This document shows positions 1 to 64,000 of a DNA stretch of 64,000 nucleotides, in pieces (positions within the stretch are counted from its first letter, which is position 1; every line of letters begins with the position of its first letter). Position numbers and translations under genes: made by a program. Origin of the DNA: Alicyclobacillus sp. SO9 (GTDB lineage: Bacteria > Bacillota > Bacilli > Alicyclobacillales > Alicyclobacillaceae); NCBI RefSeq assembly GCF_016406125.1, contig NZ_CP066339.1, positions 1,054,001-1,118,000 of the forward strand. The letters run 5' to 3'. A model generated the notes under the pieces. That model had not been told where the DNA came from. It worked only from the letters and a program-made list of their open reading frames with translations, and ran no database searches.

Positions 1-2
1 TC

Positions 3-836
3 CACTTCGCCAATGGTTGGAGAATCATGTACTACATTGGCGGTGCCTTGGCATTGGTTGGGTTACTGATGCGCGCGCAGTTGCCGGAGTCACCGCGGTG
101 GCTCATTTCGCGCAATCGTCTTGCTGATGCACATCGAGTCGTATCAGACATGGAAGCGATTGCATCGAGACACGGAGAACTGCCGCCAGTTACTCATGGA
201 AGAGCCGAAGCGGAAGCAGAGACTACCATGCCATACGCTGAGATTTTCAAAAACAAAGTCTATGTAAAAAGAACCGTTATGCTGGTGCTTATGTGGCTGT
301 TCAGTTATATCACCGTGTACTCGTTTGCGTCAGGTTTCACGACTATCTTGTCTTCGCTGAAGTATGCCCCGCCTGAAGCGGGCCTCATTGCAGCTGTTGG
401 TACCATTGGATTCGTACTGTGTGCTTTGGCGGCTACTGTTTTTGGTGAGAAACTGGAACGAAAGACTTGGTTACCCATTTCCGCTGTCCTCACGATTATC
501 GGTACTTTAATTGTTGCATTGGCTAAGACGGACCTATCCGTTGCGATGGTTGGTGCGGTTGTCATCTTCTTCGGATTCAACTTATGGGTCCCTATTGCCT
601 ACACTTGGTCTACAGAGCATTATCCAACGCGAGCAAGGAGCACGGGTTTTGCATTGGCGGACGGTCTCGGTCATGTTGGCGGAGGCATTGGTGTACTCGT
701 GATTGCCCCGCTCATCCCAGCCTTGGGCGTTATGTCAGCCTTTTTATTAATCGATGCATTTCTCGTAATCGGAGCGATGATTGCCATGTTCGGTCTAAGA
801 ACAAAGGGCAAGAAACTGGAGGAACTTTCCCCCTGA
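3..836 (+). CDS. MFS transporter, C-terminal part (5' end outside window)
   Basis: The reading frame is open from the first bases of the window, so the true start lies upstream and about the C-terminal 60% is present. The visible part starts in a transmembrane helix, then has the PESPRWL motif typical of sugar-porter-like and metabolite:H+ symporter MFS proteins at the end of the first six-helix half. A hydrophilic central loop of about 60 residues follows, then six hydrophobic helices with a YPTRARSTG motif that corresponds to the conserved inter-helix loop. It is predicted to be an inner-membrane secondary transporter; the substrate cannot be read from sequence. A strong hairpin terminator follows the stop codon. 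The MFS gene at 12626-13960 has a similar PES-F/R-WL motif and may belong to the same subfamily. Confidence 0.85.
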   Translation, partial: HFANGWRIMYYIGGALALVGLLMRAQLPESPRWLISRNRLADAHRVVSDMEAIASRHGELPPVTHGRAEAEAETTMPYAEIFKNKVYVKRTVMLVLMWLFSYITVYSFASGFTTILSSLKYAPPEAGLIAAVGTIGFVLCALAATVFGEKLERKTWLPISAVLTIIGTLIVALAKTDLSVAMVGAVVIFFGFNLWVPIAYTWSTEHYPTRARSTGFALADGLGHVGGGIGVLVIAPLIPALGVMSAFLLIDAFLVIGAMIAMFGLRTKGKKLEELSP

Positions 837-851
837 TTGCAAGTTTCTCGA

Positions 852-886
852 CCTCATGGCGCAATCCTGCGGCATGGGGTCTTTTT
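852..886 (+). terminator. Rho-independent terminator after the MFS gene
   Basis: Arms at 852-863 and 868-879 pair with one internal mismatch and one G-T wobble around a 4-base loop, and a T-rich tract (TCTTTTT) follows. It sits 15 bases after the MFS stop codon. Confidence 0.85.
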
Positions 887-1003
887 GGCCTTATCAATAT
901 AACGGCGATTTAGTAATTGGTTCGGTTCCTGCAATATCATTCCAATTCATGAAGTATGCAATAATGGTATGAAACGTGTGTTCGCTAAAAGGAGGTCAGT
1001 TCA

Positions 1004-1213
1004 ATGTGGCGTCTGCAAGTATGGGAAGGGAAGCACAACGTCGAAGGCTTTTTGCTCGACAGCGAGGAAGAAGTGCAAGCCAAGAAGGAAGAGATGAAGA
1101 GCAAATATCCAGGACCTGTGTATTCAATCAAGATTGAAGAGTTACGTCGTCCTAATAAAAAAGCAACCAAAATCAAACGAGTTGTTGACGCGATTTTCGA
1201 TGCCTTGTCTTAG
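1004..1213 (+). CDS. Small charged hypothetical protein, 69 aa
   Basis: The ATG follows a clear AGGAGG site (AAAAGGAGGTCAGTTCA) at normal spacing, the best argument that this short frame is real. The product has no signal peptide and no membrane segment. It starts with an aromatic stretch (WRLQVWEG), has a Glu/Lys-rich helix in the middle and a basic C-terminal third. The family was not recognised. The stop codon overlaps the stop codon of the convergent adaA-like gene by four bases (1210-1213), so transcription from both sides must be terminated or tolerated inside the neighbour. Confidence 0.6.
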   Translation: MWRLQVWEGKHNVEGFLLDSEEEVQAKKEEMKSKYPGPVYSIKIEELRRPNKKATKIKRVVDAIFDALS

Positions 1214-1785
1214 GTTCTCAAGTTAGGTTGTTCTACTGTACTGATTGCATATTGTCGGAAGTCGGAAGGTTTTTGACCGGTTTCTCTATGGAAAACAGTA
1301 GAGAAATGGGATGCAGTGCGAAAACCCACCGCCAAGGCAATGTCTGTTATTGAACGTTTGGGTTCTGTCCGCAGTGCTTCCTTTGCTGTTTCAATCCGCT
1401 TGCGGAGCAGGTAATCCGCTGGTGTGATTCCCGTTGAACGTCGGAACACACGGTGCAGATGGTATGGACTGATGGCCAACTCAGCCGCCACCACCTCCAA
1501 TGTCAGCCGTTCCTCCAAGCGACGAGTGATGACGGTCTTGGTCGCTTCAACCAGTGCTGCGTCTGGATTCAGGTAATGCTCATCAGGTTTGCATCGTTTA
1601 CAGGGCCGGAACCCATCGTCCAGTGCTGCGCCAACCGTTGAGAAAAGGGAGACATTCTCTGGTATGGGTGCACGAGACCGGCACGATGGGCGACAAAAAA
1701 TACGGGTTGTCTTTACACCGTAAAAAAACTCTCCGTCGAATGCTGCATCACAGTTGATAATGGCCTCCCACTGCGCCTGGTTCAT
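1210..1785 (-). CDS. adaA: AdaA-like methylphosphotriester-DNA methyltransferase / AraC-type regulator
   Basis: The 191-residue product matches the N-terminal half of Ada. A zinc-binding Ada domain spans about residues 5-75, with four cysteines at C31, C35, C62 and C65 (FCRPSC and PCKRC motifs). An AraC-family double helix-turn-helix follows at about 85-185. In this family the first cysteine takes a methyl group from DNA phosphotriesters and turns the protein into an activator of alkylation-repair genes. The start chosen is an ATG with AGGAGGTGCGAAGGC directly upstream. The frame is open another 175 codons upstream but without similarity, so the longer version is not used. No alkylguanine transferase (adaB) is adjacent; B. 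subtilis keeps adaA and adaB together, so its partner must be elsewhere. Confidence 0.88.
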   Translation of the reverse strand: MNQAQWEAIINCDAAFDGEFFYGVKTTRIFCRPSCRSRAPIPENVSLFSTVGAALDDGFRPCKRCKPDEHYLNPDAALVEATKTVITRRLEERLTLEVVAAELAISPYHLHRVFRRSTGITPADYLLRKRIETAKEALRTEPKRSITDIALAVGFRTASHFSTVFHRETGQKPSDFRQYAISTVEQPNLRT

Positions 1786-1900
1786 GCCTTCGCACCTCCT
1801 ATTGCTACTATACCCGGGAAGTCCTGAAAAAGTAATAGCTTGGAATATGACAGCAAGATAAGGAAAGCCTGCAAACCGGAAGACGAGCCGGCGAATCAAG

Positions 1901-2770
1901 CTACTCGTGCTTATGCAGGAAAGCCTCCACTGTGGAGAAGTATTCTTCCGGCTCCTCGTCAATTGCAGAGTGTGAACTGTGACGATATACATGAAACTCG
2001 GAACCATTGACGAGGCTGTGATAATACTCTGTTGAGGAGGGTGACGCTTCATCGTAAAAACCGCAGGTGAACAAAGACGGTACCGTAATCTCATGCAGCC
2101 TTTTCGTCTGGTCATAGTCGCGCAGGATTCCGGTCGCATGGAACTCCGAAGGTCCCCACATGTAGTTGTACACAGCTTCGCCAAATGCTGCTTTGCGGCG
2201 CGCTTTTTCATCTTCAGAACGTTCAATTCGGCAGACGTGCTTCCGCATGTAGACTTTTTCCGCATTACGGTACGCTTCAGAGTCCGTGGTTCCGTTTGCT
2301 TCACATTCACTCAAAACCGTCTGTACATCTTCCGGCAGTTCTTTTCGATACCGATTCGCGTCTTCGATCCAACGGTGAACACTGAGACAAGGACTAGAGA
2401 AGATTGCGCTGATAACACCTTCCGGTTTCGTCAGAAGGTAGTCCGCAAGCAGTGTTGTTCCCCATGAGTGGCCCAGAATGTGGACTTTCTTAAGTCCTAA
2501 TGAAAGCCGCAAGGCAGCTAGTTCACGAACGAACCTGTCGATGGTCCAAAGCGACCTATCATCAGGACGATCTGAGTTTCCACATCCCAATTGGTCATAC
2601 ATAATTACAGGGTGTTTAGATGCGAGAGCCTCTGCAAGTGGTTCCATACCTAGATGCGAACTACCTGGTCCCCCATGGAGGGTAATGAGTGGAATCCCAT
2701 CGCTGTTTTCTCCAACCATCTGGTACCAGATGCGGCCGCCTTCTACATTGACAAATCCTTCGCTGCTCAA
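1901..2770 (-). CDS. pip: Proline iminopeptidase-family alpha/beta hydrolase (S33)
   Basis: The protein of about 289 aa has the landmarks of peptidase family S33. These are the oxyanion motif HGGPG near residue 33, the nucleophile elbow GHSWG with Ser about 102, an acid in GFYDEAS (Asp about 240) and His about 267 in SSHSAIDEEP. A cap domain lies between residues 125 and 225. The expected reaction is release of N-terminal proline from peptides in the cytoplasm; some members act as amidases or lactonases, so substrate is inferred. TTG at 2770 is preferred because GGGGTGAT lies at correct spacing. An ATG six codons upstream (2788) has only a weak site. No signal peptide. It appears monocistronic. 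Confidence 0.85.
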   Translation of the reverse strand: MSSEGFVNVEGGRIWYQMVGENSDGIPLITLHGGPGSSHLGMEPLAEALASKHPVIMYDQLGCGNSDRPDDRSLWTIDRFVRELAALRLSLGLKKVHILGHSWGTTLLADYLLTKPEGVISAIFSSPCLSVHRWIEDANRYRKELPEDVQTVLSECEANGTTDSEAYRNAEKVYMRKHVCRIERSEDEKARRKAAFGEAVYNYMWGPSEFHATGILRDYDQTKRLHEITVPSLFTCGFYDEASPSSTEYYHSLVNGSEFHVYRHSSHSAIDEEPEEYFSTVEAFLHKHE

Positions 2771-2888
2771 GCTATCACCCCTGTCCATTTTGTTTCCAGT
2801 TTAGCACTAATTTATCGGCACGTTGAGTGTATCCTATCGCAGTCATTGTGCGCGTTGTCAATTGTTTGACCACGACAGGATGTTGGAT

Positions 2889-2926
2889 GTTGCATTCACT
2901 ATAGTAAGTTGCATTCACTATAGTAA
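2889..2926. repeat. Perfect 19-bp tandem repeat, candidate operator
   Basis: Two back-to-back copies of GTTGCATTCACTATAGTAA, each with the 8-bp palindrome ACTATAGT. They lie about 110 bases upstream of the ArsR-type regulator start, in the shared upstream region of the regulator and the divergent peptidase. Position and internal symmetry suggest binding sites for a dimeric repressor, but this is inference. Confidence 0.6.
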
Positions 2927-3033
2927 GGTGATAATAATTCGACTACTGTCGAAGTGTTCCTGTAGTACACTGAACTTAACGAACAACGCAGCATCAACTT
3001 GTTCAACTCGACCTTAACAAGAGGTGATTTACC

Positions 3034-3741
3034 TTGAAAGCAAGCCCAAACATTGTCGCAGTGGCTTCTTTGATTGGGGATCCTTCACGTGCCGCGATGC
3101 TGATGAATCTGCTTGGCGGCAAAGCCCTGCCGGCCAGCGAACTAGCTCGAGCCGCCAGAATCAAGCCGCAAACAGCCAGTTCCCACTTGTCCAAGTTGGT
3201 CAACGGCGGGCTTCTGGTGCAAGAATCCTATGGCCGCCATCGTTACTACCGGTTGGCGAATGCCGAAGCAGCCGAAGCCTTGGAGACGCTAAATGCCATT
3301 GCTCCTGAAAAGCCGATTCAATCGCTGCGAGAGTCGTATGAGGCGAAGGCACTTCACTTTGCTAGAACGTGCTACGATCACGTTGCTGGTGAACTGGGAG
3401 TAGCCTTAACGGACAAGATGCTGGAGCTGGGACTGGTGGTTGAGGTTGGAAAAGATTTTCAAGTAACGGCACGGGGGGCAGATAGGATTGAGGCCTTTGG
3501 TATCGACTTGAAGGAAGTGAAGAAGACACGCAGGCATTTCGCTCGCCGGTGTCTGGACTGGAGTGAGCGTCGGCACCACATGGCTGGAGCTTTGGGTGCC
3601 GCGATTGCGAATCGAATGTTTGAGCTGGGGTGGATCGCTCGAGTTCCCGCCGGGCGAGCCCTCCGAGTGACCGATGAAGGGTATGCGGGCTTGGAATCGG
3701 AGTTGGAAATTCACTTAACGCAGAAGCGGTCAAACGGTTAG
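3034..3741 (+). CDS. ArsR-family winged-helix transcriptional regulator with duplicated C-terminal motif
   Basis: A 235-aa protein whose first 95 residues form an ArsR/SmtB winged helix: the recognition helix is in KPQTASSHLSKLVNGG and the wing in GRHRYYRL. The C-terminal 130 residues, beyond the usual ArsR length of about 100, hold two similar segments. The first runs ARTCYDHVAGELG...DKMLELG, the second ARRCLDW...HHMAGALG...NRMFELG. Each has a Cys, Asp and His pattern that could bind a metal or small molecule. The TTG start follows AAGAGGTGATTTACC. A perfect tandem repeat upstream may be its operator. What it senses is unknown. Confidence 0.8.
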   Translation: MKASPNIVAVASLIGDPSRAAMLMNLLGGKALPASELARAARIKPQTASSHLSKLVNGGLLVQESYGRHRYYRLANAEAAEALETLNAIAPEKPIQSLRESYEAKALHFARTCYDHVAGELGVALTDKMLELGLVVEVGKDFQVTARGADRIEAFGIDLKEVKKTRRHFARRCLDWSERRHHMAGALGAAIANRMFELGWIARVPAGRALRVTDEGYAGLESELEIHLTQKRSNG

Positions 3742-3800
3742 TTTGGGGTGTGAAGGCTGACTGAGTGACGTCTCCAATGTGTGTGTGACGTTTATCCCAA

Positions 3801-4538
3801 TTAGTCTTTGTATCGTTCAAGCCAAAGCAGCTTTGCATTCAGTGTGGTGTGGTCTTCGTCAAATTGAGGTCCTCCCGGTATCGAACCAACAGTGTTTTGC
3901 ATTAGCTGATAGCTTGTCTTGAACGGCGCAGCTACTGAACTGCCAGACTTCCAAAAATAGTGGAACTTTAGTTGGCTCAACTGTGACTTATTCAAGCCTG
4001 AATCGTAGCCAACATAGAGTCCAGGCGTAAAGCCGCCTGCAGACACTGCGTCGTACCAGTGATTGCAGAAGTTGACGATACTGTTGACTGGTACCGAAGC
4101 AGCCACACCTTCCAAATCAAGCCAGATTGTAACCCGCTTAGGGAATCCGATGTTTTTGACGTGTTTTACGGCATTTCTCCCCAATTTTGTCCCTAATGCG
4201 CCCGTAGGATGAAACTGCCCTGTAGACGACGAAGCCAGTGCATGTTGTACAGGCATCAGAGCAAGTCCAGCTTTTAGTATCCTGGCCGCTTCGTCATGAG
4301 TAAGGTCGCCTCTTTTTTCAACAGATTGCCAAGACACATAGCGCAAACAGAACTTGTAACCGTGAGCGAGCATATAGTGAATGTCAGGCGCCGTCAACGG
4401 GGCATCGGCGTCAAGTCCAGCTTCACTGGCTTGCGCTGATGCAATCAGTCCCGCTAAGGGTTGATGAGATGTTCCACATCCAACAACCAGACTCGTTGTA
4501 ACAGCCGTAAAAGCCACTAAAGGTAATGTTCTTTTCAT
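3801..4538 (-). CDS. DUF1906-type glycoside-hydrolase-like lipoprotein
   Basis: A 245-aa exported protein. Residues 1-20 form a signal peptide ending in VVGC, a good lipobox, so the mature protein is probably anchored to the outer face of the membrane by Cys21. The rest matches the DUF1906 / Rv2525c-like TIM-barrel type: a GLDADAPL opening, YKFCLRYVSW after the first strand, a WLDLEG strand carrying the usual acidic residues, and LYVGYDSG. Family members are thought to act on cell wall or peptidoglycan sugars, but the activity is not firmly known. The start has GGAGGTG at proper spacing. It is transcribed alone, converging on the ArsR-type gene. Confidence 0.8.
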   Translation of the reverse strand: MKRTLPLVAFTAVTTSLVVGCGTSHQPLAGLIASAQASEAGLDADAPLTAPDIHYMLAHGYKFCLRYVSWQSVEKRGDLTHDEAARILKAGLALMPVQHALASSSTGQFHPTGALGTKLGRNAVKHVKNIGFPKRVTIWLDLEGVAASVPVNSIVNFCNHWYDAVSAGGFTPGLYVGYDSGLNKSQLSQLKFHYFWKSGSSVAAPFKTSYQLMQNTVGSIPGGPQFDEDHTTLNAKLLWLERYKD

Positions 4539-4610
4539 TGCACACCTCCAGATAACCTCTTATTCATACAGACGATGAAGCTAAAGATATCTTTCACTTC
4601 GTGACACAAT

Positions 4611-4647
4611 AAGAGTCCGCCCCATTCTTATGCAGGAGCGGACTCTT
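4611..4647 (-). terminator. Hairpin downstream of ilvD
   Basis: Perfect 10-bp inverted arms AAGAGTCCGC (4611-4620) and GCGGACTCTT (4638-4647) with a 17-base loop. It lies between the ilvD stop and the next minus-strand gene. The T tracts on either side are short, so it could act in either direction; ilvD is the only gene that needs it. Confidence 0.65.
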
Positions 4648-4752
4648 TCCTTAGTCATTGAGGTGCCTGTATGTGTTCGTCTCAGAAGACTGAAACTAAA
4701 TCGCAGCGACGAATCAATGTCGTTGAACTGCTAGAAACTACGCAGAGAAGTG

Positions 4753-6423
4753 CTAGATTTTTAAGACACCGCCGGTATTAGCGGATGTAACCAACTTGGC
4801 GTACCTTGCCAAGTATCCTGATTGCACCTTTTGTTCAGGTTGGACCCAGGCTGCACGCCGCTGGTGGAGTTCGTCGTTGGAAAGGTCTACGTTAATCCGC
4901 CGGTTTGGAAGGTCGATAATAATCTTATCTCCATTGTTCAATAATGCGATGGGGCCGCCTTCCCCAGCTTCAGGTGAAATGTGGCCTACAGCAATGCCTC
5001 TGGTGGCGCCGGAAAAACGACCGTCTGTGATGAGCGCCACCTTTGTTCCCAGGCCGCGGCCCACGATTGACGAAGTGGGCGCAAGCATCTCTGGCATTCC
5101 AGGACCGCCTTTCGGCCCCTCGTACCGGATGACCACTACATGGCCTTCTCGTACCTCACCACTGTCGATGCCCTGCTGTGCGGCATCTTGTGATTCGTAG
5201 ATAATGGCTTCTCCTTCAAACCGTGTGATAGAAGGGTCGACACCGCCAACTTTAATGACCCCGCCATCTGGAGCAAGATTGCCGTAGAGAATTGATAATC
5301 CGCCAACAGGACTGTACGGACTCGTTCGCCTTCGAATGACTTCGGCGTTGGTAATTTCAGCATCCTGCACATTTTGGCCAATGGTTTTACCTGTAATCGT
5401 AATTCGATTTGGGTGAATTGCACCCTCAACTTCTACAAGTTCTCTGATGATGGCGCTAATACCGCCGGATTCGTGAACGTCGTGCATGGAGTAGTCAGAG
5501 GCAGGACTGATTTTTGCTAAGTAAGGCACTCTTTCGGCAATTTCATTGATACGAGTTAAATCGTAATCAATCCCCGCTTCATGGGCAATTGCAAGCAAAT
5601 GCAACACCGTATTTGTTGAACCGCCCATTGCCATATCCAGTGCAAACGCGTCATCAATGGCTTCCTGGGTTATGATGTCTCGGGGGCGAATATCCTTGTC
5701 AACCAAGTTCATCAGATGGCGGGCCGCATCATAGATGAGGTTTTCCCGCTCCTTGGAGGTCGCTACAATGGTACCGTTGCCGGGTACTGTAATACCTAGC
5801 ATTTCCATAATGGTATTCATTGAATTTGCCGTGAACATGCCGGAGCAAGAGCCGCATGTCGGACAAGCCTGTTCTTCTAGCTCTTTCAGTTTGTCAGCCG
5901 TGATTTGTCCTGAATTATAGCCGCCCACACCTTCGAATACGGATACTAATGACAAGTTTTGACCTGAGCTGGACTTGCCTGCCTCCATGGGCCCGCCAGA
6001 GACGAAGACGGCAGGAACATTGGTGCGTGCAGCCGCCATGAGCATACCTGGTGTAATTTTGTCGCAATTAGGCATGAAAAAGACACCGTCAAACCAATGA
6101 GCGTTAATCATCGTCTCCGCAGAATCTGCTATTAACTCGCGACTTGGTAAAGAGTAGCGCATTCCAATGTGCCCCATAGCGATTCCGTCATCTACACCAA
6201 TCGTGTTGAACTCAAACGGAATACCGCCAGCTTCAATGATAGCCTGCTTAACTATTTTACCCATTTCCTGAAGATGAACGTGGCCAGGAATGATGTCGAC
6301 GTAAGAGTTGCAGATGCCAATGAAAGGCTTCGTTAAATCCATTGGTTTCACTTTGCCCGTAGCATATAAGAGACTTCGGTGTGGAGCTCTGTCGGCTCCC
6401 TTCTTGATGTTGTCACTTCTCAT
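4753..6423 (-). CDS. ilvD: Dihydroxy-acid dehydratase
   Basis: The 556-aa product matches IlvD along its whole length. It converts 2,3-dihydroxy-isovalerate and its isoleucine-branch homologue to the 2-keto acids in valine, leucine and isoleucine synthesis. Iron-sulfur ligand cysteines are visible in [13 protein letters not shown] and [16 protein letters not shown], and the active-site GGSTNTVLH region is intact. ATG at 6423 (MRSDNIKKG) gives the family's normal N terminus; a GTG seven codons upstream is possible, and neither has a strong ribosome site. No other ilv or leu gene is nearby, and no T-box or other leader motif was recognised in the 260 bases upstream, which is unusual since the gene normally sits in an ilv-leu operon. 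Confidence 0.95.
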
Positions 6424-6689
6424 TGCTTTCACTTGCAGCACCACCCATATTTCGAGTTAGGATTTGACCATTCTGCAGAACAACCTTTTACAAAGAGAAG
6501 ACATCTTACCGAGTTTTGGCAAGAGCTTAAAGGCGAAAATTTTAGATTCACCATGGTTTAGATTCTGCTGGAAATTCCTTTTACTTTATCACAGCATAGT
6601 GTTAATGGGAAGAATAATATCGGATAATTTGCTATTTTCATTGAAATCAGTCGTCTGGTGGTTGAAGTGATGTGGGTCGTTCTACGGCG

Positions 6690-7682
6690 CTAAAATTCCG
6701 CAGCGATTTGGGTGATTGAAAGTCGTGCGGCAAGGAGTATCAGTAACTTGATTCTGGCTTTTTGTGCATTCAAATCAGGGCATAGAATCACGCCAAGATT
6801 CCGAAGTTGCCGACCTCCTCCTTCGTATCCATAAACATCCTGTACGTATCCGTTGAAACAACGGGACACCATCACGACAGGGACATTCTTCTCAATTAAG
6901 GTGCGTACGACAGGGACGATAGTCGGGGGAACGTTTCCGGCACCAAATGCTTCCAGTACGACGCCGTCAATCGGACTGTCCAAAAGATATTGGAGCCATT
7001 TTGGGTTCATGCCCGTTACTGCCTTTACTACTGGGACTTCAGGATGTCCACTGCTCTCAAGCAGTTTGCCGTCTAAAGAATAGGTGTTGCCGCGGTTGGG
7101 GGGTTGATGGAAGGATACTTCCTTTTTGCTGATAAATCCGATTGGCCCGTAAGCCGGAGACTGAAATGTGGCTACATTACTTGTGTGGGTTTTTGTGACG
7201 TCTCTTGCAGTGTGGATCTCGTCATTGAAAACGACCATTGAACCTCTTCCCCGGGAAAAAGGATGAGCAGCAACTCGGACGGCCTGAATCAGGTTGACAG
7301 GGCCGTCTGCACCGAGTTCGTTGCTCGAACGCATCGCTCCAGTAAACACCACCGGTTTGTCGCTAGGTACGGTCAAGTTCAGATAAAATGCCGTTTCTTC
7401 AATCGTATCTGTCCCATGCGTGACTACGACGCCTGAGACCTCATGCCTGCTCAATTCACGATGGACCGCAGCGGATAATTCATGCATCATATTCGGAGTC
7501 ATATGCGGGCTTGGCACATTGAACAAGTCTATCATTTCATATTGAGTGAAGCGTTGCAGCATAGGACCAACTGAATGCAGCGGTTGAACACTTCCTGTTC
7601 GAACAGAGTCTGTTGTTTCATCCAATTCCATGGCAATTGTTCCACCGGTGTTAATGATTACAACTTTCTCCTCAGTCACCAC
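6690..7682 (-). CDS. ansA: L-asparaginase
   Basis: A 330-aa enzyme of the bacterial asparaginase family that hydrolyses L-asparagine to aspartate and ammonia. The two catalytic signatures are present: NTGGTIA with Thr12, and THGTDTIEE with Thr91-Asp92. FTGAMRSS and the C-terminal small domain with VVMVSRC also fit. There is no signal peptide, so a cytoplasmic enzyme is expected. GTG at 7682 is chosen because GGAGG lies seven bases upstream; the longer frame adds 19 residues with no family match. It stands alone, about 240 bases from ilvD. Confidence 0.92.
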   Translation of the reverse strand: MVTEEKVVIINTGGTIAMELDETTDSVRTGSVQPLHSVGPMLQRFTQYEMIDLFNVPSPHMTPNMMHELSAAVHRELSRHEVSGVVVTHGTDTIEETAFYLNLTVPSDKPVVFTGAMRSSNELGADGPVNLIQAVRVAAHPFSRGRGSMVVFNDEIHTARDVTKTHTSNVATFQSPAYGPIGFISKKEVSFHQPPNRGNTYSLDGKLLESSGHPEVPVVKAVTGMNPKWLQYLLDSPIDGVVLEAFGAGNVPPTIVPVVRTLIEKNVPVVMVSRCFNGYVQDVYGYEGGGRQLRNLGVILCPDLNAQKARIKLLILLAARLSITQIAAEF

Positions 7683-7781
7683 TGTCAGTCCTCCGTATGT
7701 CTGCTTGATGTCATATACGCAGCTACACTTCAATTGCACACCTTCAAGTCTAAATATAGCGTAAACTTTTGACTCCTGTCA

Positions 7782-8372
7782 TTAGAGTTGGAAAGATTCT
7801 TTTGCTGCTACGAGTACATACAGGAATTCTTCCGGGAACAGGCGTTTTGTAATTCCAAAACCGGCTTTCTGCAGGGCTTCTTCCATATTGGATGAAGAAA
7901 CCCGTACTTCAAGCGGAGGCCCCATCGGACTCTCCTTGGGTTCCCAATCCAGGCAGAGAAGTTTTCCGCCGTCTTTTAAGACGCGTCGTATCTCTTGAAG
8001 GCCGTCAGAAATGGGATTGACCGAGTGAAGGACCAGGGAAGCAATGATGAGGTCTGCCGTATCATCTTCGAGCGGAATATTCTCGATTGCGCCCGTCATC
8101 GGAACAACGTTGCTTACGTTTTGCGTCTGTACATTCTCTTTGAGAGCTTCCAGCATTTTCGGCTCAACATCCACAGCGTACACTGTTTCACGGGTTAGCT
8201 TTGCCGCTGGAATCGAAAAGTAACCTGTTCCGGCGCCTAAGTCGACAATGACATCCTGCTTGGTTACGGGGAGAGCGGAGAGCAGAGGCTCTGCCGGCAT
8301 CATCTTGCGTCGTTCTGGGGAATCTAAGACATGCATCTTTTCTGGCGGGAACCGATGTGTACCTCGAGACAT
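7782..8372 (-). CDS. Class I SAM-dependent methyltransferase (UbiE-like)
   Basis: A 196-aa protein with the class I methyltransferase fold: motif I VDLGAGTGYFS, an acidic motif II (AVDVEP), DLIIASLVLHSV as motif IV and RRVLKDGGKLLCLDW as the post-IV strand. The N terminus (HRFPPEKMHVLDSPERR) is typical of the small Bacillota arsenite/UbiE-like methyltransferase group. Substrate is unknown. Start ATG 8372 has AGGAGG six bases upstream; an ATG 17 codons earlier is less likely. Encoded alone on the minus strand. Confidence 0.85.
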   Translation of the reverse strand: MSRGTHRFPPEKMHVLDSPERRKMMPAEPLLSALPVTKQDVIVDLGAGTGYFSIPAAKLTRETVYAVDVEPKMLEALKENVQTQNVSNVVPMTGAIENIPLEDDTADLIIASLVLHSVNPISDGLQEIRRVLKDGGKLLCLDWEPKESPMGPPLEVRVSSSNMEEALQKAGFGITKRLFPEEFLYVLVAAKESFQL

Positions 8373-8660
8373 AAGAATCCTCCTCATCGCTGGAAAGTAA
8401 TCCGACTTCCATTTATGGGACATCTGTTTGATTGTAAAAGGGGGTCAGCGGCAAGTTTCTTACATACGAGTTGTATATCCTTACGATTTAATAGTATCGA
8501 ATTAATGGTGTCTTTGAAACTAGGGAAGAGGGTGTGTTGATGACGGAGAAGGCCGTGGCAGCCATTAAGGGAGCAGTAATGACAGCTTTGCGCCTTCAGA
8601 CTGAGGTATTCGCCTGTTCAGAATTGTTTTGCAGATTTCTCTGTTTTGCTTGAGTTGCGT

Positions 8661-8987
8661 CTAGTGCGGTTGTTTGGTTCCACAATAAGGACAAAACTCC
8701 CACTCATCTTGAATCGAATGATGGCAGTTCGTACACGTCGTTGAACCGTGATTGAGGAGTCGGTAACAGACGATAAATAATCCTGCCAGGACAGCGAACA
8801 GAATGAAGAGAACGAAAACTCCCCACAGTCTCAAAGTCCACATCATGCCGCCCATGGACATCATAGCGCTTCCAGGCCCCATCATTCCCATCATCGATCT
8901 CGAATGCAGCCCCAAACCAGCAGCAAGTAGCAGCAACAGACCTGAGATGACTAGCAGTCCTGCAATTGTCCATGTACTTCTCTTCAT
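8661..8987 (-). CDS. Met-rich membrane protein with C-terminal zinc ribbon
   Basis: A 108-aa protein with two hydrophobic helices (about 8-28 and 52-76) separated by a methionine-rich loop (SMMGMMG, MMSMGGMM). A cytoplasmic zinc ribbon follows, with CxxC pairs at C85/C88 and C99/C102. Met-rich extracytoplasmic loops are often seen in copper-handling proteins, so a metal or envelope-stress role is possible; no function is established. It lies 39 bases downstream of the histidine kinase on the same strand and is probably the last gene of that operon. The ATG has a GGGGGGTGAT ribosome site. Confidence 0.75.
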   Translation of the reverse strand: MKRSTWTIAGLLVISGLLLLLAAGLGLHSRSMMGMMGPGSAMMSMGGMMWTLRLWGVFVLFILFAVLAGLFIVCYRLLNHGSTTCTNCHHSIQDEWEFCPYCGTKQPH

Positions 8988-9026
8988 ATCATCACCCCCC
9001 GAACCGGTTTGCTTCGCTGGTATGTA

Positions 9027-10106
9027 TCAAGCCTTAATCGCAGGAATTCGCACCCTGATGCTCGTGCCGTGGTTGAGGCTGCTTTGTGCATGAACCGAAC
9101 CGCCGTGAAGTTCGGCAATTTGTTTGACAATGGCGAGGCCAAGGCCTGTGCCGCCGGAATTTCGCGATCGCGATTTGTCCACACGGTACAACCTGTCGAA
9201 AATGTGTGGTAAATCCTCCTCGGGGATTCCAGGGCCATTGTCAGACACTTGAATCTCCAGGATGCCGCCTTCTTCTACAGCTGTGACTCGTACCAGACCA
9301 TCAGCGGGGGCGTAGCGTACAGCGTTGTCTACCAAATTGAACACGACCTGTTCCAGCCGAAGCGCATCAACACGGAGTCTGTGTGTTACATCGATATCAA
9401 TCGCAAGACGGGCATTTTTGGTAGCGGCAAAGGGGCGCAGATGTTCAACCACCTTTCGCACAACCCTTTTGACATCAGTAGACTCCAATTCTATCTGCAA
9501 AGAGCCTTCTTGGGCTCGTGCCAAATCGAATAAATTGGTAATTAGTCTTTCGATTCGGCCAGATTCTTCATAAATAATCTCCAAATAATTGTCCTTGTCT
9601 TGTTCAGATTGAGCTAGTCCTTCTTTCAAAACCTCTGAGTAACCGTGAATGTAACTTAAAGGTGTTCGCAATTCGTGGGAAATATCAGCTAAGAACTGAT
9701 TGCGTGACGTATTCAGAAACTCAAGGTTTTGGGCCAGACCGTTAATGGATTGACCCAGTCGTGCAATCTCATCTTCTCCGCTAACCGCCACCTTTGTGTT
9801 ATAGGTCCCGCTAATCATGCTTTGTGTTACTGCAGCCATGCGGACCAACGGCCGCGTCAATTGATTGGACAAAATCATTGCCAGACCGGCGGCCAGTAAT
9901 ACCGCTCCAAATCCAGCGAGAACAAACAGCCATTGCGCAATGTTTGTTAAGGCAGTCAAAGATTCACCAGATGTTCCTTTGAGAGCGCTGTGAAAGAGCG
10001 CATTGTGAAATAACTGAGTCAGCGCAATATATAAGATGGCAAGTACAAATAGAACAAGTGCAGTAATCGTTAGCGTCATCTTTGCAACAATGCTGCGTCG
10101 AATCAC
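9027..10106 (-). CDS. Sensor histidine kinase (HAMP-HisKA-HATPase)
   Basis: A 359-aa membrane kinase. Two transmembrane helices (about 13-33 and 57-79) flank a very short extracytoplasmic loop of about 23 residues, then HAMP, then HisKA with the phospho-accepting His144 in DISHELRTPLSY. The ATPase domain has NLVDNAVRYAP, DNGPGIP and GGTGLGLAI. The short loop suggests it senses a membrane-level signal or a partner protein. Its GTG start overlaps the stop of the response-regulator gene (GTGA), so the two are translationally coupled. The neighbouring Met-rich and SHOCT proteins hint at envelope or metal stress. Confidence 0.93.
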   Translation of the reverse strand: MIRRSIVAKMTLTITALVLFVLAILYIALTQLFHNALFHSALKGTSGESLTALTNIAQWLFVLAGFGAVLLAAGLAMILSNQLTRPLVRMAAVTQSMISGTYNTKVAVSGEDEIARLGQSINGLAQNLEFLNTSRNQFLADISHELRTPLSYIHGYSEVLKEGLAQSEQDKDNYLEIIYEESGRIERLITNLFDLARAQEGSLQIELESTDVKRVVRKVVEHLRPFAATKNARLAIDIDVTHRLRVDALRLEQVVFNLVDNAVRYAPADGLVRVTAVEEGGILEIQVSDNGPGIPEEDLPHIFDRLYRVDKSRSRNSGGTGLGLAIVKQIAELHGGSVHAQSSLNHGTSIRVRIPAIKA

Positions 10107-10792
10107 TCTACCACCTCGAATTTATAGCCAATGCCCCACACAGTCCGAATTGGGTCTTGGTCTGCAATTCCGGCTTCACGGAGTTTCTCGCGAATGTTCT
10201 TGACGTGACTGTCTACCGTCCTGGTTCCGCCGTAATAGTCGGACCCCCAAACCCGGTTTAACAGGTCTTCGCGTTGAAATGAACGCCCCTGGTTCTGAGC
10301 GAGCAGCAACAGAAGGTCGTATTCCTTAGGGGTTAATGACAGTGGTTTTCCACGGACATAGACATTGCGTCCTGTAACGTCAATTTGCAGAGCTATGCTC
10401 TTTAATTCAATTGTGTCCGGGGACAACTGGGTTCTTCGAAGCAAAGCCTGAACACGGGCCGTCAGCTCCCGGCCGTCGAACGGTTTAGTCAGGTAGTCGT
10501 CGGCCCCCATTGACAGGCCGGCTACCTTATCTTCAACAGCAGTTCGAGCGGTGAGCATTAATACAGGCACTGCGGGAAACCGTGACTGAATTTCGGCGCA
10601 AGTCTCCCAGCCGTCCATCCCTGGCATCATCAAGTCTAAGACCACTAAGTGCACGTGCCGGTGTTGCATCTGCAGCAAAGCAGTTTCCCCATCTTCGGCC
10701 TCTATTGTTTCATATCCTGCATTCTGTAAGTAGATTTGAATTAATCTGCGCATATGAGACTCGTCGTCCACGACCAGTATTACTTTGCTCAA
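10103..10792 (-). CDS. OmpR/PhoB-family response regulator
   Basis: A 229-aa protein: receiver domain 1-120 with acidic pocket VVDDE, phosphorylated Asp53 in VLDLMMPGMDG and Lys in LTKPFDG, then an OmpR winged-helix domain ending GIGYKFE. It is the cognate regulator of the kinase that overlaps its 3' end. TTG at 10792 is chosen because GGGAGGT lies eight bases upstream; the frame extends 45 more codons without family similarity. The divergent SHOCT gene starts 160 bases away, so the regulator may control both directions. Confidence 0.93.
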   Translation of the reverse strand: MSKVILVVDDESHMRRLIQIYLQNAGYETIEAEDGETALLQMQHRHVHLVVLDLMMPGMDGWETCAEIQSRFPAVPVLMLTARTAVEDKVAGLSMGADDYLTKPFDGRELTARVQALLRRTQLSPDTIELKSIALQIDVTGRNVYVRGKPLSLTPKEYDLLLLLAQNQGRSFQREDLLNRVWGSDYYGGTRTVDSHVKNIREKLREAGIADQDPIRTVWGIGYKFEVVE

Positions 10793-10953
10793 CGAGTTGT
10801 ACCTCCCAGCCAGTTTCGATACGAGTATCTTACATCTGAAATGTGTAGAGAGTATGTAGAACCTGGTCTCATTCTTCACATTTTCTATACGGTTCTTACA
10901 TACTTCCATGACACTTCCTGGATACACTGCAATTACGAAAGGAGATGAGTCGT
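10793..10953. promoter_or_regulatory. Divergent promoter region of the two-component operon and SHOCT gene
   Basis: This 161-base gap contains two copies of a CTTACAT-type element, ATCTTACATC near 10828 and TTCTTACATAC near 10892. The second also occurs exactly at about 8456, upstream of the methyltransferase gene. OmpR-type regulators often bind direct repeats, so these are candidate sites; no promoter hexamers were assigned. Confidence 0.35.
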
Positions 10954-11208
10954 ATGGGATATGGAATGATGGGAGGATTTGGCGGCGGACTTGGCGGGGG
11001 TGTTGGGTGGATTGGCTGGATCTTTCAGATTGTGATTCTTGTCGCCGTCATTTATCTTGTGATTTATGCCGTCAGGTCGTTTTCGGGGAACACGAAACAC
11101 CGAAGCAGTTCTTCTGATGAGGCCCAAGAGATTCTTGCGCAGAGATTTGCAAGAGGAGACATCTCTGCCGAAGACTACAAGTCGATGAAAGACCAGCTTA
11201 AGAACTGA
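10954..11208 (+). CDS. Gly/Met-rich small membrane protein with SHOCT domain
   Basis: An 84-aa protein with a glycine- and methionine-rich N terminus (MGYGMMGGFGGG), one transmembrane helix (about 22-44), a short Ser-rich linker and a C-terminal SHOCT motif (AQRFARGDISAEDYKSMKD). SHOCT domains are short oligomerisation modules found at the ends of many membrane proteins. ATG 10954 sits nine bases after AAAGGAG; an ATG three codons earlier overlaps that site. Transcribed divergently from the two-component operon, so it is likely a regulon member. Confidence 0.8.
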   Translation: MGYGMMGGFGGGLGGGVGWIGWIFQIVILVAVIYLVIYAVRSFSGNTKHRSSSSDEAQEILAQRFARGDISAEDYKSMKDQLKN

Positions 11209-11245
11209 AGTGATATACTCGGTGTTATTGATAGAGGGATCCGTG

Positions 11246-11280
11246 AGACGACCCGTCGTCGTTTAGACTGGTCGTCTTTG
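11246..11280 (+). terminator. Hairpin terminator after the SHOCT gene
   Basis: Arms AGACGACC (11246-11253) and GGTCGTCT (11270-11277) are perfectly complementary, with a 16-base loop and a short T tract after the second arm. Confidence 0.6.
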
Positions 11281-11374
11281 GATTGAGGACAGTTCATTTA
11301 GGAATCAATGTCAAAATGGAGTACACTACTCAATGGACATCAGCTAGTTTGACGTGTTTAAAGGAGCCGTTGTT

Positions 11375-12433
11375 ATGCAGGTGTACGAGGAAGCAAGCAG
11401 CTTTATCAAGCCGTGCTACAGAGAACTTGGAAAGAGTACTGAGGAAACGAACCAAAGACTGGCGGCAATTCGTGACAGCGTGGCAGAAACCGGCACTTAT
11501 GAGCTTACATACGAAGAACTGGAACACGGGGCGCGCATGGCATGGAGACATAGTAATCGCTGTATTGGCCGACTATTTTGGAACTCACTACAGGTTTTTG
11601 ATGCGAGACGCCAAGAAACCCTTGAGGATATAGTAACGGCTCTTTACAGTCATATTGAATTTGCTACGAATGCGGGAAGGATACGTCCCACCATCACTGT
11701 GCTTAGTCCCAAGGCACGGATTTGGAATCACCAACTCGTTCGCTACGCAGGGTACGAGACAGAAAGCGGCATCATTGGCGATCCCCTTTCAGTTATCTTT
11801 ACGCGAGTGTGTGAAGGTTTGGGATGGCAGGGTAAACATACGCCGTTTGATGTGCTGCCACTGGTGATTCAGATGAGCGGTGAAGAACCGGTATGGGTTC
11901 CCATTCCCGACAATTTGGTGCTGCAAGTTGAAATTCGGCACTCCGAGTTCCCGAGGTTTGAAGAGTTGGCCCTACAGTGGTATGCCGTTCCCATCATTTC
12001 CGACATGGCATTAGAGATTGGGGGGATTCGCTATCCAGCGGCACCGTTCAATGGTTGGTATATGGAGACAGAAATTGGTGCTCGCAACTTCGCAGATGTA
12101 AATCGTTACAATATGTTGCCGAAAGTCGCCTCAGCAATGGGGATCGACACCAAATCCGACGCATCCCTATGGAGGGACAAAGCGCTCATCGAGTTGAACG
12201 TTGCGGTTTTACAGTCCTTTAAACGGCACGGTGTAACCATCGTTGACCATCATACTGCAGCTAAGCAGTTCGAACGCTTTGAGCAGATGGAAACGGATGC
12301 AGGACGTGAACTGACAGGCGACTGGACATGGCTGATTCCACCGGTTTCTCCAGCGACCACACATGTTTTTCATCGTCAGTACAACGATACAGTTCTAAAA
12401 CCAAACTACTTTCGACAAAACCGCCCTTTCTGA
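11375..12433 (+). CDS. nos: Bacterial nitric oxide synthase, oxygenase domain
   Basis: A 352-aa oxygenase-only NOS. It makes nitric oxide and citrulline from arginine at a heme, using tetrahydrobiopterin or tetrahydrofolate and electrons from host reductases. The heme thiolate Cys63 lies in [13 protein letters not shown] and the arginine-binding Glu233 in [12 protein letters not shown]. The pterin side and C-terminal SPATTHVFH segment are also present. ATG 11375 has AAAGGAG eight bases upstream; a GTG seven codons earlier is less likely. In Bacillus NOS protects against oxidative stress and some antibiotics. No reductase domain or pterin genes are adjacent; the next gene is an MFS transporter on the same strand, about 190 bases on. 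Confidence 0.96.
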
Positions 12434-12625
12434 AATTATTGCGGAAAGGTGAGTTGAACGAATTTGACCGACTGCAGACCTACATCAACATATCTGAAAA
12501 TAGCGAAGAATTACAGCAGGGTTTATAGTAACATTAACTATGTAAAAGTGAGTGTCCGTAGTCGCGACTGAGTTCTACTCAACGAAGTTTCCGGGTTTCG
12601 TATGGAGGAGAGGAGGAATAAATCT

Positions 12626-13960
12626 GTGGAAAAGTTCAACATGGAACAGTTTGGTGAGGCACGATGGACACACAAGACGACCTGGATGTTCGTCTCGTTT
12701 GTTCTAGGCCTGGCACTTGAGTCGTACGTTTTTTCACTGAGTTCCATTGCTATCTACTGGGTACCGATGCCGAAGTCCTTAGGTGAGCTGCTGTTGGCGT
12801 GGGCTCCAATATGGCTCATTATTGGTATCATGTTTGCCGGTCCGTTCGCGGATAGGTATGGTCGGAAAGTGACTTTGTATACGACGATGGTTTTGTACGC
12901 TGTTGGCGGTATTGTTCTGTTCTTTAGCTTCAACTATATTGTAATCCTTATTTCTCTCGCCTTGATGTTGATGGCTGGAGGCGGAGAAATGAACTCCATT
13001 ATGGTTGCAAGCCATGAGCTAATGCCGAGGAAGCACCGCGGTAAGGCTACGATGATGATTATTAACGGCATCAACTTCGGCGGAATGGTGTTAGCGATTC
13101 TGGCATTGACCACTGCAGCGCTGAGCAATAAGGCGGTGATGGACACTCAACGCAACGTGGTGGCGATTGCAGTCCTGCTTGTGGTCGCAATTCTGTTTGC
13201 TACTCGCGTGAGCATGCCGGAGTCATTCCTGTGGCTGCAGAAAAAAGGACGCCATCAAGACCTGGAACGGGTTGTGACATCGTACTTCGGTTCGGATGTG
13301 GTGACCTCTGCTGTCATAAAGGAAGTTGAGGAATCGTCCAAGCCGGTTGTGCCGACGGGACCCAAACCGAGCTTAGGCTATACTGTCTTTACTATGGTAG
13401 TCATGGTCATTGTAGCAGCGGCGAATACCATTGGTTTTGGGCTCATGGCATACGCGTTGGCGTACGCATTCTTTCCCCACATGCAACCCGTCATTTTGGC
13501 GGTCTTTGAAGGAGCGGGCTTTGTTATCGGATTCCTTGGCCTCATTGCGGACAAAGTCTCACGAAAGAAGTTCCTGTTCTGGAGTTTTGCCGGAACGTTC
13601 GTTATGACGGCGGTAGTGGGCCTGACGACAAAAGAATGGCAACACGACATGACGCTGTTTTGGATTTTGTTAATTGTTCTTGCCGGGGTCAACTCACTCT
13701 GCTACATGACCGAGGACACGGTGAAAGCGGAAGTCTGGCCAACTGTTCATCGGGGCAGTTTGACGGCGTTGGCTCGTTTTATTTCCATCGGTCTTTATAT
13801 TCCAACTATCTATATCACCGCAAATCTATCGACTTCACACTACATCTTGTTCAACGCAGGCGTATGGCTGGTCGGAACCCTAGCATCTGCCGCATGGCTC
13901 ATATGGGGTCGTGAAACAGGACGCGGTCTTAGTATTCAAAAGGCATCTGGAGAAGCCTGA
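12626..13960 (+). CDS. MFS transporter
   Basis: A 444-aa twelve-helix major facilitator protein. The A-like motif GPFADRYGRKVT follows helix 2, MPESFLWLQKKGR closes the first half, and LIADKVSRKKFL is the mirrored motif in the second half. An acidic residue in helix 1 (LGLALESYVF) is typical of metabolite:H+ symporters. Substrate unknown. GTG 12626 has AGGAGG nine bases upstream and is preferred to the ATG at 12602, which overlaps that site. It follows the nos gene but with a sizeable gap, so a shared transcript is uncertain. A strong terminator follows. Confidence 0.88.
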   Translation: MEKFNMEQFGEARWTHKTTWMFVSFVLGLALESYVFSLSSIAIYWVPMPKSLGELLLAWAPIWLIIGIMFAGPFADRYGRKVTLYTTMVLYAVGGIVLFFSFNYIVILISLALMLMAGGGEMNSIMVASHELMPRKHRGKATMMIINGINFGGMVLAILALTTAALSNKAVMDTQRNVVAIAVLLVVAILFATRVSMPESFLWLQKKGRHQDLERVVTSYFGSDVVTSAVIKEVEESSKPVVPTGPKPSLGYTVFTMVVMVIVAAANTIGFGLMAYALAYAFFPHMQPVILAVFEGAGFVIGFLGLIADKVSRKKFLFWSFAGTFVMTAVVGLTTKEWQHDMTLFWILLIVLAGVNSLCYMTEDTVKAEVWPTVHRGSLTALARFISIGLYIPTIYITANLSTSHYILFNAGVWLVGTLASAAWLIWGRETGRGLSIQKASGEA

Positions 13961-13979
13961 CTCTCTTTTGAACCATCTG

Positions 13980-14013
13980 GGCCCTGGGTACAGTACTGTG
14001 CCCAGGGCCTTTT
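13980..14013 (+). terminator. Rho-independent terminator
   Basis: Perfect 9-bp arms GGCCCTGGG (13980-13988) and CCCAGGGCC (14001-14009) followed directly by TTTT. Confidence 0.92.
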
Positions 14014-14152
14014 GGGTCTAAATGTTCGCCTTAAATCATTTCACGGACCTATTTGTCTGGTTTGTTTTGACATGCTTTTGAAATCTTGCTCTCAAAATTT
14101 ACTAGACTACGTAGACTTTCACTTGGAGAGACCTGCTTAAAGGTGATGTGGA

Positions 14153-16381
14153 ATGAAATTGAAAAAAGCTCACTCAAGCCGACATTCAAAAAGAGTCCTT
14201 ATTCTGCAAGTCGTTACGTACATAGGTCTTGGTCTTGTGGTATTACGAATGCAGGTGTTGCAAAACTGGTTTGGTCCAAGTCTGCTGGCACAAGCCAAAC
14301 AAACTCAGCAAGTCACGAAAACTGTCCTTGCACCCAGAGGGAAAATTCTTGACGCAGAGGGTCAGCCATTAGCTTATGACGTACCTTCATTTATGATGGA
14401 TATTAAAGTCAAGGGATTTAAGAATCGTCAGAAGCTAGCGTCCATGTTAAGCAAAGCCTTGGGAATTCCCGTGAGTAAAATTCTTGGTTTTGTTAGCACC
14501 AAAAAATACACGTGGGTTCAATGGCCGAACTCAATTAGTGAATTGCAAAAGCAAAATGTAGTCACTGGATTGCAAAAGCTTCGAACGGACGCACTCAATG
14601 CTGCGAAAGCAGCAGGGAAACAGGTTTCTGCAGTGCCGTACTTTACCCAATTTGCAACATTTACGCCCACGGAGAAACGAATTTACCCGTTTAACACGTT
14701 TGCCGCAAACACGGTTGGCTATGTGGATCGAAACGGGACGGGGCAGACTGGGCTTGAGCAGGAGTTTAATCGTACACTGTCAGGAAAGAACGGGCAAATT
14801 GAGTATACGCGAGATGGTGACGGTTTCCCGATTAGCTCTACGCTTAAGGTGGTCAAATCTGCACAGCCAGGCATGGACATTAAGACAACGTTGAATGCAA
14901 CGATTCAGGCATACGTGCAACAGGCGATAAAAAAACTGGTGAATAAATACCACCCGAATCACGCTGCAATCATTGTTGAAAACCCGAAAACCGGGGCTAT
15001 TTTAGGAATGGCAAGCAGACCGACATTCAATCCGAATCAGTATTGGAAGGGCAGTTCTGAGGCACTGTCTACCAATTGGGCTGTGAACAGCGTGTTTGAA
15101 CCGGGATCGACATTTAAACCGATTGTCTTGGCCGCAGCCCTTGCAACCAAGTCAGTGAACCTAGCTCAGACTTACATGTCGGGGCACATCACGGTTCAAG
15201 GCCACCGGATATACGACTGGAACCGCGTTGGCTGGGGCAAGCTCACGTTTCGAGGTGCGATGGAGAAATCCAGCAATGTGGGCTTTGCAACCATTGCTTT
15301 GCGGTTAGGCTGGCAGCATCTTATGCACTATCTGAAGGCATTCGGGTACTTGAACAGAACGGGTATCAAACTACCCGGAGAAGCTACTTCTATTATGTTT
15401 AGTCCGCAAAATCGCGGCAAACTTGAATTAGCCACTGCAGGTTTTGGCCAAGGTATAGCTGTAACACCGCTGCAGCAAATTGCTGGTATTGGTGCTTTGG
15501 CAAACGGCGGCAAATTGATGAAACCGTACATTGTGAAACAAATTGTGAATCCGAGCACAGGGAAAGCGATGAAAACGTTCCATCCGACGGTTGTAAATCC
15601 ACAGGTTGTGCCCACGTCAATAGCTAACACGGTCAGTAAAGTCATGACACAAGACGTCAATGCAAAACAGGGCATCGATCAAATTGCAGCCATCAAGGGC
15701 TACGACGTGGCAGGGAAAAGTGGTACTGCACAGATTGTAAATCCGAAAACGGGTAAGTACTATGCCAACAAATATGCCGTTTCCTTTGTTGGATACGCAC
15801 CAGGTTGGGATCCGACAGTCGAGGTATACGTTACTGTATACGGCGGGCACACGAAGCCTGGAAAGGATTGGGGGAGTACGGTGTCTGGTCCTGCGGCAAG
15901 AGAAATTCTGAAAGAGTCTATGCAGTACTATCATATTGCTCCACGGCTGGCCAATGGGACCTCCGCTTCGGGTTTAAACTCAAATGCACTGCCCCCAGTT
16001 AGTGCAACGACTCACTACATCAAGACGCCTAAACTGGCAGGTGCGTCACTGACATCTGCAGTAAATACGCTGAACCAAGATGGCTTTCATGTGCAAGTAG
16101 GCGGGACAGGCAATGTTGTAAAACGGCAATGGCCACAGCCTGGTGTGTCTGTATCTAAAGGGACCAATGTCTACTTATATGCTCCAGGCTCCAAACCTGC
16201 CAGCACGGTTACAATGCCGAATCTGCAGGGAATGCCCCTCAGGGAGGCAGGCAATATTCTAGCTGTACTAGGATTGCAATTTTCTGCAAACGGTGTCGGA
16301 TATGTCTCTTCACAGTCCGTCCCTGCAGGAACCACAGTCAAGCGGGGCCACCGCATAACAGTCAACTTTACATCAGGGTAA
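14153..16381 (+). CDS. SpoVD/PBP2-like class B penicillin-binding protein with two PASTA domains
   Basis: A 742-aa transpeptidase that crosslinks peptidoglycan outside the membrane. One N-terminal anchor helix (about 14-34) is followed by a dimerisation domain beginning APRGKILDAEG and the transpeptidase domain with STFK (Ser319), SSN (373-375) and KSGT (522-525). Two C-terminal PASTA repeats cover about 625-680 and 690-742. Class B PBPs with PASTA repeats in Bacillota are PBP2B (division) or SpoVD (spore cortex). This copy stands alone, away from mraY/mur genes, so a specialised role such as sporulation is plausible but not shown. The start follows AAAGGTGATGTGGA. Confidence 0.92.
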   Translation: MKLKKAHSSRHSKRVLILQVVTYIGLGLVVLRMQVLQNWFGPSLLAQAKQTQQVTKTVLAPRGKILDAEGQPLAYDVPSFMMDIKVKGFKNRQKLASMLSKALGIPVSKILGFVSTKKYTWVQWPNSISELQKQNVVTGLQKLRTDALNAAKAAGKQVSAVPYFTQFATFTPTEKRIYPFNTFAANTVGYVDRNGTGQTGLEQEFNRTLSGKNGQIEYTRDGDGFPISSTLKVVKSAQPGMDIKTTLNATIQAYVQQAIKKLVNKYHPNHAAIIVENPKTGAILGMASRPTFNPNQYWKGSSEALSTNWAVNSVFEPGSTFKPIVLAAALATKSVNLAQTYMSGHITVQGHRIYDWNRVGWGKLTFRGAMEKSSNVGFATIALRLGWQHLMHYLKAFGYLNRTGIKLPGEATSIMFSPQNRGKLELATAGFGQGIAVTPLQQIAGIGALANGGKLMKPYIVKQIVNPSTGKAMKTFHPTVVNPQVVPTSIANTVSKVMTQDVNAKQGIDQIAAIKGYDVAGKSGTAQIVNPKTGKYYANKYAVSFVGYAPGWDPTVEVYVTVYGGHTKPGKDWGSTVSGPAAREILKESMQYYHIAPRLANGTSASGLNSNALPPVSATTHYIKTPKLAGASLTSAVNTLNQDGFHVQVGGTGNVVKRQWPQPGVSVSKGTNVYLYAPGSKPASTVTMPNLQGMPLREAGNILAVLGLQFSANGVGYVSSQSVPAGTTVKRGHRITVNFTSG

Positions 16382-16448
16382 ACCGTTCTTTTCGCGTAAC
16401 TAACGCTAGTGTTAGACATTATCAACACTAGGCAAATCAGCCTAAACC

Positions 16449-16477
16449 AAAGGACGCCGCAAAATGCGGCGTCCTTT
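16449..16477. terminator. Bidirectional terminator between PBP and glutamate decarboxylase genes
   Basis: Perfect 12-bp arms AAAGGACGCCGC (16449-16460) and GCGGCGTCCTTT (16466-16477), loop of 5. A-rich and T-rich ends allow use from both convergent genes. Confidence 0.9.
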
Positions 16478-16568
16478 GGTGCATCTATAACAATCTCAAC
16501 GTCTCGTTTGAGTGGAGTACAGTGAAAGCAATGGTCAGGCACTGCGCGGCAATGGTGATGTCCAACGG

Positions 16569-17972
16569 TTAATGGTGAAATCCATTGTCTTTCTTCGAAC
16601 CATGCGGTATAGCTCCGTCCAGTGAATCCAGGTACTCTACCGCTTGTTTCAGATTCATGAGAAACAGGTGGGCAAGGTCCATGGAGAGCCCGTTGCGAAC
16701 TACTACGCGCATAATGGTGGTGTCTTCCATACCCTCTGGCATCGGATAGGCGGGAACTTGCCATCCGTACATGCGTAACTGTCGAGACAGGTCGTAAAGG
16801 TTCCAGTTCCCTGTATAGTTGTCCTTTAGCCGCCACGCGAATACGGGGATATCTGAGCCGTCAGTGACCAGGTGGAAAGGTTCCATTTTGCGGATTTCCC
16901 CGCTTAGAAAATGGGCTACGGATTGACAGGTTTTTTGTACTTCATAGTAGCCTTCTCTGCCCAACCGCAGGAAATTGTAGTACTGCAAAAGTACTTGTGC
17001 GCCGGGACGAGAGAAGTTCAGTGCAAAGGTTGGCATGTTTCCGCCGAGATAGGATACACGGAAAATCAAGTCCTCCGGCAAGTCTTCAGCTTCTCGCCAA
17101 ATCACCCAGCCTAGACCAGGGTAGACCAGGCCGTATTTATGTCCTGAGACATTGATGGATTTCACCCTGGGAATTTGAAAGTCCCACACTAAATCCGGTT
17201 GTAGAAAGGGGGCAATGAAACCACCGGAAGCAGCGTCAACGTGGATGGGGATGTTGAGGCCTGTCCTTTCTTCCAAATCGTCCAGTGCTTTTGCAATTTC
17301 AAGCACAGGTTCATACAGGCCGGTGTAGGTAACACCCAAAATCGGTACCACAGCAATCGTATTTTCATCAACGGCGTTCAGAACACCTTCGGCATCCAGA
17401 TAGGGGTGTTCCTCTGTTACATTGACATACCTTGGTTCAACGTCCCAATAGTTCGCGAACTTCTCCCAAACCACTTGGACTGCAGAGCTAAATACAATAT
17501 TAGGCTGCCCTGTCGATTTGCCTTGTTCCTTGCGTGTGTTCTGCCAACGCCGTTTGAGCGCCAGTCCTGCCAACATACAGGCTTCTGACGATCCCGTTGT
17601 CGACACACCCAGCGTCTTTTGCGGTTCCGGGGAATGCCACAGGTCGGCGAGAATTCGAACACATCGTTCTTCGATAGCGGCTGTTTGTGGATACTCGTCT
17701 TTGTCAATCATGTTCTTATCAAAGGATTCGGTGTACAGACGGTTTGCGGCCGGTTCCATCCAGGTGCTTACGAATGTGGCTAGATTAAGTCGGGCATTTC
17801 CGTCCAAAGCGATTTCATCGTGAATGATTTGATACGCAGTTTCGGGTAGCATGCCTTCGTCGCGCATGTGAAACCTCGGGATTGCTTCTTTGCTCTCCTG
17901 AGCAAACATCGGGTTTACGGACAAGTCATGGGGCAAGGCTCGTTGGGAATGCTTCGAGTGCCACGTCGGCAT
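16569..17972 (-). CDS. gadB: Glutamate decarboxylase
   Basis: A 467-aa PLP enzyme that converts glutamate to GABA and CO2, consuming a cytoplasmic proton. PLP is held by Lys279 in NVSGHKYG; VDAASGGFIAPF carries the ring-stacking and Asp contacts, and TTGSSEACMLAG is the phosphate-binding region. N-terminal and C-terminal segments match GadB/Gad1-type enzymes. ATG with AAGGGA upstream. No glutamate/GABA antiporter (GadC) lies next to it, so acid resistance would need an antiporter elsewhere. The C terminus ends in two histidines, as in several acid-responsive GadB proteins, but a regulatory role here is speculative. Confidence 0.95.
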   Translation of the reverse strand: MPTWHSKHSQRALPHDLSVNPMFAQESKEAIPRFHMRDEGMLPETAYQIIHDEIALDGNARLNLATFVSTWMEPAANRLYTESFDKNMIDKDEYPQTAAIEERCVRILADLWHSPEPQKTLGVSTTGSSEACMLAGLALKRRWQNTRKEQGKSTGQPNIVFSSAVQVVWEKFANYWDVEPRYVNVTEEHPYLDAEGVLNAVDENTIAVVPILGVTYTGLYEPVLEIAKALDDLEERTGLNIPIHVDAASGGFIAPFLQPDLVWDFQIPRVKSINVSGHKYGLVYPGLGWVIWREAEDLPEDLIFRVSYLGGNMPTFALNFSRPGAQVLLQYYNFLRLGREGYYEVQKTCQSVAHFLSGEIRKMEPFHLVTDGSDIPVFAWRLKDNYTGNWNLYDLSRQLRMYGWQVPAYPMPEGMEDTTIMRVVVRNGLSMDLAHLFLMNLKQAVEYLDSLDGAIPHGSKKDNGFHH

Positions 17973-18208
17973 GATAAATCCCTTCTCTCATTATTTTTCT
18001 CAGAATTCGGAGGACTTGCCTGTCCGTATTATAACAGAATAGACGGAGAGAATTGGAAAAAACCACATCTTAGTATACATATTTATACTTATTATATATT
18101 TTATTCTAAACAATATAGAAATTCGAATACACTTATCGGATATTGAGATATATGATGTCCGAGTGTGGGACCGGTCGCTACAATCGACATTGTTGGGAGG
18201 AATTCAAA

Positions 18209-18577
18209 ATGTCATTTCAATTTACCGGTATCCATCATGTTCAACTTGCAGCACCCGAAGGCTGTGAAAACACAGCCCGGCAATTTTTTGGAGAGCTGTT
18301 AGGGTGGAGTGAAGTTCCCAAACCAAAGAACTTGCAAAAGCGAGGCGGTGTTTGGTTTCAGTGTGGCGCTCAGCAGGTTCATATTGGTGTTCAACAGGAC
18401 TTTATTCCTGCCAAAAAAGCGCATCCTGCATTCCTCGTCGAGGACCTGGATGCACTCTGCAGACATTTGGACCAGAAGAATGTTTTCATCATTAATGACG
18501 AACCGCTCCCGGGAGCAAAGAGGTTCTATCTGAAAGACCCGTTTGGGAATCGGCTAGAGTTTCTAGAATGGGAATAA
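18209..18577 (+). CDS. VOC (glyoxalase/bleomycin-resistance fold) family protein
   Basis: A 122-aa single-module vicinal-oxygen-chelate protein. It has the GIHHVQLAAPEG opening strand with a metal-ligand type His, a QQVHIGV strand, HPAFLVEDLDAL, and the closing YLKDPFGNRLEFLEW, whose Glu is usually the last metal ligand. Family members are lyases, dioxygenases or binding proteins, usually dimers; the substrate is unknown. GGGAGGAATTCAAA precedes the ATG. The 235 bases upstream are strikingly AT-rich (18060-18150). A long perfect inverted repeat follows the stop. Confidence 0.85.
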   Translation: MSFQFTGIHHVQLAAPEGCENTARQFFGELLGWSEVPKPKNLQKRGGVWFQCGAQQVHIGVQQDFIPAKKAHPAFLVEDLDALCRHLDQKNVFIINDEPLPGAKRFYLKDPFGNRLEFLEWE

Positions 18578-18588
18578 CACCAAGTACG

Positions 18589-18623
18589 CTGAAGTTTCGC
18601 TTTCTCCACAAGCGAAACTTCAG
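18589..18623. repeat. Perfect 14-bp inverted repeat between VOC gene and truncated gene
   Basis: Arms CTGAAGTTTCGCTT (18589-18602) and AAGCGAAACTTCAG (18610-18623) around a 7-base loop. No T tract follows on either strand. It could still terminate or stabilise the VOC transcript, or mark a rearrangement junction, since the next frame has lost its 5' end. Confidence 0.75.
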
Positions 18624-18629
18624 CCCTAT

Positions 18630-19196
18630 GTGGCAGAAACAAATTCCTTTTTTGGCGGCACGGCGACTGGAACAACCGACGGCAATCAGGCTGCTGCTTC
18701 TTCGACCAAGACACAACAGAATGCAGCGAAATCTTCAGCCCTGAATCCGGCTGCTGTGAAAGTGAATAAGGATATTGCAGTTCACACCTACGGCAGCACA
18801 GCGGCTGCTGCTAAGGCCATCGCGAATATTGAACAAGGGATTGGTTTGGTTGGGCCAAATGCTCATACTTATAGCCTTGGGAACAGCATTCGGGCTAAAT
18901 GGGCAGGAGCAATGGGGGTACAAAAGTATCAGTGGCAAGAAGGAAGATGGACTATCATTACCAGTTTCTTAAGCACTGACGTGAATGCTAAAAAAACTGC
19001 AGAGCAGATGGTGTCATACTTGCATACGCATTCACTCCCTGTACCCAAAGGAACAGGGACAGTTGTGTTGTCAGAGTCCTCAAATTCCCCTAAATTGCAT
19101 ACTGTCATCGCGTGGCAGGTTGGGAAAAAGGTCTATAGAATCAGCAAAAATGAAGGTCCTATCAGCGTGTTGAGAATCGCTGTGAATGCACATTGA
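18630..19196 (+). pseudogene. 5'-truncated secreted or lipoprotein-like hypothetical
   Basis: The frame encodes about 188 residues. It begins in a Gly/Thr/Ser/Ala/Gln-rich, linker-like stretch (FFGGTATGTTDGNQAAASS) of the kind that follows a lipoprotein cysteine or signal peptide. A globular part of about 130 residues follows. No signal peptide is encoded: upstream the frame runs through the inverted repeat to a stop at 18564 without an ATG. The GTG at 18630 has no ribosome site. I infer that the 5' end with the export signal was lost. The family was not recognised. It could instead be an intact gene with an unusual start; confidence in the pseudogene call is moderate. Confidence 0.55.
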
Positions 19197-19525
19197 ACAT
19201 GGCTCAATGTCTTACCTGGAAGTCTGCCTGACCAGTAGCACCAGGTAATGTTCACAGAAATAACACGAAATCTTGCACGGACTGTCAAGAAGTCTGTGTT
19301 TCATACCTTATTTCTGTGCACTCCAATTGCTACAATTCAATAGTATCTAGAAATAGTCCAAACTAACTAGTGTGTCTCATGAAGGCAGACTATTGACTTT
19401 GACTTTAGAGTCGGGCCTGGATCTGAATTTGGATTGTGGTGATTCGTGAGGAAGTCAGCGCTGCAGGATATAACAAGTACGTACCTGCATCCAGTGTGCT
19501 TCTGCGAAAGGGGTGCGCTTCACCA
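19197..19525. other. Intergenic region with two inverted repeats
   Basis: Two inverted repeats are visible: TTACCTGG (19212-19219) with CCAGGTAA (19241-19248), and CACAGAAATAA (19253-19263) with TTATTTCTGTG (19308-19318). They lie upstream of the membrane-protein gene. No terminator T tract and no recognised riboswitch motif. Confidence 0.4.
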
Positions 19526-20281
19526 GTGATTTCGAGAAGGATGATACAAACATTCGTTGGTTTGTTTTGGCTGTTCAACATTCCGTTCTTAGGAGCAGGA
19601 ACCTCCTTCGTACACGTATCTTCGGGAATAGTAGAGACGATGATTGGTTTAGCGCTAATTTTTAACTTCAAACCGAAATGGACTCTGTTACTTTCGACGT
19701 GCTGGAGTTTGCTTTTGTGGTTACTTCTACTTCAGAAAGGAACTGGGCAGATACTGTCTGGGCAAGTACTGCCGTTGTACGGACAGGCCGGGACGGCACT
19801 GCTCTTCTGCATCATCAGTGTAGCAATCTGGCCGGCAAAAAAAGGAGGCCCATCCATTTGGAATGAACGAGGAGTGCGTCTGGCGCAAATCTCACTGGGC
19901 GTGCTGTTTGCTGCAGGATTTGTTTTGCACTTTCAGGTGACCTACCTAATGCAGCAGGGACTCTCTCAGTTTTCTCGGATTCCTTGGCTGCAGTGGTTCG
20001 CTTCCTATCAAGGAAGCGGGTTATCTATGATTTTTGCGGTAAGTGAGATGACGATTGCAGTGATGTTTATTGGCGGCTTTTCACTGCGGTGGGCGCTGTG
20101 GGTTTCTGTGGTTCTTGATGGAGTATTTTGGATTGCTCAGTTGTATGGAGAAATTGTCGATCCCCTCGCTGTGAGCACAACCTCTGGTCTTCTGTTATTG
20201 GCAGTGCTGGTTAGTGCCGGACCGAAACAGTGGGGACGTCACAACATCAGCGCAAATACTGGTCGCCCGGTCTTGCGCTGA
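19526..20281 (+). CDS. Polytopic membrane protein of unknown function
   Basis: About 251 aa with seven or eight hydrophobic segments and short loops. Family not clearly recognised; the topology (FVGLFWLFNIPFLG, then paired helices) is reminiscent of DoxX/DoxD-like membrane proteins, but no diagnostic motif was found. The start is uncertain. GTG at 19526 has AAAGGGGTG about ten bases upstream and gives a short basic N terminus (ISRR) before the first helix. The frame is open from 19436 (GTG) and an ATG lies at 19541. The gene converges on the MYG1-like gene with only eight bases between stop codons. Confidence 0.6.
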   Translation: MISRRMIQTFVGLFWLFNIPFLGAGTSFVHVSSGIVETMIGLALIFNFKPKWTLLLSTCWSLLLWLLLLQKGTGQILSGQVLPLYGQAGTALLFCIISVAIWPAKKGGPSIWNERGVRLAQISLGVLFAAGFVLHFQVTYLMQQGLSQFSRIPWLQWFASYQGSGLSMIFAVSEMTIAVMFIGGFSLRWALWVSVVLDGVFWIAQLYGEIVDPLAVSTTSGLLLLAVLVSAGPKQWGRHNISANTGRPVLR

Positions 20282-20289
20282 TTCAGGAT

Positions 20290-21165
20290 TTAGGACTCGA
20301 TGGCCATATGCGCCATTTTTAAAACACTTTCAAATGACTCTGCTCCTGCAATGAAGCGAGCAGGGTGGCAAAAAATTGCATCACTTACGCCAATAACTTG
20401 ATTGAGTTCGTCTTCAGGAAGTCCGGCCCAGGCTTCAGGAAGGTCCTTTCGGCTAGCAAAAGTACCTTTATTTCTTCGGACCGTTTGTAGACGATATCCA
20501 CGGTGTGTGTCAGGATAAACTACAAACAACACTTCGTTTTTTTTATCTATCTCCAATAGGGTGTCGAGCCAATGACCGCCTCTTTCAAGTATCAACAGTT
20601 TTGAATTCTGTCTCGAGTCAAATGCAGAGATGACGTATTGCCGGGCACGAACTCTGTCAAACTGTCTCTGCAATGATTTGAGAAATACCGTGCGAGCGAA
20701 GCTGCTTGCTTGCAGGAAAGCATGGTCCTCGTCATCGCTTGCATCCCATCCAGGATTGAACCAATGAACGACGTCGGCCAAGTTTGGAATTGGGAAGGAC
20801 GTCTCCAGTGTGATGCCGTTGTCAACTGCGTCCAATCCGGCAATGAAGGACTCATCTACATTTAGATGTATTTTTTCAACTTCAAGAGCAGATAAGTCGG
20901 GTGCCGTTTGTGCAATCAGGTCTTTTCCAAATTGCCGCCAAATTAAACCTGCTGCGGCGAACGGGATCCCTGATGTGCGAAATTCTTTGTCTTTGGTATG
21001 GTGGTCAAACTGTCCGCCTCCTACGTCGAAAACGATGTCGAGTTTTAAGAGTGTATCCTTATCCCTCGATCTCGTTAGTTCTGCATCCTTGAAGAGTTCG
21101 GACAGAATGACATATGCAAGAACGTCGTCAGCATGAAAGGTACCATTGTGAGTTCCAAGTTTCAT
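20290..21165 (-). CDS. MYG1-family DHH-like phosphoesterase
   Basis: A 291-aa protein of the MYG1/UPF0160 family, related to DHH phosphoesterases. The metal-binding motifs are HNGTFHADDVLAY near the N terminus, VFDVGG, and FDHHTKD about 60 residues later. The C-terminal region includes RGGHW and VVYPDTHRGYRLQ, typical of the family. Eukaryotic MYG1 has 3'-5' RNA exonuclease activity; bacterial members are poorly studied. ATG 21165 is chosen because it has AGGAG upstream and gives the family's start (MKLGTHNGTFH); the frame is open ten codons further. No operon partner is evident. Confidence 0.87.
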   Translation of the reverse strand: MKLGTHNGTFHADDVLAYVILSELFKDAELTRSRDKDTLLKLDIVFDVGGGQFDHHTKDKEFRTSGIPFAAAGLIWRQFGKDLIAQTAPDLSALEVEKIHLNVDESFIAGLDAVDNGITLETSFPIPNLADVVHWFNPGWDASDDEDHAFLQASSFARTVFLKSLQRQFDRVRARQYVISAFDSRQNSKLLILERGGHWLDTLLEIDKKNEVLFVVYPDTHRGYRLQTVRRNKGTFASRKDLPEAWAGLPEDELNQVIGVSDAIFCHPARFIAGAESFESVLKMAHMAIES

Positions 21166-21294
21166 TGAGAGTAAGCTCCTCAAGTCACGTGACATATAGA
21201 CTGCGTTCCATTATAGCAAAGATGTGTGACACTGAGGGTCTGGGGCACGGCATATTGCGTGCGTCCGGACAAGCGACTGTCTCTCTAAAATGGG

Positions 21295-22764
21295 CTATTT
21301 TGTAACGGTACCTTTAAACAACTGCACCTTATGCACATGCTTCATAGCATCTGCACCATACTTTGCCTTAATTTTATAGCCACGTTCAATTAACTCCTCA
21401 AACAGTTCATTTCTCGCTGCCCACGGCAGCCCGTTTAAATCAGCCATTGCGCCGGCTTGCACGTTGAACTTCACCACGTCTTCTATTTGACTGAAATCAA
21501 AAAGCCATTCCTGCGTCTCGCAGTCATAGGTTGAGAAATACTCCCCGGCAATACTCGGAAGCAAGTTTTCATCCGGTAAATTGACTGAACTCTCCGCTGT
21601 CAATCCTTTAGTAGAGAGCGGCTCAAACCACTCCTTCAGAAATTCCTCCTGATGAGAATAGCCTAAGCCCACGAGGGTTGTAAACGTACCATTAGGTCTT
21701 AGAACGCGGGTAATTTCTTTCAGTGCCTGAGGAACATTTGTGAACTGTAAAAAGAACATCCCAATTACTGCATCGAATGTACTTCCGGAGAATGGAATTT
21801 TTTCTGCTGCTGCTTGTTGAAACTGAACATTTTCAGCCCCATAAGAAGACTGTCTGTTCCTTGCTCGCTCCAACATACCAGGTGCCGGGTCTGTTGCGAT
21901 AAGCTGACCGTTTGTTCCGACGGTTTGAAACAAGCCACCCTTAAATGTCAGTGCTCCCGCTCCACAGCCCAATTCTAGAACCTTCATAGAGGGCTTTATA
22001 TCACTGCTTTGTACGAGGGTGTTTCGATGGATTTGAATATCAGCCATGGCACGTTCCATCATTTGTTCATAGTCATCCATGCTGGTGAAGTTAGCAATTC
22101 GCATAAGTTGCTCACTTTGTTGTATATACCCGCATTTCTGTAAATCGTCCCGGCAGGCCTGGTAGAGTTCTTCTCCCTGATTCGTTAACTCGATGTAAGT
22201 CTGTCCATCGCTTTGTACTCGTTGTACAAGTTCATACTGAAGCGCTGTTTCCAGTTCGCTGTCAATGGGGTGGTCAATCCAAGGCCGGTGCCATTGGCCG
22301 GAGATGAAAATGTCCTCTTGAAGACGACCGTAATAGCGTAGCACTTGGGCGTTTAAATACGTCATGACACGCCCGTAAACAGAAGTTAGGGCGGAGCCTC
22401 CGTTTTCATGGAGGTATTGTCTCAGTAAAGAGTTTGACACCGATATCATTTCATCTGTAACCACTAGCGTACCAAGACGCATGTAACTGAGATAGGCTGC
22501 AGTCGAAAGCAGTGTTTCGTAATAAGCGCGTTCACGAGTCACAGGATTTAGGGGTCGTGAATCGAGCCACAGGACTTTCACTTCCTCATCCGACAGTGAC
22601 AATTCCTGAGCAAATTGGCGCAACCGTCTTTTCTGATTGTCACTGATGCGCTTTTCGCCGTGACTAACCGCCAGCCATGGAGCAATGACAACTTGTTGTT
22701 CTATCATTTTCTCAAAACCACTTTGAACGACAGACACGGCATCCTCTTGAATTCTGGAAATCAT
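21295..22764 (-). CDS. SAM-dependent methyltransferase with large N-terminal extension
   Basis: A 489-aa protein. The class I methyltransferase domain occupies about residues 255-400, with VLELGCGAGALT, ATDPAPGMLERAR, FDAVIGMFFLQF and ITRVLRPNGTF. The N-terminal 250 residues are helical and not recognised, but a stretch around 175-205 (ELVQRVQSDGQTYIELTNQG) resembles a winged-helix wing. This raises the possibility of a DNA-binding or regulatory module. A C-terminal helical segment of about 90 residues follows. GGGAGGGAATAGT precedes ATG 22764. It lies downstream of the GbsR-like regulator on the same strand, after a gap of about 220 bases. Substrate unknown. Confidence 0.8.
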   Translation of the reverse strand: MISRIQEDAVSVVQSGFEKMIEQQVVIAPWLAVSHGEKRISDNQKRRLRQFAQELSLSDEEVKVLWLDSRPLNPVTRERAYYETLLSTAAYLSYMRLGTLVVTDEMISVSNSLLRQYLHENGGSALTSVYGRVMTYLNAQVLRYYGRLQEDIFISGQWHRPWIDHPIDSELETALQYELVQRVQSDGQTYIELTNQGEELYQACRDDLQKCGYIQQSEQLMRIANFTSMDDYEQMMERAMADIQIHRNTLVQSSDIKPSMKVLELGCGAGALTFKGGLFQTVGTNGQLIATDPAPGMLERARNRQSSYGAENVQFQQAAAEKIPFSGSTFDAVIGMFFLQFTNVPQALKEITRVLRPNGTFTTLVGLGYSHQEEFLKEWFEPLSTKGLTAESSVNLPDENLLPSIAGEYFSTYDCETQEWLFDFSQIEDVVKFNVQAGAMADLNGLPWAARNELFEELIERGYKIKAKYGADAMKHVHKVQLFKGTVTK

Positions 22765-22982
22765 ACTATTCCCTCCCACACAAAACACACCGGGTTACCT
22801 CGTTGTTGTCCTAAGAATTCAAATTATACACCTAAAAACTTGAAGATTGCGCGGAGATGAGCAGTGCAATTCCTTTGTCATGGCGTCCTTGTTACAGTTT
22901 CTGCTTGTCCCGCAGGCTTTGCTTGCCTCATTCTCTGTTACCTCATGTGGGTCAGCAGCGTCTAAATGTACTGGGCCTAGAA

Positions 22983-23501
22983 CTACTTCAGGTTTTCAGA
23001 ATTCAGCTTATCTACGAACTCTTGCAGCCACTGGTAATAGTCTTTTGCATGAAGTGCCTTATTGAGGTATCGGTTTGCATCTTGACGAAGGTGTTCCTCA
23101 AGATCTCGTTTATCACTGATTTCTCTTAGCCTTGGCAGAACTTCCTCTAAAGTGTCCGTAACAACACTGATTTCCCGTTCAAGCTTTGAAGTCAAGAAAT
23201 TCTTAAAGGAAGAAAGAAAATCCGGGTCAGCTCGAAACAGTTCCTTTCGTCCTTCCTTATAGTCAAGCTTGTATATCATTCTGGCATTTACCAATGAACG
23301 GACAGCATAGCTCATATTGCTCTTGCTCATGCCCATAACGACTTTCATTTCTTCGAGTGTCATGGGCTTGTCCTCAAAGAACATATAAGAGTATAACTCG
23401 CTTGCAGAATGAGTCAGATTGTACCAGTCCATAATGCTTGCGATTGCATTTTCTAACTTTTTACGAAGTCTGCTTATGTCTTCGTTAGACGCGGTCGTCA
23501 C
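22983..23501 (-). CDS. GbsR-like MarR-superfamily transcriptional regulator
   Basis: A 172-aa protein whose N-terminal winged helix has the pattern of the GbsR/OpcR family: ELYSYMFFEDKPMTLEEM, then a recognition helix in MSKSNMSYAVRSL and a wing in EGRKELF. A long C-terminal helical arm follows. In B. subtilis GbsR senses choline and controls glycine betaine synthesis and uptake; OpcR is a relative. The divergent SMR exporter 300 bases away could carry quaternary ammonium compounds, which fits. GTG 23501 has GGGGAGGATGAGCAC upstream. The ligand is inferred only. Confidence 0.82.
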   Translation of the reverse strand: MTTASNEDISRLRKKLENAIASIMDWYNLTHSASELYSYMFFEDKPMTLEEMKVVMGMSKSNMSYAVRSLVNARMIYKLDYKEGRKELFRADPDFLSSFKNFLTSKLEREISVVTDTLEEVLPRLREISDKRDLEEHLRQDANRYLNKALHAKDYYQWLQEFVDKLNSENLK

Positions 23502-23807
23502 GTGCTCATCCTCCCCTAGATAAAACCTTGCAAGCGTCAGTTAATAAAGAGCATCAAAGGAAAATTCAATTTAAATTGGATACTTATCACGAAAGACATT
23601 AACTCATAGTAAATTAGTTGCTTGCATAAGTTTCGCCACAAAACGACAAAACCCTTCAACAATCAGTGTGTTAGCAGCCTGCACTCGGGTATCTGCTGTA
23701 TTTTACACAACTTTAATGTTTGCTTTACACTCCTTTAACGCTTTATCCATAAACCATTAACACTATGAACGTACAATCCAAATTGAACAAACGAGAGGTT
23801 ATACAGC
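23502..23807. promoter_or_regulatory. Divergent control region of GbsR-like regulator and SMR exporter
   Basis: A 306-base AT-rich gap with a perfect 12-bp palindrome CAATTTAAATTG at 23567-23578, close to the regulator side, a candidate operator. No guanidine riboswitch motif was recognised although some SMR genes have one. Confidence 0.4.
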
Positions 23808-24158
23808 ATGAGAGAGAAGGAAGTTTCATTGAAGTGGGCACTACTTTTTCTGGCAGTTGTATTGGAGGTCATTGGAACTACATCTATGAAATTATCAAAT
23901 GGATTCTCTCGTTTGCTTCCGTCGCTCTATATGTTCGGGTTCTATGCCGCTAGTCTTGTCGTCCTGAATATGGCAATGAAACGTCTTCCTATTGGGATTG
24001 CCTATGCTGTCTGGTCTGCTCTCGGTACCATTTTAATTTCATCCATTGGCGCTCTGTATTTCAAGGAGTCCATTACACCACTGCAAATAGTCTTTCTCAG
24101 TCTCATTGTTGTCGGTGTTGCAGGCCTGCATTTTAGCAGTCCAGGTTCCTCGCTCTAA
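23808..24158 (+). CDS. Small multidrug resistance (SMR/EmrE-like) exporter
   Basis: A 116-aa protein with four transmembrane helices. The first carries the essential glutamate in the SMR signature (VVLEVIGTTSMKLS). Other conserved features are the RLPIGIAYAVWSALGT segment of helices 2-3 and FKESITPLQ before helix 4. SMR proteins work as dual-topology dimers that exchange protons for cationic drugs, quaternary ammonium compounds or polyamines. ATG 23808 has a modest GAGAGG site; a TTG seven codons on, after GAAGGAAG, is an alternative. Its divergent GbsR-like neighbour suggests control by a choline- or betaine-like ligand. Confidence 0.9.
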   Translation: MREKEVSLKWALLFLAVVLEVIGTTSMKLSNGFSRLLPSLYMFGFYAASLVVLNMAMKRLPIGIAYAVWSALGTILISSIGALYFKESITPLQIVFLSLIVVGVAGLHFSSPGSSL

Positions 24159-24246
24159 CAGGAGGGCCAAGAAGTTTAAAAGTCAGTTTCTTTGTGGTAG
24201 TTAGGCGAATGGTGTAGACAAGACAACTTTGATGGGAGGTAGGGGG

Positions 24247-25206
24247 GTGCTTCCAACGAACGATGCACTCGGTTCAATAACGGACAATGACGCCGTTACT
24301 GTAAAAACCAGCCAAAGACGGCTTCTGCGGAAAAGCAGTTCGCTCTATCGATTTACACACTGGGCTTTTTTAGGGCCGGCTATGTTCTTTATCACTGTAT
24401 TTATCTTTGTTCCCGCGATTTATGTCATATACTTGAGCCTTTTGCACTGGAACTTGTTGAGTTCTCATCCGAAATTCGTCGGATTGGCTAACTACAAGTA
24501 CCTGTTTCACGACAGTGATTTTCGAACGGCTTTAAGCAACTCTGGCATCGTGAGCGCATCAATGGTGCTCATCGCATTGCCGCTGGGCCTAGGACTGGCC
24601 ATGCTGGCAGATTTAGGTTTGCGGGGCACAAAATTATATCGGACTATTCTCTTTGGTCCATATGTTATCCCACTGGTTGCGTCAGGACTGATTTGGTCCC
24701 TTCTCTTTAATGGAAGACATGGACTTGTGGACCAAGTATTGAGCATTTTCGGGATTCAGGGACCAAATTGGCTTGGATCGCAGCCCTACGCTTTGATTGC
24801 TGTTATCGTCGTTACAATTTGGCAGTTTACGGGCTACTACATGTTGATTTTCCTTGGCGGACTTCAAGGCGTGCCTGTTGGTTTAAAGGAGGCAGCAAAA
24901 GTTGACGGGGCAGGAGGATGGCGTGTCTTTACGTCCGTGACTTTGCCTTCATTGTCGCCGAGCATCTTCTTTGCGGTTGTTGTGTGCATTATTCAGTCGT
25001 TGCAGACCTTCGATCAAGTTTATATCATGACGAACGGCGGTCCCGACGGCTCGACAACGACACTTGTGTACTACATTTTCCGGCAGGGATTCGGGATGTA
25101 CAACATAGGTCCTGCTACAGCCGCATCCGTAATTCTTCTCGTCATACTGGCGGTATTAACGTTTATTCAGCTCCGCGTCAGTCAGAGATGGGTGGTGGAA
25201 GCATGA
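24247..25206 (+). CDS. Sugar ABC transporter permease (MalF-type)
   Basis: A 319-aa membrane protein of the binding-protein-dependent permease family. Six helices are visible after a hydrophilic N terminus of about 35 residues, and the EAA loop that contacts the ATPase is LKEAAKVDGAGGWRVF. GGPDGSTTTLVYYIF is typical of the carbohydrate class 1 MalF/UgpA branch. GTG 24247 with GGGAGGT six bases upstream is preferred over TTG 24229. Its stop overlaps the next permease start (ATGA). It forms a heterodimeric channel with that partner. Confidence 0.92.
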   Translation: MLPTNDALGSITDNDAVTVKTSQRRLLRKSSSLYRFTHWAFLGPAMFFITVFIFVPAIYVIYLSLLHWNLLSSHPKFVGLANYKYLFHDSDFRTALSNSGIVSASMVLIALPLGLGLAMLADLGLRGTKLYRTILFGPYVIPLVASGLIWSLLFNGRHGLVDQVLSIFGIQGPNWLGSQPYALIAVIVVTIWQFTGYYMLIFLGGLQGVPVGLKEAAKVDGAGGWRVFTSVTLPSLSPSIFFAVVVCIIQSLQTFDQVYIMTNGGPDGSTTTLVYYIFRQGFGMYNIGPATAASVILLVILAVLTFIQLRVSQRWVVEA

Positions 25207-26039
25207 CAACTGTGACGCCTTTTAAAAAGTTTTTCGGACATGCTGTGTTAATCGTAGCAAGTCTTCTGGTACTGCTTCCCGTCTATTGGATGGCGGTGAG
25301 TGCTGTTGAACCCAATGCGGATATTTTGTCGAGCACGATTCATTGGATTCCAACGCATTTCCAGCCGGGGAATTTTAGTAAAGCGCTTCATGCGCAGCCC
25401 TTCGGCCGGTTCTTTCTAAACAGCTTTGTGATGAGTACGATGATTGTTGTTCTGCAGGTCATTACTTCCAGCCTGGCTGCCTATGCGCTGGTATTTATAC
25501 CGATGAAGCGCAAACGGAGTTGGTTCTTCTCCATTCTTTTGGCCATGATGGTACCCATGCAGGCAACTTTCATACCCGTTTATCTCATCTTGAGCAGCGT
25601 GCATCTCATTAACACGTATTTGGGTCTCGTGTTGCCGTTTGCCGGCAGTGCATTTGGCATCTTTCTTCTCCGTCAGGGCTTTGTCTCTATTCCAAAAGAC
25701 CTAGTCCATGCAGCCAGAATTGACGGTGCATCGGAATGGAAAATCCTTCGTTCCATTGTTCTGCCAAATGCCAAACCAATGATTCTCACATTGATACTGT
25801 TGAACTTTGTGTTCCATTATAATGACCTCTTTTGGCCGCTGATTTCCACCAGCACGACAAACATGCGAGTCGTACCCGTTGCTCTGTCCTATTTCTTAAG
25901 TCAGGAAGCCGGGCAAACACTCCAGTGGAATCTGTTGATGGCTGCAGACCTTGTCACCATTATTCCTGTACTTGCGTTGTTCCTTGCAGGTCAGCGTTAC
26001 ATGATAAAGGGCATCATGGGCAGTGCAATTAAGGGTTAA
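25203..26039 (+). CDS. Sugar ABC transporter permease (MalG-type)
   Basis: A 278-aa six-helix permease with the EAA motif HAARIDGASEWKIL, the second half of the sugar channel. ATG 25203 overlaps the upstream stop codon by four bases, so translation is coupled. A longer frame exists upstream in this phase but lies inside the first permease gene. The binding-protein gene follows 107 bases later. No ATP-binding subunit is encoded here, so a shared MsmX-type ATPase encoded elsewhere is expected. Confidence 0.92.
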   Translation: MTTVTPFKKFFGHAVLIVASLLVLLPVYWMAVSAVEPNADILSSTIHWIPTHFQPGNFSKALHAQPFGRFFLNSFVMSTMIVVLQVITSSLAAYALVFIPMKRKRSWFFSILLAMMVPMQATFIPVYLILSSVHLINTYLGLVLPFAGSAFGIFLLRQGFVSIPKDLVHAARIDGASEWKILRSIVLPNAKPMILTLILLNFVFHYNDLFWPLISTSTTNMRVVPVALSYFLSQEAGQTLQWNLLMAADLVTIIPVLALFLAGQRYMIKGIMGSAIKG

Positions 26040-26146
26040 TTCGGTTGGACAAACCGAGTTCGTGTACGACTTCAGAGGCAACACGCAATTGTTCATCTAT
26101 AAATGGTTGCAAACCACATCGCGCAAAGCGCAAGGAGGAAAAGAAC

Positions 26147-27481
26147 TTGAAAAGAAGTTACCTAAAGATTGGTACAGTTGCATTGGCGACTGTTGGTGCT
26201 TTGGCCGCTGCAGGTTGCGGGACAGCTTCCGGAGGGAACAACTCGACTACCGGCAACACATCCAGTGCCGGCGGTTCATCTGGTAAGGTTGTTAACATTA
26301 CTTTCTGGTACGGTATTGGCAACAAGCTTAGTGATGATGTTCAAAAAATGGTAAAACAGTTTAATGCAGCGCATCCTGATATCCATGTTACAGCCACATA
26401 CCAGGGAAGCTATTCAGGCGGCGGCCCGGAGCAACAGAAACTGCTGGCGGCTTTAGCCTCTGGCAATCCGCCAGACCTTGCACAGATTGAAGTTAACTCA
26501 ATGGGTGTTTTTGCGAACTCGGGCAAACTGATGGACCTAACCAGCTTTATGAACCAAAGCTCCGTCGATAAGCCGAGCAACTTCCTGAATGGGATGTTGG
26601 TGAGCACAAAATGGGACGGAAAGTACTATGGAGTCCCGTTAAACCGCAGTGTGCCAGTACTCTTCTACAACGAAACCATGTTTAAAAAGGCTGGAATCAC
26701 AAACCCGCCGAAAACATGGAACGACGTAATTACCGATGCGAAGAAACTCACCAAGGGGTCGGGGAGCTCTAAAGTCTACGGCTATGGACCATTGGTAGAC
26801 TGGTGGCCTTGGGAATCTATGGTATGGTCATCTGGCAGCAAGATTCTGTCCAGTGACGGGAAAACAGCAGCGTTCAACACGCCGGAACTCAATCATATTC
26901 TTAGCATGCAACAGTCTCTTGTGAAGAGTAAAGATGCCCTTGTTGAGACTGGCCCTCATTACTGGGACCTGATGACCCAGGACTTCATTAAAGGGAAAAT
27001 CGCAATGGACATTGACTCCATTGGAGATGCTGCACAAGTGAAACAAGGCGTCGGTTCAAAGTTCAAATGGGGAACAGCGTACTTGCCTAGCGACAAAACG
27101 TTGAACGTTCCGCCCGGAGGCGGAGACATGGCTGTGATGAAGGGGATTTCGTCAGCTCATGCCAAAGCCGCAGAAAAGTTCATTGAGTGGTGGACTTCGC
27201 CAAAACAGACCTTGGAATGGTCCAAAATGACGGGATACCTTCCGGTACAAAAGGCTGCGGTGCAGAAGGCTTCTTATCAAACCTATCTGAAAAACAATCC
27301 TCAGTTCAAAACGGCCATCGAGGAACTGAAATACCAGAAGGCTGCGCCCGCTTCATCTCATCTGCTGGCCGTCCTTAAGTATGCGCAACAATCGCTGCAG
27401 GGCATATTCGATGAAGGCAAGCCAGTGCAATCAGAAATGAAGAAAGCAGCTGACCAAGCCAACAGTGTTCTCGGAGGCTGA
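26147..27481 (+). CDS. Sugar ABC transporter substrate-binding lipoprotein
   Basis: A 444-aa extracellular binding protein (family 1). Its signal peptide ends at the lipobox AAGC (Cys about 23), followed by a Gly/Ser/Asn linker. The body contains VNITFWYGIG, PPDLAQIEVNSMG, YGVPLNRSVPVLFYN, KTWNDVITDAKKL and GGGDMAVMKG, all usual in glycerol-3-phosphate or oligosaccharide binders (UgpB-like). TTG 26147 is preferred because AAGGAGG lies nine bases upstream and it starts the signal peptide cleanly; the frame is open earlier from 26045. The substrate is not deducible, and no glycoside hydrolase is nearby to hint at one. Confidence 0.92.
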   Translation: MKRSYLKIGTVALATVGALAAAGCGTASGGNNSTTGNTSSAGGSSGKVVNITFWYGIGNKLSDDVQKMVKQFNAAHPDIHVTATYQGSYSGGGPEQQKLLAALASGNPPDLAQIEVNSMGVFANSGKLMDLTSFMNQSSVDKPSNFLNGMLVSTKWDGKYYGVPLNRSVPVLFYNETMFKKAGITNPPKTWNDVITDAKKLTKGSGSSKVYGYGPLVDWWPWESMVWSSGSKILSSDGKTAAFNTPELNHILSMQQSLVKSKDALVETGPHYWDLMTQDFIKGKIAMDIDSIGDAAQVKQGVGSKFKWGTAYLPSDKTLNVPPGGGDMAVMKGISSAHAKAAEKFIEWWTSPKQTLEWSKMTGYLPVQKAAVQKASYQTYLKNNPQFKTAIEELKYQKAAPASSHLLAVLKYAQQSLQGIFDEGKPVQSEMKKAADQANSVLGG

Positions 27482-27506
27482 TTTAGTTAGCAGAATTCAC
27501 TAATTG

Positions 27507-27565
27507 AAAAGGATTGACCATTAGAATCGGGGGAGTTCCCCCGATTCTTAATGATCAGTCCTTTT
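27507..27565 (+). terminator. Long-stem terminator of the sugar importer operon
   Basis: The central stem has perfect arms AGAATCGGGGGA (27523-27534) and TCCCCCGATTCT (27537-27548). It extends imperfectly outward to AAAAGGA (27507) and TCCTTTT (27559-27565), giving a hairpin of nearly 60 bases with a T-rich end. Confidence 0.85.
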
Positions 27566-27711
27566 GTGGAATTGACGGAGAATTCAGATGGACTAGTCCT
27601 AAATCATCTCTTCAGATTTTTTCGTTGAGTGTATGGTTAAGACAAGCGTCGTCACCCCTGCTTGCGACGGATTCTGGAGCAGTTTTGAGAGCGGTTGAGG
27701 GAGGGATAGTG

Positions 27712-30102
27712 GTGGAGCAAATATCGCGAGAAAAGTATACCCAGCTTGAGTTAAGTCCTGATGACACCATCTGCTGTACTGACCCTGAACACTTTTCTTT
27801 TCAGTCGACTGAGGAACTCCCCGGCATACAAGACAGTATTATTGGTCAGCCCCGTGCTGTCCGGGCGTTGGATTTTGGACTAAGCATACGTGCACCCGGA
27901 TACAATTTATTTGTTTCTGGTCCTGTAGGGACAGGCAAGACTACCTATACGATGCAAGTACTGCAGAAAAGTGCATGCACGGACCCGGCTCCTGACGATT
28001 GGTGCTATGTTTTTAACTTCTTATCTCAAGATGAGCCTCTCGCGCTCAGGTTACCGGCAGGCGACGGTATACGGTTTCGAACCGCAATGACCACCTTAAC
28101 TTCGGAAGTAGAGCAGTCTCTGATGAGGCAGTTCGACAGTGAAGAGTACGCACAGGAAAGCGCACAACAGCTTAAGTCGTTTAACGATCGGGCTGAAAAA
28201 TTATGGACCGCATTGCAAGTGGAAGCGCAACAATACGGCATGGTGCTGCAGCGCACTTCCACTGGTTTTGTTACCTTACCGTTGGACAGTGAAGGGAAAC
28301 CCATTTCCAGTGAGAGACTTGCTGCTATGGATGCAGATTACAGGGCAGAGGTTCGAACCCGGAGAAAACCCCTTGAGGACATGTTTGATGAAACACAACG
28401 GCAAATCAAAGGTTTGCAAAAGGAAGCGCGCGTTGCGCAGCAGGCTTTGGATGAAAGAACAGCTGCCTATGCCATTGAACATCTCTTCGATGAACTTCGC
28501 AAGAATTTCCCGACTGATAAGGTAAACCAGTATCTAACACTGTTGGAGCGCGATATTGTCGAGAACCATTCTTATTTTCATTCTAATTTAGATGCCGAAC
28601 AATCTATTCATTTATCTCCTGGACCCAACCAGGACTTAAAGCACCGATATCAAGTCAATGTGCTGGTAAGTCATGAGAAGCACAGCGGCGTACCAGTTGT
28701 GTTGGAAAGTAACCCTACCTACTTCAACTTGTTTGGAAAAATAGAGTACAGAGGGAATCAGCACGGGCTTACCTCCGACTACACTTTGATAAAACCTGGC
28801 TCTCTGCATAAAGCGAACGGTGGATATCTGGTTCTACAGGCGCAGGATTTGCTGAGTCATCCTTTTTCCTTTGCAGGCCTGAAACGATCTTTGATGAGAA
28901 ACGAAATTCGAATTGACAATCCTGCCGAGGAGACACTTTGGATGTCACAGTCCGGATTACGTCCTGAACCTGTTCCTCTGAACGTCAAAGTCATACTACT
29001 GGGAACGCCTGAGATGTATCATCTTCTGCATACCCGAGACGACGCGTTCCACAAACTCTTTAAGGTGAAGGTAGAATTTGACTCCCAAATGGAGAGGACA
29101 CCTGAGAGTATATTAATGTACGCTAACTTTGTCGCTACCTACGCCCGCAGTAATCGACTCTTACCCTTCTCGGCTGAGGCGGTAGCGAAAATTGTTGACT
29201 TTAGTTCACGACAAGCGGGAAATCAACATAAGTTGTCAACCCGATTTAATCCTGTCATAGAAGTACTCACGGAGGCTAACTATCACGCTGTAGAGGCGCA
29301 GAAACAAATAGTAGGGGCCAGTCATATTGAAACTGCTATTTCGGAAAAAAGAAAGAGGTCAGATCTGATTCGAGAAAAAGTATTGGAGTTGTTGTTGAAC
29401 GGCACTATTAAAGTGGCCACATCAGGAGAAAGGGTTGGACAGATTAATGGACTGGCTATTCTCGACGCTGGTGACTTCTTGTTTGGACAGCCCCATCGAA
29501 TCACGGCCCGCACGTCAATTGGTAAGCGTGGAGTAGTGAATGTAGAGCGGGAAACGGCCATGAGCGGGCACATTCACGATAAGGGTTTGCTTATCTTAAG
29601 CGGGTATCTATCCGGAGAATTTGCCCAGGAGTATCCCCTGTCCATATCGGCGACACTTGTCTTTGAACAGACATATTCCATGATTGACGGAGACAGCGCG
29701 TCTAGCACCGAACTCTATGCACTGTTGTCCTCATTAGCCAATGTGCCGATTAATCAAGGGATTGCTGTTACCGGGTCCGTGGACCAATTCGGGGACATTC
29801 AGCCCATTGGGGGGGTGAACGATAAGATTGAGGGATTCTTTTACGTTTGCGAGGCACAAGGATTGACTGGCAATCAAGGTGTGATGATACCCCAACAAAA
29901 CGTAGCAAACTTGTTTCTCTCTCCTGAAGTGGCTGCTGCGCTTCGAAACGGCTCCTTTCATATTTGGCCTGTGAAAAACGTGAGAGAAGGCATCGAACTC
30001 CTGACAGGATATACTGCCGGTACGTCACCCTGCCCTGAAAGCACGATTTTTGGAGCCATTCAAAAGAAATTGACAGAATATGCGAAAAGCTACAAGGAAT
30101 GA
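27712..30102 (+). CDS. Lon-family ATP-dependent protease (AAA_32 / COG1067 type)
   Basis: A 796-aa cytoplasmic protease with an AAA ATPase part (Walker A GPVGTGKT near residue 70) and a C-terminal Lon (S16) proteolytic domain. The catalytic Ser-Lys dyad is visible as GDSASSTEL and, about 45 residues later, GGVNDKIEG. The central part, with GSLHKANGGYLVLQAQDLL, is the AAA_32 signature that separates this group (E. coli YcbZ/LonH-like) from classical LonA. A long helical insertion lies between Walker A and this region. GTG 27712 has GGGAGGG six bases upstream; a frame extension back to 27514 overlaps the upstream terminator and is rejected. Substrates are unknown. A terminator follows. Confidence 0.9.
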   Translation: MEQISREKYTQLELSPDDTICCTDPEHFSFQSTEELPGIQDSIIGQPRAVRALDFGLSIRAPGYNLFVSGPVGTGKTTYTMQVLQKSACTDPAPDDWCYVFNFLSQDEPLALRLPAGDGIRFRTAMTTLTSEVEQSLMRQFDSEEYAQESAQQLKSFNDRAEKLWTALQVEAQQYGMVLQRTSTGFVTLPLDSEGKPISSERLAAMDADYRAEVRTRRKPLEDMFDETQRQIKGLQKEARVAQQALDERTAAYAIEHLFDELRKNFPTDKVNQYLTLLERDIVENHSYFHSNLDAEQSIHLSPGPNQDLKHRYQVNVLVSHEKHSGVPVVLESNPTYFNLFGKIEYRGNQHGLTSDYTLIKPGSLHKANGGYLVLQAQDLLSHPFSFAGLKRSLMRNEIRIDNPAEETLWMSQSGLRPEPVPLNVKVILLGTPEMYHLLHTRDDAFHKLFKVKVEFDSQMERTPESILMYANFVATYARSNRLLPFSAEAVAKIVDFSSRQAGNQHKLSTRFNPVIEVLTEANYHAVEAQKQIVGASHIETAISEKRKRSDLIREKVLELLLNGTIKVATSGERVGQINGLAILDAGDFLFGQPHRITARTSIGKRGVVNVERETAMSGHIHDKGLLILSGYLSGEFAQEYPLSISATLVFEQTYSMIDGDSASSTELYALLSSLANVPINQGIAVTGSVDQFGDIQPIGGVNDKIEGFFYVCEAQGLTGNQGVMIPQQNVANLFLSPEVAAALRNGSFHIWPVKNVREGIELLTGYTAGTSPCPESTIFGAIQKKLTEYAKSYKE

Positions 30103-30155
30103 GTGCGGGAATATGGACAATCTACTATTGTTTGCGCATATACAAAAAGTATCTT

Positions 30156-30198
30156 AAAGAAGCCGATGTGATACTTTAATATCGCGTCGGCTTCTTTT
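30156..30198 (+). terminator. Terminator after the Lon-like gene
   Basis: Perfect 11-bp arms AAAGAAGCCGA (30156-30166) and TCGGCTTCTTT (30187-30197) with T residues at the end. Confidence 0.88.
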
Positions 30199-30229
30199 AG
30201 GTTATACTATGATTTATAGATGATACGAA

Positions 30230-30321
30230 AAATTGGAAAAGGCAAACCAATTAGAAATGTTGGGGCGCAAAGCCAAAGTCTAAGGATCCGCCTTGGTCTA
30301 TGACTGCTTGGTTGCCGATTT
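30230..30321 (+). promoter_or_regulatory. c-di-GMP-I (GEMM) riboswitch aptamer
   Basis: The leader carries the GEMM core in order: GGCAAACC, a P2 hairpin capped by a GAAA tetraloop, GGGGCGCAAAGCC, a P3 hairpin whose arms hold TCTAAG and TATGA, and GGTTGCCGA closing P1. P1 pairs 30230-30236 with 30315-30321. TCTAAG/TATGA is the known 11-nt tetraloop receptor (CCTAAG/TATGG) with one compensatory base-pair change, strong evidence of a folded RNA. The two Gs before CAAACC suggest c-di-GMP rather than cGAMP preference (inference from remembered numbering). Downstream, GACGG/CCGTC (30344/30363) and GTCC/GGAC followed by seven Ts (30388-30394) form a possible expression platform. It precedes a GGDEF-EAL gene. 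Confidence 0.9.
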
Positions 30322-30421
30322 GAATAAATTGCTTTATTAAATCGACGGCGCAACCGACTGCACCGTCCATTTGCATTTTGTTAGGACTTTTTTTCAGATG
30401 AAGGGTATAAGGGTGAAGCGG

Positions 30422-32500
30422 ATGAGAGAAGGCAGCGAGCACCGTGAGGCAAGACTATACCAGTCTGAAGACTGGTATCGGAACTTGGTGGAACTTTCTC
30501 CCCAGGCCATTGTTGTACATGTTAATGGAGAGATTATCTATGCGAATCCCGCTGCCGTAACACTGCTGGGTGTACCTGAAGCTCGTGATTTGCTGGGATA
30601 CTCTATTTTCGATCTCGTTGATCCAAACGAACGGGAGCAACTGATTTACCGATCGGATCATGCCATGGCGAAAGAAGGAAATACAATTGAGTTGATGGAA
30701 CACGTCATTTCCTTTCAAGGCCGCATTTTGACGGTTGAGGGAATGGGTGTGGGTATCCGGTATGACGGACATCCGGCTGTACAGCTCTTTATTCGAGATA
30801 TTACGGAAAGGAAAAGGGCAGAACAAGCCACTCGATATGCGGAAGACTTGCTGAGAGGTCAAAATGCAGTTCTCAACCTGATTGCTCAGGGTACTGAAGT
30901 GAGAGAAACGTTGACTGAGATTGTTTCCCAGATTGAATCAAAAAGCCCGCACCGCCGATGCAGAATTTTTGTGGAATCGGGGAATCATCACTTTTACGTT
31001 GGATCGCGCAATCGTATAAACAATAATTTGTGGTCCAAAAGTCTCCTTTCCTCTTCCGGCGCAACCATAGGCAACATTGATATTCACAATGTTTTTGCCA
31101 GTCCACCAACGCAAACTGAAATTGACCTCTACGACACGTACAGTCAATTGGCTGAACTTGCAATACGGCAGTGGTTGGCAGCGGAAGAAATTAGCCGATT
31201 GGCTTACCGTGATCCCCTTACAAATCTCCCAAACCGTCGCGTAGTTGAAGACACCTTTACGAGCCTCGTGTCGTCAACTCCTGACAAACTGTGTGCCGTG
31301 ATGATGCTCGATATTGATCGTTTTAAATGGATTAACGATACGTTTGGTCATGACGTAGGCGACCAAATCATTAAAGTGATTGCGAATCGCCTGATAGAGT
31401 GTGTAGGAGCGGACGACGTGGTGAGTCGGACAGGAGGAGACGAGTTTACTATTGTGGTGTGCGACGACTGCAGCAGAGAAGAACTGTGGCTACTCGGTGA
31501 AGAAATTCTTCAGTCTGTGCAAGAAACTGTCGCCGTGGGAGAGCACGAGTTCAGCCTTACCATTAGCGTTGGCATCGCTTTGTATCCGAAACATGGACTG
31601 ACTCTTAAAGACCTTTTAAAGAATGCGGATTCAGCGATGTATGATGCGAAAGCAAAGGGTCGTAACGCCATCAGCATTTATGCATTGAGAATGAATGACA
31701 AGTTTGAAGACCGGCTGATACTCGAACATGACATTCGACACGCTTTTGAGCACGAGGAGTTTGTGATTGAATATCAACCCAAAGTCGACCTTGGCAGCTA
31801 CCGAATTACAGGGGCAGAAGCACTCTTGCGCTGGTTTCATCCAACTCGAGGGATGGTTTCGCCAGACGATTTCGTAAAGGTTGCCGAAGATATGGGGCTC
31901 ATTGATGTTATTGGTCAATGGGTTCTGGAAACGGTGCTAAAACAGTTGCAAGATTGGGACATTCAAGGTGCCAGGGATGTTCCCATTGCGGTAAATGTCT
32001 CGGCTCATCAGTTTGTACAGCCTGCTTTCGCAGACTTTGTCGGAGAAGCACTCCAACGATATAGGGTCCAACCGCAGTTGCTGGAGTTAGAGATAACAGA
32101 GACGGCGTTTATGACGAATATCGAAGTTGCTGCCAAAAACATTCGGTATTTGGCGCGAATGGGAGTGAAAATCATATTCGACGATTTTGGAACTGGATAC
32201 TCATCGCTTTCACTGTTGAACAGCTTTGAAATCGACAGTCTTAAAATTGACCGTTCATTTGTTGAAGGATTGTCATGGCGTGACGCAACATGCGAAAGTA
32301 TTTTGATTTCAATCATTTCTTTAGGACAAAGTCTGGGGATGAATCTCATTGCAGAAGGCGTTGAAGATGAGGAACAATTACGTTTTCTTAAGGAGCGGGA
32401 CTGCAATGAAGCGCAAGGTTATTTGTTCAGCAAATCCCTGTCAGCTTCCGCACTGGAGCGGTTACTCACTGACAACGAGCCGTTGAGAATAGACGTGTAA
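30422..32500 (+). CDS. PAS-GGDEF-EAL cyclic di-GMP turnover protein
   Basis: About 692 aa with no transmembrane helix. A PAS sensor (about 15-125, ending FIRDITERKRAEQ) is followed by a GAF-like linker, a GGDEF domain with intact SRTGGDEF (diguanylate cyclase) and an EAL domain with EALLRW, ELEITETAF, DDFGTGYSSL and KIDRSFV (phosphodiesterase). Both active sites look intact, so it could make and degrade c-di-GMP; in many such proteins one activity dominates. The start is uncertain: ATG 30422 with AAGGGTG at good spacing is favoured, with ATG 30398 and GTG 30410 as alternatives. The c-di-GMP riboswitch in its leader implies feedback by its own product. Confidence 0.93.
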   Translation: MREGSEHREARLYQSEDWYRNLVELSPQAIVVHVNGEIIYANPAAVTLLGVPEARDLLGYSIFDLVDPNEREQLIYRSDHAMAKEGNTIELMEHVISFQGRILTVEGMGVGIRYDGHPAVQLFIRDITERKRAEQATRYAEDLLRGQNAVLNLIAQGTEVRETLTEIVSQIESKSPHRRCRIFVESGNHHFYVGSRNRINNNLWSKSLLSSSGATIGNIDIHNVFASPPTQTEIDLYDTYSQLAELAIRQWLAAEEISRLAYRDPLTNLPNRRVVEDTFTSLVSSTPDKLCAVMMLDIDRFKWINDTFGHDVGDQIIKVIANRLIECVGADDVVSRTGGDEFTIVVCDDCSREELWLLGEEILQSVQETVAVGEHEFSLTISVGIALYPKHGLTLKDLLKNADSAMYDAKAKGRNAISIYALRMNDKFEDRLILEHDIRHAFEHEEFVIEYQPKVDLGSYRITGAEALLRWFHPTRGMVSPDDFVKVAEDMGLIDVIGQWVLETVLKQLQDWDIQGARDVPIAVNVSAHQFVQPAFADFVGEALQRYRVQPQLLELEITETAFMTNIEVAAKNIRYLARMGVKIIFDDFGTGYSSLSLLNSFEIDSLKIDRSFVEGLSWRDATCESILISIISLGQSLGMNLIAEGVEDEEQLRFLKERDCNEAQGYLFSKSLSASALERLLTDNEPLRIDV

Positions 32501-32538
32501 CTGACAATCAGGAAAACGAGCGAAAGGAGGAGACAAGG

Positions 32539-33522
32539 GTGATATTTGTGGACAATCAAGGTGTGACGGATCCAACAATCAACTTGGCCATGGAAGAGTA
32601 TATTGTCTCCGGTATGAATGATGATGAAACTTATCTTCTCTTTTATATTAACAAACCCTGTATTATCATCGGAAAAAACCAAAATACGTTTGAGGAGATT
32701 AATCCGGTGTATGTACGGGAATGGGAACTGCCTGTTGTTCGACGTCTCTCCGGAGGAGGAGCAGTTTACCATGATTTTGGGAATCTTAACTTTAGTTTTA
32801 TTACCAATCGGGAGGTTGACAGTTTCAGGAACTTCCGCCGTTTTACAGAACCTGTGACCAGTGCGCTGCGCGAATTGGGCGTGGATGCAAAGATGACGGG
32901 CAGAAATGATATTGAAGTAGACGGAAAGAAAATTTCGGGCAACGCCCAATTTACAGCAAACGACCGCATGTTCAATCACGGCACCTTGATGTTCGACGTT
33001 GACTTGGAAGCCGTTACTGCGGCACTGAACGTTCAGGCGGACAAAATTGAATCCAAAGGCATAAAGTCTGTTCGGGGACGGGTGGCCAACATCAGGGAGT
33101 ATCTACAAACGGATATGACGATTGAGGATTTCCGCCAGAAATTGCTGCACACGATATTCTCTGCTGAAACTGTTCCCACTTATGAGTTTACAGAGTCAGA
33201 CTGGCGTCAAATTCACCTCATCGCCGAACACAGGTACCGGGACTGGGACTGGAATTACGGCAGGTCTCCGGAGTTTAATGTGCGGCGGTCAAAGCGGTTC
33301 CCCATTGGCAAGATTGATATTCGTTTGGACGTAAAGAACGGGTGGGTTGAACAGTGCAAGCTTTATGGAGATTTCTTTGGAACAGGTGATATGAAAAACA
33401 TTGAAGACAGACTTGTGAAATGCAGATACAACTATGCTGACATACGAAAAGCGGTTGAGGACGTTGATTTCTCGTACTACTTTGGCGACATTAGTCTTGA
33501 TGAGTTTTTGAGTCTGTTCTAG
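32539..33522 (+). CDS. lplA: Lipoate-protein ligase A
   Basis: A 327-aa enzyme that activates free lipoate with ATP and attaches it to lipoyl domains of 2-oxoacid dehydrogenases and GcvH. The lipoate-binding RRLSGGGAVYHD motif and the catalytic-lysine region GRNDIEVDGKKISGNAQ are present. The C-terminal accessory domain (after about 250) makes it a full-length LplA/LplJ type. It starts with GTG 32539 after AAAGGAGGAGACAAGG. It follows the GGDEF-EAL gene by 38 bases, so cotranscription is possible although the functions are unrelated. Confidence 0.95.
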   Translation: MIFVDNQGVTDPTINLAMEEYIVSGMNDDETYLLFYINKPCIIIGKNQNTFEEINPVYVREWELPVVRRLSGGGAVYHDFGNLNFSFITNREVDSFRNFRRFTEPVTSALRELGVDAKMTGRNDIEVDGKKISGNAQFTANDRMFNHGTLMFDVDLEAVTAALNVQADKIESKGIKSVRGRVANIREYLQTDMTIEDFRQKLLHTIFSAETVPTYEFTESDWRQIHLIAEHRYRDWDWNYGRSPEFNVRRSKRFPIGKIDIRLDVKNGWVEQCKLYGDFFGTGDMKNIEDRLVKCRYNYADIRKAVEDVDFSYYFGDISLDEFLSLF

Positions 33523-33595
33523 AGGATGACAGTGCAATCTCCGATATGACAGAACAAGTGTAAGCTTCAAATTAGACAATGCTTCTGATATTCTA

Positions 33596-33635
33596 CAGGT
33601 GACCATTTGGTCAGAAGAACACCTGCAGTTTTTTT
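33596..33635 (+). terminator. Terminator after lplA
   Basis: Arms CAGGTG (33596-33601) and CACCTG (33620-33625), with an inner GACC/GGTC stem, followed by a T7 tract at 33629-33635. Confidence 0.75.
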
Positions 33636-33664
33636 GAGTGCCGTCTCATCGAGGAGTCAGAGCT

Positions 33665-34462
33665 ATGGAACCGATTCAAAAAGAGAGAAAGATTTACCGA
33701 TATAAAAATGGCCATGTTGACGAGATGACCGACTTGGTTGTATCTGAATATCCGCTGACCATTAAAGTGAATGGGGAAGAATTCTCAACTATTGTGAGTA
33801 CACCGGAGTATTTGGAAGACCTAACGCTTGGCTTTTTGGCTTCCGAAGGAGTCATTCAATCCCCTGATGAGGTCAAGAGTCTGACAATCTCACGGACTCA
33901 AGGTGTCGCTCATGTCGAAGTCCAGAATCTGCAGCGTTTCCGGCAGTTGTTTCGGGCTAAGCGAGTTGTGACCTCTTGTTGCGGTATGTCGAGGCAAGGT
34001 TTCGTGTTTGTCAACGACGAGTTGACTGCAAAGAAGATGGAGGGCGTTCATGTCCGTGTGACCTTTGACGAATGCTTCCACTTGATAGATGAACTTCAGC
34101 AACAGTCGGATTTGTTTCAATCTACTGGGGGCGTTCACAACGCTTCGTTATGTACGACAGATGGGACAGTTTTGTCGAGACGGGACATCGGGCGACACAA
34201 TGCACTGGACAAAATTTACGGGTATTGTCTGCGTGAGAAGATTGACTTACAGGACAAAATTGTCGTTTTCAGCGGCAGGATTTCATCAGAAATTTTAATG
34301 AAGGTTGCCAAAATAGGCTGTGAGATTGTTTTGTCAAAATCCGCCCCAACAGACCTGGCACTGACCGCTGCAGAAGAATTGGGGATTACCACTATCGGCT
34401 TTATCAGAGGTGAATCCTTAAATGTCTATACCAGGCCAGACCGGGTTGTGAATCTCGATTGA
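33665..34462 (+). CDS. fdhD: FdhD-family formate dehydrogenase sulfurtransferase / accessory protein
   Basis: A 265-aa protein of the FdhD family, which passes sulfur from a cysteine desulfurase to the molybdenum cofactor of formate dehydrogenase. The cysteine site is TSCCGMSR (Cys105-Cys106) rather than the CGxC form of the E. coli protein. Other conserved parts are LTLGFLASEGVI, STGGVHNASLC, DIGRHNALDK and FSGRISSEI. ATG 33665 has GAGGAGTCAGAGCT upstream. No formate dehydrogenase or molybdopterin gene is in the window. Confidence 0.93.
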   Translation: MEPIQKERKIYRYKNGHVDEMTDLVVSEYPLTIKVNGEEFSTIVSTPEYLEDLTLGFLASEGVIQSPDEVKSLTISRTQGVAHVEVQNLQRFRQLFRAKRVVTSCCGMSRQGFVFVNDELTAKKMEGVHVRVTFDECFHLIDELQQQSDLFQSTGGVHNASLCTTDGTVLSRRDIGRHNALDKIYGYCLREKIDLQDKIVVFSGRISSEILMKVAKIGCEIVLSKSAPTDLALTAAEELGITTIGFIRGESLNVYTRPDRVVNLD

Positions 34463-34471
34463 AGCACAGAT

Positions 34472-34500
34472 AAGCCATGGACCAACTCTGTCCATGGCTT
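34472..34500. terminator. Hairpin between fdhD and the convergent hypothetical gene
   Basis: Perfect 11-bp arms AAGCCATGGAC (34472-34482) and GTCCATGGCTT (34490-34500), loop of 7. The T tract is short, so efficiency as a terminator is uncertain. Confidence 0.6.
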
Positions 34501-34610
34501 AATCGGCGCAGTGCGGGATTCCACTGAAGGTTGTGAATGTGATTCTGTGCAATGGTGGAGTCTGCTTCTCCATCCTGAGTAAAAGCTTACAGAGTTGCTG
34601 CAGGACTCGT

Positions 34611-35759
34611 TTATGCTTCTTGGTCACTTTCATAGGCTGTGATGATTTCAGTGGGTGTAGACGTATCGTGTTGTCGTGCAATTCTCATAGCTCGGACCAT
34701 CACATCCATGTCCTGCTGAAGCTGTGCATACTGCGTCTCAAGTCTGGACTTTTGCTGTATCAGTTGTCGAATCTGGTTGTCCTTCTCATCCAAATCGCGC
34801 AGTAATTCATCCCGTGCCTCTCTCAACACATCCAGTTCGCCTTCGTCGAGTACCTCAATACTCTGGAGATACTGAATCAGTTCCTTCTTGGTGATTTTCG
34901 GGCGTCCGTTTGCCGTGTCTCGGGGGCTGGGGTTCGCAACTTTCACAGCCTCATTACGGACCGCTTCCGTATGCACCGCATCAGAATAAGCTTCTGCATC
35001 CTCTGTCGGAGTTGGTGGTTGTACCGCCGGATTAGCCGAGGCTTCATCGGCCTCTGTGTCTGCGGGCTTGTCTGTGCTTCGGTTCTTGAGCAGGGGTTCA
35101 AGTACTGTCTTCCAGCGCGATCGCGTGACTGAAACGGTCTTTGACAGCCACTGCATACCGCTGCTTGAGATGCTCTGTCCTCCGTGCGCTCTCGTGTCCT
35201 CTGACAGGTCTGTGACTTCTCTTAAGTCTTCCAAGCTTAGCTTGTAGGTATGGAGAAACTCGAATAAATCCAGAAGACAAGTCTCGTGAAACGGGCCTTC
35301 AAGATTCAGGTCTGCACATTCCTCGCACACTACGTCTCGCATACGGTCAAGAAAATCTTCCGTAAACGCAAGTCGCTTACTGAGAACATAGACTATGTCG
35401 CCGTTTGACTCTCTAAACGCAGACAGGGTACCCTTTTCAACCAGTCGGTCGACAGCAAGTTCTGTGGCCACAGGGTGCATGAACCGGTCGCCGGTAGAGG
35501 TTGTGGTTAACTGTTCAATGGTTGCTGCAGATGTTCGAATCGTTCGTAAGTTTTCTTCCATTTTTTTGAGTATGATTTGTTCGGCTTCCTCTTCACTGTC
35601 AGGCCATGCTTCAATGACGTATGCAGAAGCATTGCCTCGATTTTGCACTTCGTCTCTGGCCTCCGAAGCCGTAACCTCTGTTTGAGTCGTAAATTTATAG
35701 AGTAATATGTCGTATCGTTCCGCCAGTTCAATTGCCTCGTAGCCCTTCAGGGTTCTCAC
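34611..35759 (-). CDS. Unrecognised 382-aa protein with C-terminal coiled coil
   Basis: No family was recognised. Residues 1-190 look globular, with a possible winged-helix segment around 100-130 (LAVDRLVEKGTLSAFRESNG) and a Cys pair (CEEC, about 144-147). Residues 215-285 are low-complexity, Ala/Glu/Pro/Thr-rich and probably disordered. Residues 290-365 are Leu/Glu/Arg/Gln-rich and strongly predicted to form a coiled coil (LREARDELLRDLDEKDNQI). There is no signal peptide or transmembrane helix, so it is cytoplasmic and probably oligomeric. GTG start with AGAGGTGA upstream. Single gene, with an empty 367-base region upstream. Confidence 0.7.
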   Translation of the reverse strand: MRTLKGYEAIELAERYDILLYKFTTQTEVTASEARDEVQNRGNASAYVIEAWPDSEEEAEQIILKKMEENLRTIRTSAATIEQLTTTSTGDRFMHPVATELAVDRLVEKGTLSAFRESNGDIVYVLSKRLAFTEDFLDRMRDVVCEECADLNLEGPFHETCLLDLFEFLHTYKLSLEDLREVTDLSEDTRAHGGQSISSSGMQWLSKTVSVTRSRWKTVLEPLLKNRSTDKPADTEADEASANPAVQPPTPTEDAEAYSDAVHTEAVRNEAVKVANPSPRDTANGRPKITKKELIQYLQSIEVLDEGELDVLREARDELLRDLDEKDNQIRQLIQQKSRLETQYAQLQQDMDVMVRAMRIARQHDTSTPTEIITAYESDQEA

Positions 35760-36126
35760 TTAATTCACCTCTTTTAATTTATGCAACACTTTGACAGGAG
35801 ATAAGGCAACTATGTATGAGTAGTCAAATATGCAGAGGATTTAGTCCGTGCACGTACACATTTGTACGTTGCGAGCAACAGCAGTCAGAACGATTCCCTA
35901 TATAATTCGAAGGTTTGACGCTGGTTGCGGGGGCCGATGGCATTTAGTTGACTATCTCTTAGCAATTTTAATCTACATCCAGGCGGTTTCGGCTAATCCA
36001 AACTTACCACTTTGCAATTCTATTCTCCTTTGATTATTATATCAAAGCCAATACTCACTTTTTTATAGTGGTGTGTGGTGCACTTCATCCATAATTCAAA
36101 TGATTACTGCAAGGGGGCGTCGTAAA
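35760..36126. other. Intergenic region between divergent genes
   Basis: 367 bases without a convincing ORF. The only structure seen is a short inverted repeat CGTAC (35852-35856) with GTACG (35863-35867), plus AT-rich stretches suitable for promoters near 36020-36070. Confidence 0.4.
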
Positions 36127-37326
36127 ATGAGTGTGTCAACGAGTGTACCTGTGAGAGAGCGAACCTTATCTGGCGGTATGATTTTGATTCTGGCGATTGC
36201 ATGCGGGATGACTGTTGCGAATTTGTATTACAATCAACCCCTTTTGGCTGATATTGCGCGTTCGTTTCACTCAACTCCGCAAAGAGTTGGAATTGTGTCC
36301 ATGTCGACTCAAATTGGGTATGCCATTGGAATGCTGGTGTTTGTTCCGCTTGCAGATATTCGGGAACGTCGAAGGCTTATATCTACTCTCCTGATTGCAG
36401 TAGCCATTCTTCTCATCGGGGTAGCAAATGCACAGACTGTTCTTTGGCTGGACATTGCCAGTTTCGCTGTGGGTTTTACTACTGTAGTCCCGCAAGTCAT
36501 TATTCCTATGGTAGCTCACCTTGCCAATCCTGGTCAAAGAGGCAAGATTATAGGCACTGTGATGAGCGGGTTGCTAATAGGGATTCTATTGGCTAGAACA
36601 GTGGCTGGTTATATTGGGTCTTTGGTAGGCTGGCGCGGTATGTACTGGATTGCGGCAGTCATGATGTTGGTGCTTTTTGTTGTTCTGCGTTTTTGTCTTC
36701 CAAAAGATGTTCCCTCATCGAAACTCAGGTATGTTCAACTCATTAAGTCTATTGGAGTGCTAATCGTCGGACAACGAACGCTGCGGGAAGCCTCCTTCAT
36801 TGGGGCTATGTTTTTTGGTGCTTTCAGTGTCTTTTGGACAACTCTTGCCTTTCTTCTTGAAGAGGCACCATTTCATTACGGTAGTCAGATTGCCGGCCTG
36901 TTTGGATTAGTGGGCGTTGTCGGCGCAATGGTCGCTCCCATCGCCGGAAGGCTTGCCGATAAGTTGCCTGCAAAGTGGATTGTTGGACTTGCAGGCAGCA
37001 TAACCCTTGTTGCCTTTGTCTGCTTTGGCTTTCTGGGGCACACACTGTGGGGTCTGATACTTGGTGTGATTCTATTGGACATGGGTGTGCAGGGTGCGCA
37101 AATCTTAAACCAAACCAGGATTTACAGTTTGATTCCGGAAGCGAGAAGCAGGCTCAATACAGTCTACATGGTTTCTGCCTTTGTTGGCGGTGCCATCGGC
37201 TCATCCTTGGGCAGCACGGCATGGGCCCTTTGGGGATGGAGCGGCGTTTCTATTGCCGGTGGAAGTATGGTTGCGGCCGGAGGCATTGTGTGGGGGTTGC
37301 ACAGAGCGCGTGACCAGAGCATGTGA
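36127..37326 (+). CDS. MFS transporter (DHA1-like)
   Basis: A 399-aa twelve-helix major facilitator protein. The NLYYNQPLLADIARSF segment in helix 1 and its loop is characteristic of the YcaD/YgaY/NepI-like drug:H+ antiporter branch; LADIRERRRLI is the motif A equivalent. LARTVAGYIGSLVGWRGMYW is motif C-like in helix 5, typical of exporters. Export of a drug or metabolite is therefore more likely than uptake; the substrate is unknown. ATG 36127 follows AAGGGGG by nine bases; the frame extends upstream 18 codons without support. Confidence 0.88.
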   Translation: MSVSTSVPVRERTLSGGMILILAIACGMTVANLYYNQPLLADIARSFHSTPQRVGIVSMSTQIGYAIGMLVFVPLADIRERRRLISTLLIAVAILLIGVANAQTVLWLDIASFAVGFTTVVPQVIIPMVAHLANPGQRGKIIGTVMSGLLIGILLARTVAGYIGSLVGWRGMYWIAAVMMLVLFVVLRFCLPKDVPSSKLRYVQLIKSIGVLIVGQRTLREASFIGAMFFGAFSVFWTTLAFLLEEAPFHYGSQIAGLFGLVGVVGAMVAPIAGRLADKLPAKWIVGLAGSITLVAFVCFGFLGHTLWGLILGVILLDMGVQGAQILNQTRIYSLIPEARSRLNTVYMVSAFVGGAIGSSLGSTAWALWGWSGVSIAGGSMVAAGGIVWGLHRARDQSM

Positions 37327-37501
37327 GGGGCAGAACCGATGCGTCCCAAGTGTGTGTAGTGAGCGGTCGCACGTCACAATGGTCATTGCGCCATACTTTC
37401 AATTTCATTAAAATAGAAGAGTGGGAACATGCGTTCGAATTCCATTTGAACCGGAACTCGAGTTTAAGACTAAAGTAGAAACTATGGTAGGAGTCGTTGA
37501 C

Positions 37502-38341
37502 GTGGCAGTGAAGAAGTATTTGCAGCCGTTTTTGAAGTGGGCTGGCGGCAAGAGACAGTTACTCAGTGACATTCGAGAACAGGCACCGAAAGACTATCAC
37601 ACATATTTTGAGCCGTTTGTGGGCGGAGGCGCTGTACTGTTCGACCTTCATCCCGCGCAGGCAGTCATCAACGATGTCAACGAAGAACTCGTCAATGCTT
37701 ATACCGTCATACGAGACGATGTTGAAAGTCTGCTGGAAGACCTGGCGAAGCATGAAAACAACAAGGCGTATTTTTATGCTCTGCGGGAGTTGGACAGAAA
37801 ATCTGACTATACCAGACTGTCCGCTGTAGAGCGAGCGTCACGGCTTATTTATTTAAATAAAACTTGTTACAACGGTCTGTTCCGGGTGAATAGTCAAGGA
37901 CAGTTCAACGTTCCTTTCGGGGATTACAAGAAGCCGAATATTAAGAATGAGAAAACCCTTCTGGCCGTTCATGAATACCTTTTATCGAGCAACGTATCTG
38001 TCATGAATACCGATTTCGCGGATGCCGTAAAGGATGCGGTGGCGGGTGATTTTGTCTACTTCGATCCCCCCTACGATCCCGTTTCTGACACATCCTCATT
38101 TACCGGCTACAGCTTGGGCGGCTTTGGTAAAATGGAACAGATTCGCCTCAAAGAAACGGTCGATGAGTTGTCGCGGCGGGGCTGCAAAGTCATGTTAAGC
38201 AACTCGGCAACCCAGTTTATTAAAGACTTGTATAAGGATTATAGACAGGTGTTTGTTGACGCCAAACGGGCCATTAATTCCAATGCTGCAAAGCGGGGAA
38301 AAATAGATGAGATACTGGTGATGAATTATGGGCCGCAATGA
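37502..38341 (+). CDS. Dam-family N6-adenine DNA methyltransferase (R-M modification subunit)
   Basis: A 279-aa alpha-class N6-adenine methylase. FLKWAGGKRQLL (residues 10-21) and YFEPFVGGGAVLFDL bind SAM, DPPYDPVS (from 188) is the catalytic motif, and YLNKTCYNGLFRVN is the conserved Dam/DpnM segment. Dam relatives in this group recognise GATC or sequences such as GATATC; specificity cannot be read off. GTG 37502 follows AGGAG by eight bases; a longer frame starts at 37421. The gene overlaps the next one by 14 bases, and that product has a nuclease-like motif, so the pair forms a type II restriction-modification cassette. Confidence 0.92.
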   Translation: MAVKKYLQPFLKWAGGKRQLLSDIREQAPKDYHTYFEPFVGGGAVLFDLHPAQAVINDVNEELVNAYTVIRDDVESLLEDLAKHENNKAYFYALRELDRKSDYTRLSAVERASRLIYLNKTCYNGLFRVNSQGQFNVPFGDYKKPNIKNEKTLLAVHEYLLSSNVSVMNTDFADAVKDAVAGDFVYFDPPYDPVSDTSSFTGYSLGGFGKMEQIRLKETVDELSRRGCKVMLSNSATQFIKDLYKDYRQVFVDAKRAINSNAAKRGKIDEILVMNYGPQ

Positions 38342-39605
38342 TGATGCGTGGGCCGTGCTGTTCGAACGACACAAAATTCTTCATGAAGTGGAACACAACG
38401 GTTTCTTTGAGATTTCCGCCAACGAGATTCGAACGGTGCGAGAGCCGCGTCTGATGGCAAAGTTTGATCATCACTCCAATTTGCCGGAGGTGTTTAGAAG
38501 AAATCACCTTTCCATCCTGCCAATTTCTCGCAACAGGTACATCATTGGAACCTTTAACGCATACCAGACGGTCAAATATGACACGAAACGGTCTCCGGTC
38601 CCCGTTTCCTTTCCCAGTGGTATTACAACGATTGAGCCTGCGAACCTGTATTCAGAAAGTGCGGCACTCCACTGCGCTTATGTCACAGGAATGATTGACA
38701 GACTGGTAGCAGAGAAGTCACTTCCTACTGTATCTGGACGAATGTCTTCAGACAGCTTTGCTTTTTCCATCGAGACAAAAGATGGGAATAGACACGGCAT
38801 TTCTGTATCGAACTCTCAGGTTGAAGTGGACGCGGGCTACGAAACAGAAAACTACATGCTGCTGATTGAAGCAAAAAAGGAAAGCACGAGAGATTTTTTG
38901 ATTCGACAGCTTTATTATCCCTACCGCTTGTGGAGCGCTAAGACGCATAAGGAAGTCAAGCCGGTGTTTTTTACCCACTCCAATGATGTTTTCAGTTTTT
39001 TTGTCTACGAGTTTACAGATTCTCTAAACTACAATTCTCTCCAATTGCTCACAGAACAACACTACATTGTTGAACATGAGGACATCTCCTTAGCAGACAT
39101 TCACAATCTCATCAGTAAGCATTCTGTTATCCCCGAACCGGCCTTACCCTTCCCTCAGGCCGACAGTTTCACTCGCGTCGTTGACCTAATGAACCTCTTG
39201 TTTGAGCAAGACCTCAGTAAAGAGCAGATTACATCCAACTACAACTTTGACAGCCGACAGACGAATTATTATACAAGTGCAGGCATGTATCTAGGGTTCA
39301 TTGAGCGCCTTAGAAATGATCAGGGTGAAGTAGCGTTTACACTAACTGAGCAGGGTGTCCGGGTTATGCGGTTACCGTACAAGGAGAAGTATCTTGCCCT
39401 TACCAGTACTATTCTGTCTCATCAGGTTTTCCGACGTATATTTCAGGAGACGGTTCAAATGGGACATCTGCCCGAGAGGCATCGAATCGTAGAAATAATG
39501 CGTCTGTGTAATTTGTACCGTGTTGGTCAGGAAAGCACCTATTTCCGCAGGGCACAAACCATCGAAAAGTGGATTGAATGGATTTTTCGACTGCCCATTT
39601 TATAA
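38328..39605 (+). CDS. Putative type II restriction endonuclease
   Basis: A 425-aa protein starting 14 bases before the end of the adenine methylase gene. I did not recognise a named family. A PD-(D/E)xK-like core is visible at residues 166-183: EVD (Asp168), then a strand MLLIEAKKE with Glu181 and Lys183, spaced normally for this fold. The C-terminal part (about 280-400) has a winged-helix look (TSAGMYLGFIERLRND, TLTEQGVRVMRLPYKEK), probably DNA-binding. Gene overlap with a Dam-type methylase and this core make a restriction enzyme the best call. No C-protein controller is present. Cutting the methylase's site is expected but unproven. Confidence 0.8.
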   Translation: MGRNDDAWAVLFERHKILHEVEHNGFFEISANEIRTVREPRLMAKFDHHSNLPEVFRRNHLSILPISRNRYIIGTFNAYQTVKYDTKRSPVPVSFPSGITTIEPANLYSESAALHCAYVTGMIDRLVAEKSLPTVSGRMSSDSFAFSIETKDGNRHGISVSNSQVEVDAGYETENYMLLIEAKKESTRDFLIRQLYYPYRLWSAKTHKEVKPVFFTHSNDVFSFFVYEFTDSLNYNSLQLLTEQHYIVEHEDISLADIHNLISKHSVIPEPALPFPQADSFTRVVDLMNLLFEQDLSKEQITSNYNFDSRQTNYYTSAGMYLGFIERLRNDQGEVAFTLTEQGVRVMRLPYKEKYLALTSTILSHQVFRRIFQETVQMGHLPERHRIVEIMRLCNLYRVGQESTYFRRAQTIEKWIEWIFRLPIL

Positions 39606-39789
39606 TCGTCAAAACGACATGCAAAACCCCCGTCTAGGACGAGGGAATGCATGTAAACAGATATACTCGCTATTGCCTAGGGAGACCACTTACAGTTAGC
39701 TCCTTGACCCTCTGAGTAGCCAAAGGGCTAACGCCTTGCTACGTTTTAAACATACACCTGTTTTTAAAATCTGCCATGACCCTATGGGG
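39606..39789. other. Structured non-coding stretch with two nested inverted repeats
   Basis: First structure: CATGC (39618-39622) with GCATG (39649-39653) encloses CCCCCGTC (39627-39634) with GACGAGGG (39638-39645), a tight 3-base-loop hairpin with one mismatch. Second: GTTAGC (39695-39700) with GCTAAC (39727-39732) encloses CCT/AGG. No ORF spans it and the hairpins lack T tracts. The pattern resembles the end of an IS200/IS605-type element or its guide-RNA region, left without a transposase gene, but this is a guess from appearance. Confidence 0.45.
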
Positions 39790-40638
39790 CTATCTCTGTG
39801 AATCGTGTCGGATTAAAATAACAGTGCCACCCGAGACGGGTGAATCTAGGGAGAACGCAGCTCCTAAGTCATGTGCTCTTTGTGCCATAATCTCCAAACC
39901 GAAGTGTCTGGTTTCAGTTTTAGGATTGCCAATTCCAATTCCATCGTCCTCAATCAAGAAAGTCCAGTCGCCTGGAGCATCAGGAGTACTCTGCAACGCT
40001 ACTTTAATGTGAGATGCATTGGCGTGTTTGACAACATTCGTAATGGCTTCCTGGAGTATGCTAAATAGTTGCACTTGGCTCGATTCACTCAGTCCGGGGA
40101 GAGTCTCCGGTGCGTCCAGTTCCCATTCTACAGAGGTATTGGTGAGGCGCTTATCAAGATAGGACCGAAATCGGTCGTATACTGATGCCGTTCCGACTGG
40201 ATCGTTTTTTAAATTGAAAATAGATTGTCGCACATTATTGTCAATGTCTCGTAACGACAAGATGACTTCATCCAGACTGTCTTTGAGTTCTGCATCACCA
40301 TAGTGTTCAGCTCGTTCTTTCGCAGCGCTCAAATGGACTCCTGAGTAAAACAGGGATTGAGCAATTTCATCGTGCAGTACAGATGCAAGCCGTTTTCTTT
40401 CTTCTGCGATAGCTTGCACGCGCTGTTGTTCATGGACCTCCCGTTCCGCTTGATGCAATCTCTGAATGATTGACTTGGAAATTGCCGCAATGACGATAGC
40501 GTCAATCAGGGCGGTAATCCAATTGCCCAGTTCCATAGGCAATATGTTTTCGAGAATCGTATGACGAATGGTTTCAAATGTGCCAATGATAAAAGCAGGC
40601 ACTATAAAGAGCAGCCACCTGGTTCGCCCAAGAGTCAT
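39790..40638 (-). CDS. NarL-type sensor histidine kinase (HisKA_3), orphan
   Basis: A 282-aa kinase. Two N-terminal hydrophobic segments (about 8-24 and 40-57) precede a dimerisation domain whose phospho-accepting His lies in RKRLASVLHDEIAQSLFYSG, the HisKA_3 pattern. The ATPase domain contains EAITNVVKHANAS and EDDGIGIGNP, with SGGTVILI at the end. Kinases of this type pair with LuxR/NarL-type regulators, but none is in the window, so its partner is elsewhere. It has no separate sensor domain; the membrane part may sense directly. The ATG lacks a strong ribosome site apart from GAGAGGAG slightly upstream. Confidence 0.9.
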   Translation of the reverse strand: MTLGRTRWLLFIVPAFIIGTFETIRHTILENILPMELGNWITALIDAIVIAAISKSIIQRLHQAEREVHEQQRVQAIAEERKRLASVLHDEIAQSLFYSGVHLSAAKERAEHYGDAELKDSLDEVILSLRDIDNNVRQSIFNLKNDPVGTASVYDRFRSYLDKRLTNTSVEWELDAPETLPGLSESSQVQLFSILQEAITNVVKHANASHIKVALQSTPDAPGDWTFLIEDDGIGIGNPKTETRHFGLEIMAQRAHDLGAAFSLDSPVSGGTVILIRHDSQR

Positions 40639-40857
40639 CGTCCTTCTCCTCTCACTCGTACCACTTATGTATTTTCTGTGAACTACTTCAGGTATATACT
40701 AAAAGTAAGAATGGTTGAGTTCTACAACATTATACCAAGAGAAACGACGCCAACATTCAGATTAAGACGTATGCGTATGTGCATTTTGTTATAGTTTTGA
40801 ATTTATATCAGTGCACACCAATCCAGTACCATCGAGGTTCATCAGGGAGGCCAGACA

Positions 40858-42060
40858 ATGAAGAAAAATGTGTGGAGTAATTCGTGGTTAATTCCCATCG
40901 CAGTCCTGGTTGTCGGAATTACTGCTTTATCCATAGCGAAGGCAAAAATGCAACCGGTTGCGAGACGAAGTCCCAGTCTTTCGCCCCCTTCACAAGCTGC
41001 AGGCGCTGCCAACAGTACAAAAGCGTCAGGCAACGCGAACGCAAACTCGAGCAAAAACGTGTTGACCACGGGTGATACGATGCACAATCGCCCTGCTCCG
41101 AATTTTACCCTCACCGATCAGTTTGGGAAAAAGATTTCATTGAAAGAATTCCGTGGGAAGACAGTTGTCCTGGCATTTGTGGACAGTACATGTACTACTA
41201 TTTGTCCACTTACGACTCAGGACATGCTGGAAGCCAAGCAACTTCTTGGACCAACGGCGGCAAAACATGTGCAGTTGCTTGGAATCAACGCAAACCCTCA
41301 GGACACATCTGTCGCAGACGTAAAGAAATACTCTGTCGAGCACAGCATGGTAAATGACTGGCATTTTCTCACTGCACCAAAGAAACAGTTGGAAAAAGTG
41401 TGGAAGGACTATTATGTGTATTCAGGAGTCGTGAACGGAAAGATTGACCATACGCCAGCGCTCTACATTATTGGGCCGAAGGGGAACGAGAAGCTTTTGT
41501 ACTTGACACCGAGTCAGTATTCTTCAATCAATGCAGAGTCGCATATTATTGCAAAGGATATTGCCAAATACCTTCCGCAGTCTGTGAAGAAACCCAATAT
41601 CACACAGGTGAAATATCAGACACCAAATGAGGGTCCGAAGCAGAAGGTTACGCTGCCGGCCATGACGCCAACGGGACTGTCAAAAACGGTTGTTTTAAGC
41701 CCGAAAAAGCCGCATTTGGTGGTGTTCTTCGCATCGTTTGTACCGAACATTAAAGAAAAACTGACTGAATTGAACAAGTATGCAAGCCTGCCAGGAAGTC
41801 CGCAGGTTGTAGCGGTGGATGTAGCAACCCTGGAACCAAGTTTGAAGCCAGTCAAAAAACTTGTTTCGGAGATACCAAATTTGCATATCAAAGTAGCTGT
41901 TGATAAAACAGGAAGAGTGGCAGACAGCTACGGTTCACAGGATTTGACCTGGTTTTCTCTGACAAATGCTTCCGGTCAGATTGTTTGGCATCACGATGAG
42001 TGGTTGAAGATGAGCAAACTACAACAGGACGTGTCGAAAGTCCTGCACAAGACAAGTTAA
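40858..42060 (+). CDS. SCO/PrrC-like protein fused to a cysteine-free thioredoxin-like domain
   Basis: A 400-aa membrane-anchored protein (helix about 10-26) followed by a disordered Ala/Asn/Ser stretch to residue 75. Domain 1 (about 78-245) is a SCO copper chaperone fold: CTTIC (Cys112, Cys116) and DHTPA (His198) are the copper ligands used to deliver copper to cytochrome oxidase. Domain 2 (about 270-398) looks like a second thioredoxin/TlpA fold. At the active-site position it reads FFASFVPNIKE, with no cysteine, so it cannot do disulfide chemistry. Good AGGGAGG site before ATG 40858. No oxidase genes are adjacent. Its stop overlaps the convergent HAD gene's stop. Confidence 0.88.
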   Translation: MKKNVWSNSWLIPIAVLVVGITALSIAKAKMQPVARRSPSLSPPSQAAGAANSTKASGNANANSSKNVLTTGDTMHNRPAPNFTLTDQFGKKISLKEFRGKTVVLAFVDSTCTTICPLTTQDMLEAKQLLGPTAAKHVQLLGINANPQDTSVADVKKYSVEHSMVNDWHFLTAPKKQLEKVWKDYYVYSGVVNGKIDHTPALYIIGPKGNEKLLYLTPSQYSSINAESHIIAKDIAKYLPQSVKKPNITQVKYQTPNEGPKQKVTLPAMTPTGLSKTVVLSPKKPHLVVFFASFVPNIKEKLTELNKYASLPGSPQVVAVDVATLEPSLKPVKKLVSEIPNLHIKVAVDKTGRVADSYGSQDLTWFSLTNASGQIVWHHDEWLKMSKLQQDVSKVLHKTS

Positions 42061-42911
42061 TGCGCAATCACTGTATGGAGTACTGTTGCGATTTGATTGG
42101 GATGGGACAGTTGGACGGTTACTCCAGGGCGATCGACTGCTAGATACCTATCGATACAGATGGTTTTCATGCCGAGCCTAACTGCAGGGGCAATTTCGTT
42201 GCGGTAGTGGTCGCCGATACTTACCATGTGCTCATACGGCACTTGGTAGTAATGGTGCAGTTGTTGAAAATTAGAGGTCGCATTGACTTGTTTTTTGGCA
42301 TTAAAAATCTTTTGTTCGAATGCGAACGACAAACCAAGTTTATTGAGAATAGCCATGCTGTCGGGTTCAGGACTGTTTGTAATCAGCACCAAATGAACAC
42401 CTTTGCGCAACAAGTGTTTGATTGCGTCAGCTAAACCGGGCATAGGGGTCATGACAAAATCACAAGATTGCATGTGCCGTCTCGTAGCTAAAAAAGCACT
42501 TTGAATCGCCCTTTGTGACAATCCAAAATGACGCGCTACAACGCCGTAAATACCCCAAGGGTCGTCAGCAAAATGAATCCCATGAGCCTCGTGGGGCCCA
42601 TTCGACAGTGCCTCGCCTGTCCACGTAAAGTAGCTTCCGTCTTTTACGATGCTTTTGCTTTCTGCGTGGTAGCCGTCGCCAAAGTAGAGGAAGTGTTTAC
42701 CAGACAAGACATTCCTGGCAGTTGCGAGAAACTCCGGTCGGGCATGAGCTGGCAGTAAATGTGCGAGTTCACGCTCAAACACAGCAAAGTGTGAGGTCTC
42801 TTCATAGACGGTTCCGTCTAAATCAAAAATAAAAACTTTACACCGCTTGAGGGAGTTAAGCGCATCTTTTGAAACGAATGGGTTGTTCAGGGAAGTCACC
42901 CCTTTTGGCAT
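42057..42911 (-). CDS. HAD-superfamily hydrolase
   Basis: A 284-aa HAD phosphatase-like protein with motif I FIFDLDGTVYEE (nucleophile Asp), motif II LVLITNSPEP, a Lys in FNAKKQVNAT (motif III) and motif IV VSIGDHYRNEIAPAVRLGM. A helical cap lies between motifs I and II. Substrate unknown. The start is awkward: ATG 42911 has no ribosome site, while AAAGGGGTGACTTCC sits just inside the frame and would suit a rare CTG codon eight residues on. Start should be regarded as open. The stop shares TTAA (42057-42060) with the convergent SCO gene. Confidence 0.85.
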   Translation of the reverse strand: MPKGVTSLNNPFVSKDALNSLKRCKVFIFDLDGTVYEETSHFAVFERELAHLLPAHARPEFLATARNVLSGKHFLYFGDGYHAESKSIVKDGSYFTWTGEALSNGPHEAHGIHFADDPWGIYGVVARHFGLSQRAIQSAFLATRRHMQSCDFVMTPMPGLADAIKHLLRKGVHLVLITNSPEPDSMAILNKLGLSFAFEQKIFNAKKQVNATSNFQQLHHYYQVPYEHMVSIGDHYRNEIAPAVRLGMKTICIDRYLAVDRPGVTVQLSHPNQIATVLHTVIAH

Positions 42912-42961
42912 AATATACTAGAATTATTACTTATCGCATTCTTTAGAATTGAAAAACCTAG

Positions 42962-42992
42962 CCTAATGGTAATCAGCCCTAATGGTAATCAG
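42962..42992. repeat. Tandem duplication of a 15-bp unit
   Basis: CCTAATGGTAATCAG occurs twice (42962-42976 and 42978-42992), one base apart, upstream of the HAD gene. It could be an operator or a replication-slippage product. Confidence 0.5.
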
Positions 42993-43011
42993 CACACTCG
43001 AGGCCGACAAG

Positions 43012-43151
43012 TTAAGATTTTGTAAATAGTTTTGATCTTTTGTATATATCATCATTTTTAACATACTATGCATCTACATGAAGTTGCTGTGCGCGTCAGT
43101 GCTTTCGGTGTTAGTTTGCTGAAGCATCTGCTGAATTTTACAAAATCTTAA
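43012..43151. mobile_element. MITE-like element with 15-bp inverted ends
   Basis: TTAAGATTTTGTAAA (43012-43026) is repeated in perfect inverted form at 43137-43151, enclosing 110 bases with no ORF. If the outer TTAA on both sides is read as a target duplication, the terminal repeats are 11 bp (GATTTTGTAAA). Size and structure fit a miniature inverted-repeat element, but only one copy can be seen in this window, so it remains a candidate. Confidence 0.45.
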
Positions 43152-43249
43152 GATACTCACAACCGTTTATTTACATCCGAAGCATATCCTGAAGTTAGTT
43201 GCAAATACACCATGAGATCCTGCTTCAACTCTATTCTTTGTTTGAGGGA

Positions 43250-43510
43250 GTGGTCATTCTGGTACGGTGTCCCGCTTGCATGCAGGTGTTAGAGGCTCTG
43301 ACGTCAGTACACTGCCAACGAACTCACGGCATTCCGAAACCGGAGTTGATTCGAAGGTATGGAAGGCCGGATGTCGTGCACTTTGGAGATTTTGCACAAC
43401 CTGCGAAAGATAAGGCCGTGAATTTGCACGACTACACAGATAGTCAGCTATTCGACAGGCGCTTTCGGTCCTCGACACGCAAGTTCCGATCCGATCGCTA
43501 TTCCAGATAA
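43250..43510 (+). CDS. Small MucR/Ros-like zinc-finger protein (candidate)
   Basis: About 86 aa. The segment VRCPACMQVLEALTSVHCQR followed by THGIPKPELIRRYGRP resembles the zinc-finger core of MucR/Ros-type DNA-binding proteins: a Cys pair, a short helix, a His/Cys pair, then a Y-x-x-x-GxP-like tail. The C terminus is basic and Ser/Arg-rich. The start is unclear because neither GTG 43250 nor the upstream TTGs has a properly spaced ribosome site; GAGGGA sits directly against the GTG. The match to the family pattern is the reason for calling it. Similar proteins occur in Bacillota phages and genomes, role unknown. Confidence 0.5.
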   Translation: MVILVRCPACMQVLEALTSVHCQRTHGIPKPELIRRYGRPDVVHFGDFAQPAKDKAVNLHDYTDSQLFDRRFRSSTRKFRSDRYSR

Positions 43511-43577
43511 ACAGAAGCTCGGTCAATACAGCGACAGAGAAAGCTATTTTGAGGTTTGGGAAAAGGAAGGTGTTACC

Positions 43578-44444
43578 GTGTCCACTCTTTCTCGTCCGGT
43601 TCTGTCTCCTGTGCCTGGCGATGTGTTGTACTGCGATGTTGACGGCACCCTTGTATCTGATGATAACCGCTTGTCCAGTATCACATCCGCAGAAATTCAC
43701 AGGTTTGTTGAGGCGGGATTTGGATTTTCACTCGCAACAGGGCGATCCTACAAAAGCGTTGAAAGATTCCTTCAAGAGCTCCCCATCACTGCTCCACTTG
43801 TCTTGTGCAACGGCGCCTATATATACGATCCCGTTTCACACAGCCACGTTTCCACCCCCATCGAATCTCAGTTTGTCAATGCCATTGTACCTGTCTTGTT
43901 AGGAATACCGGGTGTTTGGGTCTATATGGATACCTCAGACAGGCATATGTGGGTTTCTCACAGAGAATCTCTAACTGAACCGTTTGTCACAGATGAAAAC
44001 CTGCATCCACGTGTTTTCTCCAACATTTATGACTTGTCAAATCGCTCTCAGGTATTAAAAATTGGGGTAAAAATTACTTGCGATTCGGAATCAACGAAAA
44101 GACAGCTCCAGCGTGTAATCGGTATTATCACTGCTCACTTTGCACGGGAACTCCACGTGTGTTTTTCAAGTGACAATTACGTGGAACTGATGGCCGCGGG
44201 TGTGTCAAAGTGGTTTGGCATACAGGTTAGCCAGAGCATGAAGGTTCGTCGAGACAATCGTATTTTCACAATTGGCGACCACTTCAACGACATTGAAATG
44301 ATATCCGAGGCAGACGTTGGGATTGCCATGGCCAATGCGGTTGAGGAAATCAAGCAGGCAGCGATGTACTCTATCGGACATGTTAAGAACCATGCCGTTG
44401 CAGCATTTTTGAAAGATTGTCAACAGTTGTCTGTGTCCGTCTAG
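43578..44444 (+). CDS. Cof-type HAD-IIB phosphatase
   Basis: A 288-aa HAD-IIB (Cof/YidA-like) phosphatase. Motif I is LYCDVDGTLVSDD, motif II FSLATGRSYKSV, and motif IV FTIGDHFNDIEMISEADVGIAMANA, with a large C2 cap in between. These enzymes dephosphorylate sugar phosphates, FMN or PLP-like compounds; the natural substrate is not predictable. GTG start with AAGGAAGGTGTTACC. It lies 67 bases after the small zinc-finger frame and may be cotranscribed with it. Confidence 0.9.
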   Translation: MSTLSRPVLSPVPGDVLYCDVDGTLVSDDNRLSSITSAEIHRFVEAGFGFSLATGRSYKSVERFLQELPITAPLVLCNGAYIYDPVSHSHVSTPIESQFVNAIVPVLLGIPGVWVYMDTSDRHMWVSHRESLTEPFVTDENLHPRVFSNIYDLSNRSQVLKIGVKITCDSESTKRQLQRVIGIITAHFARELHVCFSSDNYVELMAAGVSKWFGIQVSQSMKVRRDNRIFTIGDHFNDIEMISEADVGIAMANAVEEIKQAAMYSIGHVKNHAVAAFLKDCQQLSVSV

Positions 44445-44618
44445 ATTTCAGTTGTTTACCTTCCATGTCAGCTGCACCTGCCGCTGAACCCCAAAAAGCA
44501 TCGCGAGTGATAATTACATGTTGAGGTGAAATCGGGTCGTTAAAGAACGACCTGAACTTTTTTGTATAATGAAAAAACGTGCAAGACTACGATACGGTGC
44601 ACGAGAGGAGTAGAGACG

Positions 44619-44886
44619 ATGCGCTTTCTTATTTTGCTTCCCCTTCTGGCGGGAATCTTAAACGCATTTCAAGGAGGAATTAACGGTACGCTTGGCAAAC
44701 GCATTGGGGTTTTCGAAGCTTCATTGATGAACTTTTTATATTATTGCAGGGCAGATGATGATGAGTGCTGTCATCGACAACTTTGAATTGTTTGGAGGAC
44801 GGGTGATTCCTTTTGATTGGCAGAGGTTGCTGGGCCTAGTATTCATGGGGGCAGCCGTATTTCTATTTTATTACAAAAAATCATAG
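44619..44886 (+). pseudogene. YdcZ-family (DMT-like) transporter with internal deletion and frameshift
   Basis: The first 40 codons from ATG 44619 (ribosome site GAGAGGAG) encode a membrane helix and the family's NAFQGGINGTLGKRIG motif. After about 44750 this frame goes out of register and stops at 44786. The next phase, from 44749, reads GQMMMSAVIDNFELFGG, then a final helix and a stop at 44886, which is the YdcZ C terminus. The roughly 60 middle residues, including two helices, are missing. So the gene lost an internal segment and no longer encodes a working transporter of about 140-150 aa. Confidence 0.8.
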
Positions 44887-44979
44887 TCAACCACCGTCCT
44901 ATTTACACGTTTAAAATTTCTATCAATCGTGCTACGTTTAGCTTATCTTGCAAACAGGCAACGAATGGGGAGTGATAGG

Positions 44980-45489
44980 ATGTCTACAGGATATATCATG
45001 GGACTTCGTGAAATGGTTGGAGCGAGACCACTGATTATGCCTGCTGCGGCCGTGGTCATCGAGGATGCTGACGGCAGAATTCTGCTCCAGCATCGCAGTG
45101 ACAATGACACATGGGGTCTGCCTGGAGGATCCATGGAGATGGGGGAAACGTTTGAAGAAACAGCACGTCGCGAGGTTCTTGAGGAGACTGGATTGGAGGT
45201 AAAGGACCTGCAACTGTTTTGTTTGCATTCGGGATCGGAAGCATTTTATGAATATCCGAACGGCCATCAGGTTTATGTAGCAGCCGTGATTTATACGACA
45301 ACTTCATACGCGGGACACATTAAGCTTGACCTGTCGGAGAGTCTGGACGTCCAGTGGTTTCAGCTTCAGAAAATTCCTTCAGTTTTAAATCCGCTCGATG
45401 AACCCGTTATTGAGAAGTATATACAGAGCCGGAAAGAACTAAGAAGGATAGTGTTCACGAGAAACGCTGACAGAGTTGTTCCCGTGTGA
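44980..45489 (+). CDS. Nudix hydrolase
   Basis: A 169-aa Nudix enzyme that hydrolyses nucleoside diphosphates linked to another group. The Nudix box at residues 50-72 is complete: GSMEMGETFEETARREVLEE, with all the metal-binding glutamates. Upstream, AAAVVIEDADGRILLQHR is the usual first strand pair; WGLPGG leads into the box. The N-terminal extension GLREMVGARPLIM is common in a Bacillota subgroup near YjhB/MutT-like proteins. ATG 44980 has GGGGAGTGATAGG upstream and is preferred over the longer frame. Substrate unknown. A strong terminator follows. Confidence 0.92.
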   Translation: MSTGYIMGLREMVGARPLIMPAAAVVIEDADGRILLQHRSDNDTWGLPGGSMEMGETFEETARREVLEETGLEVKDLQLFCLHSGSEAFYEYPNGHQVYVAAVIYTTTSYAGHIKLDLSESLDVQWFQLQKIPSVLNPLDEPVIEKYIQSRKELRRIVFTRNADRVVPV

Positions 45490-45495
45490 AAGTGT

Positions 45496-45530
45496 ATGCG
45501 GCAGCACGCTTGTGCTGCCGCATTCTGTTT
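45496..45530 (+). terminator. Terminator after the Nudix gene
   Basis: Perfect 12-bp arms ATGCGGCAGCAC (45496-45507) and GTGCTGCCGCAT (45512-45523), 4-base loop, then TCTGTTT. Confidence 0.9.
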
Positions 45531-45625
45531 CCTTGCGAGGCTTTCTGAATTAAGCTGTCCAATCTCACGCGCAGAGTCTGCCGAGAACTTGAATGGATGT
45601 CTTGGTGGACTTTTTGTGCAGAGTT

Positions 45626-46312
45626 CTACGCTCGAGCCCGCGTCCATTCCAGCACCTCACCAACGGTCTGAAGACCTCTCGACTGACAGAGCTTTGCTTC
45701 CTTCTGCCAGACTAACGCTGTCATCGTCACATCCGCGTCAGCGCGGTGTCTTGAACCAATGGGGACATCGAGCCAATGGCAAACTTCATCGAGTGTTGGA
45801 ACAAAAGACTGACCAAGAAGGGCTTGTGCAACCAGGGCTGTGTCAATGATGATCGGTTGAATTCTCATTTTCCAAAAATCCCTCGTGTATCTGTGCAGGA
45901 AAGACAACTCGTGTCTGGCGTGATGAGCTATCCAAACCTTTTTGTCCGCCAATTGAAGCACCTCAAACAAAACCGATTTCAAATCCACACCATTCCGTAA
46001 TAATTCAGGTGATAGGCCTGTTAATCTCCAAATTTTATCCGGCACAATTGATAGATCCTTGTGAGCGATTAGATAATACTGAAGCGTGTCGATAGTAGGG
46101 GAGGCATCAATTCTCGATGTTGCAGCGGCAACGGACAGCACGATGCCTTTTTTTACGGAAAAATCACTGGTCTCTATATCAAAGACAAAGTAGTCAGTAT
46201 CATCTAATGACTGGTCCCATGCCCCTGCGCCAAACTCGGTGTCATTCAGAAGTGTACGGCGGTGTAAGTCAATGGGGTTTTTCATTTGGGACGGTGTCCA
46301 GGGCCATTGCAC
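45626..46312 (-). CDS. DnaQ-like 3'-5' exonuclease
   Basis: A 228-aa DEDD-superfamily exonuclease. Motif ExoI is FVFDIETSD (Asp45, Glu47), ExoIII is HRADADVTM near residue 195, and ExoII is WIAHHARHELSFL, where the usual HNAxFD reads HHARHEL, with Glu in place of Asp. This variation is also seen in the exonucleases linked to DUF294 proteins. It follows the nucleotidyltransferase gene by six bases; its GTG start (46312) uses GAGGTGAT inside the end of that gene. The two are clearly an operon. Confidence 0.88.
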   Translation of the reverse strand: MQWPWTPSQMKNPIDLHRRTLLNDTEFGAGAWDQSLDDTDYFVFDIETSDFSVKKGIVLSVAAATSRIDASPTIDTLQYYLIAHKDLSIVPDKIWRLTGLSPELLRNGVDLKSVLFEVLQLADKKVWIAHHARHELSFLHRYTRDFWKMRIQPIIIDTALVAQALLGQSFVPTLDEVCHWLDVPIGSRHRADADVTMTALVWQKEAKLCQSRGLQTVGEVLEWTRARA

Positions 46313-46318
46313 GGACTA

Positions 46319-47413
46319 TCACCTCGGCTTTTTGAAGTTTCTGTGCACCATGCGAACGAGGTTTCTGGTTGTATGCAGATGTGTCATCAATTCTTCCCGA
46401 TGGACATTGGCAGTACTGGAGAGCATAAACTCGCCAGAGTTTGCGGAGTTGGGAGGGGTCGTCAGTCCACCGTGCAGCCTCGCTTGCCAGCTCCAGCGCA
46501 GCGATTGCGCGACTCCTTGCCGTAAAGTCCTGTCCAGGACCTGCTTGGCTGCCAATGCGTCGAGTCTGTCAAGTGTCGACAAAGATGAGATGTTGTGCGT
46601 AATGGCTAGTAGTCTCAGAGAGTGGACAATGGGATTAATGAGACTTGTCTTCATACTGATAGATTTTGGTCTCTGACCAAACCGCTTGGAAGACAACCAT
46701 CCCCCTGTGCGCCCTGCGGCTGCGGGCGGGATCTCAATCCCCAAATGTGCCATTTCCCAGCATAAGTAGCTCGAGTGCGATATCCGGTCAAACACATCCT
46801 GCCTCAATTGATTCCAAACGCCAATCTCCGCAGACTCATTGGGACTGGCAGATGGGTCACCGAATTTCTCCAGGTTTATTGGCAGACTGTCGACAAGCAT
46901 GAACAAATAGCGGGTATTTTCCCAACTTGGGTACTGAAAGTATGCGTCAATCCGTTCTTTCCATGTCTCCGTGGTCCCAATCCAGCGGGGATTCGTAGCC
47001 ATTACGTTGCCTGGACAGGGGCTTACGCCAAAGGTTGCCATTGCTTGGCTGAATCGATAGAGGTGCGGTTGCAAATTGTCGATGTCACTAGGCGTTTGTG
47101 TGGAGAGCAGGAGTGCGTAATCGAGATCGCTGGTGAGCGTATCCTCTCCTCGTGCCGATGCTCCCAACAGGACGAAGGTTGCCTTACTTCGAAGGTCGCA
47201 GGGCACAATAAGCCGCCAGTTTTGATGGAGGATGTCCAGCCTCAACCGCCTGTAATCTTCGAACCACTTCTCGATGGAGCCGCCTGCTCGCAGCCACTGG
47301 CGAGTTGTCTGCTGAAGCTCAGTCTGCCATGTTGAAACAGCTGCAAAAGTTGTTCTTGTACCAGGAGTAGCAAAACACTCTGTGGCGGGCCGCGGAAGAA
47401 AAACCGGCTTCAT
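46319..47413 (-). CDS. DUF294-type putative nucleotidyltransferase
   Basis: A 364-aa protein. The nucleotidyltransferase core is GASARGEDTLTSDLDYALLL (Gly84-Ser86, Asp96 and Asp98), a GlnD-like G-S...D-x-D metal site. Residues 180-360 are helical and match the substrate-binding domain that follows DUF294. Many DUF294 proteins also carry a cyclic-nucleotide or CBS sensor domain in front; here the N-terminal 40 residues are too short, so the sensor is absent. It is paired with a DnaQ-like exonuclease downstream, a pairing also known from proteobacteria. The chemical substrate is unknown. Confidence 0.82.
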   Translation of the reverse strand: MKPVFLPRPATECFATPGTRTTFAAVSTWQTELQQTTRQWLRAGGSIEKWFEDYRRLRLDILHQNWRLIVPCDLRSKATFVLLGASARGEDTLTSDLDYALLLSTQTPSDIDNLQPHLYRFSQAMATFGVSPCPGNVMATNPRWIGTTETWKERIDAYFQYPSWENTRYLFMLVDSLPINLEKFGDPSASPNESAEIGVWNQLRQDVFDRISHSSYLCWEMAHLGIEIPPAAAGRTGGWLSSKRFGQRPKSISMKTSLINPIVHSLRLLAITHNISSLSTLDRLDALAAKQVLDRTLRQGVAQSLRWSWQARLHGGLTTPPNSANSGEFMLSSTANVHREELMTHLHTTRNLVRMVHRNFKKPR

Positions 47414-47473
47414 AGACTGCCTCTTTCTGTCTTTTGACTTCTCGTTCCAATACAGACATTCACACTCACTTTT

Positions 47474-47503
47474 GAAAAGGCCCCGGGCAAAAGCTGCCCA
47501 GGG
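47474..47503 (-). terminator. Terminator of the ammonium transporter gene
   Basis: On the minus strand, CCCTGGGCA pairs with TGCCCGGGG (47495-47503 with 47481-47489, one mismatch) and is followed by CCTTTTC. Confidence 0.8.
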
Positions 47504-47551
47504 TTTATTCTACTGGATTTGCAAATGAGTGAATACTGTTCGTGGATGTTC

Positions 47552-48925
47552 TTATTCAGCCATCTCTGCTCCGAAAATTTTTGCTTTGTCGTCTGCAGAC
47601 AGTTGTTCTGGATACGCAGATTCTTTGTGCAGTGTGTAGTCCAGTCCCAACAGTTCTTCTTCTCTTGTAACTCGCAGTCCCATAATAAGGTCTACAACTT
47701 TTAGTAGCACGTACGAGCCGAGGCCTGAGAACACCCATGTGGCTGCGACACCTACAATCTGCAGCAGTACCTGTTGCGGATGACCCGAGAACAAGCCGTT
47801 GGCGCCGCTGGAGTTGACGGCTGTCGTTGCAAACAGTCCCGTTGCGATGGCGCCCCATGTGCCGCCGATGCCGTGGCCGCCAAATGCGTCCAGTGCGTCA
47901 TCGTAGCCCAGTTTGGCTTTCATAAGCGTTGAAGCATAGTAGCAAATCATGCCGCCGACTGCTCCGAGAATGATGCTCGATCCCGGTGACACAAAGCCAG
48001 CCGCCGGCGTAATGGCCACCAGTCCTGCAACTGCACCAGCACTCGCTCCAACCAGTGTGACGTGACCTGTGCGCAGTTTTTCAACCAGCATCCACCCTAG
48101 TGCTGACGCAGCGGTTGCTGTGTTCGTTGTTAAGAAAGCGTTGGCAGAGACACCGTTTGCGGCGAGAGCACTGCCTGCGTTAAAGCCAAACCAACCGAAC
48201 CACAACAGCGCAGTACCCAGAACAACGAAAGGTACGTTGTGGGCTTTGATACTGCTCGAACCGTGTTCTGCCCGTTTACCCAGGTAAATAGCAGCAACCA
48301 GGCCGGCAACGCCTGAACTGATATGAACGACGGTACCGCCGGCAAAGTCCAGCACCCCCAGTTTTCCCAGCCAGCCGCCTTGGCCCCAGACCCAGTGTGC
48401 TAACGGATCGTAAATGATGGTAGACCATAAGACAATGAACACAAGAAAGGAAGAGAATTTCACCCGTTCAGCCAGGCCGCCGACAATCAGAGCAGGTGTG
48501 ATAATAGCGAACATCAGTTGGAAGATGCCAAAGACGCTGGCGGGAAGTGTGCTGGAATACGCCCCGACCGCGGCCCCCACACCGTGGAACATGAAGAATT
48601 TCAGGCCGCCAATCACGTGATGGACATCTGGACCGAATGCCAAGGTATAGCCAATGACGACCCATTGAATTGAAACCACCAGAATGACTGCGAACACCTG
48701 CAACATGGTAGTGATAACATTCTTGGTTCTGACGAGACCACCGTAGAAGAACGCAACACCTGGAGTCATCAGCAGTACCAGTGCTGACGATGCAAGTATC
48801 CAGGCAGTGTCACCAGCACTGATCTTCGAGGTGGTTGTGGCAGCAAAGCTGACAACTGGTACGGATAATACCGAGAACAATCCGAATAAAAAGAGAATTA
48901 AGCGACTTTTGAAGGGGTTTTTCAA
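47552..48925 (-). CDS. amtB: Ammonium transporter (Amt)
   Basis: A 457-aa Amt/Mep/Rh channel that moves ammonium across the membrane. A signal-like first helix (about 8-27) is followed by eleven helices. The signature is DFAGGTVVHISSGVAGLVAA, carrying the first of the twin pore histidines; the second lies in FGGHGIGGTWGAI. The cytoplasmic C-terminal tail is normal length. TTG 48925 is chosen because AAAGGAAG precedes it and it begins the signal helix; the longer frame has no support. No glnK/PII gene is next to it, which is unusual because amtB-glnK pairs are the rule. Confidence 0.95.
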   Translation of the reverse strand: MKNPFKSRLILFLFGLFSVLSVPVVSFAATTTSKISAGDTAWILASSALVLLMTPGVAFFYGGLVRTKNVITTMLQVFAVILVVSIQWVVIGYTLAFGPDVHHVIGGLKFFMFHGVGAAVGAYSSTLPASVFGIFQLMFAIITPALIVGGLAERVKFSSFLVFIVLWSTIIYDPLAHWVWGQGGWLGKLGVLDFAGGTVVHISSGVAGLVAAIYLGKRAEHGSSSIKAHNVPFVVLGTALLWFGWFGFNAGSALAANGVSANAFLTTNTATAASALGWMLVEKLRTGHVTLVGASAGAVAGLVAITPAAGFVSPGSSIILGAVGGMICYYASTLMKAKLGYDDALDAFGGHGIGGTWGAIATGLFATTAVNSSGANGLFSGHPQQVLLQIVGVAATWVFSGLGSYVLLKVVDLIMGLRVTREEELLGLDYTLHKESAYPEQLSADDKAKIFGAEMAE

Positions 48926-49083
48926 GAATAACTCACTTCCTTTCATTTTCTTTGTACTTACTTTACAGGGTGTCACCCTGCTCCCACAACGACATTTGTT
49001 AGGTTTTATTACACAAGGATCGTTGTAACCGAATTCATTTCCCTTGACTACTAAGAACACAATTGAGAACACAATTAAGGATG

Positions 49084-49110
49084 CAAAAACAGGTGCCTCA
49101 TCAGGCACCC
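49084..49110 (-). terminator. Terminator of the xpt-pbuX operon
   Basis: On the minus strand GGTGCCT (49109-49103) pairs with AGGCACC (49098-49092) around a 4-base loop, followed by TGTTTTTG. Confidence 0.88.
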
Positions 49111-49209
49111 GTCGCAAATGATTTACATGGATAAGATGAGGATCTACCTGTTACCTGCAACAAAAAAATAACGGAAGCTCAGACAAGCCAAAGTCAGGCA
49201 GGGATTTAC

Positions 49210-50544
49210 CTATACCCCTGCCGTAACACTGCTGCTCCTGTTATGGGTCTCTGGATCTGCTGTACCTTCCGATGCAGCTTCAGTTGCCCCCCACCCGTTA
49301 AGGAACAGGTTTAATGCAACAGCAGTGACCGATCCCGTTACAATCCCATTTTGCAACAACATTTGCAGCATGTTGGGCAGGTGGGCGAACATCTGGGGCA
49401 TGGTTGCCGAACCGAGTCCCACGCCAATGCTGCAAGCCACAACAAGCAAGTTGTTGTTGTCGTTGAAATTCACCTGAGACAAGATGTTGGCGCCATAGGC
49501 AACCACCATGCCGAACATGGCAATCATGGCACCGCCAAGCACAGCATCAGGTATAACAGTGGTTAATGCAGCAACTTTTGGCAACAATCCGAGGGCAACT
49601 AGAATTCCGCCTGCTGCGACAATGACATTTCGAGTTTTGACGCGAGTTAGAGAGACAAGTCCGACATTCTGTGAAAATGTGGTGTAGGGAAAGGTATTAA
49701 AAATGCCTCCTAGCACAATGGCAATTCCTTCGGCGCGCAGTCCTTTGACGATGTCTTTCTGACCGATGGGTTTTTCAACGATCTGACTCAGTGCAAAATA
49801 GACACCTGTGGATTCCACCATACTTACGATGCCAACAATAATCATTGTGATAATAGCAATGAGATTAAAATGAGGTTGGCCAAAATAAAATGGATGAACA
49901 ATATTGAACCAAGAAGCTTTCAGGACGGGAGAGAATTTGACAATTCCGAGTAACGCACCTGCCAGAGTTCCAAGGATGAGACCCATGAGAATAGAGATGG
50001 CCCGCAAAAATCCACGTAGGTAGCGATTCATCACGAGAATGATTAGCAGTGTACCAAGAGCTAAAATCAGGTTATGGGGTGCGCCAAAGCTAGGTGAACC
50101 TTGCCCCCCTGCTGCGTTTCCCATCGCCACGGGAATGAGTGTCAATCCAATGATGGTCACAACCGACCCAGTTACGACCGTAGGAAACAGCTTCAACACC
50201 ATGCCAAACAACGGTGCCAATAAGAACACTGCAATGCCTGCTATGATTATCGAACCGAATATGGTTCCGATGTTGGTCGTTTTTCCAATAGCAATGATTG
50301 GACTGACAGCAGTAAAGGTGGCTCCAAGCACGACAGGAAGTTTAATTCCAATGAATCGGTTGCCAATGACTTGTAAGAGCGTAGCGATACCGCAGGTGAA
50401 CAAATCGGCGGCAATCAGATAGGTCATTTGCGAAGAACTGAACTTTAATGAGCTCCCGATAAGAATTGGGACTACTACAGCTCCCGCGTACATAGCCAGC
50501 ACATGCTGTAAGCCGAGTGTAAATACTTGAGACTTGGACAACAC
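49210..50544 (-). CDS. pbuX: Xanthine permease (NCS2 family)
   Basis: A 444-aa membrane protein of the nucleobase:cation symporter 2 family with about 13-14 membrane segments. LGLQHVLAMYAGAVVVP in helix 1 and VESTGVYFALSQI in the substrate-binding helix 8 are characteristic of xanthine/uracil permeases. GTG 50544 has AAAGGAG upstream. It starts six bases after xpt, the classical Bacillus xpt-pbuX arrangement, so xanthine uptake is the best prediction. Regulated by the purine riboswitch ahead of xpt. Confidence 0.95.
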   Translation of the reverse strand: MLSKSQVFTLGLQHVLAMYAGAVVVPILIGSSLKFSSSQMTYLIAADLFTCGIATLLQVIGNRFIGIKLPVVLGATFTAVSPIIAIGKTTNIGTIFGSIIIAGIAVFLLAPLFGMVLKLFPTVVTGSVVTIIGLTLIPVAMGNAAGGQGSPSFGAPHNLILALGTLLIILVMNRYLRGFLRAISILMGLILGTLAGALLGIVKFSPVLKASWFNIVHPFYFGQPHFNLIAIITMIIVGIVSMVESTGVYFALSQIVEKPIGQKDIVKGLRAEGIAIVLGGIFNTFPYTTFSQNVGLVSLTRVKTRNVIVAAGGILVALGLLPKVAALTTVIPDAVLGGAMIAMFGMVVAYGANILSQVNFNDNNNLLVVACSIGVGLGSATMPQMFAHLPNMLQMLLQNGIVTGSVTAVALNLFLNGWGATEAASEGTADPETHNRSSSVTAGV

Positions 50545-50550
50545 CGTTCA

Positions 50551-51159
50551 TCACTCCTTTGTTAAGAATTCCATTTTGGATTCTTCACTGTCTGTGAACA
50601 CAACACGACCGTTTTCCATCGATTCAATGGAGGCCAATGAAAGGATAGGTATATTTCTAGCCTGGATTTTGGCGCGGCCGTCCTGGAATCTTTTTTCGAT
50701 GACAACTCCGAGTGCCACTACATTTGCTTCGGCTGATTGTAAAATATCTAACAGGCCCATGACCGCATTTCCGTTGGCTAGAATGTCATCTATTACAAGC
50801 ACTCTTTCTCCCGGGCGGATAAAGGACTTGGATACGGTGATATCCACTGTCTCGTTTCGCGTGTAGGACATGACAGGGGCCGAAAAGACATCATCACTTT
50901 GGGTTACTGCACGTTTTTTCTTGGCATACACGAACGGGACACCAAGAGCAAGAGCGGTCGCATAGGCAATATGGATACCGCTGGCTTCAACTGTTATTAC
51001 TTTGTCTACTTGACTGTTCGCGAAGGCGTTGGCAAACTCTCGGCCAATCTCTTGAATGAGAGTTGGCTGAACTTGATGGTTAAGGAATGAATCTACTTTC
51101 AGCACCTGACTGGACAGAACTCGTCCTTCTTTCAGGATATAGTCGTGCAAGTATTGCAT
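50551..51159 (-). CDS. xpt: Xanthine phosphoribosyltransferase
   Basis: A 202-aa purine salvage enzyme that joins xanthine to PRPP giving XMP. The PRPP-binding loop is VLVIDDILANGNA, and EASGIHIAYATALALGVPFVYAKKK is the Xpt-type purine-site region. The length equals that of B. subtilis Xpt. ATG preceded by AGGAGGC. It forms an operon with pbuX and is controlled by the aptamer at 51448-51514 and the attenuator at 51286-51346. Confidence 0.96.
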   Translation of the reverse strand: MQYLHDYILKEGRVLSSQVLKVDSFLNHQVQPTLIQEIGREFANAFANSQVDKVITVEASGIHIAYATALALGVPFVYAKKKRAVTQSDDVFSAPVMSYTRNETVDITVSKSFIRPGERVLVIDDILANGNAVMGLLDILQSAEANVVALGVVIEKRFQDGRAKIQARNIPILSLASIESMENGRVVFTDSEESKMEFLTKE

Positions 51160-51285
51160 AGCGGCCTCCTGAGTTTTAGATTGACCTTTTCATTCAGTAG
51201 CTTGTAGTAATGTGCGAGAACAGAGGGAGTGTACGTCATACTCATGCAACGCGCGACCGTACACACGACCGTAACGCACGACAAC

Positions 51286-51346
51286 GAAAAAACCCAGAAG
51301 GAGAAGCTTCACTCGTGTCGCGCAGTGAAACCTCTCCATCTGGGTT
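51286..51346 (-). terminator. Attenuator terminator in the xpt leader
   Basis: Arms 51324-51346 and 51291-51313 pair over 23 positions with few mismatches (core AACCCAG/CTGGGTT, then GGAGA and AGTG blocks), followed on the minus strand by six Ts. It lies about 100 bases after the aptamer and about 130 before xpt, as expected for the off state formed when guanine is bound. Confidence 0.85.
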
Positions 51347-51447
51347 TTTATCCCTCTGGTGTATCCAGGTTGATGAGACAACGTGGATTTGTACCGCTTG
51401 GACCAGACCTTTGCAGTCAGCAAAGCGGAACCCTAGGCACACTTTCA

Positions 51448-51514
51448 CTCGTAGTCAAACGATTTACGGTCGTTTGGTAGAAACTCGTGAGCCATATTCC
51501 CACTATTATACGAG
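51448..51514 (-). promoter_or_regulatory. Purine (guanine-class) riboswitch aptamer
   Basis: On the minus strand the 67 bases have the full purine aptamer: P1 arms CTCGTA / TACGAG, TATAAT, the ATATGG segment of P2, GTTTCTACC, P3 closing AAACGA/TCGTTT around CCGTAAA, and GACTACG. The C in GACTACG is the specificity base and indicates guanine/hypoxanthine/xanthine rather than adenine, which has GATTACG. It sits upstream of xpt-pbuX. Note that the aptamer to attenuator distance (about 100 bases) is longer than in B. subtilis. Confidence 0.96.
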
Positions 51515-51551
51515 CTAATGAACAAACATAGCCGTGATTGTGAATGCAGAC

Positions 51552-51579
51552 AGAATAGCATACTTCCCGAGAAAGTCAA
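51552..51579 (-). promoter_or_regulatory. Candidate sigma-A promoter of xpt-pbuX
   Basis: On the minus strand TTGACT (51579-51574) and TATTCT (51557-51552) are 16 bases apart, 38 bases ahead of the riboswitch aptamer. This predicts a leader of roughly 385 nucleotides. Confidence 0.65.
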
Positions 51580-51677
51580 CGTAGGTCGGCAGGATGATGT
51601 TTTGCCGCTCGTCATTGCTGCGTGTCATGGAGAAATCCCAAGGAGCATAGAAGCCAGAACACGGCAGAAGGGGAAAG

Positions 51678-51711
51678 AACAGGCGGCCCCTGATTGAGGA
51701 GGCCGCCTGTT
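51678..51711. terminator. Bidirectional-looking terminator
   Basis: Perfect 11-bp arms AACAGGCGGCC (51678-51688) and GGCCGCCTGTT (51701-51711), loop of 12, downstream of the small membrane-protein gene on the minus strand. Confidence 0.8.
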
Positions 51712-51740
51712 TGTTGGTGCAGTGAGCTGCGGTTTTAAAA

Positions 51741-52040
51741 TCACTTTTGTATCGCTGTAGTCAATTGAATCAAGGCGCGAATGACAAGCAATACAGCCGC
51801 AACGTAATACCAAATTCGAATAAGAATTCCTGTTCCATCGATGGCTGTCAGCCAGGACAATATCAAAAGAGGAAGAATGGAGAAAACAAGCGGTTCTGTA
51901 ACAGCTTTCGCAGCACTGCGGATATCTGACTTTTGGCGGAGATTCTGTGCGAGGTAAACGAGCATCTCCACACCTGTCGCGATTAAAACAATCCACATCA
52001 TGACCAACATACCTGCGTGAGCAGCAATTACGTTGAGCAC
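51741..52040 (-). CDS. Small membrane protein, three helices, unknown
   Basis: A 99-aa protein with three hydrophobic helices (about 5-28, 50-66, 74-90) joined by short, partly basic loops (QNLRQKSDIRSAAKAV). The family was not recognised. GTG 52040 has AGGAGG about eight bases upstream; another GTG three codons earlier overlaps that site. It is the first gene of a patch of short reading frames (51.7-53.2 kb). A strong hairpin terminator follows its stop. Confidence 0.65.
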   Translation of the reverse strand: MLNVIAAHAGMLVMMWIVLIATGVEMLVYLAQNLRQKSDIRSAAKAVTEPLVFSILPLLILSWLTAIDGTGILIRIWYYVAAVLLVIRALIQLTTAIQK

Positions 52041-52126
52041 TGCGTTCACCTCCTGAAATTTGGTTCAGGGTGGCCACCCGATGTGTTACTTTATTCAAGT
52101 AAATAAACTAATGTTTGGGACAGCAG

Positions 52127-52273
52127 ATGATTTCCTTCAAAAAACGACGAACGCATGGTGTATTCCGCGCTATACTGTTCTTACTGCTTGTGAATATTAC
52201 AATAACGACATATGTGTGGACTGTAAATAACGCCAAATTCAAGAGGCTTACTGAGAATCGAATTCATGATTAG
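52127..52273 (+). CDS. Single-pass small membrane protein (candidate)
   Basis: A 48-aa frame beginning ISFKKRRTHG, a basic cytoplasmic-type start, then a hydrophobic helix of about 19 residues (AILFLLLVNITITTYVW) and a polar tail. The positive-inside pattern argues that it is a real small membrane protein. The ribosome site is weak (TTTGGGA). A 12-bp palindrome GGGTGGCCACCC lies at 52068-52079, about 50 bases upstream. The region 52274-52512 holds nothing else I can support. Confidence 0.4.
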   Translation: MISFKKRRTHGVFRAILFLLLVNITITTYVWTVNNAKFKRLTENRIHD

Positions 52274-52512
52274 TAAAGATGGATTAACATATAAGAGATA
52301 AACACAAACCAGCTACGGCTTATTTTAAGGAAGGATTCGTGTAGATGGATCAGTAAGTATCAAGCAAGGAATTTTGTGGCCTGTGTCGCATTTGAGCAAA
52401 TTACTGCAATACCAATCCAACTTAAATATTCTAATAAATGGTTTAATTGGTTTGATGAGTACATAACGAGGCGAAGGCTCTAAGTTATCATTGTGAAAAT
52501 GAAGGTGAACAC

Positions 52513-52719
52513 GTGCAAAGTAAGCCAAACTACGCTAATTGTCCTCATTGTAAAGAGAATACGGCTCTGGAGTGTGTTGTGTATGGTGCAGTAAATGTAA
52601 AAGCAAGTCATACGGGAGCATTTGGGAACAGACTGCCGTTGAAATTATCTGTCTGCACGAAGTGCGGTGAAGTGGTCCACATGTGGGTAGATAGCCCTGA
52701 GAAACTCCTAGATGATTGA
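52513..52719 (+). CDS. Small zinc-ribbon protein
   Basis: A 68-aa protein with two Cys pairs, CPHC at 10-13 and CTKC at 48-51, forming a typical zinc ribbon. The segment between has a beta-rich pattern (LECVVYGAVNVKA), and a short acidic tail follows. Such stand-alone ribbons are common in Bacillota; the function is unknown. GTG start with AAGGTGAACAC upstream. Confidence 0.7.
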   Translation: MQSKPNYANCPHCKENTALECVVYGAVNVKASHTGAFGNRLPLKLSVCTKCGEVVHMWVDSPEKLLDD

Positions 52720-52829
52720 GTGAATGTAGACTTACCTACACTGGAAGTTTCAATGCTCGATAATACTTTTCAGTAACACCGTAACTGTGTTGGTCCTGCG
52801 TAACGACTTGTCTTGAAGGGAGGTATATT

Positions 52830-52928
52830 TTGTTTTTTGAATCGGAACACCTCTACGTACACGGTGTAACCAAAACTGAAATATCAGCAGTTGTGCAGAT
52901 GTATAACTCAACAGGGGCTTTTTGGTGA
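52830..52928 (+). CDS. Very short ORF with strong ribosome site (candidate)
   Basis: A 32-aa frame starting with TTG at 52830, six bases after GGGAGG, a much better site than most short frames here. The peptide FFESEHLYVHGVTKTEISAV continues for 12 more residues to a stop. It may be a small protein, or the N-terminal remnant of a gene broken together with the methyltransferase fragment that follows. The family was not recognised. Confidence 0.3.
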   Translation: MFFESEHLYVHGVTKTEISAVVQMYNSTGAFW

Positions 52929-52962
52929 AATACATGCGCACTGACAGTGTTCTGTCAATAAT

Positions 52963-53202
52963 GTGATGCTATGGCCCCAACCGGAACGGAGCATGAGAGA
53001 GGTACGGCGTGTTTTGAAACCTAGTGGACGTCTAGTTATCACCCTCACTCCGATGTGGGCGAAATCTTTTCAAGATATCGAAGACATGTCTCAGGAGATT
53101 GTCGATTTGGTAAGCCAAGCTGGATTTTCAAATGTCTCCGTGGACTTGAGAAAAGACCTAAAGCCTGAGGGAGCGCTTACAGTGATGGCTCACAACAAAT
53201 AG
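52963..53202 (+). pseudogene. 3' remnant of a SAM-dependent methyltransferase
   Basis: The 80-residue frame begins in the middle of a class I methyltransferase: MLWPQPERSMREVRRVLKPSGRLVI is split across the motif after the catalytic strand, and only the C-terminal third of the fold follows. The SAM-binding motif I that should lie about 80 residues upstream is absent from all three frames. No ribosome site precedes the ATG. It is the decayed remainder of a gene, not a functional enzyme. Confidence 0.75.
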
Positions 53203-53297
53203 CTTAGCTGGAAGGTCCGCGGAGCCACTGGGCAGCAGAGCAATTCTTGATTTGCGCTGTCGTAGTACAATGGTTAGAAATGACAGGGGGGACGGCT

Positions 53298-53843
53298 GTG
53301 TTCTCAGTACGCGTCAGTGAGCGGACAAGCATTGATTTGCTTCAACAACATAACAAAGAAGAACTATTCGCAGTAATTGACAGTAACCGTGAGTACCTTC
53401 GTAAGTGGCTTCTTTGGGTTGATAAAAGGAAATCAGCAGAGGACTTCGAGCCTATCATCCGTCTTTGGATTAGAAACTATGCCGAAAACAACGGATTTGA
53501 TGCAGGTATTCGGTATGACGGAGAACTGGTCGGAATGATTGGTCTTCATTATATTGACTGGAAAAACAGAATAACGAGCATTGGGTACTTTGTGTCGGAA
53601 AAACATCAAGGGAAGGGAATTGTCACGAGTTGTGTGAGATCCCTTATACACCATGTCTTCGATGAGTTACAACTGAACAAGATACTGATTCAATGTGCGA
53701 CGGAAAACAGCAGAAGCCGAGCGATACCCGTTAGTTTGGGATTCCGAGAAGAGGGAATTGCTCGGGATGGACAGTGGCTTTATGACCATTACGTGAACTT
53801 GGTGACGTATAGTTTGTTACGAAGGGAATGGCGAGCTCAGTAA
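53298..53843 (+). CDS. GNAT acetyltransferase (RimL-like)
   Basis: A 181-aa protein of the RimJ/RimL/YdaF group of acetyltransferases, which use acetyl-CoA to modify N-terminal amines or small molecules. Acetyl-CoA binds the loop SEKHQGKGIVTSCVRSL; IGYFV before it and IQCATENSRSRAIPVSLGF after it are the family's strand 4 and motif B. YDHYVNLVTYSLL ends the domain. GTG 53298 follows GGGGGGACGGCT; the frame is open 17 codons earlier. The target is unknown. Confidence 0.9.
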   Translation: MFSVRVSERTSIDLLQQHNKEELFAVIDSNREYLRKWLLWVDKRKSAEDFEPIIRLWIRNYAENNGFDAGIRYDGELVGMIGLHYIDWKNRITSIGYFVSEKHQGKGIVTSCVRSLIHHVFDELQLNKILIQCATENSRSRAIPVSLGFREEGIARDGQWLYDHYVNLVTYSLLRREWRAQ

Positions 53844-53928
53844 AAACCTTTATGAGGCTTACTCAATTGTGTTTCTAATTCATTTTGGTGGGTAATTGAC
53901 TCCATCATCAAAAAGGTATACCTTGTAT

Positions 53929-53944
53929 GTGACCACGTGGTCAC
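53929..53944. promoter_or_regulatory. Perfect 16-bp palindromic operator ahead of tetR
   Basis: GTGACCACGTGGTCAC is a perfect palindrome, ending 16 bases before the tetR-type start. A TTGACT element (53896-53901) and TATACC (53917-53922) lie just upstream, spaced 15 bases. A repressor bound there would block the promoter; autoregulation by the encoded TetR protein is inferred. Confidence 0.75.
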
Positions 53945-53960
53945 GAAGGGTGGTGAACAA

Positions 53961-54611
53961 GTGCCTTCAGAGCAATTTTACAGACTCTCAGCAGCAACTC
54001 GGGGAACCATTACGAATGCTTGCCTGAGCGAGTTCGCTTATTACGGTTATGATTTAGCATCGACAAACCGGATGGTTAAAGCTGCGGGGATTTCCAAAGG
54101 TGCACTGTTTAAGTATTTCACTGATAAGGAAGGACTGTTTCGTTATATCTATCAACAGGTGGCTTCAGACATGCAGGCAGCGCTGGCCATTAAACCGGAA
54201 TTAAACGAAGATATTTTTGGCTTCTTATCGCGTCTTACTCTTGAAAAAATAAAGTACTACAAGGGACATCCGGAAGTATATCGCTTTGTGACTCATATGT
54301 CCAAGCAACAGACACATCCTGTGTACGCGACAGTCTATCGGTCTGCACTGGCCAGTGCACAACAGATGTTAGAGGAGATTTTAGCTCATATTTCAGCAGA
54401 TAGACTCAGAGCAGGTGTAACGATTGAACAAGTGGTGTCGACACTCATATGGGTGTCTGACGGGCTGCTGCAGAAATACCTGAATAGCATTCCTGAGACG
54501 GCTGACAGCAAAGAGTTTGACAGGTTCTTTGACACATTGCTTCTTGAAATGGAATCATACTTTGCAATTCTGCGGCATGGAGTCTACAAAGAATCGGAGA
54601 TGAAGTCATGA
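53961..54611 (+). CDS. TetR-family transcriptional repressor
   Basis: A 216-aa regulator. The N-terminal helix-turn-helix is ASTNRMVKAAGISKGALFKYF with the TetR pattern, followed by a helical ligand-binding domain ending about residue 205. GTG 53961 is preferred because AAGGGTGG precedes it; the frame opens at 53937. It is the first gene of an operon with an ABC exporter: its stop overlaps the ATP-binding gene by four bases (ATGA). A perfect palindrome in its promoter is its likely binding site. The ligand is unknown, perhaps the exporter's substrate. Confidence 0.92.
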   Translation: MPSEQFYRLSAATRGTITNACLSEFAYYGYDLASTNRMVKAAGISKGALFKYFTDKEGLFRYIYQQVASDMQAALAIKPELNEDIFGFLSRLTLEKIKYYKGHPEVYRFVTHMSKQQTHPVYATVYRSALASAQQMLEEILAHISADRLRAGVTIEQVVSTLIWVSDGLLQKYLNSIPETADSKEFDRFFDTLLLEMESYFAILRHGVYKESEMKS

Positions 54612-55495
54612 TTCGTGTGAGCAGGCTTACAAAAACATTTTCAAACGGCAAGGGAATTTTTAACCTGGACTTTGAAGTAAATCAAGGTGAAGTGTTTGGG
54701 TTTTTGGGCCCAAACGGTGCAGGAAAGTCTACAACCATTCGCCATCTAATGGGATTTTTGAAGGCCGACGAGGGAACGGCAACAATTTCTGAAAGGGATT
54801 GTTGGGCAGAGGCTGCTGAAAATCAAACCATGATTGGTTATCTTCCAGGAGAAATGGAATTTCTCGAAGGCATGACAGGGTCCGCATTTCTTCGATTACT
54901 GGGAGATATGAGAGGGATGAAACAGACCGGACGAAGGGATGCACTCATGGAGCGGTTTCAATTGGATACGAAGCCTGTCATTCGGAAGATGTCAAAGGGC
55001 ACAAAGCAGAAACTGGGCATTGTAGCAGCATTTATGCATAATCCTGAGATACTCATTCTGGATGAACCCACCTCCGGATTAGATCCCTTAATGCAACAAG
55101 AGTTCTTGAGTCTTGTCTTGGAGGAGAGGAGTAAGGGGAAAACGATTTTGATGTCTTCACACGTATTTCAGGAGGTGGAACGCGTCGCGGACAGAGTGGG
55201 GTTTATCAAGGATGGGCGCATGGTCTCTGTCAACTCGATTGAAAAGTGGAGAGAACAGCAGCCAATTAGATATACTATTTGGCTGGCCGAAGACGAGGAT
55301 GTGTCTCGAATTGTTAACTCAGGCGTAACCGTGTTGCGTCAAGATGGACTGTCGCTGCAGGTGGAAGTGCGCGGGAACCTAAAAGAACTTTTTGCCACGC
55401 TGTCCGAATGTAACATACTGCGCTTTGAGAGCCATGCGTTAGGGTTGGAAGATACTTTTATGCACCTCTATGACCAGGAGGTCACGGCCAAATGA
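54608..55495 (+). CDS. ABC transporter ATP-binding protein (exporter)
   Basis: A 295-aa ATPase with Walker A GPNGAGKST, the Q-loop YLPGEMEFL, a signature reading MSKGTKQKLGIV (variant of LSGGQ) and Walker B ILILDEPTSGLDP, H-loop MSSHVF. The C-terminal 75 residues form the extra domain typical of the CcmA/DrrA-type exporters. It overlaps tetR and the following permease gene by ATGA junctions, so all three are coupled. Predicted to power export of an antibiotic, lipid or peptide. Confidence 0.94.
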   Translation: MIRVSRLTKTFSNGKGIFNLDFEVNQGEVFGFLGPNGAGKSTTIRHLMGFLKADEGTATISERDCWAEAAENQTMIGYLPGEMEFLEGMTGSAFLRLLGDMRGMKQTGRRDALMERFQLDTKPVIRKMSKGTKQKLGIVAAFMHNPEILILDEPTSGLDPLMQQEFLSLVLEERSKGKTILMSSHVFQEVERVADRVGFIKDGRMVSVNSIEKWREQQPIRYTIWLAEDEDVSRIVNSGVTVLRQDGLSLQVEVRGNLKELFATLSECNILRFESHALGLEDTFMHLYDQEVTAK

Positions 55496-56295
55496 ACATT
55501 TCATTGTATAAGGCAACGTTGCGGATGAATCTCTCGTCCACGTTAAGCTATGGTATTGGTACGATTTTGTATTTGTGGATCTTAATCTGGGCCTATCCAT
55601 ATGTTTCATCTCCTGCGATGAACAAGATTCTTGACTCCATGCCGCAAAGTGTTTTAAAGGCGTTCGGTGCAGAGGGGGGTGTTCAAAATCTTGGCGTCTT
55701 TCTCGCGGAGAAGTTCTACGGTCTCATCCTTTTATTGATTCTCGCCATCTTTACGATTTCTGTGGCAACAAAACTCGTATCAGGTTTGGCAGACAGGGGC
55801 TCGTTGGCCTATCTTTTGGCTACTCCCGTATCCAGAACCAGATTGGCTATTACGCAAATAGGTGTAACGCTCACGACTTTGTGGAGTGTCTGTTTACTTG
55901 CTGTCGTTGGGGGAATCGCTGGTGCTGCTTGGTTTGCACCCCACAATCCCCTTGATAGCGCGCGATTCATACAAATGAATTTAATGGTAGCACTGTTGTT
56001 CTCTGTTATAGCGGCATACTCATTTGTCTTTTCCTGCATCTTTGACAACGAAAGACGTGCTCGAGCTGCCAGCACTGTCATAACACTCATTTTTTATGTT
56101 CTGGACCTGTTGGCGAAGTTGACCGATAAAGTAGCGTGGCTGAAGCACTTCTCAGTGTTTGCGCTGTATTCGCCGGCCAACATTTTACGTGGAAAGGGTG
56201 CCGTTACTTGGAGTGCAATTGGACTGGCAGCAGCAACGGTTCTGGTGTTCATACTGGCAGTGGCGATATTCCGACGCAGGCAGTACTCGTTTTAG
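55492..56295 (+). CDS. ABC-2 type permease (exporter)
   Basis: A 267-aa membrane protein with six helices and a large loop after the first helix, the pattern of ABC-2 permeases such as those in bacitracin or lipid exporters. MSVATKLVSG-like and RGSLAYLLATPVSRTRL segments are usual for the family (the conserved RxxGTL/LATP region). It is coupled to the ATPase by an ATGA overlap. Together they form a heterodimeric or homodimeric exporter repressed by the TetR protein. Confidence 0.88.
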   Translation: MNISLYKATLRMNLSSTLSYGIGTILYLWILIWAYPYVSSPAMNKILDSMPQSVLKAFGAEGGVQNLGVFLAEKFYGLILLLILAIFTISVATKLVSGLADRGSLAYLLATPVSRTRLAITQIGVTLTTLWSVCLLAVVGGIAGAAWFAPHNPLDSARFIQMNLMVALLFSVIAAYSFVFSCIFDNERRARAASTVITLIFYVLDLLAKLTDKVAWLKHFSVFALYSPANILRGKGAVTWSAIGLAAATVLVFILAVAIFRRRQYSF

Positions 56296-56365
56296 CAACT
56301 CAGTTGTCTCACGGGTTGCACGTCAGAATATCAGCAAGCTGTCTGGAGTCTGTTCCAGTTGTGAT

Positions 56366-56572
56366 TCATTCGCCAATAATGGCCTGTACACGGCCTACTT
56401 GGCCGTCTTGCAGGCGCACTTTGATGCCATGAGGATGAGTCGGGGACTTCGTCAAGATATCTTTGACGACGCCCCGAGTTAATCTTCCGGTCCGCTGGTC
56501 TTGTTTCAAAACAATGTCTACTGTAAGGCCGGAATGGATGTCTTTCCGGTTTTGACCGTTCTTTGCACCCAT
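56366..56572 (-). CDS. ywbE: YwbE-family conserved small protein
   Basis: A 68-aa protein of the YwbE (DUF2196) family, conserved across Bacillota and other bacteria. The family motif is NRKDIHSGLTVDIVLKQDQR, then TRGVVKDILTKSP and HPHGIKVRLQDGQVGRVQ. The fold is a small beta barrel of the KOW/RNA-binding kind; no function is established. ATG 56572 follows AGGAGTTGATTGC; the frame extends ten codons upstream without conservation. It sits 41 bases downstream of the ABC-F gene on the same strand. Confidence 0.9.
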   Translation of the reverse strand: MGAKNGQNRKDIHSGLTVDIVLKQDQRTGRLTRGVVKDILTKSPTHPHGIKVRLQDGQVGRVQAIIGE

Positions 56573-56613
56573 GCAATCAACTCCTATCTGGTGTCGATTC
56601 AAATTGCAAACAA

Positions 56614-58212
56614 CTAAATTGCCAACAACGATTCTCTTTTCTCCAGGTACTCATCGTATCGTCCTGAAAAGTCCACAATTCCGCTTGGCGTCAATTCAAT
56701 GATACGGGTGGCCACGTCTGTCACCATTTGTCGCGCATGTGAAACAAAGATGACGCTGCCGTCGAAGTCTACTAAGGCCTTCGTCAACGCATCAATCGAT
56801 TCCAAATCGAGATGGTTAGTCGGTTCGTCAAGGACCAGCACATTGCCTTGCAACAGCAGCATTTTTCCCAATGCAAGGCGAGCTGTCTCTCCGCCCGATA
56901 ACACATCTGTAGACTTGTGTACCTCATCTTTGGAAAACAGCATCCGGCCGAGAATGCTTCGGAGCGTTTGGGTATCTGCTTCTTCGTCGAAACTGCCCAG
57001 CCATTCATAAACAGTAGTGTCGTTGGGGATTGTCTCATTGTGATCCTGTGTAAAATACGTAGGCTGAGCAGATTGCCCCCAGGTAACGCTTCCCTCGTCA
57101 GGTTGAAGTTCGCCCATAATGACGTTGAGGAGCGTCGTCTTCCCAATACCGTTGGGGCCAATAACCGCTACCTTTTCTCCATTCATAATATCCAGACTGA
57201 TGTCTTTCAAGACATGCAAATCAGCAAAGGACTTGTGGATACGGTCCACAGATACAACTTGTTTTCCCAGAGGTTGCAGTGACGTAAACTTGATGTACGG
57301 GGAGACTCTGGAAGACGGACGAATTTCTTGTATCTCAATTTTCTCGATTTGTTTTTGCCGGCTTGTTGCCTGCTTTGCTTTACTCTTATTGGCTGAAAAT
57401 CGGGCCACGAAGTCTTTCAGTTCTGCAATCTTTTCAAGGTTTTTTGCGTTCTCAGCTTGCAGTTGTTCTCTAGCCAGTGTACTGGCTGCAACAAAGTAAT
57501 CGTAGTTTCCCGAAAACATGGAAATTTGGTTGTAGTCGACGTCCACCATGTGTGTGCAGACGGTATTCAAGAAATGCCGATCATGAGAAATGATGACCAT
57601 TGTGCCCTTATGGTTCAGCAGGAAGTTCTCCAACCAGCGAATGGTGTCTAAATCCAAATGGTTCGTGGGCTCATCGAGCAGCAGTACATCAGGTCGTCCG
57701 AACAGGACTTGAGCCAGAAGAACACGGAGTTTGAAACCGCCAGTGAGCGTATCCATTTTATTGGCGTGCTTCTCAACCGGGATGCCCAGCCCTTCCAGCA
57801 ACTCTGCTGCAAAATACTCCGCTGAATACCCGTCCATCTCAGCATAGGCACTTTCCAGTTCGCCAACTTTCATGCCGTCTTCTTCCGTCATCTCCGCAAG
57901 TGCGTAGAGGCGTTCGCGTTCTTTCATAACGGACCACAGTTCCGGATGCCCCATCAGCACCGTATTTAACACGGTTTCTTCATCGTATTTGTAGTGATCC
58001 TGCTGAAGTACACCAACACGTATACCCTCTGCAATACTCACATCACCCGTCGTAGGTTCAAAGTCACCCACAAGGATTTTCATGAAGGTTGATTTCCCCG
58101 ATCCGTTGGCTCCAATGAGGCCATAGCGGTTGCCTTCGTCAAAACTCAGGTTGACATCTTCAAACAAGGTACGGCTTCCGAACGAGACTGACACGTCTTT
58201 CACGCGAATCAT
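56614..58212 (-). CDS. ABC-F ATPase (YbiT-like translation factor)
   Basis: A 532-aa protein with two ABC domains and no membrane segment. Domain 1 has GANGSGKST, LTGGFKLRVLLAQ and VLLLDEPTNHLD; domain 2 has GPNGIGKTT, LSGGETARLALGK and VLVLDEPTNHLD. The linker (about 240-310, rich in Lys/Glu) is the P-site tRNA interaction motif. The length and the lack of an N-terminal arm match YbiT/YkpA-type housekeeping factors that relieve stalled ribosomes, rather than antibiotic-resistance ABC-F proteins; this is an inference. AAAAGGAG precedes ATG 58212. Confidence 0.92.
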   Translation of the reverse strand: MIRVKDVSVSFGSRTLFEDVNLSFDEGNRYGLIGANGSGKSTFMKILVGDFEPTTGDVSIAEGIRVGVLQQDHYKYDEETVLNTVLMGHPELWSVMKERERLYALAEMTEEDGMKVGELESAYAEMDGYSAEYFAAELLEGLGIPVEKHANKMDTLTGGFKLRVLLAQVLFGRPDVLLLDEPTNHLDLDTIRWLENFLLNHKGTMVIISHDRHFLNTVCTHMVDVDYNQISMFSGNYDYFVAASTLAREQLQAENAKNLEKIAELKDFVARFSANKSKAKQATSRQKQIEKIEIQEIRPSSRVSPYIKFTSLQPLGKQVVSVDRIHKSFADLHVLKDISLDIMNGEKVAVIGPNGIGKTTLLNVIMGELQPDEGSVTWGQSAQPTYFTQDHNETIPNDTTVYEWLGSFDEEADTQTLRSILGRMLFSKDEVHKSTDVLSGGETARLALGKMLLLQGNVLVLDEPTNHLDLESIDALTKALVDFDGSVIFVSHARQMVTDVATRIIELTPSGIVDFSGRYDEYLEKRESLLAI

Positions 58213-58399
58213 ATATTACAAACTCCTTTTAGGCATAGATTGGTGCAAAACCTTTGTGTAAAATTTCGAGAAATCCTGCAAAACCGACTGTGACGAGGAG
58301 GGTTTTTTCTCCGAAACGTACGATTGGCTCAATATAACACGATTTCAGTGTTGTATCCAGTGCAGAACTGGGATGGAGTAGGGTGCGCAAACAAAATGA

Positions 58400-58440
58400 A
58401 GACTGCCGCGACATGAGAGTCTCTCAGGTTCGGGCAGTCT
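58400..58440 (-). terminator. Terminator of the peroxiredoxin gene
   Basis: Outer arms AGACTGCC (58440-58433 read on the minus strand) and GGCAGTCT (58407-58400) with an inner CTGAGAG/CTCTCA stem, then TCATTTTG. Confidence 0.7.
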
Positions 58441-58475
58441 CCAAAGGTTAATCAAATTTCACCTGTCAAGGAGTG

Positions 58476-59111
58476 TTACAGGTTTTTCATTCGCAGGTAC
58501 CAGCGCTTATAGTCGTATCCTTTTTGCTTCGCTTCTTCTTGCGTTTCGACCGCGTTAGAGTTCGCCGGGGGCGGCACAACGACAGGCTTCCCTGGCTCCC
58601 AGTTTGCAGGTGTCGCGACACCGTTGGCATCTGCGGTCTGCAGAGCATCTACGACGCGCAATATCTCGGCCATATTTCGTCCGACGTTAAGTGGATAGTA
58701 AATCATAGCGCGCAACGTGCCTTTATCGTCAATGAAAAAGACGGCGCGCACTGCATTTGTACTGCTTTCCCCAGGCTGAACCATACCGTATGCATTGGAT
58801 ACCTCTCGGTCTAAATCAGCAATGATGGGAAATGTAACTTTATGTCCGAAAATCTGTTCGATATCTTGTGCCCAAGCAATATGCGACTGTACTCCATCCA
58901 CAGACAAACCAATTAATTGTACGCCGCGTTTTTCAAACTCTGCAGTGCGTTCTGCGAAACCGCCGAATTCTGTTGTACAAACTGGGGTGAAATCGGCCGG
59001 GTGGGAAAACAGGACTACCCATTTTCCTTTGTAATCGGAGAGTTTGATTTTTCCATGCGTTGATGCAGCTTCAAATTCTGGTGCGGGTTCATTCAAACGT
59101 GCCAGTGACAT
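58476..59111 (-). CDS. 1-Cys peroxiredoxin (Prx6/AhpC-TSA family)
   Basis: A 211-aa peroxiredoxin that reduces hydrogen peroxide and organic peroxides. The peroxidatic Cys45 lies in HPADFTPVCTTEF. Other landmarks are GLSVDGVQSHIAW, FPIIADLDREVSNAYGM and the C-terminal WYLRMKNL arm. No other cysteine exists in the protein, so it is a 1-Cys enzyme needing an outside thiol donor. GGGGAGGAATCAATAC precedes ATG 59111; the frame extends seven codons. Probably induced in oxidative stress, but no regulator site was recognised. Confidence 0.93.
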   Translation of the reverse strand: MSLARLNEPAPEFEAASTHGKIKLSDYKGKWVVLFSHPADFTPVCTTEFGGFAERTAEFEKRGVQLIGLSVDGVQSHIAWAQDIEQIFGHKVTFPIIADLDREVSNAYGMVQPGESSTNAVRAVFFIDDKGTLRAMIYYPLNVGRNMAEILRVVDALQTADANGVATPANWEPGKPVVVPPPANSNAVETQEEAKQKGYDYKRWYLRMKNL

Positions 59112-59283
59112 GTATTGATTCCTCCCCTCCAAGAATATGTTTCCATTATAAATTATGTGGACTGAATTTCAAAATTATACCCGAAGAGTCTATCGAATAG
59201 TGAGAGCCTTCTCCTTCTCTACTATCCGGCCGTTTTTCTCGCATCGGGTTTCCTTGGTAGAATAATAGAGAGGAGGCTGATTT

Positions 59284-59688
59284 ATGGAGAACTATCGGTT
59301 TCATCATGATGTACGTGTACGTTGGTCAGAAGTTGACGGGCAGCGGATTGTTTTCAATGGAAACTATCTTACGTATATGGATATTGCCTATGCCGAGTAT
59401 CTGCGCCGAGAGTTGAAGTTGTCAGATGGGATGCCGGACACGGTCATTGCGAAAACAACCCTTGAGTTTAAACAATCAGCTCAATTTGACGATGTTTTGT
59501 CCGTGTGGTTGCGAACAAGCCGCATCGGACAAACGAGTATGACGGTAGACTTTGTAATCACTCGATTTGAGCAGGTATTGTTCAACGCTCAGACAGTGTA
59601 TGTATATGTGAATTCCGAAACAAAACAGCCTGCCGCTGTTCCGGACTCTTGGAGACACACAATCGAAGTTTACGAACGGGGGAATTAG
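59284..59688 (+). CDS. Hotdog-fold acyl-CoA thioesterase (YbgC-like)
   Basis: A 134-aa 4HBT-type thioesterase. The active-site region reads VRWSEVDGQRIVFNGNYLTY (the usual catalytic acid is Asp in VD and the Asn-loop before the helix), followed by FDDVLSVWLRTSRIG and a final strand VYVYVNSETKQPAAVP. Such enzymes cleave acyl-CoA thioesters; substrate unknown. AGAGGAGGCTGATTT precedes the ATG. It is three bases ahead of the SDR gene and surely cotranscribed. The convergent cluster of DAHP synthase, acyl-CoA dehydrogenase and CoA ligase suggests a shared acyl-CoA pathway. Confidence 0.9.
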   Translation: MENYRFHHDVRVRWSEVDGQRIVFNGNYLTYMDIAYAEYLRRELKLSDGMPDTVIAKTTLEFKQSAQFDDVLSVWLRTSRIGQTSMTVDFVITRFEQVLFNAQTVYVYVNSETKQPAAVPDSWRHTIEVYERGN

Positions 59689-59690
59689 GA

Positions 59691-60449
59691 ATGCGTTTTC
59701 ACGGAGAGGTCGCTGTCGTGACAGGAGGAGCAGGCGGAATCGGCCGAGCCAGCGCTAAGCTGCTTGCCAATCAAGGGGCTCGGGTAGTGGTGGCAGATAT
59801 TGATGAAGCTTCCGGACAAGAGTCAGTCAGGCAGATTGAGCAGGACGGCAATGACGCAGTGTTTCATCCCGTGGATGTATCTGATTACCACAGTGTACAG
59901 ACACTGGCAGACTTCACGGTGCGTACATACGGAGGGTTGGACATCATGTTCAACAATGCAGGCATTTTTGGAGATGGGGCTGAAAATGTCATAAACATGC
60001 CAGTCGAAACATATCGACGGATGGTAGCTATAAATCAGGACGGTGTTTTTTATGGAATAAAAGCGGCTGCCAATGTAATGAAGGAACGCGGTGGTGTGAT
60101 TATCAATACGGCGTCCATCTATGCTTTTATTGCTGACAGGAATCAACTGCCCTATCACGCCACCAAAGCCGCCGTGGTCGGCATGACCAAGGCAGCGGCA
60201 CTGGAGTTGGCCAAATACAATATTCGCGTGGTTGCAATCGCTCCAGGCATGATTGACACGGCCCTTATAGACCCCTGGCGTGAAGATGAACACGTCTGGA
60301 ATACAGTGCAAAAGGCGCATATGAGGCGCAAGTTTGGCACCGCTGAGCAAGTAGCAAATGTGGTTGCTTTTTTAGCCAGCGACGAAGCTTCTTTCTTAAA
60401 TGGACATGAGTATTTTGTCGACGACGGTGCAGCTTCGTTTAAGCGTTGA
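59691..60449 (+). CDS. Short-chain dehydrogenase/reductase
   Basis: A 252-aa SDR of the classical type with the NAD(P) motif TGGAGGIGRASA, NNAG at 88-91, and the catalytic triad Ser142, Tyr155 and Lys159 (YHATK). VADIDEA after the second strand carries an Asp that favours NAD(H) over NADP(H). Expected to oxidise or reduce a secondary alcohol or ketone. ATG 59691 starts three bases after the thioesterase stop, with GGGGGAATTAGGA overlapping its end. Ends VDDGAASFKR, usual for the family. Confidence 0.93.
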   Translation: MRFHGEVAVVTGGAGGIGRASAKLLANQGARVVVADIDEASGQESVRQIEQDGNDAVFHPVDVSDYHSVQTLADFTVRTYGGLDIMFNNAGIFGDGAENVINMPVETYRRMVAINQDGVFYGIKAAANVMKERGGVIINTASIYAFIADRNQLPYHATKAAVVGMTKAAALELAKYNIRVVAIAPGMIDTALIDPWREDEHVWNTVQKAHMRRKFGTAEQVANVVAFLASDEASFLNGHEYFVDDGAASFKR

Positions 60450-60530
60450 CAACAGAATTAAGCAGCTACAGGCAGTATTCGGCGGGCCGGCGCCAAGCCG
60501 TAAACTGGCGAGGCACACGGCCTGCACTCA

Positions 60531-61562
60531 TCATGCGTGAACTAATTTGGCAGAGTGATACTTCTGCGCCAGAGCTTCATAAATCAGCGAAATGTCTTCC
60601 GCCATATTCTGAAACTCCGTCAAGTTAATGGTCTGTGCCCCGTCCGACCACGCCTCTGCCGGATTTGAATGAACTTCTACGAGGACACCAGCAGCCCCCG
60701 CTGCAATTCCCGCTCTGGCCAATGCTGGGACAAATTCGGATGTTCCCACACCGTGACTGGGATCAACCAACACCGGTAAATGAGTCAGTTTTTGCACTAC
60801 AGGTACTGCATTCAAGTCCATTGTGTTCCGTGTTGCATTTTCAAAGGTACGGATTCCACGTTCACACAGTATGACATTTGTGTTTCCCTGCCCGAGAATG
60901 TATTCAGCCGCGAGCAGCCATTCTTCAATCGTTGCTGACAGCCCTCTCTTTAGCAGCACTGGCTTTTGGCTTTGGCCAACAGCTTTGAGAAGAGGATAGT
61001 TTTGCATGCTGCGGGCGCCAACCTGTAAGATGTCCACGTAGGCAGCCACCAACTCAACGGTATCCGGCGACATGACTTCGGAGATGACAGGCAAACCTGT
61101 TTCCGCCCGGGCCTCAGCAAGCATCTTGAGGCCTTCTGCGCCGTGTCCCTGGAAGCTGTATGGCGACGATCTCGGTTTAAACGCCCCGCCCCGCAGCACA
61201 TGCCCCCCAGCTTTTTTCACACCCCGGGCGATGTCAATGATGCTCTCCTGCGTTTCCACACTGCAGGGCCCTGCCATGATGGTCGGCTGGGACGCGCCCA
61301 CCAGGTGTCCGTTAACACTGACAACCGTGTTTTCAGGATGGTATTCCCGGCTCACTAAAGGATAACGACTGTGTATCGGAATCACGTCGCTAACACCCGG
61401 CACCTTTTTTAGCATGGTGCGCAGTTTATCGGAGTCTTCCTTGACAGGTACGACAATCGCCTTGGCATTTGTGAGATAACCTGTAAGACCTTCTTTTTCA
61501 AGCACACTCAATATGTGCCTTGTTTGGGTTGCTTGTACCTCTTTGACGAGTTCGATGACCAT
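60531..61562 (-). CDS. aroF: 3-deoxy-7-phosphoheptulonate synthase (DAHP synthase)
   Basis: A 343-aa type I-beta DAHP synthase with an N-terminal domain of about 70 residues (FXD/ACT-like) in front of the catalytic barrel. It condenses PEP and erythrose 4-phosphate in the first step of the shikimate pathway. Metal and substrate residues are in MAGPCSVETQE, RGGAFKPRSSPYSFQG, QVGARSMQNYPLLK, LLKRGL and VDPSHGVG. Its ATG shares an A with the TAA stop of the upstream acyl-CoA dehydrogenase gene (TAATG), so the two are translationally coupled, an unusual partner for aroF. A dedicated role in a shikimate-derived product is possible. Confidence 0.95.
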   Translation of the reverse strand: MVIELVKEVQATQTRHILSVLEKEGLTGYLTNAKAIVVPVKEDSDKLRTMLKKVPGVSDVIPIHSRYPLVSREYHPENTVVSVNGHLVGASQPTIMAGPCSVETQESIIDIARGVKKAGGHVLRGGAFKPRSSPYSFQGHGAEGLKMLAEARAETGLPVISEVMSPDTVELVAAYVDILQVGARSMQNYPLLKAVGQSQKPVLLKRGLSATIEEWLLAAEYILGQGNTNVILCERGIRTFENATRNTMDLNAVPVVQKLTHLPVLVDPSHGVGTSEFVPALARAGIAAGAAGVLVEVHSNPAEAWSDGAQTINLTEFQNMAEDISLIYEALAQKYHSAKLVHA

Positions 61563-62791
61563 TACCGTTCGCTCCCTTCTGTCTGTGCTGCTTCTGTCTG
61601 TGCTGCTTTTTCCTGCATTGCTGTTGAAACGACGTCTCGTGCAATGACCATTTTTTGGATTTCTGAAGTGCCTTCCTCAAACCTTTGCATCCGTGCATCT
61701 CGATAAATACGCTCGATTTCTGACGACGTAAAATAGCCGATGCCCCCGTGTATTTGCAGGGCTTTATCTGTAACCCTCTGCAACATTTCTGTCCCAAACA
61801 GCTTGGCCATAGCTGCTTCGGTCGTAATTGACTCTCCATTGTCAAAGCACTCCGCGGCGTGCAGGCAGAGTCGACGTGCCGCCTCAATATCCGTTGCCAT
61901 TTCAGCCAGCCACATTTGAATTGTCTGTCGCTTAACCAACGGTTTGCCAAATGTAGTCCGGCCAATGGCATGCTGAGTTGCGAGCTGCAAAGACCTGCCT
62001 GCCGCCCCTACACAAGTCATACCAATAGCAGTTCGACTTGGGTCGAGAAACCCCCGAAATGCCACTTCCAAACCGTCTCCTTCTGAACCAAGGCGGTGGG
62101 ACACGGGGACACGGCAGTCCCTCAGACGGAGATGCCCGTGTCCCGTACCTGTTATCCCCATGGCTGCAGGCATCATTTCAATGTCTAAACCAGGGGCATT
62201 CCTTGGAACCAACAGGGCCATAGTACCCTCTGTGCCGGATGTACCTTCCAGACGACAAAAGAGCAAAAAGTAGTCCGCTACGTCACTGAAAATAATCATC
62301 CATTTCTCACCGTTTAAAACGTAGTCGTCCCCATCACGGCGAGCTGTGGTTTTCATATCGGCTCCAGACCCCGAATTTGGCTCTGTCAGTGTAAATGTAA
62401 CGCGGTGTTGCCCCTGAATGAAGGGTAAGACAAACTTTTGCCGTTGTGCATCGTCGGCTTTACTATCCAAAGCCCGCCACAAGCTGTTCATGACGTGCAC
62501 AATCACACGCATCGACCCATGCATATGAGCGAAGCGTTCCAGCAGTTTCAGGTAATCTGTGAAGGTCAGTCCAAAGCCGCCGTACCCTGCGGGGGCAGTG
62601 AGGCGGAGAAACCCGCGGTCATTCAAGTCCTGCCACACCTCAGTGGGAACTTGCTTTTTTTGTTCAATAGTACGGGCCCAGCTTTGTGCAGGACCCTCGA
62701 CATACATTGTAACTTTTTTATTCCATTCGTTTACTGCTGCACTGTTCTCTGTTGCATCGTTTGGTGTTGCATTATTTACTGTTGCAGCCAC
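61562..62791 (-). CDS. Acyl-CoA dehydrogenase
   Basis: A 409-aa FAD enzyme that introduces or removes a 2,3-double bond in an acyl-CoA. Features are FTLTEPNSGSGADMKTTARR (FAD contact), VLNGEKWMI, and near the C terminus QIHGGIGYFTSSEIERIYRD followed by RFEEGTSEIQ, where the Glu is the likely catalytic base. The N-terminal 20 residues are low-complexity (NNATPNDATENS), and the last 15 residues (AAQTEAAQTEGSER) are encoded by a perfect 15-bp tandem repeat (61576-61605), both probably dispensable. GTG 62791 after AAGAAGGG. It couples to aroF by TAATG overlap. Confidence 0.93.
   Translation of the reverse strand: MAATVNNATPNDATENSAAVNEWNKKVTMYVEGPAQSWARTIEQKKQVPTEVWQDLNDRGFLRLTAPAGYGGFGLTFTDYLKLLERFAHMHGSMRVIVHVMNSLWRALDSKADDAQRQKFVLPFIQGQHRVTFTLTEPNSGSGADMKTTARRDGDDYVLNGEKWMIIFSDVADYFLLFCRLEGTSGTEGTMALLVPRNAPGLDIEMMPAAMGITGTGHGHLRLRDCRVPVSHRLGSEGDGLEVAFRGFLDPSRTAIGMTCVGAAGRSLQLATQHAIGRTTFGKPLVKRQTIQMWLAEMATDIEAARRLCLHAAECFDNGESITTEAAMAKLFGTEMLQRVTDKALQIHGGIGYFTSSEIERIYRDARMQRFEEGTSEIQKMVIARDVVSTAMQEKAAQTEAAQTEGSER
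61576..61605. repeat. 15-bp tandem repeat at the 3' end of the acyl-CoA dehydrogenase gene
   Basis: CTTCTGTCTGTGCTG occurs twice in a row, keeping the reading frame and duplicating the AQTEA motif. Confidence 0.85.
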
Positions 62792-62872
62792 TGTTTACCC
62801 TTCTTTCCCAATCGCAGAGTCGGAGTCACAAATCAGTACTGCAAAATTGTGCCGAGAGTCGGGGCCGAAGAG

Positions 62873-64000
62873 TTATACGTTCTGTGTACTGTGACTCAAC
62901 TTCTCAACAATGTCGTTACGCAAAATGTATTTTTGAATCTTTCCGCTGGCTGTGCGGGGCATTTCTGAGATGGTTTCCAGTCTTTCAGGCCAATAAATTT
63001 TTGCCATTCCCTGATTTGCTAGAAAACGTCTAACATCGTCCAGAGCAGGGGCTGGAAATTTGTCATTCACAACAATGTATAGGCATGCGCGTTCACCGAG
63101 TCGGTTATCAGGCATTGCTACGACCGCTGCATCGGCAATTGCCTCATGTTGATACAGCAGGTCTTCAATTTCGACGACTGGAATTTTTTCACCGCCACGG
63201 TTCACGACGTCCTTTTTACGCCCGGTAATCCTGAGGTAGCCGTCTTCGTCAATGACAGCGAGATCGCCAGTATCGAAATAACCGTCATCAGAGAAGCCTT
63301 CTTCGTACCATTCGTGGTGATGAAGGTAAGTCAGAAACATAGCAGGTGTTTTGATTTGGAAATTACCCTCGTGTCCAGCCGGCAGGACCATTCCGTTCTC
63401 ATCTACGATGCGAATTTGCATTCCATCTATCACGCGGCCATCTGTGCCCCAGAGTTTTTCAACGGCATCCGATGGACGGCCGACGGTTACTAGGCAAGCC
63501 TCCGTCGATCCCCACGCTCCTACAATCGTGCAGTCTAAAGCCGAACGAGCCTGCTGTGCCAACTGACGAGGAATTGCGGCTCCCGTCGCAATGAAGAGGC
63601 GCAACCCCTTGGGCGGACGTGGGTTTTTGGTCAGATCCGCGAGAAACGGCATGGCTGCCTGCACAAAGGTGGCTCCAAATTCCTCGATGGCGATGCGGGC
63701 TGTATCCACGTTCCACACGGCTTGGACAATGGCCGTCGCACCGATATAAAAACTAACCATCATCCCGTATAGGAAACCTGTTTGATGGGCTAATGGGGAA
63801 GGAATCCAAATTTTGTCCGACGACTGTAGACCAAGGGTTCTTGTATGCGCGAGTAATGCACTAGAGAGGCTCTGATGTGTATGTAGCACGCCCTTTGGTT
63901 CTCCGGTAGTCCCTGAGGTATAAAGGAGCTGTGCATAAGTGGTGGACTTGGCGCGAACAGCCTGCAGTGCTGCTGTACTCACAGGCGTCTTGGCCAACAG
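62873..64000 (-). CDS. AMP-dependent acyl-CoA synthetase/ligase, C-terminal part (continues beyond window)
   Basis: The frame is open to the right edge, so the true start lies outside; the visible 376 residues are the C-terminal two thirds. YTSGTTGEPKGV is the P-loop of the ANL superfamily, followed by GAWGSTEACLVTVG, GYFDTGDLAVIDEDGYLRI and GRKKDVVNRGGEKIP, and the late lysine in PRTASGKIQKYILR. It activates a carboxylic acid as acyl-AMP and then acyl-CoA. It is transcribed toward the acyl-CoA dehydrogenase and DAHP synthase genes, from which it is separated by 80 bases, likely in one operon. Cyclohexane- or cyclohexenecarboxylate is a possible substrate (inference). Confidence 0.93.
   Translation of the reverse strand: MLAKTPVSTAALQAVRAKSTTYAQLLYTSGTTGEPKGVLHTHQSLSSALLAHTRTLGLQSSDKIWIPSPLAHQTGFLYGMMVSFYIGATAIVQAVWNVDTARIAIEEFGATFVQAAMPFLADLTKNPRPPKGLRLFIATGAAIPRQLAQQARSALDCTIVGAWGSTEACLVTVGRPSDAVEKLWGTDGRVIDGMQIRIVDENGMVLPAGHEGNFQIKTPAMFLTYLHHHEWYEEGFSDDGYFDTGDLAVIDEDGYLRITGRKKDVVNRGGEKIPVVEIEDLLYQHEAIADAAVVAMPDNRLGERACLYIVVNDKFPAPALDDVRRFLANQGMAKIYWPERLETISEMPRTASGKIQKYILRNDIVEKLSHSTQNV

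What the first reader, a model, noticed from the sequence alone, without database searches (positions are those of the whole stretch)
37502..39605. Compact restriction-modification cassette with an unfamiliar nuclease
A Dam-type methylase gene overlaps by 14 bases a 425-aa partner with an EVD...EAK core at residues 166-183 and a winged-helix-like C terminus. I could not assign the partner to a named restriction family. No controller gene is present, so the overlap itself may keep nuclease levels behind methylase levels. It could represent a little-described specificity.
Basis: partly seen in the sequence, partly recalled or inferred. Interest (0 to 1): 0.55.

Follow-up and report, generated by a model that had tools for sequence, protein, structure and literature searches.

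The report
GATC-type restriction-modification gene pair
Two overlapping genes look like a standard bacterial DNA-defence pair, a Dam-like enzyme that marks DNA and a partner that probably cuts unmarked DNA at GATC; the cutting enzyme belongs to an already catalogued but unstudied family, and among the host's relatives the pair was found only where the usual Dam gene was not.

Summary
The two genes exist as described. M (GTG 37502 to 38341) is a Dam/M.DpnII-type adenine methylase. R (38328-39605, 425 aa, 14-base overlap) is a type II restriction enzyme of a catalogued family: Pfam DUF6996+DUF6997+DUF7226, and PADLOC REase_II PDLC03513; no held paper contains those DUF names. Its core is predicted as a PD-(D/E)xK nuclease with D168/E181/K183 invariant, its C terminus as a winged helix. 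M adjoins 37 of 37 full-length R matches; M and R distances co-vary, r 0.89. The target is probably the common GATC: M is closest to M.DpnII, GATC is the most avoided 4-mer in the host sample (ratio 0.48), GATATC is not avoided. Some non-carriers avoid GATC as strongly, and a phylum-wide test was not significant, so this is support, not proof. In the host's family an E. coli-type Dam gene is present in 32 of 36 genomes without R (one broken) and 0 of 5 with R, and M also occurs without R: the system may have taken over the Dam role. The overlap is not general. New member of a known kind.

The parts
37486..37493 (+). GGTAGGAG, likely ribosome-binding site of M
   Evidence: read directly, 8 bases before GTG 37502
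37502..38341 (+). M: Dam/M.DpnII-type DNA adenine N6-methyltransferase, 279 aa (285 aa if ATG 37484 is the start)
   Evidence: PF02086 E 2.6e-69; TIGR00571 dam E 6.2e-89; best solved relative 2dpm DpnM E 4.5e-84
38328..38341 (+). 14-base overlap of the end of M and the start of R
38328..39605 (+). R: predicted type II restriction endonuclease, 425 aa
   Evidence: PADLOC REase_II PDLC03513 E 3.5e-95, residues 4-420
38340..38546 (+). DUF6996, residues 5-73 of R
   Evidence: PF22515 E 1.2e-30
38547..39068 (+). DUF6997, residues 74-247 of R, predicted PD-(D/E)xK nuclease core
   Evidence: PF22518 E 7.2e-67; model of residues 78-252 pLDDT 83.1, pTM 0.82; structural rows led by BsaXI Z 8.3
38823..38876 (+). 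E166-V-D168 ... E181-A-K183, predicted catalytic residues
   Evidence: invariant in 19 proteins and in the 14 of the second alignment; on neighbouring strands 164-172 and 176-183 of the model
39174..39593 (+). DUF7226, residues 283-422 of R, predicted winged-helix DNA-binding part
   Evidence: PF23871 E 1.7e-53; FokI 7-239 Z 8.8, 144 aligned, then MarR-type rows from Z 8.2 down

Best explanation
An ordinary two-gene type II restriction-modification system that probably acts on GATC. M methylates the adenine of GATC in host DNA. R, a PD-(D/E)xK nuclease with a C-terminal winged helix, probably cuts the same site when it is unmethylated, so unmarked incoming DNA is destroyed. M comes first and R probably follows on the same message. 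Shown by computation: gene structure, family membership, conserved residues, constant pairing and co-divergence, GATC avoidance in the host. Predicted: the folds. Inferred: catalysis, the exact target and cut position, block of R by M's methylation, defence as the main role.
For: R matches a type II restriction enzyme model end to end. PD-(D/E)xK nucleases (BsaXI, BpuSI, AdnAB, Hjc, AddAB, Cas4, RecBCD and others) dominate the structural list of the core with D168/E181/K183 invariant. M lies within 200 bases of R in 40 of 45 loci and in 37 of 37 with a full-length R match. M and R distances over 21 pairs: r 0.892, 0 of 5000 permutations as high. M is nearest to DpnM of the GATC system DpnII. 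GATC: 78 in the window against 249.9 expected; ratio 0.48 over 400 kb, lowest of 256 4-mers; GATATC 0.97. All five family carriers lie at 0.42-0.48. MutH-family and DpnII-family nucleases: no match in 41 of 41 family genomes.
Against: Avoidance is not specific: of 20 sampled non-carriers in the family, five (G001, G002, G005, G008, G024) are below 0.5. Across the phylum, 10 carriers against 20 non-carriers gave p 0.11, and three carriers (G080, G395, G403) show no avoidance. No member of R's family is known to me to be biochemically characterised, no solved relative was found by sequence, and Foldseek had no match at E 0.001. Closely related M genes also occur without R, so M does not imply R.
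Confidence: 0.78

Rival explanations
1. A true type II pair, but for another target than GATC, for example a longer site that contains GATC or another site read by a Dam-family enzyme.
For: Dam-family methylases are known for other sites, such as GATATC of EcoRV (recalled). CGATCG (0.48) and TGATCA (0.72) are low even for their GATC content. Some carriers do not avoid GATC.
Against: GATATC is at 0.97, AGATCT 1.14 and GGATCC 0.86, while GATC as a whole is the most avoided 4-mer of the host. M is closest to DpnM. Absence of the E. coli-type Dam in carriers fits a shared GATC target.
Confidence: 0.13
2. A former restriction system now kept mainly as the cell's Dam: M does the work and R is weak or idle.
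For: The E. coli-type Dam gene is absent in 5 of 5 carriers and present in 32 of 36 non-carriers, one of them broken. M relatives without R beside them are in G455, G059 and G016 contig 119; the G016 one is sister to a paired M (100/99). R lost and M kept is reported for a GATC system in Prevotella (PMC5608340, passages).
Against: R is full length with the family's invariant residues; carriers in four genera have open full-length copies.
Confidence: 0.12
3. R is a methyl-dependent enzyme like DpnI (a PD-(D/E)xK nuclease fused to a winged helix that senses G6mATC).
For: The order nuclease core then winged helix is that of DpnI (PMC11037411, passages).
Against: M adjoins 37 of 37 full-length R matches, which would be self-destructive; the same paper argues that modification-dependent fusions stand alone. 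R gave no match to the DpnI Pfam family at E up to 1.
Confidence: 0.03

Closest known systems
PADLOC REase_II PDLC03513 / Pfam DUF6996-DUF6997-DUF7226 proteins
   Same: Full-length match and same domain order; same Dam-type methylase partner.
   Different: 58-60% identity to the nearest relatives in the host's family, 30-50% to the others aligned.
DpnII system (M.DpnII/DpnM and R.DpnII)
   Same: M is closest to DpnM among solved structures; probably the same GATC site.
   Different: R does not match the DpnII endonuclease family PF04556 at E up to 1, and there is no second methylase beside the pair; that DpnII systems have one is in PMC4687349 (passage).
Type IIG/IIB nuclease domains (BsaXI, BpuSI)
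   Same: Best structural rows for the core: BsaXI Z 8.3, 134 aligned, rmsd 4.1; BpuSI Z 7.0, 125 aligned, rmsd 3.5.
   Different: Those chains are 870-915 residues and carry the methylase in the same protein (recalled); here M and R are separate genes. Z values are close to the background named in the tool's note.
FokI recognition region
   Same: R 272-421 aligns with FokI 7-239, Z 8.8, 144 aligned, 14% identity.
   Different: No sequence support, and in FokI this part precedes the nuclease (recalled) while here it follows it.
E. coli Dam and the solitary Dam of the host's family
   Same: Same methylase family, probably the same GATC mark.
   Different: M is much closer to DpnM (4.5e-84) than to E. 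coli Dam (1.4e-43) and has a restriction partner.

Membership tests
PDLC03513 / DUF6996-DUF6997-DUF7226 restriction enzymes | match to the models over the whole protein | tested here: met
Orthodox type II restriction-modification system | separate methylase and endonuclease genes side by side | tested here: met
Orthodox type II restriction-modification system | nuclease fold with catalytic residues | tested here: met
   by prediction only:
Orthodox type II restriction-modification system | endonuclease cuts unmethylated target and M protects it | not testable with these tools
   needs enzyme assays
GATC-specific systems | target GATC | tested here: inconclusive
   DpnM similarity and avoidance support it; non-carriers and the phylum test do not discriminate
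Dam/M.DpnII methylases | family match with intact DPPY motif | tested here: met
   DPPY at residue 188
DpnII endonucleases (PF04556) | match of R to the family model | tested here: not met
   no match at E up to 1
MutH/Sau3AI family (PF02976; that it holds Sau3AI is recalled) | match of R to the family model | tested here: not met
   no match at E up to 1
DpnI-like methyl-dependent enzymes | no protecting methylase beside the gene | tested here: not met
   M beside 37 of 37 full-length R matches; criterion from PMC11037411 (passage)
FokI | homologous recognition domains | tested here: inconclusive
   Z 8.8 over 144 residues, but MarR rows follow at Z 8.2 and below and no sequence match to any solved chain

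The most novel reading that the evidence does not exclude
In this bacterial family a GATC restriction-modification system has repeatedly displaced the resident E. coli-type Dam: its methylase becomes the cell's only Dam, which makes the pair hard to lose, and in some lineages R is later dropped and M stays as the new house Dam. R would be a further lineage of GATC cutter, a PD-(D/E)xK core plus a FokI-like winged helix, apart from DpnII and Sau3AI.
Probability: 0.4. Interest if true: 0.5.

Novelty: new member of a known kind. Interest (0 to 1): 0.3.

Why it matters
By itself it is one more copy of a catalogued but apparently unstudied restriction family, a likely additional GATC enzyme, and a practical hint that such hosts should be transformed with GATC-methylated DNA. 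The distribution is a small natural experiment on how restriction systems replace solitary methylases: within three genera, carriers lack the Dam gene that their relatives have.

Tried and rejected
Overlap as the timing device of the family: rejected, because overlaps vary, gaps occur and one pair is on opposite strands. It may still couple translation in this copy.

GATC avoidance as proof of specificity: not accepted. It is strong in the host and in the five family carriers, which are lower than 20 sampled non-carriers (of 36; two-sided p 0.02), but five of those 20 are below 0.5 too. Several samples are short (7-20 kb) and lie around Dam-family genes. The wider test used 10 of the 13 phylum genomes over the DUF6997 cut-off against the first 20 listed non-carriers of 384 (15 of them from the window's own class, so not random) and gave p 0.11; GATC ranked first or second in 5 of 10 and in 5 of 20. 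Five of six fetched plasmid stretches were counted: ratios 0.01, 0.39, 0.56, 1.04, 1.11.

Other GATC nucleases as the cause of avoidance: no match to the MutH or DpnII models in 41 of 41 family genomes, with a control genome that rang. The DpnI search rang in no control and says nothing.

Insertion of the pair at the old Dam place: 45 window proteins against 28 stretches around Dam-family or R genes gave single scattered matches near the Dam genes of non-carriers. Near the pairs of G035 and G036, homologues of window genes 24229-27481 (three in order) and 56614-58212 lie a few kb away, while in the window they are 10-18 kb from the pair; not followed.

Mobile context in the window: eight of nine flanking proteins have Pfam matches, none of a transposase, integrase or phage type; the ninth (34611-35759) has none. 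No R in 50,697 phage records, but 20 loci in IMG/VR viral contigs.

Solved relatives of R by sequence: one weak chance-like row at E 0.4, none with the profile at E up to 10. Foldseek: none at E 0.001. DpnII, Sau3AI and DpnI are not among the rows shown by VIA-align, which excludes nothing. Some rows there are unrelated (DinG Z 6.9, mitoribosomal proteins up to Z 5.6).

Promoter and terminator scan: about as many sites as in shuffles.

Literature: no held paper contains DUF6996, DUF6997 or DUF7226. Searches on GATC enzymes and solitary methylases gave background only. REBASE could not be searched, so a named relative may exist.

Full report
What is there. The window is bases 1054001-1118000 of contig 1 of a 5.29 Mb genome. 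At 37502-38341 lies a Dam-type methylase gene and at 38328-39605 a 425-codon gene, overlapping by 14 bases. GTG 37502 has a good ribosome-binding site and agrees with most relatives. The genome has one copy of R and, by search with M, no other Dam-family match at E 0.001.

What the parts are. R matches Pfam DUF6996 (residues 5-73), DUF6997 (74-247) and DUF7226 (283-422) and the PADLOC type II restriction enzyme model PDLC03513 over residues 4-420. NCBIfam has no credible match for R (best E 0.06). M belongs to the Dam family; its best solved relative is DpnM, methylase of the DpnII system (2dpm, E 4.5e-84), well ahead of E. coli Dam (1.4e-43).

Structure. AlphaFold2 with 14 sequences gave R at mean pLDDT 88.4 and pTM 0.62; the core alone (residues 78-252) gave 83.1 and 0.82. 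Foldseek found nothing at E 0.001. VIA-align put BsaXI first and second (Z 8.3 with 134 aligned at 4.1 A; 7.8), BpuSI third (7.0, 125 aligned at 3.5 A), and many PD-(D/E)xK nucleases below, with some unrelated rows among them. Together with invariant D168, E181 and K183 on neighbouring strands this supports a PD-(D/E)xK core, as a prediction. The C-terminal part matches FokI's recognition region (Z 8.8, 144 aligned, 3.9 A) and many MarR-type winged helices (Z 8.2 and below).

Pairing. Of 46 loci tested, 45 held R at E 1e-5 (L021 did not); M lay within 200 bases in 40, at 915 bases in one (L126), and was not seen in four (L018, L120, L121, L127), all partial R matches, two of them cut by the start of the locus. 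All 37 full-length R matches (from residue 5 or earlier to 419 or later) had M; in 36 it is upstream on the same strand, in L024 on the opposite strand. The set holds near-duplicates among viral contigs (L109-L111, L116-L119, L114/L125). L015 (same place as L004) and L022 (weak partial match) were left out beforehand. Over 21 pairs M and R distances correlate at 0.892, 0 of 5000 permutations as high. In the phylum 13 of 398 sampled genomes pass the DUF6997 cut-off, the window's included; 21 of 72,556 plasmid records match R, from Lactobacillales to the cyanobacterium Stanieria.

Target. The window has 78 GATC sites against 249.9 (sd 15.8) in shuffles. Over 400 kb of the genome the ratio to the expectation from 3-mers is 0.48, lowest of 256 4-mers; GATATC is 0.97. 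All five carriers of the family lie at 0.42-0.48 and rank first; 20 non-carriers range from 0.32 to 1.05 (two-sided p 0.02). Within genus g5 the two carriers (0.42, 0.44) are below seven sampled non-carriers (0.54-1.05), and in g13 it is 0.42 against 0.65, but in g2 the non-carrier is lower (0.38 against 0.46). A survey finds site avoidance in about half of 1774 orthodox type II cases, and avoidance without the system as a possible trace of a lost one (PMC4687349, abstract and passages). The phylum-wide comparison was not significant (p 0.11). GATC is the best reading, not a proven one.

An unexpected distribution. Most genomes of the family carry a gene close to E. coli Dam (P0003, E 3.4e-94 to 2g1p): 31 of 36 non-carriers have it whole and one (G008) in two pieces, while 0 of 5 carriers have it (Fisher p 1.7e-4, or 3.4e-4 counting G008 as lacking it; not corrected for kinship). 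In seven such loci whose neighbours I listed, no neighbour recurs as a partner (in three more the gene was hidden by longer frames in my filter), so I call it solitary on that basis. The contrast repeats inside genera g5, g13 and g2; the window's genus has one genome. Carrier G016 is only 82% complete. G455, which lacks both R and the E. coli-type gene, has a relative of M (64%) with no R beside it, between genes that look like metE and cobQ (the two names are my reading of the translations). G016 contig 119 and G059 (another family of the class) also have M without R beside it. The G016 solitary M is sister to a paired M with 100/99 support. The simplest story is that the restriction system and the resident Dam make the same mark, so one replaces the other, and that R is sometimes lost afterwards. 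No MutH-family gene was found in the 41 genomes, so the role of Dam there is open.

Mechanism. Most likely M marks host GATC sites and R cuts unmarked ones. Translation of R after M on one message is plausible from the overlap, but gaps and an opposite-strand arrangement in relatives show that the family does not depend on it. A DpnI-like, methyl-dependent R is unlikely because M accompanies every full-length R seen (reasoning as in PMC11037411, passages).

Verdict. A real restriction-modification pair, in a family catalogued as restriction enzymes but not found characterised in the held papers under its Pfam names, with a probable common specificity.

Noticed in passing
relatives of the host, e.g. 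L093 5473-6264 (-): A gene close to E. coli Dam is present in 32 of 41 genomes of the host's bacterial family (one copy broken), but no MutH-family match in 41 of 41. GATC is strongly avoided in several of these genomes though not in those richest in G+C. Unexplained.
   Followed up: partly
window 51335-51533 (-): A purine riboswitch (83.8 bits) runs directly into a Guanidine-I-class aptamer (67.4 bits, gathering 63), upstream of the frame 50551-51159. It may be the known guanine-PRPP tandem (recalled), since PRPP aptamers resemble that class.
   Followed up: no
window 30231-30319 (+): c-di-GMP-I riboswitch, 64.2 bits, just before the frame starting at 30371.
   Followed up: no
window 34611-35759 (-): A 382-aa frame with no Pfam match at E 0.001.
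   Followed up: no
L101 11349-11582 (G022): A remnant of a second M (78 residues, 56% identity) lies near the intact pair, on the other strand.
   Followed up: no
L024 (Macrococcoides plasmid): The 8.2 kb stretch with this pair has no GATC, 29 expected; its R is annotated 'translation elongation factor', probably a wrong name.
   Followed up: no
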